Shown: positions 1 through 45,172 of the stretch, piece by piece
Position numbering within the stretch: position 1 is the stretch's first letter
Layout: each line of letters starts with the position of its first letter
From: Pseudomonadota bacterium
GTDB lineage: Bacteria > Pseudomonadota > Alphaproteobacteria > UBA828
Direction of reading: 5' to 3'
Assembly (NCBI GenBank): GCA_027624955.1
Contig: JAQBTG010000032.1
Location: forward strand, 1-45,172
DNA length: 45,172 bases
Program-made: the position numbers and the translations under genes
Notes under the pieces: generated by a model
What the model saw: the letters and a program-made list of their open reading frames with translations, nothing else
What the model was told of the DNA's origin: nothing
Databases searched by the model: none

Positions 1-144
1 CTGATACGCCGCTTCAATTCAAATGTTCAAACACCAGATTCGGTGATAACTCGGGACACGCTCGGCGCCCCTCTCGAAATTCCTTCGGCGGCGCGCTCGC
101 TCCTGGTGAGCGGCGCGCCACTGAAGACACGGCCGCTCGCCTAG
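1..144 (+). CDS. Possible C-terminal end of an unidentified protein (cut by window edge)
   Basis: A frame open from the first base runs 47 codons to a TAG at 142-144. The visible peptide ends in SGAPLKTRPLA and matches no family I recognise. It would converge on the lipoyl-domain gene that ends at 165. In GC-rich DNA a 47-codon open frame can arise by chance, so this is only a candidate for the tail of a gene lying to the left. Confidence 0.25.
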   Translation: MIRRFNSNVQTPDSVITRDTLGAPLEIPSAARSLLVSGAPLKTRPLA

Positions 145-164
145 TTTAAGTCAGACGTCCGGCG

Positions 165-401
165 TCAAACTTCCAGCACGGCAAGTGCTTCACCGATCTC
201 GTAGGTCTCCCCAATCTTGCCTATGATTTCACTCAGCGTCCCGGTGGCTGGGCTTTCCAGCTCCACGGTTGCTTTGTCGGCCTCGATGACGCCGATCACC
301 TCGCCAGCTTCGACGGCGTCTCCGACGTTCTTGTGCCATTCCATCACCATGGCGTCTTCGACGGTGAGGCCGAGGCGCGGCACCTTAACTGTGACCTTCA
401 T
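165..401 (-). CDS. Free-standing lipoyl/biotinyl-attachment domain protein
   Basis: This 78-residue protein is essentially one complete lipoyl (biotinyl-like) domain. It opens with VKVPRLGLTVEDAMV, and the modification site EADKATVELE puts the lipoyl-accepting Lys at residue 43. In 2-oxoacid dehydrogenase complexes this domain is the N-terminal swinging arm of E2. Here no E2 catalytic core or peripheral-subunit-binding domain follows. The gene is the last of a minus-strand cassette with E1 beta (547-1530) and E1 alpha (1530-2513), so it probably serves as their acyl or electron carrier. Its ATG overlaps the TGA of the preceding stub gene (ATGA), which implies translational coupling. The E2 core and E3 would have to be encoded elsewhere. 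The Asp before the Lys favours lipoate over biotin (biotin sites are usually AMKM). Confidence 0.88.
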   Translation of the reverse strand: MKVTVKVPRLGLTVEDAMVMEWHKNVGDAVEAGEVIGVIEADKATVELESPATGTLSEIIGKIGETYEIGEALAVLEV

Positions 402-526
402 GTTCGACTGCTCTTGGCGGTTTTAGAGGCCTGAGGAATTCGCTTCGCGTTCAGTTTTTTCGGCTGATTGAGGGTGATATGGGCGGTGGCATCCCGCACG
501 TCATAAAGGATGGTTTCATAGGCCAT
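398..526 (-). pseudogene. Enoyl-CoA hydratase N-terminal stub (42 residues)
   Basis: Reading minus from the ATG at 524-526 gives 42 residues ending in a TGA at 398-400. Residues 1-27 (MAYETILYDVRDATAHITLN, then QPKKLNA) match the start of enoyl-CoA hydratase/crotonase proteins: a YETI-Y-V strand, an ITLNxPxKLNA turn and the following helix start. A normal family member has about 260 residues, so the oxyanion-hole and catalytic regions are absent. Residues 28-42 are basic and not recognised. The stub starts 20 bp after the E1 beta stop and its stop overlaps the lipoyl-gene ATG. It may therefore survive as a coupling ORF although it cannot encode an active hydratase. Seen: the peptide and the overlap. 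Inferred: remnant status. Confidence 0.7.
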
Positions 527-546
527 GCGGTCGACTCCAGATGCGC

Positions 547-1530
547 TCAGGCGAGGAGGGCGCGGATTTCAGCGGCAATGCGCGCCGCGTCCGGCAGATA
601 CGCTTTCTCAAGCACCGGCGCGAACGGGGTCGGCGCGAAAGGCGGCGTGATGCGGAGCGGCGGCGCTTTCAGCACGCCATGCGCTTCTTCTGAGACTCGC
701 GCGATGATCTCGGCGCCGATACCGCAAGGCGCATGCGCCTCATGAACGATCGAGAGCCGCCCGGTGCGTTTCACCGAAGCGATGATGGTGTCGCTATCGA
801 GCGGGCTGAGGCTCATCACGTCGATCACTTCAGCCTCGATGCCATCCTTTTCGGCCAGGTTCTCGGCAGCAGCAAGCGCCGCGCGCACCATGGTCGAGAC
901 ACCGACGATGGTAATGTCGCCGCCTTCCCGGCGCACTTCGGCGCGGCCAATCGGCAAAGTGAAATCTTCGCCCTCTTCCGGCACTTCGCCGGACGAGCCG
1001 ATCAAGCGCTTGGCAAACAGGCAGAGCACAGGATTGTCATCGCGGATGGCAGATTTGAGTAGGCCGAGGACATCGCGCGGCGTGCTTGGCGCCACCACCT
1101 TGAGGCCGGGCACCTGAGCGAACCAGGCGCCGAGGCTTTGCGAATGTTGCGGCCCGGCATTCACACCGCCCGAGCCGAAGGTGTAGACGGTGAGCGGCAC
1201 CGTCACCTGTCCGCCCAGCATATACCGCAGCTTGGCCGCCTGGTTGACCAATGGGTCCATGCAGCAGGTGAGAAAATCCTCAAAGCCGATCTCGACGACC
1301 GGGCGCAGACCGGTCATCGCCGCGCCAACCGCCGCGGAAACAAAGCCGTTTTCGGCTATTGGTGTGTCGCGCACGCGGTTTGCGCCGAATTCCGCATAAA
1401 GGCCGCGCGTTTGAGCAAAAATACCGCCGCTTTCGCCGATATCCTCGCCCATCAAGATGGTGTTTTCATCGCGCGCCATTTCCTCGCGAAGCGCCCGGTT
1501 GAATGCCTGATAATATTTGAGCTTAGCCAT
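547..1530 (-). CDS. TPP-dependent 2-oxoacid/acetoin dehydrogenase E1 component, beta subunit
   Basis: The product has 327 residues, the usual length for AcoB/PdhB/BkdA2-type E1 beta subunits. The N-terminus carries the transketolase pyrimidine-binding signature (ALREEMARDENTILMGEDIG). It continues with GANRVRDTPIAENGFVSAAVGAA and DPLVNQAAKLRYMLGGQ, then the transketolase C-terminal domain (EAEVIDVMSLSPLDSDTI, IVHEAH). With the alpha subunit it forms the heterotetramer that decarboxylates a 2-oxoacid or cleaves acetoin and acylates a lipoyl arm. Its ATG shares one base with the TGA of the alpha gene, so the two are translationally coupled. The exact substrate cannot be read from sequence: acetoin, pyruvate and branched-chain oxoacids all remain possible. 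Confidence 0.92.
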   Translation of the reverse strand: MAKLKYYQAFNRALREEMARDENTILMGEDIGESGGIFAQTRGLYAEFGANRVRDTPIAENGFVSAAVGAAMTGLRPVVEIGFEDFLTCCMDPLVNQAAKLRYMLGGQVTVPLTVYTFGSGGVNAGPQHSQSLGAWFAQVPGLKVVAPSTPRDVLGLLKSAIRDDNPVLCLFAKRLIGSSGEVPEEGEDFTLPIGRAEVRREGGDITIVGVSTMVRAALAAAENLAEKDGIEAEVIDVMSLSPLDSDTIIASVKRTGRLSIVHEAHAPCGIGAEIIARVSEEAHGVLKAPPLRITPPFAPTPFAPVLEKAYLPDAARIAAEIRALLA

Positions 1531-2513
1531 CAGGCGCCTCCCGTTTGCGCATAGACGTTGGCCATCAGTCCCGCCGGCGAAGGGTCCGGATCAGGCGCCT
1601 GTTCGGCAAATAATACTGCCGCGTCGATAGCGGCTTTTTCTTCGGCATGTGCCGCTTCAAGCGCTGCTGCCGCGATGCCAAAGCCCTCCTCCAGAATGGC
1701 TTCAAAGCGCAGGATCGGATCACGCAGCTTCTCGGCCTCAGTTTCTTCCTCAGGCTTATAGACCTGCGGGTCGCCCTCGTAATGGCCGTGCCAGCGATAG
1801 GTTTTGGCCTCCACCAGCGACGGTCCCTGCCCTGCCAGGGCGCGCGCCACCGCTTCCGTCATGGTTTCAAAGACGGCCACGACATCGCCGCCATCGATGG
1901 TGACACCGGGCATGTCATAGGCCGGCGCGCGGTCGGCAACATTGGCCACCGGCACATGCGTCTCGTATGGCGACAGTTCGGCATAGCGGTTGGCTTCACA
2001 GAAAAATACTAGCGGCAGACGCCATAACGACGCCATGTTCATGGCCTCATGGGCGACGCCGGCGCCCGACGCGCCCTCGCCGAAAAATGCCACCGCCACG
2101 GCACCGGTTGCCTTTACCTGTGCGGTCAGGGCGGCGCCGACGCCAAGCGGCATTGATTGCCCGACGATGCCGTTAGCGCCCAACATACCAACCGTGACAT
2201 CGGCTATATGCATGGACCCGCCTCGGCCCTTAGAATAGCCCGCCTCTTTGGCGAATAATTCCGCCATCATGCGCTTGGCATCGCCGCCCTTGGCCAAGCA
2301 ATGGCCGTGGCCGCGATGTGTACTGGTGATGTAATCGCTGACCGCGAGGGTGGCGCAGACGCCGACCGCGCAGGCTTCCTGGCCGATCGAAAGATGGATA
2401 AATCCCGGCAGAACGCCTTCCTTGTATTTCGCCGACGCCGCTTCCTCAAAATATCGGATGCGGCACATGGTGCGGTGCATCGCGCGCGCCGTTTGTTCGT
2501 TTAATTTGGGCAT
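1530..2513 (-). CDS. TPP-dependent 2-oxoacid/acetoin dehydrogenase E1 component, alpha subunit
   Basis: The start is taken at MPKLNEQTARAMHRTM (ATG 2511-2513), giving 327 residues, normal for AcoA/PdhA-type subunits. The same frame is open further upstream, but that region encodes acyl-CoA dehydrogenase remnants in another frame, so it is not coding here. Visible motifs are FEEAASAKYKEG, GFIHLSIGQEACAVG and the regulatory-loop-like THRGHGHCLAKG. The TPP/Mg motif begins GEGASGAG (residues 145-152) and ends at the Asn of CEANRYA near residue 175. The gene overlaps E1 beta by one base. No E2 core or E3 is nearby. The lipoyl carrier at 165-401 is the only other complex component visible. Confidence 0.92.
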   Translation of the reverse strand: MPKLNEQTARAMHRTMCRIRYFEEAASAKYKEGVLPGFIHLSIGQEACAVGVCATLAVSDYITSTHRGHGHCLAKGGDAKRMMAELFAKEAGYSKGRGGSMHIADVTVGMLGANGIVGQSMPLGVGAALTAQVKATGAVAVAFFGEGASGAGVAHEAMNMASLWRLPLVFFCEANRYAELSPYETHVPVANVADRAPAYDMPGVTIDGGDVVAVFETMTEAVARALAGQGPSLVEAKTYRWHGHYEGDPQVYKPEEETEAEKLRDPILRFEAILEEGFGIAAAALEAAHAEEKAAIDAAVLFAEQAPDPDPSPAGLMANVYAQTGGA

Positions 2514-2949
2514 CAAATATAGTCCCCAAGCAGCCCATTTTGCGGGCGATATAGAGTTGCGGAATTTCGTTAGTGCTTTCACCAACCTCGAGGATCTTCG
2601 CCTCGCGGTAAAAGCGGCTGGTCTTGGCGTCCTACATGAAGGCTGAGCCTCGATGCAGTTGAAAGCAATCCATCGCCGCTTTTTTTCGACATTCCGTATC
2701 GTCGCTGAACAGACGGGCGGTACAATGGCTAAGTTGGCGCGACGCTTCCATGCCTCAGGCCATGTTTGACTGTTTGGCCTGAGCAGGCAGGAAACTTGAA
2801 GGCCGCTGGCCGAATTGTCGGCGCTCCAATGCGTAAGCCAGGGATTTCCCCAGGCACCCGCGCGGGAGGACCGGTACGACCTCGGCGCGAGTAAAATCCC
2901 GGGCAAATTTTAATACTTTCTGTTGCTCTGGGGTAAGCGAAAAATCCAT
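2514..2949 (-). pseudogene. Acyl-CoA dehydrogenase pseudogene (internal deletion, two in-frame stops)
   Basis: A single minus frame from ATG 2949 contains both ends of an acyl-CoA dehydrogenase. Residues 1-27 (MDFSLTPEQQKVLKFARDFT, then RAEVVPV) are the typical N-terminus. They are followed directly by SLAYALERRQFGQRPSSF, which normally lies about 200 residues further on. After a TGA (2755-2757) the frame continues as LFSDDTECRKKAAMDCFQLH and RGSAFM. A TAG (2632-2634) follows, then SRFYREAKILEVGESTNEI and PQLYIARKMG, the C-terminal FAD-dimer segment. The deletion removes most of the FAD and substrate domains, including the catalytic Glu region. The remnant abuts the E1 alpha start, and the surviving DNA may supply its leader and ribosome binding region. 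Confidence 0.82.
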
Positions 2950-2980
2950 TAGGGCCTCAGCACACTACCAATTGAACATT

Positions 2981-2999
2981 TGCTAAATTTTTTATAGCA
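2981..2999. promoter_or_regulatory. 5-9-5 dyad in the divergent promoter region
   Basis: TGCTA and TAGCA are separated by nine A/T-rich bases in the space between the minus-strand cassette and the plus-strand ligase gene. The spacing and AT-rich centre resemble LysR-type or TetR-type operators. No regulator gene is nearby. This is a visual call only. Confidence 0.25.
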
Positions 3000-3016
3000 G
3001 GGAGGAAACCAGTACA

Positions 3017-3085
3017 ATGCGTAGCGCGAGCTCAAACGAGGCGCCAGCGCACAATCTCAGGTTTGAAATAAAGCGCCAATTCTAG
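3017..3085 (+). other. Candidate 22-residue leader ORF with strong Shine-Dalgarno
   Basis: GGGAGG (2999-3004) stands about 12 bases before an ATG at 3017, which opens a 22-codon frame ending at TAG 3083-3085. The peptide (MRSASSNEAPAHNLRFEIKR, then QF) is not recognised. It sits 47 bases before the acyl-CoA ligase start. It may be a leader peptide or a decayed gene start; the good ribosome site is the only support. Confidence 0.25.
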
Positions 3086-3132
3086 TACGAAATTGGAACG
3101 CTTACAGACGCGGCATTGCCCGGAGACCATTC

Positions 3133-4686
3133 ATGCGCCTCATTGACTATTTCGAACGCGGCCTGCGCTATTACCCGACGCGCGCCTGCCTGATCGACGC
3201 CAGCGGCGAATATACCTACCGCGAAGTCAGTGAGCGCAGCCACCGCACTGCTAACGCTCTGCTTGCCGGCGGCCTCCAGGTCGAAGACACCGTTGCCATT
3301 CTCAGCCCCAACGGCGCGCCGGCCTTCGAAGCGTGGATCGGCGCTGCGCGAGCCGGCGGCGCTTGGGTCGGCCTCGCCGCCCTGGCCTCCATCGATGAAA
3401 ATATCTATGTCATCAACAACCGCGATGCAGCGTGGCTGTTCTACCATTCCAGCTTTGAGAGCGAGATCGAGCGCATCAAGGCGGCGTGCCCAAAGCTGAA
3501 ACATGTCATCTGCCTAGACAAATCTGGCGTGAGTCACCCGTTTTTCGGCGATTTCATTGCCGAATTTGAGGCGGAGGCGCCCGAGCTGCCGGATTGCCGC
3601 GACCAGGTGATATGCCATTTCACGTCCGGCGGCACCACTGGCCTGCCCAAAGGCGCAATGTGGTCCAACCTCATCTGGGAGGCGTGGACGGCAAATGTCT
3701 ACGCCCATATGCCTGTCAAAAAACCGCCAGTGTTTCTCCTCGCCGCAGCAATGTCGCATGGCGCCGGCGCCTTCGCTTGGCCGGCGCTGGCCTTTGGCGC
3801 GACCTTGGTATGCATCCCCCGGGCCGAGCCGCTCGCCGTGCTCGAGGCAATGCATACCTACCGCGTCACGCACACCTTTCTGCCGCCGACGGTCGTGTAC
3901 ATGATGCTGGCCCATCCACGCGCCAAGGAATTCGATTTTTCGGCCATGGATTATCTGGTCTATGGCGGCGCGCCGATGTCGGCGGACAAAGTGAAACAGG
4001 CGATCGAATTGTTCGGGCCGTGCATGGCGCAAATTTACGGCCAGGCGGAATGTCCGTGCGTCATCGGCATCCTCTCACCGGCCGACCATTTCGAAGCACT
4101 CAGCACGCCGGGCAAAGAAAAGCGCCTGACAAGCTGCGGCCGCCCACCGGTGTTCGTAAAAGTCGAGATGATGGACGATGACGGCAATCTCGTCGCCCAA
4201 GGCGAATGGGGCGAGATCGTGGTGCGCGGCACTCTGGTCTCGCTCGGCTATTACGGCGACCCGGAGGCCAGCGAAGCCAACCGTGCCCACGGCTGGCACC
4301 ATACCGGTGATATCGGCTACAAAGACGAGGACGGCTTCGTCTACATTGTCGATCGGAAAAAGGATATGATCATATCGGGCGGGCTTAATGTCTTTCCGAT
4401 TGAGATCGAGCGTTTGATTTGGAGCCACCCGGCAGTGCAGGATTGCGCCGTGATCGGCGTGCCCGATGAAAAATGGGGCGAGGCCGTTAAAGCGGTGATC
4501 GAACTAAAGACGGGACATTCGGTCACGGAGGCGGAAATCATCGCGCTTTGCAAGAATGAGCTCTCAGCCTACAAGGCGCCGAAAACCGTAGAGATTTGGG
4601 ATGAATTGCCGCGAAGCGGCGTTGGCAAGGTGCTCAAGCGAAGAATTCGCGAGCGATTCTGGGCCGGCCATGAGCGCAAGATATGA
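3133..4686 (+). CDS. Acyl-CoA ligase, class I adenylate-forming (AMP-binding) family
   Basis: This 517-residue protein activates a carboxylic acid to acyl-AMP and then acyl-CoA. The P-loop-like A3 motif is HFTSGGTTGLPKGAM (about residues 163-177). The A5 motif is IYGQAECP, A7 is HHTGDIGYKDEDGFVYIVDR, and the C-terminal GVGKVLKR holds the catalytic Lys. The length and the SGGLNVFPIEIE linker are typical of medium/long-chain or aromatic acid ligases. The substrate cannot be assigned. The start has GGAG about 10 bases upstream. The thiolase gene follows after 34 bp, so the two are probably cotranscribed for degradation of the CoA ester. Confidence 0.92.
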   Translation: MRLIDYFERGLRYYPTRACLIDASGEYTYREVSERSHRTANALLAGGLQVEDTVAILSPNGAPAFEAWIGAARAGGAWVGLAALASIDENIYVINNRDAAWLFYHSSFESEIERIKAACPKLKHVICLDKSGVSHPFFGDFIAEFEAEAPELPDCRDQVICHFTSGGTTGLPKGAMWSNLIWEAWTANVYAHMPVKKPPVFLLAAAMSHGAGAFAWPALAFGATLVCIPRAEPLAVLEAMHTYRVTHTFLPPTVVYMMLAHPRAKEFDFSAMDYLVYGGAPMSADKVKQAIELFGPCMAQIYGQAECPCVIGILSPADHFEALSTPGKEKRLTSCGRPPVFVKVEMMDDDGNLVAQGEWGEIVVRGTLVSLGYYGDPEASEANRAHGWHHTGDIGYKDEDGFVYIVDRKKDMIISGGLNVFPIEIERLIWSHPAVQDCAVIGVPDEKWGEAVKAVIELKTGHSVTEAEIIALCKNELSAYKAPKTVEIWDELPRSGVGKVLKRRIRERFWAGHERKI

Positions 4687-4720
4687 GCATCAACGCAGAA
4701 TATGAAGTGGGGACGACAAC

Positions 4721-5923
4721 ATGCGTAAGGTGGTGATCGGCGGAACGGGTATTACACCGTTTGGAAAATTCATGGAGAGCGGCATACGCCCGCTCGCCGA
4801 GCGCGCCGTCGCGGACGCTCTGAAGGACGCCGCGGTAGAGATTAACGATGTCGACATGGTGTTCTTCGGCAACGCCGCCGGCGGTCTTTTGACCGGTCAG
4901 GAATGTGTGCGCGGCCAGGTCGCGCTTCGGAACACCGGTCTGCTTGGTAAGCCGATCATCAACGTGGAAAATGCCTGCGCTTCGTCCTCTACAGCGTTTC
5001 GCCTCGCGCATATGGCGGTTGCTTCGGGTAGCGCCGAAGTGGCACTTGCCATCGGCGCCGAAAAAATGAGCAATGAAGATCGCAGCAAACCCATCAAGGC
5101 GCTTGAAGCGGCGGCGGATTTGGAAGAACTCGAAGCGTTAAAGGCGCGCATTTCACCTGACGGCGCCGGCACCGGATCGGTTTTTATGGATCTTTACTCC
5201 AGTGTTGCACGTGACTACATGACGGCGAGCGGGGCCACAGCGGAAGATTTCGCCCGTATCTCGGTCAAGCAACGCCATGCTGGCGCGCTCAATCCTATCG
5301 CTCAGTTTCGCGCGGATGTGAACCTCGAAGACGTGCTGACGAGCCGCATGATCGCCGATCCGATCACCCTGATGATGTGCTCTTCAATCGGCGACGGTGC
5401 TGCCGCTCTGGTCGTGATGAGCGAGGCGGCAGCGGCGAAGCGGAGCATCCACTCGGTGCAAATCCTGGCCTGTGAAATCCGCTCGGGCCAGGGCGACGAT
5501 CCGGAAGCGCTGCCGGTCGCCACGGCGGCATCGCGCGCCGCGTTTGAGACGGCCGGGTTGGGGCCAGAAGATTTGAACGTTGTCGAGCTGCATGACGCAG
5601 CGGCGCCGGCAGAATTGATCCTCTCGGAGCAACTTGGTTTGTGTGCGCAGGGCGAGGCCGTGTCTTTACTCCATTCTGGGCGCACCGCGCTCGGCGGCGC
5701 CATGCCGATCAATCCGAGCGGCGGCCTGATCAGCAAGGGCCACCCCATCGGCGCTACTGGTGCGGCACAATTGGTCGAATTGGCCGATCAATTGCGCGGC
5801 CGCGCCGGCTCGCGCCAGGTGCCAGGTGCGCGGATTGGCCTCGCCGAGAATGGCGGCGGCTGGATCGGCAACGACGCTGCCGCCGCCGTCGTCACCATCC
5901 TCGGCGCCACCGCACGGCATTGA
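4721..5923 (+). CDS. Thiolase family protein (SCP2-type acyl-CoA thiolase-like)
   Basis: The product has 400 residues with the thiolase fold. The nucleophile is Cys86 in VENACASSSTAF, the central basic/His motif is VELHDAAAPAE, and the C-terminal motif is GGLISKGHPIGATG. The ELHDAAA version, in place of EINEAFA, is characteristic of SCP2/sterol-carrier-type thiolases rather than classical FadA/PhaA enzymes. Such proteins cleave 3-oxoacyl-CoA, often branched or steroid-derived, and some members are non-canonical. The GTGG/GGGGAC region upstream gives a plausible ribosome site. It lies between the acyl-CoA ligase and a small unknown gene 13 bp downstream, which suggests one operon. Confidence 0.88.
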   Translation: MRKVVIGGTGITPFGKFMESGIRPLAERAVADALKDAAVEINDVDMVFFGNAAGGLLTGQECVRGQVALRNTGLLGKPIINVENACASSSTAFRLAHMAVASGSAEVALAIGAEKMSNEDRSKPIKALEAAADLEELEALKARISPDGAGTGSVFMDLYSSVARDYMTASGATAEDFARISVKQRHAGALNPIAQFRADVNLEDVLTSRMIADPITLMMCSSIGDGAAALVVMSEAAAAKRSIHSVQILACEIRSGQGDDPEALPVATAASRAAFETAGLGPEDLNVVELHDAAAPAELILSEQLGLCAQGEAVSLLHSGRTALGGAMPINPSGGLISKGHPIGATGAAQLVELADQLRGRAGSRQVPGARIGLAENGGGWIGNDAAAAVVTILGATARH

Positions 5924-5936
5924 GTAGGACAGCGCA

Positions 5937-6680
5937 ATGCTCAAATTAAGTGATTTTGCCGGACGCCTGCTGCGCACCGACGCACCGGAAACTCTCGGCA
6001 AGCCGTCCCACCTGCTTGCCGAGGAAGCCATCGACGCTGGCCGTTTGGAAGAAGCCAAGCAGTTAACCCGCACCGCGCACGACGAATTCAAATCGCTGCA
6101 CGATCTTTATTGCGATTGGATGTGGGACATGCTCAGCAACATTGCCAAGCGCTTCGGCGAGGCCGAGGTCTACACCATGCTGCGCGCGACCCAGGATAAA
6201 TGGATGCTGCGCCGCACCTGGAAAGCGTTCCGCAACATGGCGGTCAAGACCCAGGTCGATCTCACGGCCGAAATGATGCGTGCCCATCGCTGCGGGCCAG
6301 AACAGGACGGCGAAATCTCGGTCACGGAAGACGACGAAAAATTTACCATCGTCATGGACCCGTGCGGCAGCGGCGGGCGCATGCGGCGCGGCGATACCAA
6401 GGACGGCACGCCGTCGCGCCTCGGCCCACCGTACGATTTTGGCGTTACCAAAGAAGCACACCCCTGGTCGTGGGGACGCAAGGACGTACCGTATTACTGC
6501 ACCCATTGCGCGGTGAACGAAATCCTCCCCATTGAATGGGGCGGCTACCCCCTGTGGGTCACTGATTTCGACCCTGACGCGTCAAAGCCTTGCCTCTGGC
6601 GGTTTTATAAAAACCCCGAACTGATACCTGAGACATATTGGACCCGTGTCGGCAAAACTAAGCCGGACAGCTTCGACTAG
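5937..6680 (+). CDS. Uncharacterised Cys-rich protein, probable metal binding
   Basis: This 247-residue protein belongs to no family I can name. The first 110 residues look helical, with many charged residues and LLRTDAPETLGKPSHL, YCDWMWDML and MLRRTWKAFRN. The second half carries MMRAHRCGPEQDGE, VMDPCGSGGRMRRGD, YYCTHCAVNEILPIEWGG and KPCLWRFY. The Cys and His residues in these motifs could bind zinc or iron, and the CTHC pair is the clearest site. No signal peptide or membrane segment is seen. AGGA precedes the ATG, and the gene starts 13 bp after the thiolase stop, so it is very probably in the same operon. Its role may be accessory to CoA-thioester metabolism (inference from position only). 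Confidence 0.75.
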   Translation: MLKLSDFAGRLLRTDAPETLGKPSHLLAEEAIDAGRLEEAKQLTRTAHDEFKSLHDLYCDWMWDMLSNIAKRFGEAEVYTMLRATQDKWMLRRTWKAFRNMAVKTQVDLTAEMMRAHRCGPEQDGEISVTEDDEKFTIVMDPCGSGGRMRRGDTKDGTPSRLGPPYDFGVTKEAHPWSWGRKDVPYYCTHCAVNEILPIEWGGYPLWVTDFDPDASKPCLWRFYKNPELIPETYWTRVGKTKPDSFD

Positions 6681-6998
6681 GCCCCGAAAACTTTGCGGTC
6701 CTGAAATGTCAAAATCGGGAGACCCCGTCCGACAAACGTAGAATTGCAAGTTTGACAGCATTTGCCCGGCCCTACCCAGACACCTCAGCAGCGCCTTTCA
6801 GCGGCATAATTTCGAGCCTGCGCTGCGGAGCACAAGATGTGCTACGCAAAGCCCGATATGCTGATATCGCGCTAGGGCTGGAGGCGGACATGAAACTGCG
6901 TGTAAAACAGTGATCGTGACGCGCGACGTGATTGTGGGACGGGTGCAGGGTGCGAACTTTTAATAGATGGACGATCATCGAATTTCAGGAGAGAGAAA
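6681..6998. other. 318-bp gap before the ornithine cyclodeaminase-like gene
   Basis: No recognisable gene lies here. A frame overlapping the previous gene stays open until a TGA at about 6912, but it has no early start codon or family match. TTTGACA at about 6752 could be a -35 element, without a convincing -10 at the usual distance. The last 20 bases supply a good ribosome site (CAGGAGAGAG) for the next gene. The gap suggests that gene has its own promoter. Confidence 0.4.
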
Positions 6999-8033
6999 AT
7001 GGCGACGACGAGCTGGCGCAACCGCAAGACACTGATCCTCAGCCGCACCGACATGATGGGCCTGGTAACACCGGCGGAATATGTCGATTGCGTGGAAATG
7101 GCGTTTCGCCGCCATGGTGAAGGGCGCTGCTATCTCGAGCCCAAAGGCCATATCGTGTTGGATAAGTATCCCGGCGAATGGGAAGTCATGCCGTCCTACA
7201 TCGAAGCGCCGATAGAGGGCGTCGACGAAGCTGCCGCCTGCAAATGGGTGTCGATCCGCGAAAACAACCGCGCCAAATTCGACCTTCCTACGGTGTTTTC
7301 TATCCTCATTTATACCGATCCCGAAACCGGTTTCCCGCTCGCCATCGTCGATGGCAGCTATCACACCATGATGCGCACAGGCGCCTCGGCCGCCGCCTCG
7401 CTGCGCTGGATGGCGCGCAAGAATTCGAAGGTGCTGGCGCTGGTGGGCGCGGGCGATGTCGGCATCGGCGCGCTCCGCACCTGCGCTACCGTGTTCGATT
7501 GGGATGAAGTTCGGGTGTGGAGCCGCGGGCGCAAAACGCTGGATAATTTCATGGCGAGCGAAGAAAGCCGACATCCCGATCTCACCATCAAACCCTCGAC
7601 GAATATCGAGGATGTGGTGCCGGGCGCAGACGTGGTGGTCACCATGACCACCGGCGGCAATATTGTGGTGCGCGATGAATATATCTCAGAAGGTATGCAT
7701 ATCGCCGCGCTCGGCTCTGATCTCGCCGGCAATCAGGAGTTGGAAAGCGCGATCGTCAAACGCGCGCGGATATTCGTCGACGACATCCGTCAATGCCGCA
7801 GCGACGGCGAAATCAATATGCCACTCGCCAACGGCGATATCACCGAGGCCGACGTGGCCGGCGAAATTGGCGAGATCATCAGCGGCAGGAAACAGGGCCG
7901 AACATCGGATGCTGAAATCACCCTGTTCGATTCGACCGGCATCGCGATCCAGGACTCGGCCACTGTGCCGCTCGAATACCAGCGCGCGGTAACCGCCGGC
8001 GTCGGCGTCGAAAAAAAGATGATCAGCACCTAG
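6999..8033 (+). CDS. Ornithine cyclodeaminase / mu-crystallin family protein
   Basis: The 344 residues match this NAD(P)-binding family. The N-terminal substrate domain contains SYIEAPIEGVDEAAACKWVS and the Arg-containing YHTMMRTGASAAAS. The Rossmann part has the glycine motif VGAGDVGIGALRT, then ADVVVTMTTGGNIVV and IAALGSDLAGNQEL. Members include ornithine cyclodeaminase, alanine dehydrogenase, ketimine reductase and N-alkyl amino-acid dehydrogenases, so the reaction is left open. A strong ribosome site precedes the ATG. The neighbours (ligase, thiolase) hint at catabolism of an amino-acid-linked or amine-containing acid, but the 318-bp gap weakens the operon link. Confidence 0.85.
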   Translation: MATTSWRNRKTLILSRTDMMGLVTPAEYVDCVEMAFRRHGEGRCYLEPKGHIVLDKYPGEWEVMPSYIEAPIEGVDEAAACKWVSIRENNRAKFDLPTVFSILIYTDPETGFPLAIVDGSYHTMMRTGASAAASLRWMARKNSKVLALVGAGDVGIGALRTCATVFDWDEVRVWSRGRKTLDNFMASEESRHPDLTIKPSTNIEDVVPGADVVVTMTTGGNIVVRDEYISEGMHIAALGSDLAGNQELESAIVKRARIFVDDIRQCRSDGEINMPLANGDITEADVAGEIGEIISGRKQGRTSDAEITLFDSTGIAIQDSATVPLEYQRAVTAGVGVEKKMIST

Positions 8034-8390
8034 GGCGTATCGACCGGAAAATCGATTTTTGGTCCAAAGACGGCGGCGCGCATAGATTATTAAACAAATC
8101 TTGGTGCTGCCAACGAGCGGATTCCGGGCATTCTTTCTATCGTCGCTCAGCGGAGACTTGCGTGGCGATAGAGGCTTTGTCTTCAAGAGTGCGCTAGAGT
8201 CAGGCCCAAATCGAATTATGCGCCTGCCAGTGCTGGTATTATCGCGTGCTCGCCGCTATGTCCTACAATTCAGAAAATCGAAGTCAACGGCTTAAGCGCT
8301 GAAACGAGCGATCGATATCGACTGAGTTTGGATAGTCTGGATATCCTCCACCGCCGCAGCTCCTCGCCACCGCTAAGCAAGCGCGCCGGA
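8034..8390. other. 357-bp convergent gap with a palindrome
   Basis: This space lies between the convergent ends of the cyclodeaminase-like gene and ureG. A near-perfect dyad occurs at 8042-8064. I see no gene in the remainder. The 64-codon open frame at 8101-8295 has no ribosome site and an unprotein-like composition. Confidence 0.45.
8042..8064. terminator. Near-palindrome after the cyclodeaminase-like gene
   Basis: GACC and GGTC flank the perfect palindrome AAAATCGATTTT, nine bases after the TAG stop. It may act as a transcription terminator, although a GC-rich stem and a U run are lacking, or be a copy of a dispersed palindromic repeat. Confidence 0.3.
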
Positions 8391-9026
8391 TCACTCCTGC
8401 ATCAACAAATCATGGGCCAAGCGCGTGACGACGTCGTTCAATCCTTGGCCGTCGCGGCAATTGGTGAGAATTACCGGCTTGCCGCCGCGCACCTTGGCGG
8501 CGTCCGCCGCCATGGCCGCCACATTGACGCCGACATGCGGCGCCAGGTCGATCTTGTTGATGATCAACAGATCGGCTTGCACGATGCCGGGGCCCTTCTT
8601 GCGCGGTATATCGTCGCCGCCCGCCACGTCGATGACGAAAATCCAATAATCCACCAGATCGAGTGAAAATGTGGACGCAAGATTATCGCCACCACTCTCT
8701 ATGATGATGAGATCAAGCGGTGCGAATTTCGCCTCAAGCAGATCCGCCGCCTCGATATTGAGCGTTGGATCTTCCCGGATGACGGTGTGCGGGCAGGCGC
8801 CAGCTTCGACGCCAACGACACGCTCGGGCGCTATTAGACCGCTTCGTTGTAAGCGCTCGGCATCCTCTTTGGTTACCAGGTCATTGGTTACGACGGCGAG
8901 CGAGGTCCCACGCGCCGCGAAAAGCGGCAGCAGTTGCTCGATCAAAGCAGTTTTACCGGCGCCCACCGGCCCGCCAATGCCGAGGCGAGCTGAAGAGGTG
9001 GCGGGAATTTCCATCGGACTGGCCAT
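8391..9026 (-). CDS. ureG: Urease accessory GTPase UreG
   Basis: This 211-residue SIMIBI GTPase delivers nickel to apo-urease with UreF and UreD/H. The P-loop GPVGAGKT spans residues 19-26. The invariant nickel-binding CPH motif is at residues 78-80 (EAGACPH). [10 protein letters not shown] is the G3 region and INKIDLAP the guanine-specificity motif. The N-terminus has no His-rich nickel-storage tail. It is the last gene of the urease cluster, 28 bp after ureD, with GGAGAG before its ATG. Confidence 0.96.
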
Positions 9027-9054
9027 GTCGTATTCTCTCCTGATTGCCGTAATT

Positions 9055-9930
9055 CTATTTTGGCCGGCGTGCCGGCTCAGCGCCGCTGATTTTGCACCGC
9101 GCCGCCGTCCAGGCCGCCTTCAGCGCCGCGCGCAAGGCGTGACCATCCTCGGCCAAAATACGCGCCCAGGCGCCGCTCTCATGCGGCATCGTCGAAGCGC
9201 CAGCGTAAATACCGCCGCATTCACCGAGGGCTTCGCTGAGCGTCCTCGCGAGCTCCTCCGCCGGGCATCCGTTATGAACGGCCATCACCGTGCCATGCGC
9301 TGGATAGGCGCTGCCGGCGCCGGCAAAATGCGCTTCGTCCAAGTCACCGCTGATATCGAATCGATCCAGTGCGAGCAGAGAGCCATCGGGCCGCTCAATG
9401 CGGGTTTCGCTCGCCAGGCGCTCGAAGCGCCCTCCGGCGGAATCCGAATCATGCTGGGTGAACGCGTCGCAGACGATCACTGTGGCGGAGGGCTCGGCTA
9501 TCACACGCAGTTTGGTATGAAACCGGGCGCCGGGAAAGAGAATGAGCGGATCAGGCAGATATTCGAGCAACGCCCCGTCACCGGCACGGATGATCATCTC
9601 CTGATACGCTTCGCCGCCATCCTTCATGCGATGGACGATGGTCGCAGACTGGGTCGTCACTTGCGCCTCGGCATGCGCTTCGGCCTCTAGGCTGAGCGCC
9701 AAACGCTCACCGCGATAGACGCCGCCCGAAACCGACTGCAGATAGAGCGTGAGCATGCCGGCGGGGACCGAATCGAGATAGAACGGCCGCGTGATATGAA
9801 ACGGATACCCGACCCGTTGATGAGAAATATAGGTGTGACCATCCGGTGCGCGCGTGAACACGAGCTCGGCCTGCGGACCGGCACTCGCCCAAGCGAGGCC
9901 GCTTTGACCCACTGATTGCGATCCGTGCAA
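9055..9930 (-). CDS. ureD: Urease accessory protein UreD (UreH)
   Basis: The 291-residue product matches UreD, the scaffold that joins apo-urease to the UreF-UreG complex during nickel insertion. Recognisable pieces are [59 protein letters not shown] and [14 protein letters not shown]. It lies 11 bp after ureC and 28 bp before ureG on the same strand. UreD at the distal end of the cluster, rather than first as in the common ureDABCEFG order, is a feature of this locus. Confidence 0.93.
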
Positions 9931-9941
9931 GGGTGGACTCC

Positions 9942-11651
9942 TTAGCGCATCAAGTAGTTTTGGCCGAGCGTGACATTCGCTATCGGATCACAGGCCGCCA
10001 GTTCGCCGTCGACGAACACTTCGAACGTCGATGGATCGACGCGGATATCCGGGCACGCATCATTGTGCAGCATGTCCTTCTTGCCGAGGCTGGTGAAGCT
10101 GGAAATCGGCATCATCGGTTTAGAAACACCCAACCGCCCGGCAACATCGATATCGAGAGCGCGTTGGTGGACAAAGGTTGCGCTCAGGGATTGCGGCGCC
10201 TTACCGCAGCCGCCGAACTGGGCGCGTTGCATTACCGGCTCGGTCTGAAAATAACTGCCCGCGCTGTCTCCGCTCGCGCCATGAGCGACGAAACCGCCCT
10301 TAATGACGCCGAACGGCTTGATACCAAAAAAAGCCGGCTTCCAGGTCACCAGATCGGCCATCTTGCCGACCTCAATAGACCCGACATAGCGGTCAATGCC
10401 GAAGGCGCGCGCTGCATTGATGGTGTATTTGGCGATGTAGCGTTTGATGCGCTCATTGTCCGCATCCTTGGTTTTTTCATGCGCCAAACGGCCGCGCTGG
10501 TCGCGCATCTTGCTGGCCAACTGCCAACAGCGCGAAATCACCTCGTTGACCCGCCCCATGCCCTGGCTGTCCGAGCCGAACATGGAAATCCCGCCGAGAT
10601 CATGCAGCACATCCTCGGCCATCATGGTTTGCGGGCGCACTCGGCTTTCGGCGAATGCCACATCCTCAGGCAGATCGTAGCGCAGCAGATGGCACGACAT
10701 GGTCATGTCGAGGCCTTCGTCGAAGCTGTTCAAGGTGTAAGGGTTGGTCGGGTTGGTGGAAGATGTCAACAAATGCGGCTCGCCGTTGCAGCGAATGATA
10801 TCCGGCGCATGGCCGCCGCCGCCGCCTTCGGTGTGATACATATGCATGGTGCGCCCGGCTATGGCGGCCAGCGTATCCTCATAAAATCCCGATTCGTTCA
10901 GCGTATCGGTATGGATCATAACCGGGAAATCATACTCCTGAGAGGCGGTGAGCGCGCCGTTGATGGTCGCCGGCATGGCGCCGTAATCCTCATGTATCTT
11001 CACGCCAATGATTCCGCCGTCGAGATGTTCGGCGACCGTATCGGGATCATGCGATGAGCCGCGTCCAAAGAAACCGAAATTGATCGGCCATTTTTCCGAG
11101 GCCTCGATCATGCGATGGGTATTCCACGGACCGCCGCAATCGATGGCAAATAATGGCCCCATACTGCCGCCGATCATCGTCGTCAGGCCGGTCGAGAGGG
11201 CATTTTCGCATTGCTCGGTGGAAAGGAAATGGACGTGCACGTCGATGCCGCCCGGCGTCACGATCAGGCCGCCCGCCGGGTAATAGGTGGTGTTCGGCCC
11301 ACATACCAAATTATCGCTCACGCCATCCTGGATGTTGGGATTTCCGGCCTTACCGACGCCGGCGATCTTGCCGTCGCGCACGCCGATATCGGCTTTGATG
11401 ACGCCCAGTACTGGATCGATGATGGTGGCGTTTTCGATCAACATGTCGATCGCTCCGTCGGCACGCGACGTATGGGCGTCATAGGCCATGCCGTCTCGCA
11501 TCACCCGCCCCGCGCCGGTCCAGCATTCCTCGCCATAGACGGTATGGTCATGCTCGATCTCGGCGATCAGCGACGTATCGCCCAATCGAATCTTGTCACC
11601 CTTGGTCGGGCCATAAAGGCTGGCATATTGTTTTCGGCTGATTGTTCCCAT
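9942..11651 (-). CDS. ureC: Urease subunit alpha (catalytic), divergent version
   Basis: Starting at [20 protein letters not shown] the product has 569 residues. It hydrolyses urea to ammonia and carbamate at a di-nickel site. The ligands are all visible: His139 and His141 (DVHVHF), carbamylated Lys218 and His220 (VKIHEDYG), His247 ([12 protein letters not shown]), His273 ([14 protein letters not shown]) and Asp361 (GSDSQGMGR). Cys320 and catalytic His321 of the flap are present (MSCHLL). The positions equivalent to Klebsiella His312 and His321 are Gly313 and Leu322, and the [11 protein letters not shown] and [12 protein letters not shown] segments differ from textbook ureases. The ribosome site AAGGGGG lies in the end of ureAB, four bases upstream of which the reading stops, so expression is probably coupled. 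Confidence 0.95.
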
Positions 11652-11655
11652 GATC

Positions 11656-12351
11656 TTAAGCCCCCTTAAAGCCGCGTTCGCGAGCACGTGTCAGCGCCGC
11701 CAGTTTGATCTCATCAGAATCGATCGAGCCTTCGGTCAAGCTGTTGAATCCGCTGACACGCCGCCGGCCACCAACCTCCACCAAATTTACTTCTAAGGCC
11801 TGGCCCGGCTCGAAGCGCACCGCCGTGCCGGAAGGAATGTCGAGGCGCATGCCGAAGCTCGCGGCGCGGTCGAAATCAATCGCCTTATTGATTTCAAAAA
11901 AATGGAAATGGCTGCCGACTTGCACCGGCCGATCGCCACTGTTGGTCGCTACAAGTGTCAGCTTGCGCCGACCGGCATTTATCTCAATGTCGCCGTCAGG
12001 TGTCATGACCTCGCCAGCTTGCAGCCGCGCCGGCTGTTCTTTGGCACCGGGGCGGATAGGTTCGTGCACGGTCACCAACTTGGTGCCATCGGGGAACATC
12101 GCCTCTACATGAATTACCGGGATCAACTCCGCCACGCCGGGCAGCACGTCATCGGTCGTCAGCAATTGAGAACCGAAGCCCATCACATCTTTCAGTGATT
12201 TGCCGAGGCGCGCGCTATACAGCAATTCGTCACAAATGTAGGCGATCGCCTCCGGATGGCTGAGCGCAATTCCGCGTTTTCTATGCTCGCGCGCGAGTTG
12301 GGCCGCCGAGAATATGATCAGGCGTTCCTGTTCGGTGGGGGTTAAATTCAT
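11656..12351 (-). CDS. ureAB: Urease gamma-beta fusion subunit (UreAB)
   Basis: The 231-residue protein fuses the two small urease subunits, which are separate in most bacteria. Residues 1-100 are the gamma part ([66 protein letters not shown]). Residues 105-231 are the beta part ([66 protein letters not shown]). A comparable fusion is known from Helicobacter UreA. The ureC start lies 4 bp beyond the stop codon. The upstream ureF gene ends 24 bp before the start. Confidence 0.94.
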
Positions 12352-12375
12352 CTTTCGTCTCCCGCTACAAATAAT

Positions 12376-13056
12376 TCAATTGTAGAACAGTCGGCTTTCC
12401 TGCGTTTCATGGCGCATCATGGCGATATCCGCCGCCGGCGCATAAGCATGCACGTCATCCAGCGGTATTGGTGGCACGTTTAATATTTCTTCGATGACCG
12501 GATGCAGGCGCCCAAGAATGGCCTGGCTATCAATATGACCAATAATGCCGAGCCTAAGCGCCGCGCCCAACAAGCCTACAACGACTCCATGCGCGGCCAT
12601 GCGGCAGGCCGTATCGGCGTCGACGCCGAGCGCCTGCCACAACAAGCCCTGAACGGCAGCGACATGGCCGGGAGCCGTGCCGGCGCGCGCCCGCGTCTGA
12701 TAGTCGAGCGCGCCTGGCGTTTCTAAACGGACATGAATATTCAACAACGCCGCCCCCATACGCTTGGAGCCAGTGCGTTGTTCATGCGCCAGGCTGTTCG
12801 CTTCCATCAGTGAGTCGGCGGTCAAAACTTGCTCGAGATTCCCGCCGGCGGCGTGCGCCGCGGCAAGGACGGGACGATCAGAGGTCGCCCAGCGCCCGCT
12901 CAACTGATGCGCCGCAAAGCGCTCCACATCGCCTGCCTTTAGAATTTTGCCGTCGGCGCCCAGTGTTTCGATGCCCCAAGAAAACGACACCGCGCCGGAG
13001 GGGAAAAAGCTATCGCCATGCTGCAACATGGTGAGAAGAGCGCGCCCGTCAGGCAT
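12376..13056 (-). CDS. ureF: Urease accessory protein UreF
   Basis: The start is chosen at MPDGRALLTMLQHGDSFFPS, giving 226 residues. The frame is open further upstream but there it only shadows ureE. UreF is an all-helical co-chaperone that binds UreD and activates UreG. Family hallmarks are GDSFFPSGAVSFSWGIETL, a run of helices with SLMEANSLAHEQRTGSKRMG, and the C-terminal Gly/Ala-rich ALRLGIIGHIDSQAIL. The start overlaps the last 8 bases of ureE. The C-terminal tail (HETQESRLFYN) is the part that contacts UreD/UreG in known complexes. Confidence 0.92.
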   Translation of the reverse strand: MPDGRALLTMLQHGDSFFPSGAVSFSWGIETLGADGKILKAGDVERFAAHQLSGRWATSDRPVLAAAHAAGGNLEQVLTADSLMEANSLAHEQRTGSKRMGAALLNIHVRLETPGALDYQTRARAGTAPGHVAAVQGLLWQALGVDADTACRMAAHGVVVGLLGAALRLGIIGHIDSQAILGRLHPVIEEILNVPPIPLDDVHAYAPAADIAMMRHETQESRLFYN

Positions 13057-13498
13057 TGTCCACACGCCGCGCCCGTCCGCTCTCAAAATGGTTGGCCAGG
13101 CGGTCGAGATAGTTCTGCTCAGGGCCTTCCAAGGCAATTTCCAGCACTGCGCCGTCGAATCGCACGCGCCAATGCAAATTGCCGGCGAAATATCCCAGTT
13201 CCAGCGCTGCGGTCGAATCAGTTGGCGCGATTCGCAGCCATTTCGTCTCCAACATGCGCACAACGATGGCGCGCTGCTCTTCGAACAACAGCACCGAGCC
13301 ATTCTCCAAGCGCGCATCACGGCTAAGCGCGATGGCGCAGTCTGTGCCCTTGTTGGTGGTTACCCGGAGACGCTTGCGCGCGGTATCTGCAGCACTCAAC
13401 TGAATTTCCTCAAGCTGGCCATGATGCGACAGGCGGTGAACTGCCTCGGCCATTTCGCCACTGCTCGAATTTCCGACTATCCGGTTCAAATGCAACAT
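13049..13498 (-). CDS. ureE: Urease accessory nickel metallochaperone UreE
   Basis: With the start at MLHLNRIVGNSSSG the protein has 149 residues. The N-terminal peptide-binding domain (DTARKRLRVTTNKGTDCAIA, LSRDARLENGSVLL) and the C-terminal metal domain (ALELGYFAGNLHWRVRFDGA, YLDRLANHFE) fit UreE. The conserved metal-binding His is present as LHW, the counterpart of the usual NRH/GNRH motif. No His-rich C-terminal tail exists (it ends GRARRVDNA), so nickel storage capacity should be low. It is the first gene of the urease set, 58 bp after mlaA and overlapping ureF by 8 bp. Confidence 0.88.
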   Translation of the reverse strand: MLHLNRIVGNSSSGEMAEAVHRLSHHGQLEEIQLSAADTARKRLRVTTNKGTDCAIALSRDARLENGSVLLFEEQRAIVVRMLETKWLRIAPTDSTAALELGYFAGNLHWRVRFDGAVLEIALEGPEQNYLDRLANHFESGRARRVDNA

Positions 13499-13556
13499 GC
13501 TGCCAGCATACACAATCTTAGGGCCGGGCGATATTCTGACGGACGATTTCTGCGCT

Positions 13557-14741
13557 CTATTCAAACGCCTCGAACAGGGCGTCGAGGGCCGAATTATCCG
13601 GCAGCGCGCCGCGGCCCAATGTCACCGCCCGGTCTTGATAGTAGAGGCTGCGCAGCGCTGCATAATAATCGACTGAAGACTCACGCAGCGCATCGAGCGG
13701 AACCAACAGCTCTTCGCGGCGCACCAGCCCGGTGCCAGCAGTGATGATCAGATTCCCTTCAGGTTCCAACAGCCAGGTGAAGGGGTTCAACAGGGCGTCC
13801 ACTGCGAGGCCAATGCCATCGCGAAGATTGCTCGGGCCGAGCAGCGGCAGGACCAAGTAGGGGCCCGGACCGGCACCGTAAGCATGCAGAGTTTGGCCAA
13901 AATCCGCTTTGTGCGGCGGCAGGCCAATTTCAGAAGCCACATCGAATAGCCCGGCTAGCCCAAGCGTGGAATTAACCAGGAATCGCGCCGCGATGACGCT
14001 TGCGTCCTCCAATTCAAGCTGCAGGAGGTCATTAGCGAACACTACCGGTTCTTTGATGTTGCTAAAAAAATTGCTCACCCGGCGTTTGACAAAGGGCGGT
14101 ACGACATTGCCATAAACATAGGCAATGGGCCGAATCAGGACCGTGTCCAGCCCGTCATTGAGAAAAAATACCGCGCGGTTCACGCCCTCCAGGGGGTCAC
14201 TGATTTCCTCCGGCCCCTCGCCGGCGGCCTTCTCCTCGTGAGATGATGCATAATCGTCAGGGGTCGAATCAGTAGCATCGGTCGCCGATGTCACCGCCAC
14301 GGCGATTTCGTGTGGCGGCTGCACCCTGGCCCGCGCGGCGGCTGCTAGGACAATCTGCTGAAATCCAGGAAACGCCGTCACTGTCTTGCTGACCACGCCC
14401 GCTTCGAGCCCGGGCATGGCGCGGATCGCCGCCTCAACAATTTCGCCCGTCAACATCGGCTGCTCCGAGATCGCGCCGATCACCGCAGCGGCCAATTGGC
14501 TTTCGGCACCGCGCCGCGCCGCGCGCTGCGCCATGCTCGCAATATCACTGTCGATACTGTCGGCGGGCAACTGTTGAAACTGGGCGGCTGAATCAGCCCC
14601 ATAGTTCGCAGCGATGCGTTCAATTTCTACCGCTAAATAGGCCGGAATTGCCGCCGCGGCGGGTGTCAGGCTAGCAGCAAGAGAGAAAGCAAAGCACGCG
14701 GCAATGATTGCGGTGATTGCGGCGCGCTTTAGGTTGTGCAC
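13557..14741 (-). CDS. mlaA: MlaA/VacJ family outer-membrane phospholipid-transport protein with long N-terminal extension
   Basis: MlaA removes mislocalised phospholipid from the outer leaflet of the outer membrane and hands it to MlaC. The MlaA domain occupies about the last 210 residues and is recognised by DPLEGVNRAVFFLND, PPFVKRRVSNFFSNIKEP, LINSTLG-like VNSTLGLAGLFDVASEIGL, ADFGQTLHAYGAGPGPYLVL and LGPSNLRDGIGLAVD. Before it lie about 165 residues of Ala-rich helical sequence that normal MlaA (about 250 residues) does not have. The GTG start at 14741 gives a clean signal peptide (HNLKRAAITAIIAACFAFSL, then AASLTPAAAA). A GTG at 14789 would overlap the upstream gene by about 30 bases. 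IAAC could be a lipobox, but an AAA cleavage site is equally plausible. Confidence 0.82.
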   Translation of the reverse strand: MHNLKRAAITAIIAACFAFSLAASLTPAAAAIPAYLAVEIERIAANYGADSAAQFQQLPADSIDSDIASMAQRAARRGAESQLAAAVIGAISEQPMLTGEIVEAAIRAMPGLEAGVVSKTVTAFPGFQQIVLAAAARARVQPPHEIAVAVTSATDATDSTPDDYASSHEEKAAGEGPEEISDPLEGVNRAVFFLNDGLDTVLIRPIAYVYGNVVPPFVKRRVSNFFSNIKEPVVFANDLLQLELEDASVIAARFLVNSTLGLAGLFDVASEIGLPPHKADFGQTLHAYGAGPGPYLVLPLLGPSNLRDGIGLAVDALLNPFTWLLEPEGNLIITAGTGLVRREELLVPLDALRESSVDYYAALRSLYYQDRAVTLGRGALPDNSALDALFEAFE

Positions 14742-14757
14742 AGCGGCGACCGACGGA

Positions 14758-15576
14758 CTAGCTTGTCCTGGCTTTCCAGGCGGCCACACGTTTATTCGCC
14801 GCTTCGATATCTGTGGCGTTCATTTCAGCACTGAGCTCGTCCCTGCCCGCCATCGCGCGTGGCAGATTTTGATCGGCCGCCAGGGTCATCCAAAAAAGGG
14901 CCGCCTCCATATCGCGCGCGACTCCTTCGCCGGCGGCGTAGCGCCGCGCCAAGCTGGCCTGCGCCTTGGCATAGCCCTGCATCGCAGCACGCTTGTACCA
15001 GGCAACGGCGTCCTCAAAACTCACTACCGTACCCTGGCCATCGCGATACAGCTTGCCGAGATTATATTCGGCGCGGACGTTGCCGCCTTCCGCCGCCTTT
15101 TGAATCCATTCGAACGCCCGCACGTGATCGCGCGGGACTCCAAGCCCGTAACTGAACATTTTTCCAAGTGTATATTGCGACTTGTCAAAGCCTTGGTGTG
15201 CGGCCGCATGCAGCCAATGCACAGCGCGATCCAAATCGCGCTCAATGCCGTCACCAGAAATAAAAGCATGCGCGAGATTGTGCTGAGCACGTATATATCC
15301 GCCCTCAGCCGCCTCGCCCCATAGTTTTGTGGCACGCGTCAGGTCGCGCTCGACCCCCTTGCCTTCGTCATACATGGTGCCGAGATTAAACAAAGCGCGG
15401 GCGTCCCCGACCTCCGCCAACAGGGTCCATTCCTTCAGTGCCGTTGAGAAATCTCCCTTCTGATAAGCTTGCCAACCGCTGTCGAAATCGGCGTGCGCGC
15501 CCGGCGCCGACAGGGCGAGGGAAAGGCACAGCAAAGCGGCGTACATTCCGGATCTTCGAATTTCTGAAGCTGTCAT
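14758..15576 (-). CDS. Secreted Sel1-like (TPR-type) repeat protein
   Basis: The 272-residue product begins with a signal peptide (MYAALLCLSLALSAPGAHA) and then carries about six Sel1 repeats of 36 residues. Each has the LGxMYxxGxGVxxDxxxAxxW pattern, for example LFNLGTMYDEGKGVERDLTR, YTLGKMFSYGLGVPRDHVRA and YNLGKLYRDGQG. Such solenoids bind proteins and often act as envelope scaffolds. The ATG at 15576 is preferred over GTG 15579 because GGAGAC lies eight bases upstream. It sits between mlaC (ending at 15593) and mlaA, 16 bp from each neighbour, which suggests a periplasmic role linked to phospholipid transport (inference). Confidence 0.88.
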   Translation of the reverse strand: MTASEIRRSGMYAALLCLSLALSAPGAHADFDSGWQAYQKGDFSTALKEWTLLAEVGDARALFNLGTMYDEGKGVERDLTRATKLWGEAAEGGYIRAQHNLAHAFISGDGIERDLDRAVHWLHAAAHQGFDKSQYTLGKMFSYGLGVPRDHVRAFEWIQKAAEGGNVRAEYNLGKLYRDGQGTVVSFEDAVAWYKRAAMQGYAKAQASLARRYAAGEGVARDMEAALFWMTLAADQNLPRAMAGRDELSAEMNATDIEAANKRVAAWKARTS

Positions 15577-15592
15577 CACGTTGTCTCCAGTG

Positions 15593-16213
15593 TCAGTTCG
15601 CGGCCGCGGTCGCGCTTAATTTGTTGGATTGCGCATCCAAGATTTGAATCAACCCATCGATGCCATGACGCTGAATCACTGATTTAAATTCGGCGCGCTG
15701 CGTTACCGCCATACTGATACCCTCGACCGTCACATCGATGATGCGCTGGGCGCCGCCTTGGGCCCGCACGCGCCAACGTGCTTCGATCGGCGGTCCGCTC
15801 GGTCTGTCGATGCGCGTATGAACGAGAATGTCTTTCTCGCCCGAGGCCTGCTCAGACACCACCGTCATAGTTTCACCGGCATAGCCGCCCAACATGGCGG
15901 AATATTTGCGCACGATGAATTCGCCGAATGCGCGCAAGTAACTTTCGCGCTGATATTCATCGGCGGAATTCCAGGCACGGCCAAGAACGAATCGGCCGAT
16001 CAGATTCAGGTCGAAACCCGCAACAAGGAGCGCGCGAAACTGGGTTTCCCTTTGCGCTAGCGATTCACTGTCATCCCGAAGCACGTGAATCGCCTGACTG
16101 CTCAACTGCTGCACAAATCCGGACGCCGTTTCAGACGCCCGCGCCGCGGGATTCCAACCAGCCTGCATCAGAACAACCAGCGCCAGACAAAATATGGTGC
16201 GGCGAAACATCAT
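15593..16213 (-). CDS. mlaC: MlaC-like periplasmic phospholipid-binding protein
   Basis: The start is set at MMFRRTIFCLALVVLMQAGW (206 residues), which forms a signal peptide ending near ARA. Upstream codons in the same frame overlap the preceding gene and look non-coding. The mature part fits MlaC/Ttg2D: RETQFRALLVAGFDLNLIGR, FVLGRAWNSADEYQRESYLR, AFGEFIVRKYSAMLGGY, then the WRVRAQGGAQRIIDVTVEGI and VIQRHGIDGLIQIL C-terminus. MlaC ferries phospholipid between MlaA and the inner-membrane MlaFEDB complex. No mlaF, mlaE, mlaD or mlaB gene is in this window. Confidence 0.88.
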   Translation of the reverse strand: MMFRRTIFCLALVVLMQAGWNPAARASETASGFVQQLSSQAIHVLRDDSESLAQRETQFRALLVAGFDLNLIGRFVLGRAWNSADEYQRESYLRAFGEFIVRKYSAMLGGYAGETMTVVSEQASGEKDILVHTRIDRPSGPPIEARWRVRAQGGAQRIIDVTVEGISMAVTQRAEFKSVIQRHGIDGLIQILDAQSNKLSATAAAN

Positions 16214-16262
16214 GCGCCCAACTGGCGCAGGGATACGCCGGCGAAGCCCCGTGAAATTATTC

Positions 16263-16985
16263 TCAACTGGCCAGCTCCACCGAATTTTCCGGCGCACCGG
16301 CACTGCTGGCTCGAAGCGCCGACATCACTTTCTGACAAGGCAGCACATCACCCATCGCCTGCAAGAAGGTCGACAAGGTCGCATTATGCTCCTCATCATT
16401 CCTGGCAGCATTGGCATCTTCCACCATGACGGTCTTGAACGCCAAGGCCGCAGCTTCCCGAGCGGTGGTTTCGCAACAAATATTGGTCACGGTTCCGGTG
16501 ATCAGCAACGTATCTATGCCGCGCCCGCGCAATTCCGCTTCGAGCCGGCCCTGGCTGCCAATGAAAGCACCAAAACGGTTCTTCTCGACAACCACATCCT
16601 TGGGCTGGTAATCCATATCGGACTGGATTGTATGTCCGGGCGCGCCCGTGCTGAGCGCGTCGCGGAAACGATTGCCAGGCTCCGGGTCCATAACATCATT
16701 ATAAAATGTCGGCCAGCGGTCCGCTTCGTCGGGCCCGTAAGTCGATATCACCCACACCACGATACCACCGGTTTCGCGAACACAAGACGCCAATTCATTG
16801 ATGTTGGGAATGATTTCCCGCGCGACCGGGATTTCCGCCGCAGCTTCTTTGGCGACGAACGCCGTCTGCATATCGACCACCACCAATGCAGTGCGGGAGG
16901 CGTCCATTTCCTCATACATATGAAGTTTGGTTCGGCGCCGGGCAATACGCGCCAAGACCTGCTCCGAAAACTCAACTTTATGCAT
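16263..16985 (-). CDS. Isochorismatase-like cysteine hydrolase
   Basis: The ATG at 16985 (MHKVEFSEQV) is preceded by AGGGAG and gives 240 residues. The catalytic triad of the family is visible: Asp38 (VVVDMQTAF), Lys135 (VVEKNRFGAF) and Cys170 in TVTNICCETTAR, next to a second Cys. Members hydrolyse amides or ureido compounds (nicotinamidase, N-carbamoylsarcosine amidase, biuret hydrolase) or, in isochorismatase itself, a vinyl ether. The substrate is not determined. Its position upstream of mlaC and of the urease cluster on the same strand makes an amidase feeding ammonia or urea possible, but that is conjecture. Confidence 0.87.
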   Translation of the reverse strand: MHKVEFSEQVLARIARRRTKLHMYEEMDASRTALVVVDMQTAFVAKEAAAEIPVAREIIPNINELASCVRETGGIVVWVISTYGPDEADRWPTFYNDVMDPEPGNRFRDALSTGAPGHTIQSDMDYQPKDVVVEKNRFGAFIGSQGRLEAELRGRGIDTLLITGTVTNICCETTAREAAALAFKTVMVEDANAARNDEEHNATLSTFLQAMGDVLPCQKVMSALRASSAGAPENSVELAS

Positions 16986-17243
16986 GGTTATCTCCCTGAA
17001 AACAGGACGGCATTTTTTCACTTCGCAGTATGGCTGTCTACCCGTCTGAAATCTATGCGCCGGCCGTGTCCGCCGATTATCGTCCGCGACTTCAAATTAA
17101 TAGCAATTCAGCTGGCGGCTTTAGCAAAACCTTAATCATAACTGTAGGTAAATGGAGAGTGAGGATTTGGCCAGATGACGCGGAACCCGTCCGCTCGTCT
17201 AGCGCGATCGATGTACGGTCGCATGAACAGCAAGGGAGGCGTC

Positions 17244-18395
17244 ATGCCGTCAACGAATGCTGCAAAAGTTTTCGGCTCCGAAGATATGTCCTTGGAGGAC
17301 ATGTTTGCGCTCGCCCAGGATAAATCGGCATCGGGCCGCCAATCCCTGTTCGAAAACATGCGCGACCTATTTTTAGACGATGGCAGCAGCGTCAGCGACC
17401 GTGAAAGGGCGCTCATGAGCGAAATTCTGCGCCGTCTCGTGCATGACGTCGAGCTCAAACTGCGCAAGAGCCTGGCAGAAAAATTGTCGAAGCGTACCGA
17501 TACGCCGCATGCCCTGATCGTTGAATTGGCTAACGATGACTATGAAGTCGCCCACCCTATCTTGATGGAGAGCAACATCCTGCAAGATGCGGACCTGATT
17601 GAAACCATCAAGCACCGGACCATGGAGCATCAACTCGCCATTTCGATGCGCAAAAATCTAAGCGAAGACGTGTCCGAAGCGTTGGTGGACACCGGACGGG
17701 AAGACGTCATTGCCAGTCTGCTCAACAATCACGGCGCCAAGGTTTCGCGCCATGTGATGGATTATTTGGTCAGTGAATCCAAGCGCGTTGATTCCTATCA
17801 AAACCCTCTAGTGCAGCGCCCTGATCTGCCGCCGGAATTGGCGGAGCGTATGTCGTGGTGGGTTTCGGCGGCACTCCGCAAACATATATCCCACAAATTC
17901 AGCCTCGATCTAGGCGAATTGGACGACGCGATCGAGACCGCGACATCAGAGCAATTCGGCAAGAAACAGCAGGAGTCTCCGCCCGCCACGAAAGCCGATG
18001 AGCTTGTCGAACGGCTCTCCGATTTGGGCGAGGTCGATGCTTCCTTTCTCGTCAAGGCGTTGCGCCAGGGCGAGATTTCGCTGTTCGAATCGGCGTTCTG
18101 CAAACTCACCGGGCTGAAGCTGAAACTGCTGCGGCGCATTTTATTCGAGCCGGGCGGTGAAGCGCTTGTCCTGCTATGTCGGGCCATCGATTTGGACCGC
18201 GAGACATTTAGCGAACTGTTTGAGCTGTCACGCCGAGCCAAAGACCGGCAGCAAGAAGTTACGCGCGAACAAAAGGATCGTTTGCTGGCGCTCTACGATA
18301 AATCCAAACCAGACGATGCAAAACGCATTCTCAAGCGCTGGCGCCGAAGCTCGGACTACCTGTTCGCCGTAAAGCGAATATCAAACAATGCTTAG
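17244..18395 (+). CDS. DUF2336 domain protein
   Basis: DUF2336 is an alphaproteobacterial family of helical-repeat proteins of unknown biochemical role. The sequence shows MSLEDMFALAQDKSASGRQS, RALMSEILRRLVHDVELKLR, HALIVELANDDYEVAHPILM, EHQLAISMRKNLSEDVSEAL and NNHGAKVSRHVMDYLVSES, a HEAT-like repetition. The start at 17244 (383 residues) has AAGGGAGG immediately upstream. An in-frame ATG at 17175 would add 23 residues that look non-coding. The histidine-kinase gene starts 21 bp downstream, so the two are almost certainly one transcription unit and DUF2336 is a candidate partner of that kinase. Confidence 0.85.
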   Translation: MPSTNAAKVFGSEDMSLEDMFALAQDKSASGRQSLFENMRDLFLDDGSSVSDRERALMSEILRRLVHDVELKLRKSLAEKLSKRTDTPHALIVELANDDYEVAHPILMESNILQDADLIETIKHRTMEHQLAISMRKNLSEDVSEALVDTGREDVIASLLNNHGAKVSRHVMDYLVSESKRVDSYQNPLVQRPDLPPELAERMSWWVSAALRKHISHKFSLDLGELDDAIETATSEQFGKKQQESPPATKADELVERLSDLGEVDASFLVKALRQGEISLFESAFCKLTGLKLKLLRRILFEPGGEALVLLCRAIDLDRETFSELFELSRRAKDRQQEVTREQKDRLLALYDKSKPDDAKRILKRWRRSSDYLFAVKRISNNA

Positions 18396-18416
18396 GTTGG
18401 GGGAAAGCATTCCGTG

Positions 18417-20366
18417 ATGCAGCAGGCTCACTTGCGCAGTGATTTGCCGGAGCAATCCGCGCCGCCCTACGCCGATGGCCCGTCTCGCCGTTGGTTGGAG
18501 GCGTTGGCGGAAGGAGGCCCCGCTTCTCTCATTATCGACGCGGGCGGCAAACTGCTCTACGCGAATTCTGCCTATCAAACGCTCGCCCGGTTGATCGATT
18601 CCAATCTCATTGGTGAGGTTGGCGAGGCGGCGATCATTCCACACCAACTCCTGCTGCGCGTTCTGAACGAAGAAGGGCCTTTCGAGGACCGGCAGCAGCA
18701 TCGGAACGAGGACAGCTTCATCGCCACGCGGGGCCGCTACTGGCGGTTGCCCCACGGCTCGAGCTGCGATAGCGGCCGCGGCCAAGAAATCGCCGGCCTC
18801 ATTTTCGATGAGAGCCGCGAAGCTGAGGCGCAGCGCCTCGGCGGTCAGGCACGAGCGCGTTTTGACGATATCGCCCGCCTGACCTCAGATTGGGTATGGG
18901 AGGTGAATGAACTATTCTGCTTTACCTATGTATCATCTCGGGTGGCCGATGTTTTGCACATGCCAGCGCCGACCCTAATCGGCAAGAATCTTTTTGACAT
19001 CGGATTGTTCGACGGCTTCGAACAGGCCAACAAAGGCGACCATCCGGCGCCGGAGTCCCGGGTGCCGTTTAGTGATATTACCTACCGTGTGACGCTCGGC
19101 GACAACACGACGCGCCTGTTCGAATTGAGCGGCCTTCCCATGTTCGATGACCGCTCGGGAAAATTCATCGGCTATCGCGGCACGGCCAAAGACATCACGG
19201 CCCGTTCCGAAGCCGAAGATCGTGCCACCCAGGCCCAGCTCCATCTGGTCAACGCCGTCGAAACCATGCCCCAGGGCTTCGTGCTACGCGATTCACAAGA
19301 TCGAATTTTGCTGTGCAACAGCAATTTCGAGGAAATTATCCACCCCGACCGCGCCATGGTCTCACCGGGCGCCGATTTTCGGGGGCTCATCAAGGACGCT
19401 GCACGGCGCGGCATTTTTGGTTGTCCGGATGACAAACTCGACGACTTCGTCGCAGAGCGGCTCGCGCTTAATGAATTGGCGGCGCAGGAATCCGAATTCC
19501 AGCTAAGGGACGGTCGTTGGATGCAGGTGGTCAGTGAAATGACCGAAGACAGCGGCGTGATCGAGACCTGGATTGATATCACCCGCATGAAGGGCCGTGA
19601 AGCAGAGTTGCTTGAGGCTGAGGCGCTCGCCCGACATGGGCGTGAACAGGCAGAATATGCCAACCGGACAAAATCCGAGTTTCTCGCCAACATGAGCCAT
19701 GAACTGCGGACGCCGCTCAACGCCATTATCGGATTTTCGGAAATTATTAAAGATGAGGTGCTGGGGCCGCTCGGCAGCCAGCAATATAATAGCTACGCAC
19801 TCGATATCCATGATAACGGCCTGCATTTGCTCGGCCTCATCAACGACATTCTCGATTTCTCCAAAGCGGAAGCCGGCAAGATAAAATTGGACAACCGGCC
19901 GCTTGGTTTGGCTAATATTATCGCATCCTGCACACGCCTGTTGGCGGAGCGGGCCAAACAAACCGGGGTCAAGCTGGAAACGAAAATCCCGAGCGACTTC
20001 CCGCAAATCAGCGCCGATCCCATGCGATTAAAGCAGATCATTCTCAACCTGATGTCGAACGGCGTAAAGTTCACCGAACAGGGAACGATCACGGTCGAAG
20101 CAGAGATCGACCCTCAAGTGGGAGTCGTGATCCGGGTACGCGACACCGGCATCGGCATCGCCAAAGAAAATATCGCCGAAGCTTTCTCCTTGTTTGGACA
20201 GGTCGACAGCGCGCTCAGCCGAAAGTTCGAGGGCACAGGGCTTGGCCTGCCGTTGTCGCGCTCGTTGGCACAACTGCATGGCGGCGATTTAATACTTGAG
20301 AGCGAACCGGGGGTCGGCACTTGCGCCATCGTGACCCTGCCGGCGGAGCGCATCATCCAAGTTTGA
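18417..20366 (+). CDS. Soluble PAS-domain sensor histidine kinase
   Basis: The 649-residue protein has no membrane segments. Two or three PAS-like units precede the kinase core: residues about 28-130 (LIIDAGGKLLYANSAYQTL), 150-262 (ARLTSDWVWEVNELFCFTYV) and 275-395 (AVETMPQGFVLRDSQDRILL). The HisKA box FLANMSHELRTPLNAIIGFS carries the phospho-acceptor His428. The ATPase motifs follow: N box NLMSNGVKFTE, G1 RVRDTGIGIAKE, and F/G2 KFEGTGLGLPLSRSLAQLHG. No receiver domain is attached and no response-regulator gene is adjacent. The architecture resembles cytosolic PdhS/DivJ/PleC-type kinases of alphaproteobacteria. The ATG at 18417 is used; a GTG three bases earlier is in frame. It follows the DUF2336 gene by 21 bp. 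Confidence 0.92.
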   Translation: MQQAHLRSDLPEQSAPPYADGPSRRWLEALAEGGPASLIIDAGGKLLYANSAYQTLARLIDSNLIGEVGEAAIIPHQLLLRVLNEEGPFEDRQQHRNEDSFIATRGRYWRLPHGSSCDSGRGQEIAGLIFDESREAEAQRLGGQARARFDDIARLTSDWVWEVNELFCFTYVSSRVADVLHMPAPTLIGKNLFDIGLFDGFEQANKGDHPAPESRVPFSDITYRVTLGDNTTRLFELSGLPMFDDRSGKFIGYRGTAKDITARSEAEDRATQAQLHLVNAVETMPQGFVLRDSQDRILLCNSNFEEIIHPDRAMVSPGADFRGLIKDAARRGIFGCPDDKLDDFVAERLALNELAAQESEFQLRDGRWMQVVSEMTEDSGVIETWIDITRMKGREAELLEAEALARHGREQAEYANRTKSEFLANMSHELRTPLNAIIGFSEIIKDEVLGPLGSQQYNSYALDIHDNGLHLLGLINDILDFSKAEAGKIKLDNRPLGLANIIASCTRLLAERAKQTGVKLETKIPSDFPQISADPMRLKQIILNLMSNGVKFTEQGTITVEAEIDPQVGVVIRVRDTGIGIAKENIAEAFSLFGQVDSALSRKFEGTGLGLPLSRSLAQLHGGDLILESEPGVGTCAIVTLPAERIIQV

Positions 20367-20379
20367 CGCAGTATTATCG

Positions 20380-21549
20380 TTAGGCGGCGCAGACCTCTTC
20401 CAACAATCGACGCATAAATTGCTCGCAGGCGCGCACTTCGCTCAGGTCGATAAACTCGTTTGGCTTATGCGCTTGCGCGATGCTGCCAGGTCCGCAGACC
20501 ACAGCCGGGTTGCCCGCTTGTTGGAACTGTCCGGCCTCGGTTCCATAGGCAACCACTTCGGTCGTATTCTTGCGCGCCAACGCGAGCACGAGCGCTTCCG
20601 CCGGTGAGCCGTCCTCCGGCGCCAACCCGGGTACAAAGGCACGCACCTCAGTGTTTATTCCGGTCGATTTGTCGACCGCATGCATCTTCGGCAATACGAC
20701 GTCATCTACATGCGTCTGAAAACGATTTCTAATTTCGTTCGCATCCTCGCCGGGCATCAGGCGGTATTCCCAACTAAAGGTACAAGTGAGCGGTACGATG
20801 TTCTGGGCCGTTCCACCATGCATCGTGCCCACATGAACGGTCGTGTAGGGCGGATCAAATCCGCTTTCGTCGTGGCTCCGCTCATCACGCATTTCCTCGC
20901 CAACCGTCGTTAGGAATGCAATCAGTTCGGCGCCGTATGCGATAGCGTTGACGCCGCGGTGGGTTTCGCTTGAATGGCGTTCCAGGCCGGTTACCGTGGT
21001 GAAAAAGCTGCACACCCCTTTATGCGCGTTGACGACCGACATTTTTGTCGGTTCTCCGACAATCACCGCAAACGGCTTGGCGCCAAATTCATCCATCTTC
21101 TGGATCATCAGCGGCGCGCCCAAACAACCCACTTCCTCATCAAACGACAACGCAAAGTGAATCGGCGTTTTCAGTTTTGTGCTGGCAAAGTCGGGGGCCA
21201 TGGCCAGAGCGATGGCGATAAAACTTTTCATGTCCGAGGTGCCCCGCCCAAACAGCCGGCCATCTTTTTCAACAACTTCGAAAGGGTTGGTATCCCAAGC
21301 CTGCCCGTCCACCGGAACCACATCGGTATGTCCCGAAAGAACAATGCCAGGCACATCCCGCGGCCCGATGGTGGCGTAAAGATTGGCCTTTTCACCATTT
21401 TCACTATGGATCAAGTGAGATTCAACGCCGAGCGAAGAAAGATGGCTCACGACGAAATCTATTAGCTCCAAATTAGACGCCCGGCTGGTGGTATCGAAGG
21501 ACACTAGCTTTTTGATCATATCGACGGAGCTGTATCGTTTTTCGGGCAT
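20380..21549 (-). CDS. argE: Acetylornithine deacetylase-like M20 peptidase (ArgE type)
   Basis: Starting at MPEKRYSSVDMIKKLVSFDT the product has 389 residues, normal for ArgE. It would release acetate from N-acetylornithine in arginine synthesis using two zinc ions. Metal and catalytic sites are visible: LSGHTDVVPVDG (His, Asp), LFGRGTSDMKSF, FDEEVGCLGAP (catalytic Glu) and VAYGTEAGQFQQAG. The C-terminal His is in SIAQAHKPNEF. The M20 family also includes succinyl-diaminopimelate desuccinylase and carboxypeptidases, but the GTEAGQFQ segment supports ArgE. The gene converges with the histidine kinase, 13 bp away, and stands alone. The frame is open 19 codons further upstream without a good ribosome site. 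Confidence 0.85.
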   Translation of the reverse strand: MPEKRYSSVDMIKKLVSFDTTSRASNLELIDFVVSHLSSLGVESHLIHSENGEKANLYATIGPRDVPGIVLSGHTDVVPVDGQAWDTNPFEVVEKDGRLFGRGTSDMKSFIAIALAMAPDFASTKLKTPIHFALSFDEEVGCLGAPLMIQKMDEFGAKPFAVIVGEPTKMSVVNAHKGVCSFFTTVTGLERHSSETHRGVNAIAYGAELIAFLTTVGEEMRDERSHDESGFDPPYTTVHVGTMHGGTAQNIVPLTCTFSWEYRLMPGEDANEIRNRFQTHVDDVVLPKMHAVDKSTGINTEVRAFVPGLAPEDGSPAEALVLALARKNTTEVVAYGTEAGQFQQAGNPAVVCGPGSIAQAHKPNEFIDLSEVRACEQFMRRLLEEVCAA

Positions 21550-21720
21550 GTGAGGGATTCCAATGTTTGGCTGCGGGGTGTGATTTTCGCTTCCCACTCC
21601 CGACAATTCAAGAACGGCTTTGGCCTAGCAGTTTCACCTGGCGGAACATTGCATTAACATCGCCGATACCCCATATAGCGTGGGCAGAAGCAGCCTCGAA
21701 ATAACTGAAAAGCTTGCGTT

Positions 21721-22971
21721 TTGGCCCGCCGCCAACAAATCCTGAAAATTGCGCTTCCGCTTCTTGTGCTCGTTGGCGCCGTGGCCGTCGCTGGATATCT
21801 ACAAGCAACAAAGCCGCAACTCGGGCCCGAAGCACCCGTAGAACGCGTTTGGTTAATTTCCACTACCGCCGCGGCAGTCGCCGACCGCCGGCCCGAATTG
21901 CGGGCTTACGGCGAAATCGTCGCCCAGCGTGATGTCGAAATGCGAGCGCTCGTCGCCGGCCAAATTGTCGCTGTAGGCGAGAATTTTGTCGATGGTGGAT
22001 GGGTTCGCAAGGGCGATCTTCTGGCCCAGATCGACCCCTTCGAATTTGATGCCGCGGTGGCTTCGGGAGAGGCCCAGGTCATGGAAGTCGGCGCCCGATT
22101 GACTGAAATTAGGGCGCAAATCGACGCCGAATTGAGCAATATCACCTATGACCGGGAACAGCTCGAAATTGCCGAGCGCGAGTTACAGCGCCGCGAAGTG
22201 CTGGCCAAGGACAAGGTCATTTCCGAAAAAGCATTAGACGATGCCCGACTCGCGCGCAACGAGCGGGCGCGAACCGTCGCCCTGAGCGAACGCAATCTGC
22301 AAATGCTACGCGCCAGTGCGGAACGCCAGCAGGCGGTGATCGCGCAAGCCGAAGTGGCTCTAAAACGGGCGCGGCGCGACCTGCGCAACACACGCTTACT
22401 GGCGCCCTTCGACGGCTATTTGACCGAAACCGGCGCCGCCATCGGCAAGAGCCTCCCGGTCAACGGGCAGGTGGCGCGGTTGATCGACCTAGGCCAACTC
22501 GAAGCCAAGTTTCATCTCAGCGACGATGAGTTTGGCCGCCTCATCAACGCGCCGGAGGGCTTGCTGAAACGCGCGGCGCGCGTGGTGTGGCGGGTCGGAA
22601 CCGAGATGTTTCAATATGACGCTGAAATCGCCCGCGTCGGCGCAGAAATCAATGCGGCAAGCGGCGGCGTCCAGGCGTATGCCCGAATTGACATGACAGA
22701 AGCGCGCACATCGCTCCGCCCCGGCGCGTTCGTCGAAGTGTATCTTAGCGACCGTCTCTATCGCCAAGTCGTCCGCCTGCCGGAAAGCGCCCTGCACGCA
22801 GATGAAAGAATTTACGTGGTCGTCGACGGGCGCTTGCAGACGCGCTTGGTTGAGTTGGCGGCGCGCATCGGCAACGATGTTCTGGTGCGCGGCGAACTCG
22901 TGCATGGCGAAATCGTTGCGACCACGCGCTTCCCCGGCATCGGCCCGGGAGTGAAAGTCGCGGCCAGATGA
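21721..22971 (+). CDS. RND efflux periplasmic adaptor (membrane fusion protein)
   Basis: The 416-residue protein starts at a TTG (21721). An N-terminal membrane anchor (ILKIALPLLVLVGAVAVAGY) is followed by the barrel-sandwich half-motif GQIVAVGENFVDGGWVRKGD and LLAQIDPFEFDAAVASGEAQ. A long alpha-hairpin (about residues 125-215) and the return half-motif LLAPFDGYLTETGAAIGKSL come next, then beta-barrel and membrane-proximal domains. It links the inner-membrane RND pump to an outer-membrane channel. Its stop overlaps the start of the pump gene (ATGA), which indicates translational coupling. No outer-membrane factor gene is in the window. Confidence 0.9.
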   Translation: MARRQQILKIALPLLVLVGAVAVAGYLQATKPQLGPEAPVERVWLISTTAAAVADRRPELRAYGEIVAQRDVEMRALVAGQIVAVGENFVDGGWVRKGDLLAQIDPFEFDAAVASGEAQVMEVGARLTEIRAQIDAELSNITYDREQLEIAERELQRREVLAKDKVISEKALDDARLARNERARTVALSERNLQMLRASAERQQAVIAQAEVALKRARRDLRNTRLLAPFDGYLTETGAAIGKSLPVNGQVARLIDLGQLEAKFHLSDDEFGRLINAPEGLLKRAARVVWRVGTEMFQYDAEIARVGAEINAASGGVQAYARIDMTEARTSLRPGAFVEVYLSDRLYRQVVRLPESALHADERIYVVVDGRLQTRLVELAARIGNDVLVRGELVHGEIVATTRFPGIGPGVKVAAR

Positions 22972-25900
22972 AATCGCCGCGGCGTGATTTGATCGGCGTT
23001 TTCTTGCGCCATCGCACGGCCGCCAACCTTTTGATGGTGTTTCTAATCGTCATAGGCCTGTTTTCTCTCGGCCAATTGAACACCCAGTTTTTTCCAAAAT
23101 TCACCGTCGACTGGGTCACCGTGAGCGTCGAATGGCCCGGCGCCAGCGCCGAGGACATCGACGCCAACATCATCGGTGCAATCGAACCGAAGGTGCGCTT
23201 TCTCGATAATGTTTATCGCGTTTCTTCGATGTCGTCAGAAGGGATCGGCCTGGTCGCCATCCAGTTTCAACAAAGCACCGATCTTCAAGCGGCTCTGGGT
23301 GACGTGGAATCGGAAATCGCGCAAATTACCACCCTGCCGGAAGACAGCGAGAAGCCAGTTATTCAGCGGGTATTTAGCAATGAACCCATCGGCCGGATAG
23401 TGCTGTCAGGCCCCTATCCCGAGAGTTCGCTCAAATCGCTCGCCAAGGACATCCGTGAGGGCCTGTTGGCAAAAGGAGTTGATCGGGTTGAACTGGCCGG
23501 CGCCAGGCGCGAAGAGATATGGGCGGAATTGCAACCGCGAACCATGCGCCAGCTGGATCTCGAAGTGGCGGACATCGCAGCCAGCATTCGCCAAAGTTCG
23601 CTCGACTTGCCCTCCGGCATTGTCCCGAGCGGCACCGATAAGCAAATCCGCAGTCTCGGCCTGGCGAAAACCGCTGAGGCCCTAGGGCACATCGAGGTGC
23701 GGGCGCTCGACAATGGGGAAAAGATTTATCTACGTGAGATCGCCCACATCACGAATCGCTTCAATAAGGACGATCCGCTTGTCTTCCGTGGCGGAGAGGC
23801 CGCCATAGAGCTTCAGGTCCAACGCGCACCTGCCTCCGACGCCTTGGAGCAAGCGACGTTTCTCGATGAGTATGTGCGCGAAATCCGGCCGACCCTGCCG
23901 CCCAATTTGAAGCTCGAGCAATATAATGATGTGGCGGAGGCGATTAACGACCGCATCAATCTGTTGCTCAAAAACGGCGCCAGCGGGTTGTTGTTGGTCG
24001 TTGCGGTCTTGTTTGTCTTTCTGAGCGGGCGCGTCGCATTTTGGGTGGCCGTGGGCATTCCCGTCGCCATGTTGGCAACTCTGGCGGCGATGGCGCTGAT
24101 GGGCCAGTCAATCAATATGGTCTCTTTGTTCGCCATGATTATGGCCATCGGCATCATCGTCGACGATGCGATTGTCGTCGGCGAACATTCGGTGACCCGG
24201 CGCGCGGCCGGCGATTCGCCCACGCGAGCCGCCGAAATCGGTGCCAAGCACATGCTGGCGCCGGTGATCGCGGCCACGTTGACCACCCTCGCGGCCTTTC
24301 TTCCGTTATTTTTGGTGTCCGATATCATCGGCCAAATCATCTTTGCGATTCCGATGGTCATCATCGCGGTCCTGATTGCCAGCTTGATCGAATGTTTTTT
24401 CATCCTGCCCGGACACCTTCGCGGGGCACTGCGCCACGATCCGCGGCACGAAAATCGCTTCGCGCGCTGGTTCAATCCGCGCTTCGAGGCGTTTCGCGAT
24501 GGCCACTTTGAACGCTTCGTTCGGACTTGCGTGGCCTGGCGCTACCTCTCGCTTAGCTTCGGCGTCGCCCTGTTGGTGTTGGTGTTCGGCCTCATGGCCG
24601 GCGGGCGGATCGGCTTCGTCTTTTTCCCCTCCCCAGAGTCCGATACGGTTTATGCCAACGTCGCATTTGTTGAAGGGACCAAGCGCGAAACCAGTTTTGC
24701 CATGTTGCAAGAGCTCGAACGCGCGCTCCGGGCCAGCGAGCAGACGCTTACCGGCGGCAAAGGCGAGCTTATCGTCGTCAGTATAGGGCAGCTCGGAAAA
24801 CCGGTCGGGCGCTCCGACGGCTTCTTTCTAGGCAGCGGCGATCACATTGTCGGCATGCGGGTCGAGCTTGTGCCCTCGGATAGCCGCGCGGTGCGCACCC
24901 AAGAACTACTCAACACCTGGCGCGATGAAACCCGCCTGATGGCCGGCGTCGAGAACTTTACCGTGATCGAGGAGCAATCCGGCCCGCCGGGGCGGGAAAT
25001 CGAGCTCCGCCTCAGCGGTCAATCGCTGGATGATCTCAAGGCGGCGGCGCTCGAAGCGCGCGCCCTTCTCGAACGCTTTCCCGGCGTGAGCGACGTGAAT
25101 GATGACCTGCCTTACGGCAAACAAGAGGCAATAATCGAGGTGACGCCGCGTGGCCGTGCGCTCGGCTTCAACACCGAAAGCGTTGGGCGCCAAGTGCGCA
25201 ATGCATTTGAAGGTGCGATCGCCAAGCGCTTCGCCCGCGGCGACGAGGAAATTACGGTGCGGGTACTTTATGACCGCGAATCCTTGAGCGAAGCGGATTT
25301 GCGAGGTCTCTATCTGTTAAGTCCAGGCGGCCAGCAAGTGCCGCTCTCCGAAGTGGTCGCATTCCGTGAAAAAACCGGATTTGCCCGTATCCGCCGTGAG
25401 GACGGCCTCAGAACCGCGAGCATCACGGCGGAGGTCGACGAGCGCCTAAACACCAGCGACGCGGTAATCCAGGCCCTGGAACAGGAAGGATTACATGCGC
25501 TGATGCGGCAGTACGGCGCGAACGCCGAGTTTCGCGGCAAGGCGGAAGAGCAACAGCGTACCCTAGGCGATATGAAACTCGGCGCGCTGATCGCATTGAT
25601 ATCGATTTACATGATTTTGGCGGCGATATTCTCAAGTTATATCCGCCCGCTATTTGTCATGGCGGTGATCCCCTTTGGTATCATCGGCGCGATAATCGGG
25701 CATCTTGTGCTCGGCTATGACGTCTCTGTTCTCAGCTTGGTCGCCCTGCTCGGCCTGTCGGGAATCGTCGTAAATGATTCGATTATTCTGGTACGCGCCA
25801 TTCAAACCCGCACCGGCAACGGCGAATCCCTCACGGAAGCCCTTGTCGGTGGCGCGCGCGACAGGCTGCGCGCGGTTATTTTGACGTCGGTTACGACAAT

Positions 25901-26111
25901 GTTCGGACTGTTGCCGCTGTTGTTCGAAACCAGCCTTCAAGCCCAGTTTCTCAAACCTATGGCCGTGACCATCGTATTCGGCTTGTTAGGCTCGACGGTG
26001 ATCGTGCTGATTCTGGTGCCGGTGCTGTTGGCCGTGCAGGGCGACATTACCGCCCTGTTTGTCCGTTACTGGTCATTCGGCGCGGCGCGGCAGGGGAAAT
26101 CCGGCTCTTAG
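22968..26111 (+). CDS. RND family efflux transporter permease
   Basis: The 1047-residue protein has the full RND plan. TM1 is NLLMVFLIVIGLFSLGQL, a large periplasmic loop follows, and TM2-6 cover residues about 340-470 with the proton-relay motif GIIVDDAIVVGEH in TM4. TM7 is ALLVLVFGLMAGGRIGFVFF, then a second periplasmic loop and TM8-12 (LGALIALISIYMILAAIFSS to STVIVLILVPVLLAV). Motif VNDSIILVRAIQTR is in TM10. The length is that of HAE-1/AcrB-like pumps, and the N-terminal FPKFTVDWVTVSVEWPGAS matches a divergent RND clade. The substrate is unknown. The gene overlaps the adaptor by four bases and converges with trkH, leaving only five bases between the stops. Confidence 0.93.
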   Translation: MKSPRRDLIGVFLRHRTAANLLMVFLIVIGLFSLGQLNTQFFPKFTVDWVTVSVEWPGASAEDIDANIIGAIEPKVRFLDNVYRVSSMSSEGIGLVAIQFQQSTDLQAALGDVESEIAQITTLPEDSEKPVIQRVFSNEPIGRIVLSGPYPESSLKSLAKDIREGLLAKGVDRVELAGARREEIWAELQPRTMRQLDLEVADIAASIRQSSLDLPSGIVPSGTDKQIRSLGLAKTAEALGHIEVRALDNGEKIYLREIAHITNRFNKDDPLVFRGGEAAIELQVQRAPASDALEQATFLDEYVREIRPTLPPNLKLEQYNDVAEAINDRINLLLKNGASGLLLVVAVLFVFLSGRVAFWVAVGIPVAMLATLAAMALMGQSINMVSLFAMIMAIGIIVDDAIVVGEHSVTRRAAGDSPTRAAEIGAKHMLAPVIAATLTTLAAFLPLFLVSDIIGQIIFAIPMVIIAVLIASLIECFFILPGHLRGALRHDPRHENRFARWFNPRFEAFRDGHFERFVRTCVAWRYLSLSFGVALLVLVFGLMAGGRIGFVFFPSPESDTVYANVAFVEGTKRETSFAMLQELERALRASEQTLTGGKGELIVVSIGQLGKPVGRSDGFFLGSGDHIVGMRVELVPSDSRAVRTQELLNTWRDETRLMAGVENFTVIEEQSGPPGREIELRLSGQSLDDLKAAALEARALLERFPGVSDVNDDLPYGKQEAIIEVTPRGRALGFNTESVGRQVRNAFEGAIAKRFARGDEEITVRVLYDRESLSEADLRGLYLLSPGGQQVPLSEVVAFREKTGFARIRREDGLRTASITAEVDERLNTSDAVIQALEQEGLHALMRQYGANAEFRGKAEEQQRTLGDMKLGALIALISIYMILAAIFSSYIRPLFVMAVIPFGIIGAIIGHLVLGYDVSVLSLVALLGLSGIVVNDSIILVRAIQTRTGNGESLTEALVGGARDRLRAVILTSVTTMFGLLPLLFETSLQAQFLKPMAVTIVFGLLGSTVIVLILVPVLLAVQGDITALFVRYWSFGAARQGKSGS

Positions 26112-26116
26112 TTGTC

Positions 26117-27574
26117 CTAGTCGCGCCAGAATCTCGGCACAATCAAAATCAAAACCGTAAACAGCTCCAGGCGTCCCAACAACATGGCGAAGGACAGCAA
26201 CCATTTGGCCGCTTCGGGCAGGGATTGAAATGTGCCTGTTGGGCCGATGACGGGACCGAGCCCGGGTCCAACATTGGCGAGCGCCGTGGCAGCGCCGGAA
26301 ATGCTGGTAATGTAATCGAGCCCCATCAGCGAAAGCGCCATGGCCAATACGGCGAAGCTGACAACGAAAAGAAAAAAGAATCCCATCACGGCGCCCGGCA
26401 CAGTTTCCGGAATGGGCCGATGGTTATACTTCATGGGAAAAACGCCATGCGGCTGGATCAATTGATTGATTTGCACCCGCGCGGTTGCGTAAAGCACCTG
26501 GAAGCGAAACACCTTGATGCCGCCAGTGGTCCCGCCGGTACAGCCGCCGATAAACATCAGCACGGTAAAGGCCGGCAAAGCGAAACTGCCCCAACTGCCG
26601 AAATCGGCCGAGGAATAGCCGGTTCCGGTTAAAATCGAAACGGCATTGAAGGCGGCATAACGCACCGCATCGTCCACTGCCATGCCGCTTGACAGCCAGA
26701 GCCAGCCCGAAAGCGCCAACAGCGCGACCAGTAGGATTCCCATAAACCACCGCACCTGCGTATCACGCCACAAGCGCTTGGCGCCGCCACGCACGGCTTG
26801 CAGATAGAGCACAAACGGCAACGAGCCCAATATCATGAAGACGATGGCAATGGCTTCGATCGTCGGACTGTCGAACAATCCCAGGGAGCGATCTGACGTT
26901 GAATAGCCGCCGGTGGCGATGGTGGTCATGCCGTGGCAGATCGCCTGGAACGCGGTCATACCGGCCAGCCAGTAGGCTAGCGAATTGATCACGGTCAGTA
27001 CCAGATACACCGAGAAAATGGCTCCGGCGAGCTGCGCCGTGCGCGGCAGCACCCGCTCCGACTGGTCAGAGGATTCAGCGCGGAACAATTGCATACCGCC
27101 CACATTGAGCATCGGCAAAATTGCGATCGCCGTAACGATGATGCCGATACCTCCCAACCATTGGAGGAGCGCGCGCCACAATAGGATTCCCGGCGGTGCA
27201 TCATCGAGCCCAATGATGACGGTCGAGCCGGTGGTTGTCAGGCCGGACATCGCCTCAAAATAAGCGTCGCCGTAACTCAGGCCCAAATCGGAAAAGACGA
27301 AGGGCAGCGCGGCGAAGGCCGAAATGATTATCCAGCTGAACGTGGTGAGGATGAACGCCTGCTTGACGCTCAAATTCGCTTCGCCGGTACGGTTGACCAA
27401 GGCCATGGCGACGCCGATGAACAGCGTGAACATGGCGGCGGCAAGAAAAACCCGCCAGTCCCGATTGCCAGCGATAGCGTCAGCGATCGCAGGCAACAAC
27501 ATAGCCAGCGCGACCGTCGTCAGCAGAACCCCAATTACAAAGAATATGGGGCGAAAATCTTTAACCGAGCCCAT
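26117..27574 (-). CDS. trkH: TrkH/KtrB family potassium uptake membrane protein
   Basis: The 485-residue protein has about ten or more hydrophobic segments and the four pore-loop signatures of TrkH: FEAMSGLTTTGSTV, QAICHGMTTIATGGYSTSD, FNAVSILTGTGYSSADF and SGAATALANVGPG. These form the potassium filter. WLGGIGIIVTAIAILPMLNV, GGMQLFRAE and the cytoplasmic GTTGGIKVFRF are also typical. It would partner with a TrkA NAD-binding subunit, which is not in this window. The gene lies 77 bp downstream of folE on the same strand and may be read from the same transcript or its own promoter. Confidence 0.93.
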   Translation of the reverse strand: MGSVKDFRPIFFVIGVLLTTVALAMLLPAIADAIAGNRDWRVFLAAAMFTLFIGVAMALVNRTGEANLSVKQAFILTTFSWIIISAFAALPFVFSDLGLSYGDAYFEAMSGLTTTGSTVIIGLDDAPPGILLWRALLQWLGGIGIIVTAIAILPMLNVGGMQLFRAESSDQSERVLPRTAQLAGAIFSVYLVLTVINSLAYWLAGMTAFQAICHGMTTIATGGYSTSDRSLGLFDSPTIEAIAIVFMILGSLPFVLYLQAVRGGAKRLWRDTQVRWFMGILLVALLALSGWLWLSSGMAVDDAVRYAAFNAVSILTGTGYSSADFGSWGSFALPAFTVLMFIGGCTGGTTGGIKVFRFQVLYATARVQINQLIQPHGVFPMKYNHRPIPETVPGAVMGFFFLFVVSFAVLAMALSLMGLDYITSISGAATALANVGPGLGPVIGPTGTFQSLPEAAKWLLSFAMLLGRLELFTVLILIVPRFWRD

Positions 27575-27651
27575 TCAGCAAATGCTCCAGCGTAAGCGGA
27601 AGGAAACTTATGCGTGGTTCGGGCAATCGCCTACCTGGCGGACGAAGATCG

Positions 27652-28296
27652 TTAGCTGGAGGCCTTTCCGAGCGCATGTCCGATGAAGGCGAGGAATTCG
27701 CGCCGGGTCTTCGGATCGGAACGAAACGATCCGAGCATGCGGCTCGTCACCATCATAACGCCTCGTTTCTGGATGCCGCGTGTCGTCATGCAGTGATGCG
27801 CCGCCTCGACCACGACGCCGACTCCGCGCGGATGGATCACTTCATCCAGCGCGTCTGCGATTTGCGCAGTCATTTTTTCCTGGATCTGTAAACGCCGGGC
27901 GTAAACATCCACGATACGGGCCAGTTTGCTGATGCCGACGACGCTCTTATCAGGCAAATAGCCAATATGCACACGGCCGATAATGGGCGCCATGTGATGC
28001 TCACAATGGGAGCTGATTTCAATATCCTTGAGCACCACCATTTCGTCGTACCCGTTGGTCTCCTCGAAGGTCTTCTTCAAGATTTCCATCGGATCCTGGC
28101 CATACCCAGAATAAAATTCTTCATAGGAACGAACGACTCGGTCGGGCGTTTCCAACAAGCCCTCGCGGTCAGGGTCGTCTCCGGCCCACTGGATCAGAGT
28201 CCGCACGGCGGCGCACGCCTCATCTCTAGTGGGTCGTTGATCGATAGGGGCGGAAGAGCCCGCCGAGCTGGAATCATTTGTTACGTGTTTGCTCAA
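27652..28296 (-). CDS. folE: GTP cyclohydrolase I
   Basis: The 214-residue enzyme converts GTP to 7,8-dihydroneopterin triphosphate, the first step of folate synthesis. Zinc ligands appear in [19 protein letters not shown] (Cys and His) and [15 protein letters not shown] (Cys). [20 protein letters not shown] and [15 protein letters not shown] are family signatures. The start codon is TTG at 28294-28296, supported by ATAGGAGT a few bases upstream. The first 25 residues are a Ser-rich, poorly conserved tail. No other folate gene is adjacent. Confidence 0.96.
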
Positions 28297-28427
28297 GACA
28301 CCACTCCTATAGGCAAATAAATTGTGGGGTATAACGCCAGTCCTGCCTAGGGCGGCGGGGACGCGGGCAATGTCTATCGCCTAATTCACGCCCTTGCAAC
28401 TCACAGCGGCGCGACTTTTAACGGACT

Positions 28428-28820
28428 TCAATTGAGTCTCACTTGCTGATTAGGGTCATCCAGCGAAAAAGTCGGAATCATAGCTTCAAAACGCTCGCCG
28501 CCGTCCACTTCCATTTCATAAAAGCCGACCATAATGCCGGACGACGTCGATAGCGGACAACCGCTGGTATATTCAAAACTTTCTCCCGGCGCCAGGACCG
28601 GTTGTTCGCCAACCACCCCGGGGCCGCGCACTTCCTGCACCTGGCCTATTCCGTCGGTAATGCGCCAATAGCGGTTCAACAGTTGCACTGTCAGGGGGCT
28701 GTGATTGTGAATCGTCACATGATAGCCCCAAACATAGTGATTATTGTCCGGCTCTGACTGCTCGTCCAAGTAAAAAGGTCGAACCGTGATTTCAACCGAA
28801 TTTGTCATTTTCTGATACAT
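28428..28820 (-). CDS. apaG: ApaG (Co2+/Mg2+ efflux protein ApaG / DUF525 fold)
   Basis: This 130-residue protein is a complete ApaG domain, a small fibronectin-type beta sandwich of uncertain function. Signatures are [80 protein letters not shown] and [17 protein letters not shown]. The start at [11 protein letters not shown] matches the family N-terminus; ATGs at 28832 and 28808 are alternatives. It is flanked by folE and metZ on the same strand, separated by over 100 bp on each side, so it is probably a single-gene unit. Confidence 0.94.
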
Positions 28821-28930
28821 GATGTCGCCCACTATGCGCCGGCCCCTATGATATGCGCTTCTCCGGCCGTGCGCCGGTTTAATATTGTGGTACGCGCCCA
28901 GTTTGTCCAGTACCGGGCCACCGCCGCCTG

Positions 28931-30145
28931 CTAGCTGCTCAGAACGTCCAGAGCCTGAGCAAGATCGATTTTGATGTCTTCGACATCCTCTAGCCCGACG
29001 GAAAGACGCACCAAGCCATCGCCAATCCCGAGCGTCGCCCGGTCCTCGGGTGGCAAACGCTGGTGGGTGGTCGTCGCTGGATGGGTAATCAGGCTTTTCG
29101 AATCTCCAAGATTATTGGAAATATCGATCAGTCGGAGCCGGTCGAGAACGGCAAAGGCCGCATTTTTGCCACCGGCCACGTCGAAACTGACAATTGTCCC
29201 TCCAGCGCTCATCTGGCGTTTTGCGAGCGAATATTGCGGATGGCTCGCAAGCCCGGGATAGAGCACCCGCGCGACCCCGCTCCGGCCCTCGAGGAAAGTT
29301 GCAACTTTGAGGGCGTTGGCGCACATGCGCTCCACCCTCAGTTCCAGTGTTTCCAGGCCTTTCAGCAAAACCCAGGCGTTGAATGGACTTAGAGAGGGGC
29401 CCGTATGGCGTATGAAAGGCAGCAACTCCTCATCGACGAAGGCTTGGCTGGAGAGGATCGCGCCGCCTAAACAGCGGCCCTGCCCGTCAATATGTTTGGT
29501 TGCCGAATACACCACGATATCGGCGCCGAGCTGCAGGGCGGGCTGCAACAGGGGCGTGGCGAACACATTATCCACGACAAGTCGCGCGCCAACTTGATGC
29601 GCCATCTCCGAAACCGCTTTGAGATCGATAATCTCGAGCCCAGGATTTGACGGCGATTCTAGAAAGACGCAACGCGTGTCTGGGCGAAATGCGGCGCGCC
29701 ATTGATCCAGATCCGTGCCATCGACCAGCGTCACCTCGATGCCATAGCGCGGCAACAATTCACTCACGATGTAGAGACAGGAGCCGAACAAGGCGCGCGA
29801 CGAAACGATGTGATCGCCGGCCCGCAATTGCGCCATAAGGGAGGCAAACACGGCCGCCATCCCCGTGCTGGTCGCCTTACATGCCTCGGCACCCTCGATC
29901 AGGGCGAGGCGGCGCTCAAACATGGCGACTGTGGGATTTCCAAAGCGCGAATAGACGAAGCCCGGCGCGTTGCCTTTGAAGCGCGCCTCGGCCTGTCCCG
30001 CGTCGTCATAAACATAGCCCGAGGTCATAAATATGGCCTCGCTGGTCTCGCCATGCTCCGTACGCCGCGTGCCGCCGCGTACCATGCGGGTCGCCGGGCG
30101 CCACTGTTCTTCTTGAATTTCTTGAGTATCTGTAGGCTTCGCCAT
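28931..30145 (-). CDS. metZ: O-succinylhomoserine sulfhydrylase
   Basis: This 404-residue PLP enzyme of the Cys/Met metabolism family makes homocysteine from O-succinylhomoserine and sulfide. Motifs are [56 protein letters not shown] and the Schiff-base Lys in [20 protein letters not shown]. The C-terminus [20 protein letters not shown] fits MetZ. A strong ribosome site (TTGGAGG) precedes the ATG. The upstream leader holds a SAM-II riboswitch, which supports a methionine-pathway role and predicts repression by S-adenosylmethionine. Confidence 0.93.
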
Positions 30146-30162
30146 CTTGCAGCACCTCCAAT

Positions 30163-30179
30163 AAAAAACCCCGACGGGT
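30163..30179 (-). terminator. Possible intrinsic terminator in the metZ leader
   Basis: On the minus strand ACCC and GGGGT enclose a short loop and are followed by a run of six T. It lies between the SAM-II aptamer and the metZ ribosome site. The stem is only four or five pairs long, so termination may be weak. The AAGGTC at the aptamer end can also pair with GACCTT (30180-30185), giving a candidate alternative fold. Confidence 0.4.
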
Positions 30180-30206
30180 CAAGGTCAGGGCTCATACTGG
30201 CTTCGA

Positions 30207-30260
30207 CCTTTTAGCGGGATGTTTAACGTGGCCGCAAGCCGGTCGGCTCAAATCGCCACG
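30207..30260 (-). promoter_or_regulatory. SAM-II riboswitch upstream of metZ
   Basis: On the minus strand the leader reads CGTGGCGATTTG, a small insert, CTTGCGGCCACGTTAAA, a short linker, then GCTAAAAGG. This is the SAM-II consensus: stem P1 (CGTGGC/GCCACG), the conserved GATTT and TTGC segments, and the GCTAAAAGG strand of the pseudoknot. The insert AGCC-GACC-GGCT can fold into an extra hairpin inside the P1 loop. SAM binding is known to repress methionine genes in alphaproteobacteria, and metZ is a typical target. Confidence 0.88.
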
Positions 30261-30312
30261 GTCGTAAAAGGTTGAAAACCACGTATTGCGCGCGCCGTCA
30301 AGGGGCGGCGCC

Positions 30313-31287
30313 CTAACCGTCTCCTACTGTGGCGCTGCAAGCACCACCGCCGAGGACGCAAAACCTGGCGCAATGTGGATGGTTGAGGCTTACCGGACGC
30401 TGTGTTGCCGCCGCCAGCGTCTTGCCAAGTTCGAATTCTGGTGCGTAGGGCAACAGCGTGCACGCAACCACAGCCGCCTGCGCCGCGCCCTTGCGCCGCA
30501 CCACCATGCGCGATGTCGCGCACATCATGCCAGCCTCATCTACACCCAATATGCCCCAACAGGCGCTGGTAATCTCGGCCACGTCGCGCCCGGCATCCAT
30601 TTCGGGGAACAGCACCAAGCTTTCCGCATCTTCCGCATCAAGGGCGACGCCATGCTCGACGAATAACGTCGCATAGCCGGCGCGCAGTTCAGCCTCGCTC
30701 TGGTGCCAAAGGGTACGGCCCGCCACACTCAAGGAAAATCCCGATCGCGCCAACCAGAGAAAACCTTCCATCATACGTTGCCACGAGCCGGCGCCGCGCT
30801 CCACATCGTGCAGCGTTTCGCCATAATGATCGATCGAGATACGTAAGACGAGATTTGCGCCGTATTCGGCCTTGAGGTCGAGCAAGCCTTGTTTATGCCG
30901 CAGCAGGGGGCGCATGGCATTGGTCAGGACCAGAACGCGATGGCCGCGTGCCAGGCTGTCGCCCAAAAGATCAAGAATCTCTGGGTTCATGAAAGGCTCG
31001 CCGCCGGTGAAGCCAATCTCCTCGGCGTCCCATGCTGGACCGTCCAACTCGTCTAAAAATTTATGCAGGTCGGCGCGAGTCAAATACGCCAGGCGGTCGT
31101 TGCGCGGGCTCGATTCGATATAACAATTTTCGCAGGTAATGTTGCACAGCGTGCCAGTGTTGAACCACAAGGTGCGCAGGCGTTTGAACGCCACCTCGGC
31201 GCGCTCTTGACCATCGGCGGTACGCTTGGGGTTTCTGAATTTTCGCGGATCCAGAGTCAGGCTATCGGACGGTTCAGGCTGATGCAT
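30313..31287 (-). CDS. Radical SAM enzyme with Cys-rich C-terminus
   Basis: The 324-residue protein carries the radical SAM signature CNITCENC (residues 48-55, CxxxCxxC) that binds a 4Fe-4S cluster and SAM. The GGEPFMNPEILDLL motif follows, as do the later strands RVLVLTNAM and LVLRISIDHYGE. The C-terminal 100 residues hold six further cysteines (SACWGI, GMMCATS, VVACTLLP, HCARFC, GGACS), compatible with one auxiliary Fe-S cluster of the SPASM/twitch type. Known SPASM enzymes modify peptides or proteins, but no small precursor-peptide gene was identified nearby. The substrate is unknown. The gene lies upstream of the metZ leader on the same strand and is divergent from tRNA-Gly. Confidence 0.86.
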   Translation of the reverse strand: MHQPEPSDSLTLDPRKFRNPKRTADGQERAEVAFKRLRTLWFNTGTLCNITCENCYIESSPRNDRLAYLTRADLHKFLDELDGPAWDAEEIGFTGGEPFMNPEILDLLGDSLARGHRVLVLTNAMRPLLRHKQGLLDLKAEYGANLVLRISIDHYGETLHDVERGAGSWQRMMEGFLWLARSGFSLSVAGRTLWHQSEAELRAGYATLFVEHGVALDAEDAESLVLFPEMDAGRDVAEITSACWGILGVDEAGMMCATSRMVVRRKGAAQAAVVACTLLPYAPEFELGKTLAAATQRPVSLNHPHCARFCVLGGGACSATVGDG

Positions 31288-31413
31288 CGAACTTTCGATC
31301 AGATTTGATTAGTGCCGCCGAATCGGCCGCTTGCCCCAGAATGGTGTCCATAGAGCTACCTGCAAAATCAAGGCAGTTCAATTCTCGGTGTCCGGCGGCA
31401 GCAGAGACGCCGC

Positions 31414-31441
31414 TTGCTTCGAGGGGGGAAACTTCACTATC
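31414..31441 (+). promoter_or_regulatory. Candidate promoter of tRNA-Gly
   Basis: TTGCTT (31414-31419) and ACTATC (31436-31441) are 16 bases apart and end 12 bases before the tRNA. The spacing fits a sigma-70 promoter, but both boxes are imperfect. Confidence 0.3.
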
Positions 31442-31453
31442 GTTGTGCTGCAT

Positions 31454-31524
31454 GCGGGTGTAGCTCAATGGTAGAGCGTAAGCTTCCCAAGCTTGTGACG
31501 GGGGTTCGATTCCCCTCACCCGCT
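31454..31524 (+). tRNA. tRNA-Gly (anticodon CCC)
   Basis: A 71-base cloverleaf can be drawn. The acceptor arms are GCGGGTG and CACCCGC, and the D arm is GCTC-AATGGTA-GAGC. The anticodon stem TAAGC/GCTTG holds the loop TTCCCAA, giving CCC for glycine GGG codons. The T arm is GGGG-TTCGATT-CCCC and the discriminator is T. CCA is not encoded. It is a single tRNA gene without signs of an integrated element beside it. Confidence 0.95.
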
Positions 31525-31552
31525 CAACGCACAATTTTACCGCTAGGCGACG

Positions 31553-32356
31553 CTACGACAGAGCCGCGCTAACGCTCCCCAAACCCTCAATTTCATAGCG
31601 GAACTCTTCGCCAGCCTCAGAGAACCGCGTGGCCAACGTGGAGCCAGTCATGACAATCATGCCGGCGCGGAGCTGCTTGCCCTGCCCGGCCAATAGACCG
31701 GCCAGCCAAGCCACGGATTCGAAGGGATGACCCATGGCGTCGCCGGTCACTCCGCTCTCAACGAACGCATCGTTCAAATACATCGCCACCGAGTTGGTTT
31801 TGAAGTCCAACGCCCGCCAATCCCCGACCGCTTGGCCGAGCACAATGCCGCCGCACCAGCTGTTGTCGACCATAATCGAGAGCGCATCCAACTCGCTATA
31901 GTCCGCGTTGCGGTCCTCGATCAATTCGAAAGCCGGCACGCAAGCCGCCACATAGCTACGTACGGATTCTGCGTCGAGCGGCAGCGCATCGAGCGGCACA
32001 TCCTTGGCGATTTCGACCGCAAGCTCGAATTCGATGCCGAGATGCATGAAATCGGCCAAATTCAAAGTTGCCGGAGAACGGTGCACGGTGGATTGAAAGA
32101 TCGTGCCGGCGATCGGCTCGTGCACGCCGCACAATTCGCGGATTTTCTCGGAGGTTAAGCCCACCTTATAGCCGGCGATTGAGCCGCGTCCGTCCTCGGT
32201 ATAGCGCGCATTCAACAGGTCCTGCACTTGATATCCGGCTGCCATGGTTGCCGGCCGCAAGGCGTCGCGGATCGGGCGAAACGGCGTCCGCGTTTTGTTT
32301 TCGGTGAAAAGGCGGTCCGCCAGTTCATGCATCGAGGGTTGCTGATGTTCGTTCAT
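31553..32356 (-). CDS. 2-keto-4-pentenoate hydratase / 4-oxalocrotonate decarboxylase family (MhpD-like)
   Basis: The 267-residue protein has the fumarylacetoacetase-type C-terminal fold of the MhpD/DmpH group. Visible are AAGYQVQDLLNARYTEDGRG, IAGYKVGLTSEKIRELCGV, FMHLGIEFELAVEIAKDVP (with the metal-binding Glu cluster ExE), VPAFELIEDRNADY and MTGSTLATRFSEAGEEF. Such enzymes add water to 2-hydroxypentadienoates or decarboxylate oxalocrotonate in meta-cleavage pathways. No ring-cleavage dioxygenase is nearby, so the substrate is open. It follows an aminotransferase gene by 36 bp on the same strand, with AGGAGAGG before the ATG. Confidence 0.84.
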   Translation of the reverse strand: MNEHQQPSMHELADRLFTENKTRTPFRPIRDALRPATMAAGYQVQDLLNARYTEDGRGSIAGYKVGLTSEKIRELCGVHEPIAGTIFQSTVHRSPATLNLADFMHLGIEFELAVEIAKDVPLDALPLDAESVRSYVAACVPAFELIEDRNADYSELDALSIMVDNSWCGGIVLGQAVGDWRALDFKTNSVAMYLNDAFVESGVTGDAMGHPFESVAWLAGLLAGQGKQLRAGMIVMTGSTLATRFSEAGEEFRYEIEGLGSVSAALS

Positions 32357-32392
32357 GTTGTTCCTCTCCTATCCGGGGCGGTGCCCGCGGCG

Positions 32393-33550
32393 CTAGCCGA
32401 GTACCCGCTCCAGGCGGTCCATGGCCCGGTTGAGCAACGCGGGGCGTGCGGCAAAACACAGGCGTAAATAACCTTCTCCAACGTCTCCAAAGGACGTTCC
32501 CGGCGCCAAGCCGACGCCGGCATCGTCTAATAGTCGCTTGGCAAATGCGAGGCTGTTGGTTTCCCCCTCGACCGAGAAAAAAGCGTAGAACGCGCCCTTC
32601 GGTTTAACCATGCCGATGCGGTTGAGAGACGACAAGCGGCGATAGACGAGATCGCGCCGTTCCTCGAAGGCGGCGCGCGATCGCGCGACATGCGCTTCAC
32701 CGTCGCGCAGCGCGACGATGCCGGCATGCTGCACGAAAGTGGCTGGCCCGGCGATGTTGTACTCCGTCAATTTTGCCAAAGTGAGCAATAGATCTGGCGG
32801 CGCGGTGATCCATCCCAGCCGCCATCCCGTCATGTTCCAGTTTTTTGAAAAACTGTTGATGATGATTACGCGGTCGTCCGGTTCGGCCAACTCGGCGATA
32901 GACGGCGCCAGGGTGCGCCCGTCATAAACCAGACGGGCATAGACATCGTCACACACCATCCAGATACCACGGGTGCGGCAGAAAGCGAAAATTGCTTCTA
33001 GGTCCGCGCGCTCCGCCATCCATCCAGTCGGATTGTTGGGTGAATTGATAAAAAGCGCTTTGACGCCCCTGCCGAGTGCATCGAACAGCTCATCCAAATC
33101 GATCGTCCATTCGCCGGCCACTTCGCGCAGCGGCACGACGCGGACCTTGGCGCTCAACACTTCGGCCGCGTGTACAGCGTTGGGCCAAATCGGCCCGATA
33201 ATGACCACCGTGTCGCCGGGATCGAGAATCGTCTGATAGGCTAGCATGATGCCGTGCATGCCGGACGTCGTGGCGGTAATGCGATCGATCGCCACCGGGC
33301 GCCGATACAGGCCGCTCATATAATCTGCAATCGCCTGGCGTAATTCTGGCACGCCACTATTCGGCACATAGAAGGTCTTATCGTCGGCTAGCGCTTGCAC
33401 CGCCGCTTGCTTAATAAAATCCGGTGTTGGTTCGTCTCCCTCGCCAAACCATAGTCCAATCACATCTTCCATTTTGTGACCAAGCTCCATGATCTGACGA
33501 ATCTGGCTTTCCGCCAGTTGGGCGACGCTATGGTTGATTTCGGCAGTCAT
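32393..33550 (-). CDS. Class I/II PLP-dependent aminotransferase
   Basis: With the start at MTAEINHSVAQLAESQIRQI the protein has 385 residues, as in aspartate-aminotransferase-like fold-type I enzymes. Motifs are IGLWFGEGDEPTPDF, NSPNNPTGWMAERADLEAIF (pyridoxal phosphate-binding Asn), VCDDVYARLVYDG and the Schiff-base Lys in NSFSKNWNMTGWRLGW, with the Arg of LRLCFAA near the C-terminus. The amino donor and acceptor cannot be told from sequence. It is the first gene of a pair with the hydratase-like gene, so it may make the oxoacid that the hydratase uses, or the reverse. Confidence 0.9.
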   Translation of the reverse strand: MTAEINHSVAQLAESQIRQIMELGHKMEDVIGLWFGEGDEPTPDFIKQAAVQALADDKTFYVPNSGVPELRQAIADYMSGLYRRPVAIDRITATTSGMHGIMLAYQTILDPGDTVVIIGPIWPNAVHAAEVLSAKVRVVPLREVAGEWTIDLDELFDALGRGVKALFINSPNNPTGWMAERADLEAIFAFCRTRGIWMVCDDVYARLVYDGRTLAPSIAELAEPDDRVIIINSFSKNWNMTGWRLGWITAPPDLLLTLAKLTEYNIAGPATFVQHAGIVALRDGEAHVARSRAAFEERRDLVYRRLSSLNRIGMVKPKGAFYAFFSVEGETNSLAFAKRLLDDAGVGLAPGTSFGDVGEGYLRLCFAARPALLNRAMDRLERVLG

Positions 33551-33615
33551 GGTCAGGCGTTCCGATCTTGTGGGCATGTTCTATAAAATGGCCGAACGAT
33601 ATCGGCTGGGTCGAT

Positions 33616-35283
33616 ATGAGCATAGCCGCCAGCGGCAATGCAATTCTGTTGCCAATCGGCTCAGGGCTACTAAACTCCGCTCGCGATCAAGTGCCAAGCG
33701 GGCTTCGAAGCCATGATTTATGTTACCATTTTCATAACCCGCAGCAGCCAGCGTTGCGTAAATTGAGCGCTATCGCGCCGGCCTCTTGGGTCCAGGGTTC
33801 GGACACCAAATCGCCGGTTGCCGTTATCGATATTGGCTCTAATTCAGTTCGCCTGGTGGTCTATGACGCGGCCAAGCGCGCGCCGATCCCGATATTCAAC
33901 GAAAAGGTCCTGTGCGGCCTCGGCCGGGGCCTCGATTCAACGGGCCGTCTCAATCCCGAGGGCGCCAAGCAGGCGCATGACAGCGTGCGCCGCTTCTCCG
34001 CGCTAACTGCCGCCATGGGCGTGACGGATATCAACGCCATCGCCACCGCAGCGGTGCGCGAGGCTCGCGACGGGCGGGACTTCGTCGCGGCGGTTGAGCG
34101 TGATTGCGGTATTCGCGTGCGCATTATCAGTGGCGAGGAAGAAGCCCGCCTTTCGGCGCTCGGCGTGCTCGCGGAAATACCGCACGCGAGCGGCATCATG
34201 GGCGATCTCGGCGGCGCCAGCCTGGAAATCGCGCATCTCCAGGGCGGCGAAAACCTACGGCAAGCGACGTTGCCGATCGGCCCGCTGCGCATGGTTTGCG
34301 GTCCAGACAAGGCCAATCCAAAGGGCGGCGATCGCGACGACATTGAACACCATCTCGCCCGTATGGGGTGGTTGCAATCAGCGCGCGGCGGTACGTTCTA
34401 TGCGGTCGGCGGGGCATGGCGGAGCTGGGCACGCATGCATATGCGCCGGGTCGATTATCCACTAAGTATCACCCATCACTACGAGATCACGGCCAAATCG
34501 GCGCTCGAATTCGCTGGGCGAATCGCCTTACTGACGCCGCACGCCCTGTCGGGATTTGCCGGCCTCGAGGAAGCGCGGGCAGCGTCCATTCCATTCGCCA
34601 ATATGCTGCTGAAACGACTGATCGAGAACTCCGGTGTCTCAAGCGTGCTGTTTTCGGCCTATGGCGTGCGCGAAGGGTTGATTTTCGACCGCCTGCCCGA
34701 TTCCTTGAAGGCGAAGGACCCGCTCATCGCCGCGTGCCGAAATCTGGCCGAGATGACCGGCCGCGCCACCGCCGACGGCGATGCGCTGTTCCGCTGGATG
34801 TCTCCGGCATTTGCGGATGAAACTCAGGACCAGGCGCGCCTGCGCCGCGCCGCCTGTCTGTTGGCCGATCTCGAATGGTCGGAGCATCCCGATTACCGGG
34901 CCGAACATGCGCTGCTGCGAATTCTGCGCTATCCGTTGATTGGCATCGATCACCCGGGCCGCGCCTACATGGCGCTGGCTGTCGCCTCGCGCCATGCCAA
35001 AGTGAGCGAAAAACTCCGCGCGGACTTCCTGCATGGCCTGCTCGGCGACGTGGAATCGAGCCGCGCGAAGGCCGCTGGCCTTGCCATGCGCTTGGCCTAT
35101 ACCTTTTCTGGCGGCGTCATATCGCTGCTCGAACAAACAGCTCTCCGGCGCGATGGCGACAGGCTAATGCTGGAGCTGCCCGACCATGCCGATGTGCTGG
35201 TCGGAGACGTGGTGCAGAGCCGCTTCCGCACGCTCGCCCAGGAGCTCGGCTGCCAGCCTCGCATCACCACCGCCGCGCTCTAA
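33616..35283 (+). CDS. ppx: Exopolyphosphatase / guanosine pentaphosphatase (Ppx/GppA family)
   Basis: The protein has about 555 residues. Signatures of the ASKHA fold are VAVIDIGSNSVRLVVYD, NEKVLCGLGRGLDSTGRLNP, AIATAAVREARDGRDFV, RIISGEEEARLSALGVLA and GIMGDLGGASLEIAHL. They are followed by a helical C-terminal domain of the alphaproteobacterial Ppx type. It would degrade polyphosphate from the ends or hydrolyse pppGpp. The start is uncertain: ATG 33616 has only a weak ribosome site, and TTG 33754 lies closer to the conserved region, which begins at about residue 66. It converges with the ammonia-lyase gene with no bases between the stops. Confidence 0.9.
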   Translation: MSIAASGNAILLPIGSGLLNSARDQVPSGLRSHDLCYHFHNPQQPALRKLSAIAPASWVQGSDTKSPVAVIDIGSNSVRLVVYDAAKRAPIPIFNEKVLCGLGRGLDSTGRLNPEGAKQAHDSVRRFSALTAAMGVTDINAIATAAVREARDGRDFVAAVERDCGIRVRIISGEEEARLSALGVLAEIPHASGIMGDLGGASLEIAHLQGGENLRQATLPIGPLRMVCGPDKANPKGGDRDDIEHHLARMGWLQSARGGTFYAVGGAWRSWARMHMRRVDYPLSITHHYEITAKSALEFAGRIALLTPHALSGFAGLEEARAASIPFANMLLKRLIENSGVSSVLFSAYGVREGLIFDRLPDSLKAKDPLIAACRNLAEMTGRATADGDALFRWMSPAFADETQDQARLRRAACLLADLEWSEHPDYRAEHALLRILRYPLIGIDHPGRAYMALAVASRHAKVSEKLRADFLHGLLGDVESSRAKAAGLAMRLAYTFSGGVISLLEQTALRRDGDRLMLELPDHADVLVGDVVQSRFRTLAQELGCQPRITTAAL

Positions 35284-36525
35284 TCAGTTTGCGCCGGCGA
35301 CCTGGTCGGGCGTCCGCCCGACCACCTGGCGATAGATTTCGGGGTCCGTGGCACCCTCGCTGCCAATCACGAGGACGCGCGAACTTTCGTCAAGCCCAAG
35401 GGTCTTGCGCATGGTGTCGTTGCCGCACGCTGAAATCAGTGCTGCGGTCGCGGCGCAACCCGATTCGCCGGCCACGATCGGGCGGTCGCCGCCGACTCCT
35501 ACCGCCAGGATGCGCATGGTCTCTTCTGCTGCGATATCCGGAACAATGAGCGCTTCGTCAGCGCAGTCGCGCAATATCTGCCACGCCAACGGCGATATAT
35601 TCGCCCCGGCCAGACAAGCCATAAAGGTCTCGACATCGCCCGGCACCATTGTCGGTTCACCGGCCCGCATGGTACGCGCGATACAATCCGCGCGCTCCGG
35701 CTCGACCACCACCGTGCGCGGCCGCGCCGCGCCGAGCAGGCGCCAGAATTGACCGGCCACTCCGGCTGCCAAGCCACCAACGCCACCTTGAATGAAAAGA
35801 TGGCTCGGCACGCTGTCATGTGATTCCAATCCTCCCGGCCATTGCCCGGCGATCTCTTCCGCCATCACCATATAGCCTTGCATTACCCAGGCCGGCACTT
35901 CCTCATAGCCCTCCCAGGAGGTGTCGGAGACGACGAACCAGCCCTGTTCGCTGGCTTCAGTGGCGGCGACCTCGACCGAATCGTCGTAACTGCCGGAAAC
36001 CCTCCGGATTCGCGCGCCATAGGCGGCTATTTCATTCGCCCGCCCCTCGCTCACACCTTCATGCAGGTAGACCACGCTACCACAGCCGAACATCTGCGCC
36101 GCCCACGCAACGGAGCGGCCATGATTGCCGTCGGTGGCACAGCAGACGGTAATGCCAGACGTCACCGATTGATGATCCGCCGACAACAGCTCGGTAACGC
36201 CGGCGATGCGGATATTTCGTTCGGCCAATTCGCGACGCAAAACCTTGAGCACCGCATAGGCGCCGCCCAGCGCCTTGAAGCTCTTCAAACCGAAACGCTG
36301 GCCCTCGTCCTTGTAATGCAGTGTGCCGAGGCCAAGCGCGCTCGCCAGGCCGTTAAGCCGCAGCAATGGTGTCGGCGCATAGCCGGGCCAAACGGTAATT
36401 TCGCCCTTCGCCTCGGCAAACGCCTCGGCGCCGAGAATCTCCGCCGCCCGCCCGCCAAATGCAGCATTCTTCAAGGCCAATCCGTTCGCCTGATGACGGC
36501 AAGGGAATACCGGTAATTTTGTCAT
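35284..36525 (-). CDS. dpaL: Diaminopropionate ammonia-lyase-like PLP enzyme
   Basis: The start MTKLPVFPCRHQANGLALKN follows AGGAG closely and gives 413 residues. The sequence fits the YgeX/DpaL group of fold-type II enzymes, which convert 2,3-diaminopropionate to pyruvate and two ammonia. Motifs are WPGYAPTPLLRLNGLASALG, YKDEGQRFGLKSFKALGGAY with PLP Lys84, ATDGNHGRSVAWAAQMFG, HLFIQGGVGGLAAGVAGQFW and GESGCAATAAL. It is downstream of a GlcG-like gene on the same strand, which makes it part of a nitrogen-compound degradation block. Related threonine dehydratases are excluded by the YKDEGQRFGLKSFK segment (from memory of the family). Confidence 0.87.
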   Translation of the reverse strand: MTKLPVFPCRHQANGLALKNAAFGGRAAEILGAEAFAEAKGEITVWPGYAPTPLLRLNGLASALGLGTLHYKDEGQRFGLKSFKALGGAYAVLKVLRRELAERNIRIAGVTELLSADHQSVTSGITVCCATDGNHGRSVAWAAQMFGCGSVVYLHEGVSEGRANEIAAYGARIRRVSGSYDDSVEVAATEASEQGWFVVSDTSWEGYEEVPAWVMQGYMVMAEEIAGQWPGGLESHDSVPSHLFIQGGVGGLAAGVAGQFWRLLGAARPRTVVVEPERADCIARTMRAGEPTMVPGDVETFMACLAGANISPLAWQILRDCADEALIVPDIAAEETMRILAVGVGGDRPIVAGESGCAATAALISACGNDTMRKTLGLDESSRVLVIGSEGATDPEIYRQVVGRTPDQVAGAN

Positions 36526-36596
36526 TGGCAGAGCTCCTGTCAGGCGCAACGATCTATAGAAATCAGGTGAAGGGTGTGGGACAAAACGGGTCGGCG

Positions 36597-36992
36597 CTAG
36601 AGCAGATCAACGCCAGCGCGCGCACAGATTTCGTCTTCCTCGCCGGTGCCACCGCCAACGCCGCACGCGCCTTCGACGGCCCCGTCGCGAACAATCGGCA
36701 GCGCTCCCCGACCCATGATCATGTGTCCGCCTTCGGCCGCGACAATGCCGCGAAACGTCGGGTGGTCGGCGCGCTCGGTGAGACCGCCACTCGCCATGCC
36801 AAACGATGCCGAAGCTATCGCCTTGCCCTGACTCCCGTACACGCTGGCCCACATGGAGTTATCCATAGGTTGAAAAGCGACAAGGCGGCCGCCGGCATCG
36901 CAAATCGCCACGCTTATCTTGATATTGAGTTCTTTCGCCTTGGCCAGCGCGCCGGCACCAATGCGGTTGGCTTCTTCAAGCGTCAACGCCAT
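36597..36992 (-). CDS. GlcG/HbpS family small protein
   Basis: Starting at MALTLEEANRIGAGALAKAK (131 residues, ribosome site GGAGG), this is a single GlcG/HbpS domain: ISVAICDAGGRLVAFQPMDN, GSQGKAIASASFGMASG, GALPIVRDGAVEGACGVGGG and a C-terminal EDEICARAGVDLL. The family includes a heme-binding sensor partner and unassigned proteins often found beside catabolic genes. No heme ligand can be proven here. It lies 71 bp upstream of the ammonia-lyase gene and probably shares its transcript. Confidence 0.88.
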   Translation of the reverse strand: MALTLEEANRIGAGALAKAKELNIKISVAICDAGGRLVAFQPMDNSMWASVYGSQGKAIASASFGMASGGLTERADHPTFRGIVAAEGGHMIMGRGALPIVRDGAVEGACGVGGGTGEEDEICARAGVDLL

Positions 36993-37127
36993 GATTTTAC
37001 CTCCGAGATGAATTCGCTTCCGGCCCGTCTTCCAGGCAATTCCACTGTAGCCGACCGCTGATGGTGGTTCAGCCCTTTTCACCGCTGCCGGTGTTGCGAG
37101 CCCGGTTTAAAAGAACGAGCGAATGGC

Positions 37128-37142
37128 TTTCTGTTACAGAAA
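37128..37142. promoter_or_regulatory. Perfect 7-1-7 palindrome upstream of the glcG-like gene
   Basis: TTTCTGTTACAGAAA is symmetrical around one base and lies about 136 bases before the glcG-like start, in the 200-bp space after the molybdopterin oxidoreductase gene. It could be an operator for the glcG-dpaL unit. No regulator gene is adjacent. Confidence 0.35.
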
Positions 37143-37192
37143 ATGAGCCGGGGCGGGAATGGTGGCACTTTAGCCCCTCCGCCCGGAGACGC

Positions 37193-39670
37193 CTAACGAG
37201 CCCGGGGTTTGTCGGCATTTGCCGCCGCCTGTTTTGCTTTGGTGGTCGGCTTCTTTTTAAATACCGGATTTGGCTTGAGTGACTCGCCATGCCTTACGAT
37301 CTGACAGGCGTAGGATTTGTGCGGCGCCGCGCCACTCATCGGATCGATGGTCTCGTTGGCAAAAACTGCGTTCAAATTTGCACCGTCGCCATCGATCGCC
37401 TCATAGCCGGGAAGCGAAAGCGCGCTGTTCGATTGCCACCAGCCATGCGTGGCAACTACGACCTTGGGATGCAAATTAGCCGAAAAATGAGCTTTAAGGC
37501 GGAGCTGACCATGCGGCGTCAAAAGCGACACCCAGTCACCGTTCTGAATACCTCTGGCTTTGGCAGTATTCGGATGAAGCTCCACCCGGGGGTCGGGTTC
37601 AATTCGGCGTAGGGCCGGAATCGCACGGCCTTGGCTGCCAAGATATTGCGGCGATTTTACCGAAGTGAGAATCAGTGGAAATTCCTCAACCAGATTGGGC
37701 CGCCCTACCGCGCCCATGCCGGGTTCGACAAATTCGGGCAGCGCTGAGTATCCGTGGCGCAACAACACCTCGGAATAAATCTCGACCTTTTTGCTCGGGG
37801 TGTTGAACCCGGGCGCATCGTTGCGGCCGGTGCCGGCATATTTGCGGTAGCGAGTTTGCAGCGGAACACGCACGCCGCCGGGATTCTCGCGCAGATTTTC
37901 GAGCTCGACGCCGCTCGGCGCAAGCATCTCACGGTAACCGGCATCGATGTCGCCGTCCCAAAACAATTTGGAAAACCCCATCTGCTCGGCGAGAGCGAAG
38001 GCGATCCATGCATCCGATCGGGATTCGCCTCTCGATTCGACCGCAGCGGAGCGCATCTGGACGTAGCTGGAAGCCTCTTGGCTAACCGTGAAATCTGTTC
38101 GCAGGCCCTCGCGCTCCCACGGCGTATTGACCGGCAAGACGATGTCGGCGTGCGTCGCTGTCGGCGACATAAAAATGTCCGCATGCACCATGAATTCAAG
38201 CGCGTCGAGCGCCTTAGCGCCGCGCGCACCATCCGAATGTGACATCAATATGTTTAAGCCGAAACTTGCCAAGCCCTTTACCGCATAAGGCTCCTGATCG
38301 AGAATCGCGGTGTAAAGCGCGTCTGATGTGATCCACCCGTTGATGCCTTCCGGTCCAAGCGGCCGCACGTCGAGACCGAGTGTCTTTTGCCGCTGGTTCC
38401 TCGACATCAATCCGGCGCCGCTCACGTCATTGACCGGCACCAAGTCAAAAAGGACATTGCCGCCCTCGGCGTCGAAGCTGCCGGTGAGAGCATAAAGCAG
38501 CGCGATCGCCCGGCTGTTCTGGCCCGAATTGCTGTGCTGCTCAATACCGGACCAGGTGTAAATAGAGACCGGGCCGGAGTTGTCCATCAGTCGTGCTGTT
38601 TCGCGCACCTGGTGCGCCGGAACCCAGGTGAGTTCTTCAACACGCTCCGGCGAATAGCGCCGGCACAAATCATGACAAAGGTCGAAGGCGGGGCGACAAT
38701 GAATTGTGCCGTGCGTACCGGCTACCTCAAATTGGCCCGTCAGTGCGAGGTCGGCGCCGGCGCGCTCATAGCTGCCAGTCGCGACATCGTAGAGCACAGG
38801 TTCACCGCCTGCCTTGTCCCAGGCCACATGGTCGGTCGATTTTCCGACGCCGCTCAGATCCGCGCCGGTCAGAAAATGGCCGGTGTCTTGGCGCACGAGA
38901 AACGGCCCGTTGGTCCAATCGCGCACAAATGCGCGGTCGAACAGGCCTTCGTCGACCATTACTGCGGCAATGCCTAGCGCCAGTGCGCCGTCGCTGCCGG
39001 GGCGCACGCGTAACCATTGATCGGCCTTAGATGCGAAGCCGACGCGGCGTGGATCGATAACCACGAGCTTGGCGCCGCGCGCTTTGGCATCGGCCACGCG
39101 CGTCGCGTGTGGCAGCCAAGTCGAGCTTGGATTATGGCCCCACAAGACGATGCAGCCGGTATGTTCCAGGTCCGGCATCGGCATACTCACACCGAACGTG
39201 TGGGGGTAAACGTAATCTCTGGTGAAACCGCAGAGCTCGATAGAGGCAACCACATTGGGGCTGCCAAACGCTTGTCTCAGACGTTCGACCCAAGAATAAC
39301 CGTCCTGCATCGAGGTGCCGGCAGCGGTCGTAATGTTAAAGGCGACTGATTCACTACCGTTTTTTTTAGCCAAGAGTTTGAGCGCCTTGGCGGTCGTACT
39401 GAGGGCTTCATCCCAGCTGATCCGCTGCCAGCCCGGGTCGGGATCGCCTTTCGGGCGTGTGCGCTTTACCGGATATAACAGACGATCGTCGCTATAGACA
39501 TATTCCGGCGCGGCTCGCCCTTTGGCGCAGAGTGCTCTTCCGGTGGGATGCGAAGGATTGGGTTCGACCGCGATCAACCGTTCATTTTTTACAACGGTAA
39601 TACAGCCGCAACTTGACCAGCACATCGCACAGTAACTTTCAGTACGCTGTGCAGCTTGCTCTGACTCCAT
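37193..39670 (-). CDS. Molybdopterin oxidoreductase (DMSO-reductase superfamily), cytoplasmic
   Basis: With the start at MESEQAAQRTESYCAMCWSS the product has 825 residues. A 4Fe-4S site is formed by Cys14, Cys17, Cys21 and Cys48 (CxxC-x3-C-x26-C). Cys147 in SIELCGFTRDY is placed to ligate molybdenum or tungsten. LWGHNPSSTWLPHATRVADA, KARGAKLVVIDPR and the C-terminal molydopterin-dinucleotide-binding barrel (RVELHPNTAKARGIQNGDWV) complete the family. No Tat signal is present, so it is cytoplasmic. No electron-transfer subunit accompanies it. The substrate is unknown; sulfur or nitrogen oxides and hydroxylations are both seen in this superfamily. The Lys/Ala-rich tail (KKKPTTKAKQAAANADK) is unusual. 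Confidence 0.9.
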   Translation of the reverse strand: MESEQAAQRTESYCAMCWSSCGCITVVKNERLIAVEPNPSHPTGRALCAKGRAAPEYVYSDDRLLYPVKRTRPKGDPDPGWQRISWDEALSTTAKALKLLAKKNGSESVAFNITTAAGTSMQDGYSWVERLRQAFGSPNVVASIELCGFTRDYVYPHTFGVSMPMPDLEHTGCIVLWGHNPSSTWLPHATRVADAKARGAKLVVIDPRRVGFASKADQWLRVRPGSDGALALGIAAVMVDEGLFDRAFVRDWTNGPFLVRQDTGHFLTGADLSGVGKSTDHVAWDKAGGEPVLYDVATGSYERAGADLALTGQFEVAGTHGTIHCRPAFDLCHDLCRRYSPERVEELTWVPAHQVRETARLMDNSGPVSIYTWSGIEQHSNSGQNSRAIALLYALTGSFDAEGGNVLFDLVPVNDVSGAGLMSRNQRQKTLGLDVRPLGPEGINGWITSDALYTAILDQEPYAVKGLASFGLNILMSHSDGARGAKALDALEFMVHADIFMSPTATHADIVLPVNTPWEREGLRTDFTVSQEASSYVQMRSAAVESRGESRSDAWIAFALAEQMGFSKLFWDGDIDAGYREMLAPSGVELENLRENPGGVRVPLQTRYRKYAGTGRNDAPGFNTPSKKVEIYSEVLLRHGYSALPEFVEPGMGAVGRPNLVEEFPLILTSVKSPQYLGSQGRAIPALRRIEPDPRVELHPNTAKARGIQNGDWVSLLTPHGQLRLKAHFSANLHPKVVVATHGWWQSNSALSLPGYEAIDGDGANLNAVFANETIDPMSGAAPHKSYACQIVRHGESLKPNPVFKKKPTTKAKQAAANADKPRAR

Positions 39671-39775
39671 CGCCCAGCTCCTGAATGTGGATAGACGTTT
39701 GCCTAGCGCAAAGACGCGTCCATGACGCGTTGACGGCACCGATAGGGCTCGTATCCGAACATGTCGATCAAATGT

Positions 39776-40156
39776 CTAGGCAGCAAGCTGCTCTGCGTCG
39801 GGGTCGTGAATGAAGAAGATCTTGCGAATTGTCTCCACGACTTCCCACTCGGCGACTTCCCCCTTGCGGGTATAAAAAGTATCGTCGGCTATATATTCAT
39901 GCATGTTGCCATCTTCGTCTTTGAGCCGGATCTTACCGGCGAGCAGGGTGCATATTTCGTCGCCCGGATAGGTATATTCGAAACTGCCCGGCGTGCATTC
40001 CCAGACGCCGACCATCGTCCGCTTACCGAACCCACCGACATCAAAACGCCCAGAATGCACTGGATTTCCTTTGATCTCATTGACGAACGGCAAATCTTCC
40101 AATGATGGCCATGGCTCAAGTGCGCCTTTGTCTTTGAGCGCTGTGTAATCCAGCAT
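39776..40156 (-). CDS. Small cupin-domain protein
   Basis: The 126 residues form one cupin barrel of the DUF861/EutQ-like type: MVGVWECTPGSFEYTYPGDE, ICTLLAGKIRLKDEDGN, DTFYTRKGEVAEWEVVETIR and KIFFIHD. The classic metal-binding His residues of cupin motif 1 are replaced (YPGDEICTLL), so metal binding is uncertain. AAGGAA lies upstream of the ATG. It precedes the molybdopterin oxidoreductase gene on the same strand by about 105 bp and is divergent from the CCR-like gene. Confidence 0.85.
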   Translation of the reverse strand: MLDYTALKDKGALEPWPSLEDLPFVNEIKGNPVHSGRFDVGGFGKRTMVGVWECTPGSFEYTYPGDEICTLLAGKIRLKDEDGNMHEYIADDTFYTRKGEVAEWEVVETIRKIFFIHDPDAEQLAA

Positions 40157-40500
40157 TTATTCAATTCCTTCTTAAAGTGGAGCCCACTAGAAACGGGCAT
40201 CAAGCCGACAATAACCGAATGCGTGAATAATTACCTGGAGATTTCCCGAGCACCGAGATTCCACCCAGGTCGCATTTGTTCGCCGTCGGCGTCTCAGGAG
40301 TGCCCGTTTGCCGTGGCTAAACTTGAAATATAAATTGCCGATATATGCTGACGAATCTTGAAGCGGAGCCCTCAATATGAGCCAATCGTTTTGGATATCC
40401 CGCCCGATCCGACGAAAATCGATATTCTGAAGCCGGGCGCTGTTGAGTCTTGCACGCCACAACAAATATTATTTGAACACTAAGGAGCTATTGGGGACCC
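40157..40500. other. 344-bp divergent control region
   Basis: This region must hold the promoters of the cupin gene (minus) and the CCR-like gene (plus). AT-rich stretches occur at 40318-40350 (TTGAAATATAAATTG). A short plus-strand frame at 40358-40483 is treated separately. I found no clear operator palindrome. Confidence 0.4.
40358..40483 (+). other. Possible 41-residue ORF or decayed gene end before the CCR-like gene
   Basis: After an in-frame TGA the frame runs from TTG 40358 to TAA 40481. The peptide includes YEPIVLDIPPDPTKIDILKP and [15 protein letters not shown], which reads like real protein rather than random translation. The downstream gene starts 17 bases later. It has no ATG and no clear ribosome site, so it could be a leader peptide or the tail of a lost gene. 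Confidence 0.3.
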
Positions 40501-41733
40501 ATGGAACTGTGTGACCTCGGCGATCATCCGCCGCTAACTGAAATTCCGAAAAAAATGCATGCCTTCGTTGTTCGCCAAGATCGGTTCGGCGAACCTGAAG
40601 ACGCGTGGCAGCGTGAGATTATCGACACGCCCGAGATCGGGCCTTTGGATGTACTGGTTTACGTCATGGCGACGGGAATCAATTACAACAATGTGTGGGC
40701 CGCGCTTGGCAAACCGGTCGATGTCATCGCTGACCGCCAGAAGAAGGGCGAGCCGGAAGACTTTCACGCCGGCGGCAGCGATTGTTCAGGCATTGTCTGG
40801 GCAATTGGCGAGCAAGTCACAAATGTAAAACCCGGCGATGAAGTTGTCGTGCATAGTGGATGGTGGGAGCCGGATGATCCTTGGGTGCTGTCGGGCAAAG
40901 ATCCGATGCTCGCCGAGAGCACGCGTATTTGGGGCTATCAGACCAATTACGGCAGTTACTGTCAGTTCGCCCGCGCCCAATCCCATCAATGCCAACCGAA
41001 ACCGAAACATCTGACCTGGGAAGCGGCAGGCAGCTACTTGCTGTGCGCCTCAACGGCCTACCGCATGCTCATGGGGTGGCAGCCGAACATCGTCGAGAAA
41101 GATGATTATGTCCTGGTGTGGGGCGCCGCAGGTGGGCTGGGCAGCATGGCGCTGCAAATTGTCGCAGCGCATGGCGGCAAACCAGTCGCCGTTGTCTCCG
41201 ATGACGCCAAGCGGCAATTCTGCCTCGACCATGGCGCCGTCGGCGTCATCAATCGCAATGACTTCTCCCATTGGGGAACGATGCCTGACACCAACAGCCC
41301 GGAATGGGGGGTGTGGTTCAAAGGCGCGCGTGAATTCGGCAAGGCGTTTTGGGAAGCTGCCGGCGGCAAAGTGAGTCCGAGCATTGTGTTTGAACATTCC
41401 GGCGAAGCGACCCTACCAACCTCGGGTTTTCTTTGCGGCACCGGCGGCATGATCGTCATTTGCGCCGGCACCAGCGGCTACAATGTAACGCTGGACCTGC
41501 GCTATCACTGGATGCGCCAAAAACGCTTCCAGGGCAGCCATCTATCGAATGACCCGCAGGCGAAAGCAGTGAACCAGCTCGTCATCGACGGCAAAGTTGA
41601 CCCTTGTCTCTCGCAAACATTCACCTTCGACGAAATCGGCAAAGCTCATCAGCTCATGCATGAGAATCGTCACCCCTACGGCAACATGGCGGCCTTGGTG
41701 AATGCGACAGCGCTCGGCCAAGGGGCGTCCTAG
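40501..41733 (+). CDS. Crotonyl-CoA carboxylase/reductase family enoyl reductase, altered CO2 pocket
   Basis: The 410-residue MDR-type protein follows crotonyl-CoA carboxylase/reductase (CCR) along its whole length: [98 protein letters not shown] and [17 protein letters not shown] reduces crotonyl-CoA with NADPH while adding CO2. Four residues of the Kitasatospora enzyme (Asn81, Phe170, Glu171, His365) line the CO2 site. The counterparts here are an Asn of NYN, Tyr146, Gln147 and His299, so the key Glu is a Gln. Other ethylmalonyl-CoA pathway genes are absent from this window. It may be a plain enoyl-thioester reductase or use another acyl-CoA. Confidence 0.87.
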
Positions 41734-41795
41734 GAGCATGTGACCAAGCGCGCGCGAGCCATCGAATTAAAGACAGTGCCGAAAGGATATAGGCC

Positions 41796-42791
41796 ATGAC
41801 GGTAACCGCGGTGACGAATAAGGATCTGCACGATGACGCGTTGATAATCGATGGCCTGGTGATTTCAAAATGGAGCCGGAACGTATTTGTAGATATGCGC
41901 AAGGGTGGGCTCACGGCGGCCAATTGCACCTGCTCCGTCTGGGAAGGCATCCGCGGGTCGCTCGACAATGTCGCCGAATGGATGCGCATGTTCACGGCCC
42001 ATGACGATCTGATTCTACAGGTCAGAACCACCGAAGACATCACCCGCGCCAAGCAAGAGGCTAAGACCGGCATCATTCTCGGCTGGCAGAACACCAGCGG
42101 GATCGAGGATCGCATCGAATATCTGGCGGTCTTCAAGCAGCTCGGCGTCAACGTCATGCAGCTCACCTACAACACGCAGAATTTTGTCGGCTCCGGATGT
42201 TATGAAAGCGTCGATAGCGGGTTGTCGGATTTTGGCCGCGATGTCGTCGATGAAATGAACCGCCTCGGCATCCTTGTCGACCTATCCCATGTCGGACCCA
42301 AAACCAGTGACGAAGCTATCCGCCATTCCAAAAAACCGGTGGCCTATTCCCATTGCTTGCCGTCCGGCCTGAAGGAGCACCAACGCAACAAATCGGATGA
42401 GCAGTTGCAGTTCATCTCCGATCGCGGCGGCTTTATCGGCGTCACTATGTTTCCATCATTTCTCCGGCGCGGCACTGATTCAACGGTCGACGATTATGTC
42501 GAGGCGATGGACTACGTGATTAATCTGGTCGGTGAAGACTGCGTCGGCTTCGGCACCGATTTCACCCAGGATCAGGACCAGGCGTTTTTCGACTCGCTCA
42601 TGCACGACAAGGGCGACGGCCGCGAGCTAACCGTCTTTGGTGAGATCGTCAATCCGCTCGGCATGCGCACCATCGGCGATTACCCCAACCTAACGAACGC
42701 AATGTTGCGCCAGGGTTGGCCCGAGGTGAAAGTGCGAAAAATTATGGGCGAGAACTGGCTTCGAGTGCTGAAAGAAGTTTGGGGCGCCTGA
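41796..42791 (+). CDS. Membrane dipeptidase-like (M19 family) protein lacking part of the metal site
   Basis: The 331 residues match the M19 renal-dipeptidase fold: IIDG at residue 17, ILGWQNTSGIEDRIEYLAVF, LGVNVMQLTYNTQNFVGSGC, LSDFGRDVVDEMNRLGILVD, LSHVGPKTSDEA and PVAYSHCLP, GFGTDFTQ. Classical enzymes bind two zinc ions with HxD near the N-terminus, a bridging Glu and two His. Here His165 and His186 remain. The HxD position reads LVI (residues 21-23) and the Glu position is Gln98. So it is probably a one-metal or altered enzyme rather than a normal dipeptidase. M19 proteins of this kind occur beside dimethylglycine-demethylase genes in Pseudomonas (from memory), and a related flavoprotein gene lies next door here. 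AAGGAT precedes the ATG. Confidence 0.85.
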   Translation: MTVTAVTNKDLHDDALIIDGLVISKWSRNVFVDMRKGGLTAANCTCSVWEGIRGSLDNVAEWMRMFTAHDDLILQVRTTEDITRAKQEAKTGIILGWQNTSGIEDRIEYLAVFKQLGVNVMQLTYNTQNFVGSGCYESVDSGLSDFGRDVVDEMNRLGILVDLSHVGPKTSDEAIRHSKKPVAYSHCLPSGLKEHQRNKSDEQLQFISDRGGFIGVTMFPSFLRRGTDSTVDDYVEAMDYVINLVGEDCVGFGTDFTQDQDQAFFDSLMHDKGDGRELTVFGEIVNPLGMRTIGDYPNLTNAMLRQGWPEVKVRKIMGENWLRVLKEVWGA

Positions 42792-42813
42792 CCCGCGCCA
42801 AGCGCCCCTGACC

Positions 42814-44895
42814 TTACTCCGCCGCAGCGCTTTCGAGGCGGACTTGTTCGAGCTTGTAGGGCACGTCGCCGGCCGCTGCGGCGTCGAGCTCCTGGGCGTA
42901 GCGATGGCCTTCAAAGACGGCGAACTGGATCGTGCTCGGCGCGACGACGTCGCCGATACGCGTCAGTTTGGTGATACCCGCCGCTTCCAATTTTTCTGGA
43001 TTCGCCGACAATTCCTTATAGAGCGCGTCATTCGGCAGCCGCGACGCCGCCAAGACGAGCGACTGATAGCTCAAATTCTCACGGATCGCGCCATGATAGA
43101 CGTTGGCGATTTCAATGCTGTTATCGCCGATCGAAACAATATTGTGATCCTTAATCATCCGAATGCCCTGAGATAGAATCCTGCTCTGAATTTTCTCCAT
43201 TTCAAGGGTGTATTCGGTCCACCGCGAAAGCTCCATCAGCGGCGTTACGATGGTCACCTCATGGCCTTCAGCGCGCAGTTTTTCGGCGATCACGCCGCCC
43301 ATATAATAGTGATCGTCATCGAACACGATGACCGGCCCTTCGACCTTCTTGCCGTTCATGATGTCATCCGGGGTAAAGACCCGGCTGCCGTCACTTCCCG
43401 GAATCGCATGCGCGTTGCTATAGGAAACACCGTCCCGCCGCCAGCTTGCGCCGGTGGCGAGGACGACAATCTCGGCGCCATAGTCGAGAATATCTTGGGC
43501 CGTAAGTTCAGTGCCCGTGTGCACTTCGACATTCTTCATCTTGGCGAGCTGAGCCTTGCGGTAGTCGCGCACTCGGGCCCATTCGGACAGGCCGGGAAGG
43601 CTGCTTTCAAACGTCACCCGCCCGCCAACTTCGTCGCGTGCATCCACCAGATGCACGGTATAGCCACGCAAGCCCAGCGCGCGTGCGCACTCAAGGCCGG
43701 CCGGACCGGCACCGACGATCAGCACGCCATTGTCCGAGCCTTTCTTGGCGATGGTTTCCGGGTGCCAGCCGCGTCGCCATTCCTCGCCCGCGGTCGGGTT
43801 TTGCGTGCAGCGGAACAGGCTGGATGTATTCTCCGATGACACGCAAATATTGCAGCCGATGCATTCGCGAATATCTTCATTGCGCCCCTCCTCAATTTTC
43901 TTGGGCAGGAACGGATCGGCGATGGACGGCCGCGCCGCGCCAATCATATCTGTGATGCCGCGCTCGATCTGCGAGACCATGGTGTCTGGCGACGTGAAGC
44001 GCCCGACAGTCACCACAGGTTTGTCGGTCTTTTGCTTGACGAAGGCGATGTAGGGCTCTTGAAACCCTTCTTTGCTAAAGCGCGCGGTCGCCGAATCTTC
44101 GGCCCAATCGCTGATGTTCACATCCCAGAGATCGGGAAGATCGGCAAACATCTCGACCACCGCCTGGCCTTCTTCCTGCCATTGAATGCCATCTGCGCCG
44201 CGCATCTCGTCGACCGCGATGCGAAGCGCCACGGCGGCCTTGTCGCCGACCGCTTCCTTAGTGTCCTCCAACAGCTCGCCAATGAGGCGCGCGCGATTCT
44301 CGACGCTGCCGCCATATTCATCCGTGCGATGGTTGCTATGCGGCGACAGGAAACTTTGCGGCAGGGCGATATTATGGCCAGCATAGACATAGACGATGTC
44401 AAAGCCGCATTCGACGGCGCGCAAGGAGGCGTCTACCTGCCAACGACGGAATTCTCGGATGTCTGCCTTGTCCATCTCGCGCCCCTGGATCGGGTCCCAG
44501 TTATAGTGGACCGTACTGCTCGACGGGCTGAGCGGATATTCCTTGGTCTTGCGGTTGGAGAAGCCGGAACCGTTATGTGTAAGTTCGACCGCCGCTAGGG
44601 CGCCATATTCGTGCACGGCGTCCGCCCATTCGCGCAACTGGGTCACGTGATCCTCGTTCCACAGGCGCCGTTCCCCATAAGGCGCGGCACAGGAGCTCGG
44701 GTGGATGGAACATTGCTCGGTCGAGATAACCGCCCACCCGCCTTCGCCTTTCATGCGCCGATGGGCGATGTCGCCATGATGCTCGGTATACCCCATGGCG
44801 TTGCAATGGGGCACTTGAAAGAACCGATTTTTCGCTGTTTTGGGACCAATCTTGAGCGGCGTAAAAAGCACATCATAGCGCGGATCGCGGGCCAT
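42814..44895 (-). CDS. Trimethylamine dehydrogenase-like / dimethylglycine demethylase-like flavoprotein
   Basis: The 693-residue protein has three parts: an N-terminal old-yellow-enzyme barrel with FMN, a 4Fe-4S site (Cys345, Cys348, Cys351, Cys363) and a C-terminal FAD/ADP-binding domain (VLIVGAGPAGLECARALGLR). Cys31 (QVPHCNAMG) matches the cysteine that forms the 6-S-cysteinyl-FMN bond in TMADH. The catalytic Tyr/His region (VYVYAGHNIALP) is kept. Of the aromatic bowl that holds trimethylammonium, Tyr60 is Gln61 and Trp355 is Glu355, while Trp264 is kept. The substrate is therefore likely a secondary or functionalised amine, as in dimethylamine dehydrogenase or DgcA-type enzymes. It converges with the M19-like gene, with 22 bases between stops. 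Confidence 0.9.
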   Translation of the reverse strand: MARDPRYDVLFTPLKIGPKTAKNRFFQVPHCNAMGYTEHHGDIAHRRMKGEGGWAVISTEQCSIHPSSCAAPYGERRLWNEDHVTQLREWADAVHEYGALAAVELTHNGSGFSNRKTKEYPLSPSSSTVHYNWDPIQGREMDKADIREFRRWQVDASLRAVECGFDIVYVYAGHNIALPQSFLSPHSNHRTDEYGGSVENRARLIGELLEDTKEAVGDKAAVALRIAVDEMRGADGIQWQEEGQAVVEMFADLPDLWDVNISDWAEDSATARFSKEGFQEPYIAFVKQKTDKPVVTVGRFTSPDTMVSQIERGITDMIGAARPSIADPFLPKKIEEGRNEDIRECIGCNICVSSENTSSLFRCTQNPTAGEEWRRGWHPETIAKKGSDNGVLIVGAGPAGLECARALGLRGYTVHLVDARDEVGGRVTFESSLPGLSEWARVRDYRKAQLAKMKNVEVHTGTELTAQDILDYGAEIVVLATGASWRRDGVSYSNAHAIPGSDGSRVFTPDDIMNGKKVEGPVIVFDDDHYYMGGVIAEKLRAEGHEVTIVTPLMELSRWTEYTLEMEKIQSRILSQGIRMIKDHNIVSIGDNSIEIANVYHGAIRENLSYQSLVLAASRLPNDALYKELSANPEKLEAAGITKLTRIGDVVAPSTIQFAVFEGHRYAQELDAAAAGDVPYKLEQVRLESAAAE

Positions 44896-44987
44896 TTTAT
44901 TCTCCCTGGCGCGGCGTCTCTTGGATGAGCGGAACGCGCGCCTTGTGTGGTGGGGCGTTTGCTAATTCTCTAAGCAATGCTTTCGAT

Positions 44988-45043
44988 ATAGTGCGCAAAC
45001 CAATTGCGCTTGGTCATAGTGCGCAATCCCGTTGCGCCTGGTC
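44988..45043. repeat. Two tandem 28-bp units, each with a GCGCAA-N5-TTGCGC dyad
   Basis: Units 44988-45015 and 45016-45043 are adjacent and identical at 24 of 28 positions. The differences lie in the 5-base spacer (three) and one base after the right arm. Each starts ATAGTGCGCAA and ends TTGCGCNTGGTC. Both dyads are exact (6-base arms, 5-base spacer). They lie 93 bases upstream of the flavoprotein ATG, after the stop of the gene cut by the right edge. Likely tandem operators; tandem RNA hairpins are the alternative. Confidence 0.7.
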
Positions 45044-45062
45044 AATGCTTCCAAACCTCGCA

Positions 45063-45172
45063 TCATTTTGCCAGCTTCGGATAGATTTCGTGGCCCCAAA
45101 TTTGGCGCTCGCGAATCCAGGGCAGCGGATGTTGCGGATTTTCCGATTCAAATTCCCGCGCCAGTCGATGGC
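45063..45172 (-). CDS. C-terminal end of an unidentified protein (cut by window edge)
   Basis: Minus frame from the window end to a TGA at 45063-45065 gives 35 residues including AREFESENPQHPLPWIRERQ and IWGHEIYPKLAK. The composition is clearly protein-like, but the family is not recognised from so short a piece. It is on the same strand as, and upstream of, the TMADH-like gene, with the tandem dyads between them. Confidence 0.55.
   Translation of the reverse strand, partial: HRLAREFESENPQHPLPWIRERQIWGHEIYPKLAK

Follow-up and report, generated by a model that had tools for sequence, protein, structure and literature searches.

A conserved branch of the peptidase M19 family with a depleted metal site and a possible role in N-methylglycine metabolism

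The window, by which we mean the whole stretch of 45,172 nucleotides analysed here, encodes a protein of the peptidase M19 fold in which the metal-ligand motif HxD is lost and the metal-bridging glutamate is replaced by glutamine (Table 1). The same combination is found in 47 of 91 M19 proteins from the class to which the window belongs. Judged from these residues, a conventional di-zinc dipeptidase mechanism is very unlikely, because the ligands of the first metal and the bridging glutamate are gone from the window protein and from the examined relatives of its clade. Of several possible explanations, we favour an enzyme of N-methylglycine metabolism that works with a reduced or rebuilt site, a reading to which we give an even chance.

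Table 1. Features of the M19 gene, its active-site positions and its neighbours (positions are those of the window).
Feature	Position	Strand	Basis
Crotonyl-CoA carboxylase/reductase-family gene	40501..41733	+	TIGR01751, 535.9 bits vs 378.55
M19-fold (renal-dipeptidase-like) protein, ligand-depleted subfamily	41796..42791	+	ORF, Pfam, model, fold search
Leu21-Val22-Ile23, replacing the HxD metal-ligand motif (strand 1)	41856..41864	+	Translation, alignment
Gln98, replacing the metal-bridging Glu	42087..42089	+	Class-sample alignment
Tyr125, replacing the catalytic/substrate His	42168..42170	+	Class-sample alignment
Glu137 and Asp140, class-specific acidic residues in the loop after strand 4, candidate substitutes	42204..42215	+	Class-sample alignment
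His165, kept strand-5 metal-ligand position	42288..42290	+	47/47 no-H/Gln proteins
His186, kept strand-6 metal-ligand position	42351..42353	+	47/47 no-H/Gln proteins
Arg197, kept substrate-carboxylate position	42384..42386	+	47/47 no-H/Gln proteins
Asp255, kept strand-8 catalytic Asp position	42558..42560	+	47/47 no-H/Gln proteins
Histamine/trimethylamine-dehydrogenase-like flavoprotein, convergent to the M19 gene	42814..44895	-	PDB and DgcA comparison

According to ORF call and translation, the reading frame starts with ATG, codes for 331 amino acids and has no internal stops. Its product matches the PF01244 Peptidase_M19 profile with 293 bits (E 3.3e-87, cut-off 26), the match starting at residue 30, C-terminal to Leu21-Ile23. 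Profile and fold (Z 40.1 to renal dipeptidase, 1itq) both place the protein in this homology family, while NCBIfam profiles gave no match at E values up to 0.001. The gene is not a decayed copy, because dN/dS (NG86) is 0.08 against the relative L037 and 0.15 against L148, at a dS of about 0.95 that is near saturation.

Residues 19-24 read D-G-L-V-I-S, where the canonical M19 sequence is D-x-H-x-D. Two hallmarks of the M19 zinc dipeptidases, the HxD on strand 1 and the bridging glutamate on strand 3, are thus absent, with L-V-I at 21-23 and Gln98 in their places, and the histidines of strands 5 and 6 and the aspartate of strand 8 are present. The initial annotation had described exactly this (no HxD, no bridging glutamate, later histidines kept), and we confirm it for this very reading frame. 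In renal dipeptidase we take the equivalents of Leu21-Ile23, Gln98, His165, His186 and Asp255 to be H20/D22, E125, H198, H219 and D288, and those of Tyr125 and Arg197 to be H152 and R230. The histidine at the Tyr125 position of M19 dipeptidases stabilises the reaction intermediate.

With the window protein and 44 relatives as input, AlphaFold2 gave a model with a mean pLDDT of 90.9 and a pTM of 0.90. In the model, Leu21-Ile23 are at the end of strand 18-22 and Gln98 just after strand 91-97, with His165, His186 and Asp255 following strands 160-162, 182-184 and 250-253, respectively. The replaced residues are thus predicted to occupy the strand ends which bear the ligands in renal dipeptidase. 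The best fold match was 2i5g_A (Z 55.1, rmsd 0.9, 325 residues aligned, 61% identity), an “amidohydrolase” of Pseudomonas aeruginosa released in 2006, which we take to be PA5396. It has L-I-I at the HxD position and GFQN at the bridging glutamate, and it keeps both histidines, the arginine and the aspartate, as does the window protein; both acidic equivalents are also present, as its chain positions E132/D134 align to Glu137/Asp140. The other M19 structures followed at Z 36.9 to 40.5. Renal, bacterial and fungal dipeptidases among them (1ITQ, 3ID7/Sco3058, 3LY0 and 5LWZ GliJ; Z 37.8 to 40.2) have the same TIM-barrel and share the positions of the two later histidines, the arginine and the aspartate, whereas the window protein differs in lacking HxD and the bridging glutamate, in having Tyr125 for histidine, and in the class-specific Glu137/Asp140. 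PvdM (3B40, Z 39.6) and human DPEP3 (6VGO, Z 38.4), which we liken to the window protein by fold alone, are M19 folds that are not known to have ordinary dipeptidase activity.

A PF01244 search of 142 genomes of the window's class, which we take to be the Alphaproteobacteria because a relative of the same genus is a Rhodospirillaceae genome, gave 97 matches in 55 genomes, and 91 of these, including two from the window genome, were collected (six lower-scoring matches were left out: G098:C188, G098:C76, G074:C52, G043:C2, G113:C42 and G081:C32). When read position by position, 47 of the 91 proteins lack the HxD histidine and have glutamine at the bridging position (no-H/Gln), 27 are HxD/Glu, 12 have the histidine and the glutamate without the aspartate, and one lacks the histidine with the glutamate kept. 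Three more (L160, L164 and L165; clade support 100) keep HxD and have glutamine both at the bridging glutamate and at the strand-5 histidine, and the last (L133) has the glutamate and an unreadable N-terminus. The HxD histidine is therefore absent in 48 proteins, 47 of which have Gln98; among the other 43, Gln98 occurs in three and glutamate in 40. As the sequences are related, a p-value for this association is no independent test; going by the counts, we consider the pairing of Gln98 with the loss of the histidine to be more than chance.

The remaining positions differ in a consistent manner between the two main groups. His165, His186, Arg197, Asp255 and Asp162 are invariant in all 47 no-H/Gln proteins, and position 125 is tyrosine in 46 of them but histidine in 24 of the 27 HxD/Glu proteins. 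Glu137 is present in 45 and Asp140 in 43 of the 47, while at position 137 the states listed for 23 of the 27 HxD/Glu proteins include no glutamate, and two of the 27 have aspartate at 140; the alignment is less certain in this loop. Glu137 and Asp140 thus accompany the ligand loss, perhaps as replacements. Another acidic residue, Glu50, is glutamate in only 33 of the 47. A pattern search for named relatives gave at least 591 stretches, at least 587 of them confirmed, and the best 80 of these were used for comparison. All 80 have Leu21, with isoleucine (78) or valine (2) at position 23, and all have His165, His186, Arg197 and Asp255; Gln98 is likewise found in 80 of 80, although the search pattern itself favours it. 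We read these data as an active site reorganised and kept by selection, not as decay.

The tree (109 rows, trait columns removed, quick search, with long branches for L169, L197 and L118) places all 78 ligand-depleted rows on one side of a branch with support 88. This bears out the earlier proposal that the same residues mark a subfamily. On this tree the change from HxD counts as a single event, against four changes between the Glu and Gln states. A single origin for all proteins without the histidine is rejected, though weakly (p-AU 0.033), as the group also takes in 12 proteins which have the histidine and the glutamate but no aspartate; the final steps in the loss may thus have recurred. 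In these 12 (L136, L140, L142, L143, L163, L166, L167, L172, L175, L180, L185 and L210; clade support 99) the aspartate has become cysteine (8) or glycine (4), and from its residues the clade looks like an intermediate. The window protein itself lies in a clade of 24 rows (support 99) together with rows from Pseudomonas, Burkholderia, Enterovibrio and Vogesella; by signature and clade it belongs to the M19-like subfamily of 2I5G and the dgc cluster, 2i5g being absent from the quick tree. It had been expected that the GWQNTSG version would form a clade of its own. This does not hold, as GWQN and GFQN members are mixed within the window's clade and GWQN occurs also in a separate one (L187, L188, L191 and L203). 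D-G-L-x-[IV] plus G-[FW]-Q-N would appear to mark the window's clade better.

What the subfamily may do is suggested by the gene context of its orthologues in other bacteria. Of the best 80 among at least 587 confirmed loci, 60 have dgcA nearby and 66 a gene for DUF5943, a protein that carries a V4R domain; soxA/soxB-like genes occur in 12 and hydantoinase genes in three of these fetched flanks, a few of the sox and hydantoinase matches being weak (e.g. 29% in L040). In all 66, the DUF5943 gene comes after the M19 gene in the same orientation, with 5 to 252 bases between the matched ends. Restricted to the 74 of these loci with at least 3 kb of downstream sequence, the counts are 60 for dgcA, 65 for DUF5943 and 67 for any of dgcA, sox or hydantoinase. 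Pseudomonas contributes 20 of the 80, and the counts lean on it; counted by named genus, dgcA is found in 17 of 23, DUF5943 in 22 of 23, and dgcA or sox in 21 of 23. The reference genes were identified by NCBIfam cut-offs, which SoxA and SoxB exceeded, by DUF3483 for DgcB, and by the FMN oxidoreductase domain for DgcA. In the dgcAB cluster the M19 gene is followed by DUF5943, dgcA, dgcB and two more genes, an arrangement that is absent in the window. We take these two to be etf, a label that agrees with the fixAB names used in the Vibrio natriegens report cited below. The “dipeptidase” or pepD of this cluster in Pseudomonas, Halomonas, Burkholderia and others is orthologous to the window protein, with about 61 to 65% identity and the same signature. 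The linkage of many orthologues to dgcA and DUF5943 supports a role in the catabolism of N-methylglycines.

In its own lineage, the window gene is found in other surroundings. The crotonyl-CoA carboxylase/reductase-family gene shares the strand of the M19 gene and ends 62 bases before it; no such gene was found beside the orthologue in 11 related loci. The convergent flavoprotein, past which the window extends for 277 bases, has histamine dehydrogenase (3k30, E 4e-220) as its best PDB match, followed by trimethylamine dehydrogenase (1djn, 4e-175). We rejected it as a DgcA orthologue, as it is only about 27% identical to the DgcA of dgc operons. A co-occurrence with TMADH/DgcA-like genes, which the initial annotation had put forward as a check, was not borne out by this neighbour, given its convergent orientation and its distance from DgcA; nor was it found in the flanks of the 11 orthologue loci, several of them on contigs that end near the gene. 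A 52% identical homologue, encoded at L224:4350-8583 (G134 C65), has another ligand-depleted M19 gene at a distance of about 1.2 kb.

The 11 orthologue loci from related genomes (L147-L157; L147 and L149 are the same loci as L037 and L039) contain neither dgcA nor DUF5943 nor sox genes, several of their contigs ending close to the M19 gene; a tested neighbour, a pair of hydantoinase genes, is present in one, L149. In L148 and L157 the M19 gene is adjoined by a divergent molybdopterin oxidoreductase (domain checked for L148). Upstream of the M19 gene of the closest relative (L147:728-3176), a molybdenum subunit of the xanthine-dehydrogenase type is encoded as two adjacent ORFs (MoCoBD_1 and MoCoBD_2), either a natural split or a frameshift. 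Within the class sample, two of seven other members of the window's clade (L149 and L225) have a neighbour of the tested kind. The linkage to DUF5943 and dgcAB that characterises the 2I5G/dgc-cluster subfamily is missing in the window, the two DUF5943 genes of its genome being on other contigs (C13 and C55). DUF5943 was detected in only three of 60 related genomes, the window's own included, so that an obligate pairing with the M19 protein is unsupported in this lineage.

Nor was an N-methylglycine context supported for the ligand-depleted branch as a whole. Such neighbours were found in 9 of 42 ligand-depleted vs 2 of 20 canonical loci, a difference that is not significant (Fisher p 0.48). 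The 42 loci are 40 fetched ones plus L149 and L158, from 45 no-H/Gln members outside the window genome (the remaining three, L171, L181 and L211, have contigs of 6 to 8 kb and were not included, whereas L220 and L252, with shorter contigs, were); the 20 were drawn from the 27 HxD/Glu loci. The window genome also has four open frames with an aminomethyltransferase domain (828 to 1019 aa) and one MttB-family protein, all on other contigs, and nine DgcA matches (best 36% identical), all but the convergent neighbour again on other contigs. The earlier suggestion of a possible reaction on N-methylated amino acids finds support in orthologues of several other genera, which are linked to dimethylglycine and sarcosine genes, but the window's own lineage shows the linkage in 1 of 11 loci.

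Taken with the residue pattern, these contexts lead us to the following model. In a large, conserved M19 branch the HxD ligands of the first metal have been lost and the bridging glutamate has changed to glutamine. The retained half-site of His165, His186 and Asp255, with Gln98 and perhaps Glu137/Asp140, would hold one metal or none, and Arg197 would bind a small amino acid by its carboxylate; the substrate would most probably be an N-methylated glycine, or one of its adducts arising during the demethylation of glycine betaine, dimethylglycine and sarcosine. The altered residues and their conservation, the fold, the grouping and the linkage of many orthologues are observed, whereas we infer that the window protein is still catalytic, that it holds one metal or none, and what kind of substrate it has; the hint at the last comes only from the gene linkage of orthologues outside its lineage. 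Against this model stand the scarcity of the linkage among the window's relatives (1 of 11 loci, several contigs being short, and two of seven other clade members in the class sample), the detection of DUF5943 in only three of 60 genomes, the non-significant comparison across the ligand-depleted loci and the lean of the named counts towards Pseudomonas. The loss of two ligands together with the change of glutamate to glutamine could equally mean that catalysis was lost. A wider version, which we put forward tentatively and think possible rather than probable, is that all 47 of the 91 sampled proteins form an enzyme class with an undescribed reaction and a site rebuilt from Gln98, His165, His186 and Asp255 with the class-specific Glu137/Asp140 and Tyr125, the window's clade acting on N-methylated amino acids or their formaldehyde adducts in catabolism of the betaine type, and annotation naming them dipeptidases.

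If catalysis was lost, the protein could be a scaffold, a chaperone or a ligand-sensing subunit that works together with DUF5943-V4R and DgcAB. The equivalents of H20, D22, E125 and H152 are replaced in the 47 no-H/Gln proteins (the last in 46, the first three partly by definition of the class), and DUF5943 follows the gene in the 66 loci described above; a pure scaffold would not, however, require the invariance of His165, His186, Arg197 and Asp255 in 47 of 47 proteins, and the proposed partner is missing from most related genomes. We regard this explanation as unlikely. Less probable still is a metal hydrolase of the ordinary type in which Glu137 and/or Asp140 (or Glu50) replace the lost ligands, so that amides or peptides are hydrolysed with one or two metals. 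The specificity of these two acidic residues for the no-H/Gln class and the retention of both histidines and the aspartate are in its favour, as is the example of E. coli NagA, which belongs to the same superfamily, has a depleted first site and holds one metal (1ymy, a more remote fold match at Z 16.7). Against it, Glu50 is poorly conserved, and the histidine that stabilises the intermediate is replaced by tyrosine (Tyr125) in 46 of 47. A decaying pseudogene or a sequencing artefact, for which the lost ligands might speak, is rejected as highly improbable given the intact reading frame, the low dN/dS, the matching substitutions in the crystal structure 2i5g, and Leu21 and Gln98 in all of the best 80 of at least 587 named relatives.

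The statement of the initial annotation that a canonical di-zinc mechanism appears impossible goes too far. Such a mechanism is very unlikely with the ligands lost, but “impossible” is too strong because His165, His186 and Asp255 together with Glu137 and Asp140 could form a different site.

The window protein is not new in kind, as its subfamily has a crystal structure from 2006 and operon genes in print. In the sections available to us, two reports record a “dipeptidase” gene in the dgc cluster (PMC12093977, on Vibrio natriegens and with the fixAB naming, and PMC8079746), where it is named pepD or membrane dipeptidase and its function is unstated. The part seen of a third lists the dipeptidase PP_0308, presumably an orthologue of the window M19 protein, near dgcA/dgcB in its table of the RoxR regulon (PMC10963909). 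The word “peptidase” was not found in the accessible portion of a study of betaine catabolism (PMC3691474). The literature under open licence, with few subscription journals and no supplements, contained no mention of PA5396, 2I5G or DUF5943, no paper pairing “peptidase M19” with dimethylglycine, and no statement of metal-ligand loss in this M19 branch or of its function. As far as these sources go, “dipeptidase”, “pepD” and “membrane dipeptidase” are the names in use for genes of this ligand-depleted kind, among them the neighbour of the dimethylglycine demethylase genes in Pseudomonas. Should the residue pattern mean what it appears to mean, a large number of genes are misnamed, and an osmolyte pathway that has otherwise been well studied contains a conserved member to which no function has been assigned. 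Since a solved structure exists (2I5G), the question can be tested directly.

Two further loci deserve mention. The window genome has a second ligand-depleted M19 gene on contig C13 (protein L002, no HxD and glutamine; L033:5179-6198), which adjoins a gene for DUF5943-V4R; a DAO oxidoreductase and hydantoinases A/B are encoded nearby. The cluster (L033:3418-11682) also includes an MmgE/PrpD-like gene, named by eye, and is possibly of an N-methylhydantoin or creatinine type. In a search for shared neighbours across 46 ligand-depleted loci, the M19 gene was followed on the same strand by a partner gene in 14, which belong to a sister clade marked by “LQY...GFQN”. The partner in one of them (L159:6254-7924, minus strand) codes for a protein of 557 aa with no Pfam or PDB match at E values up to 1. 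Upstream in L159 lie genes for a methyltransferase of the MttB family and, in divergent orientation, for a DAO-GCV_T protein of the dimethylglycine-dehydrogenase type.
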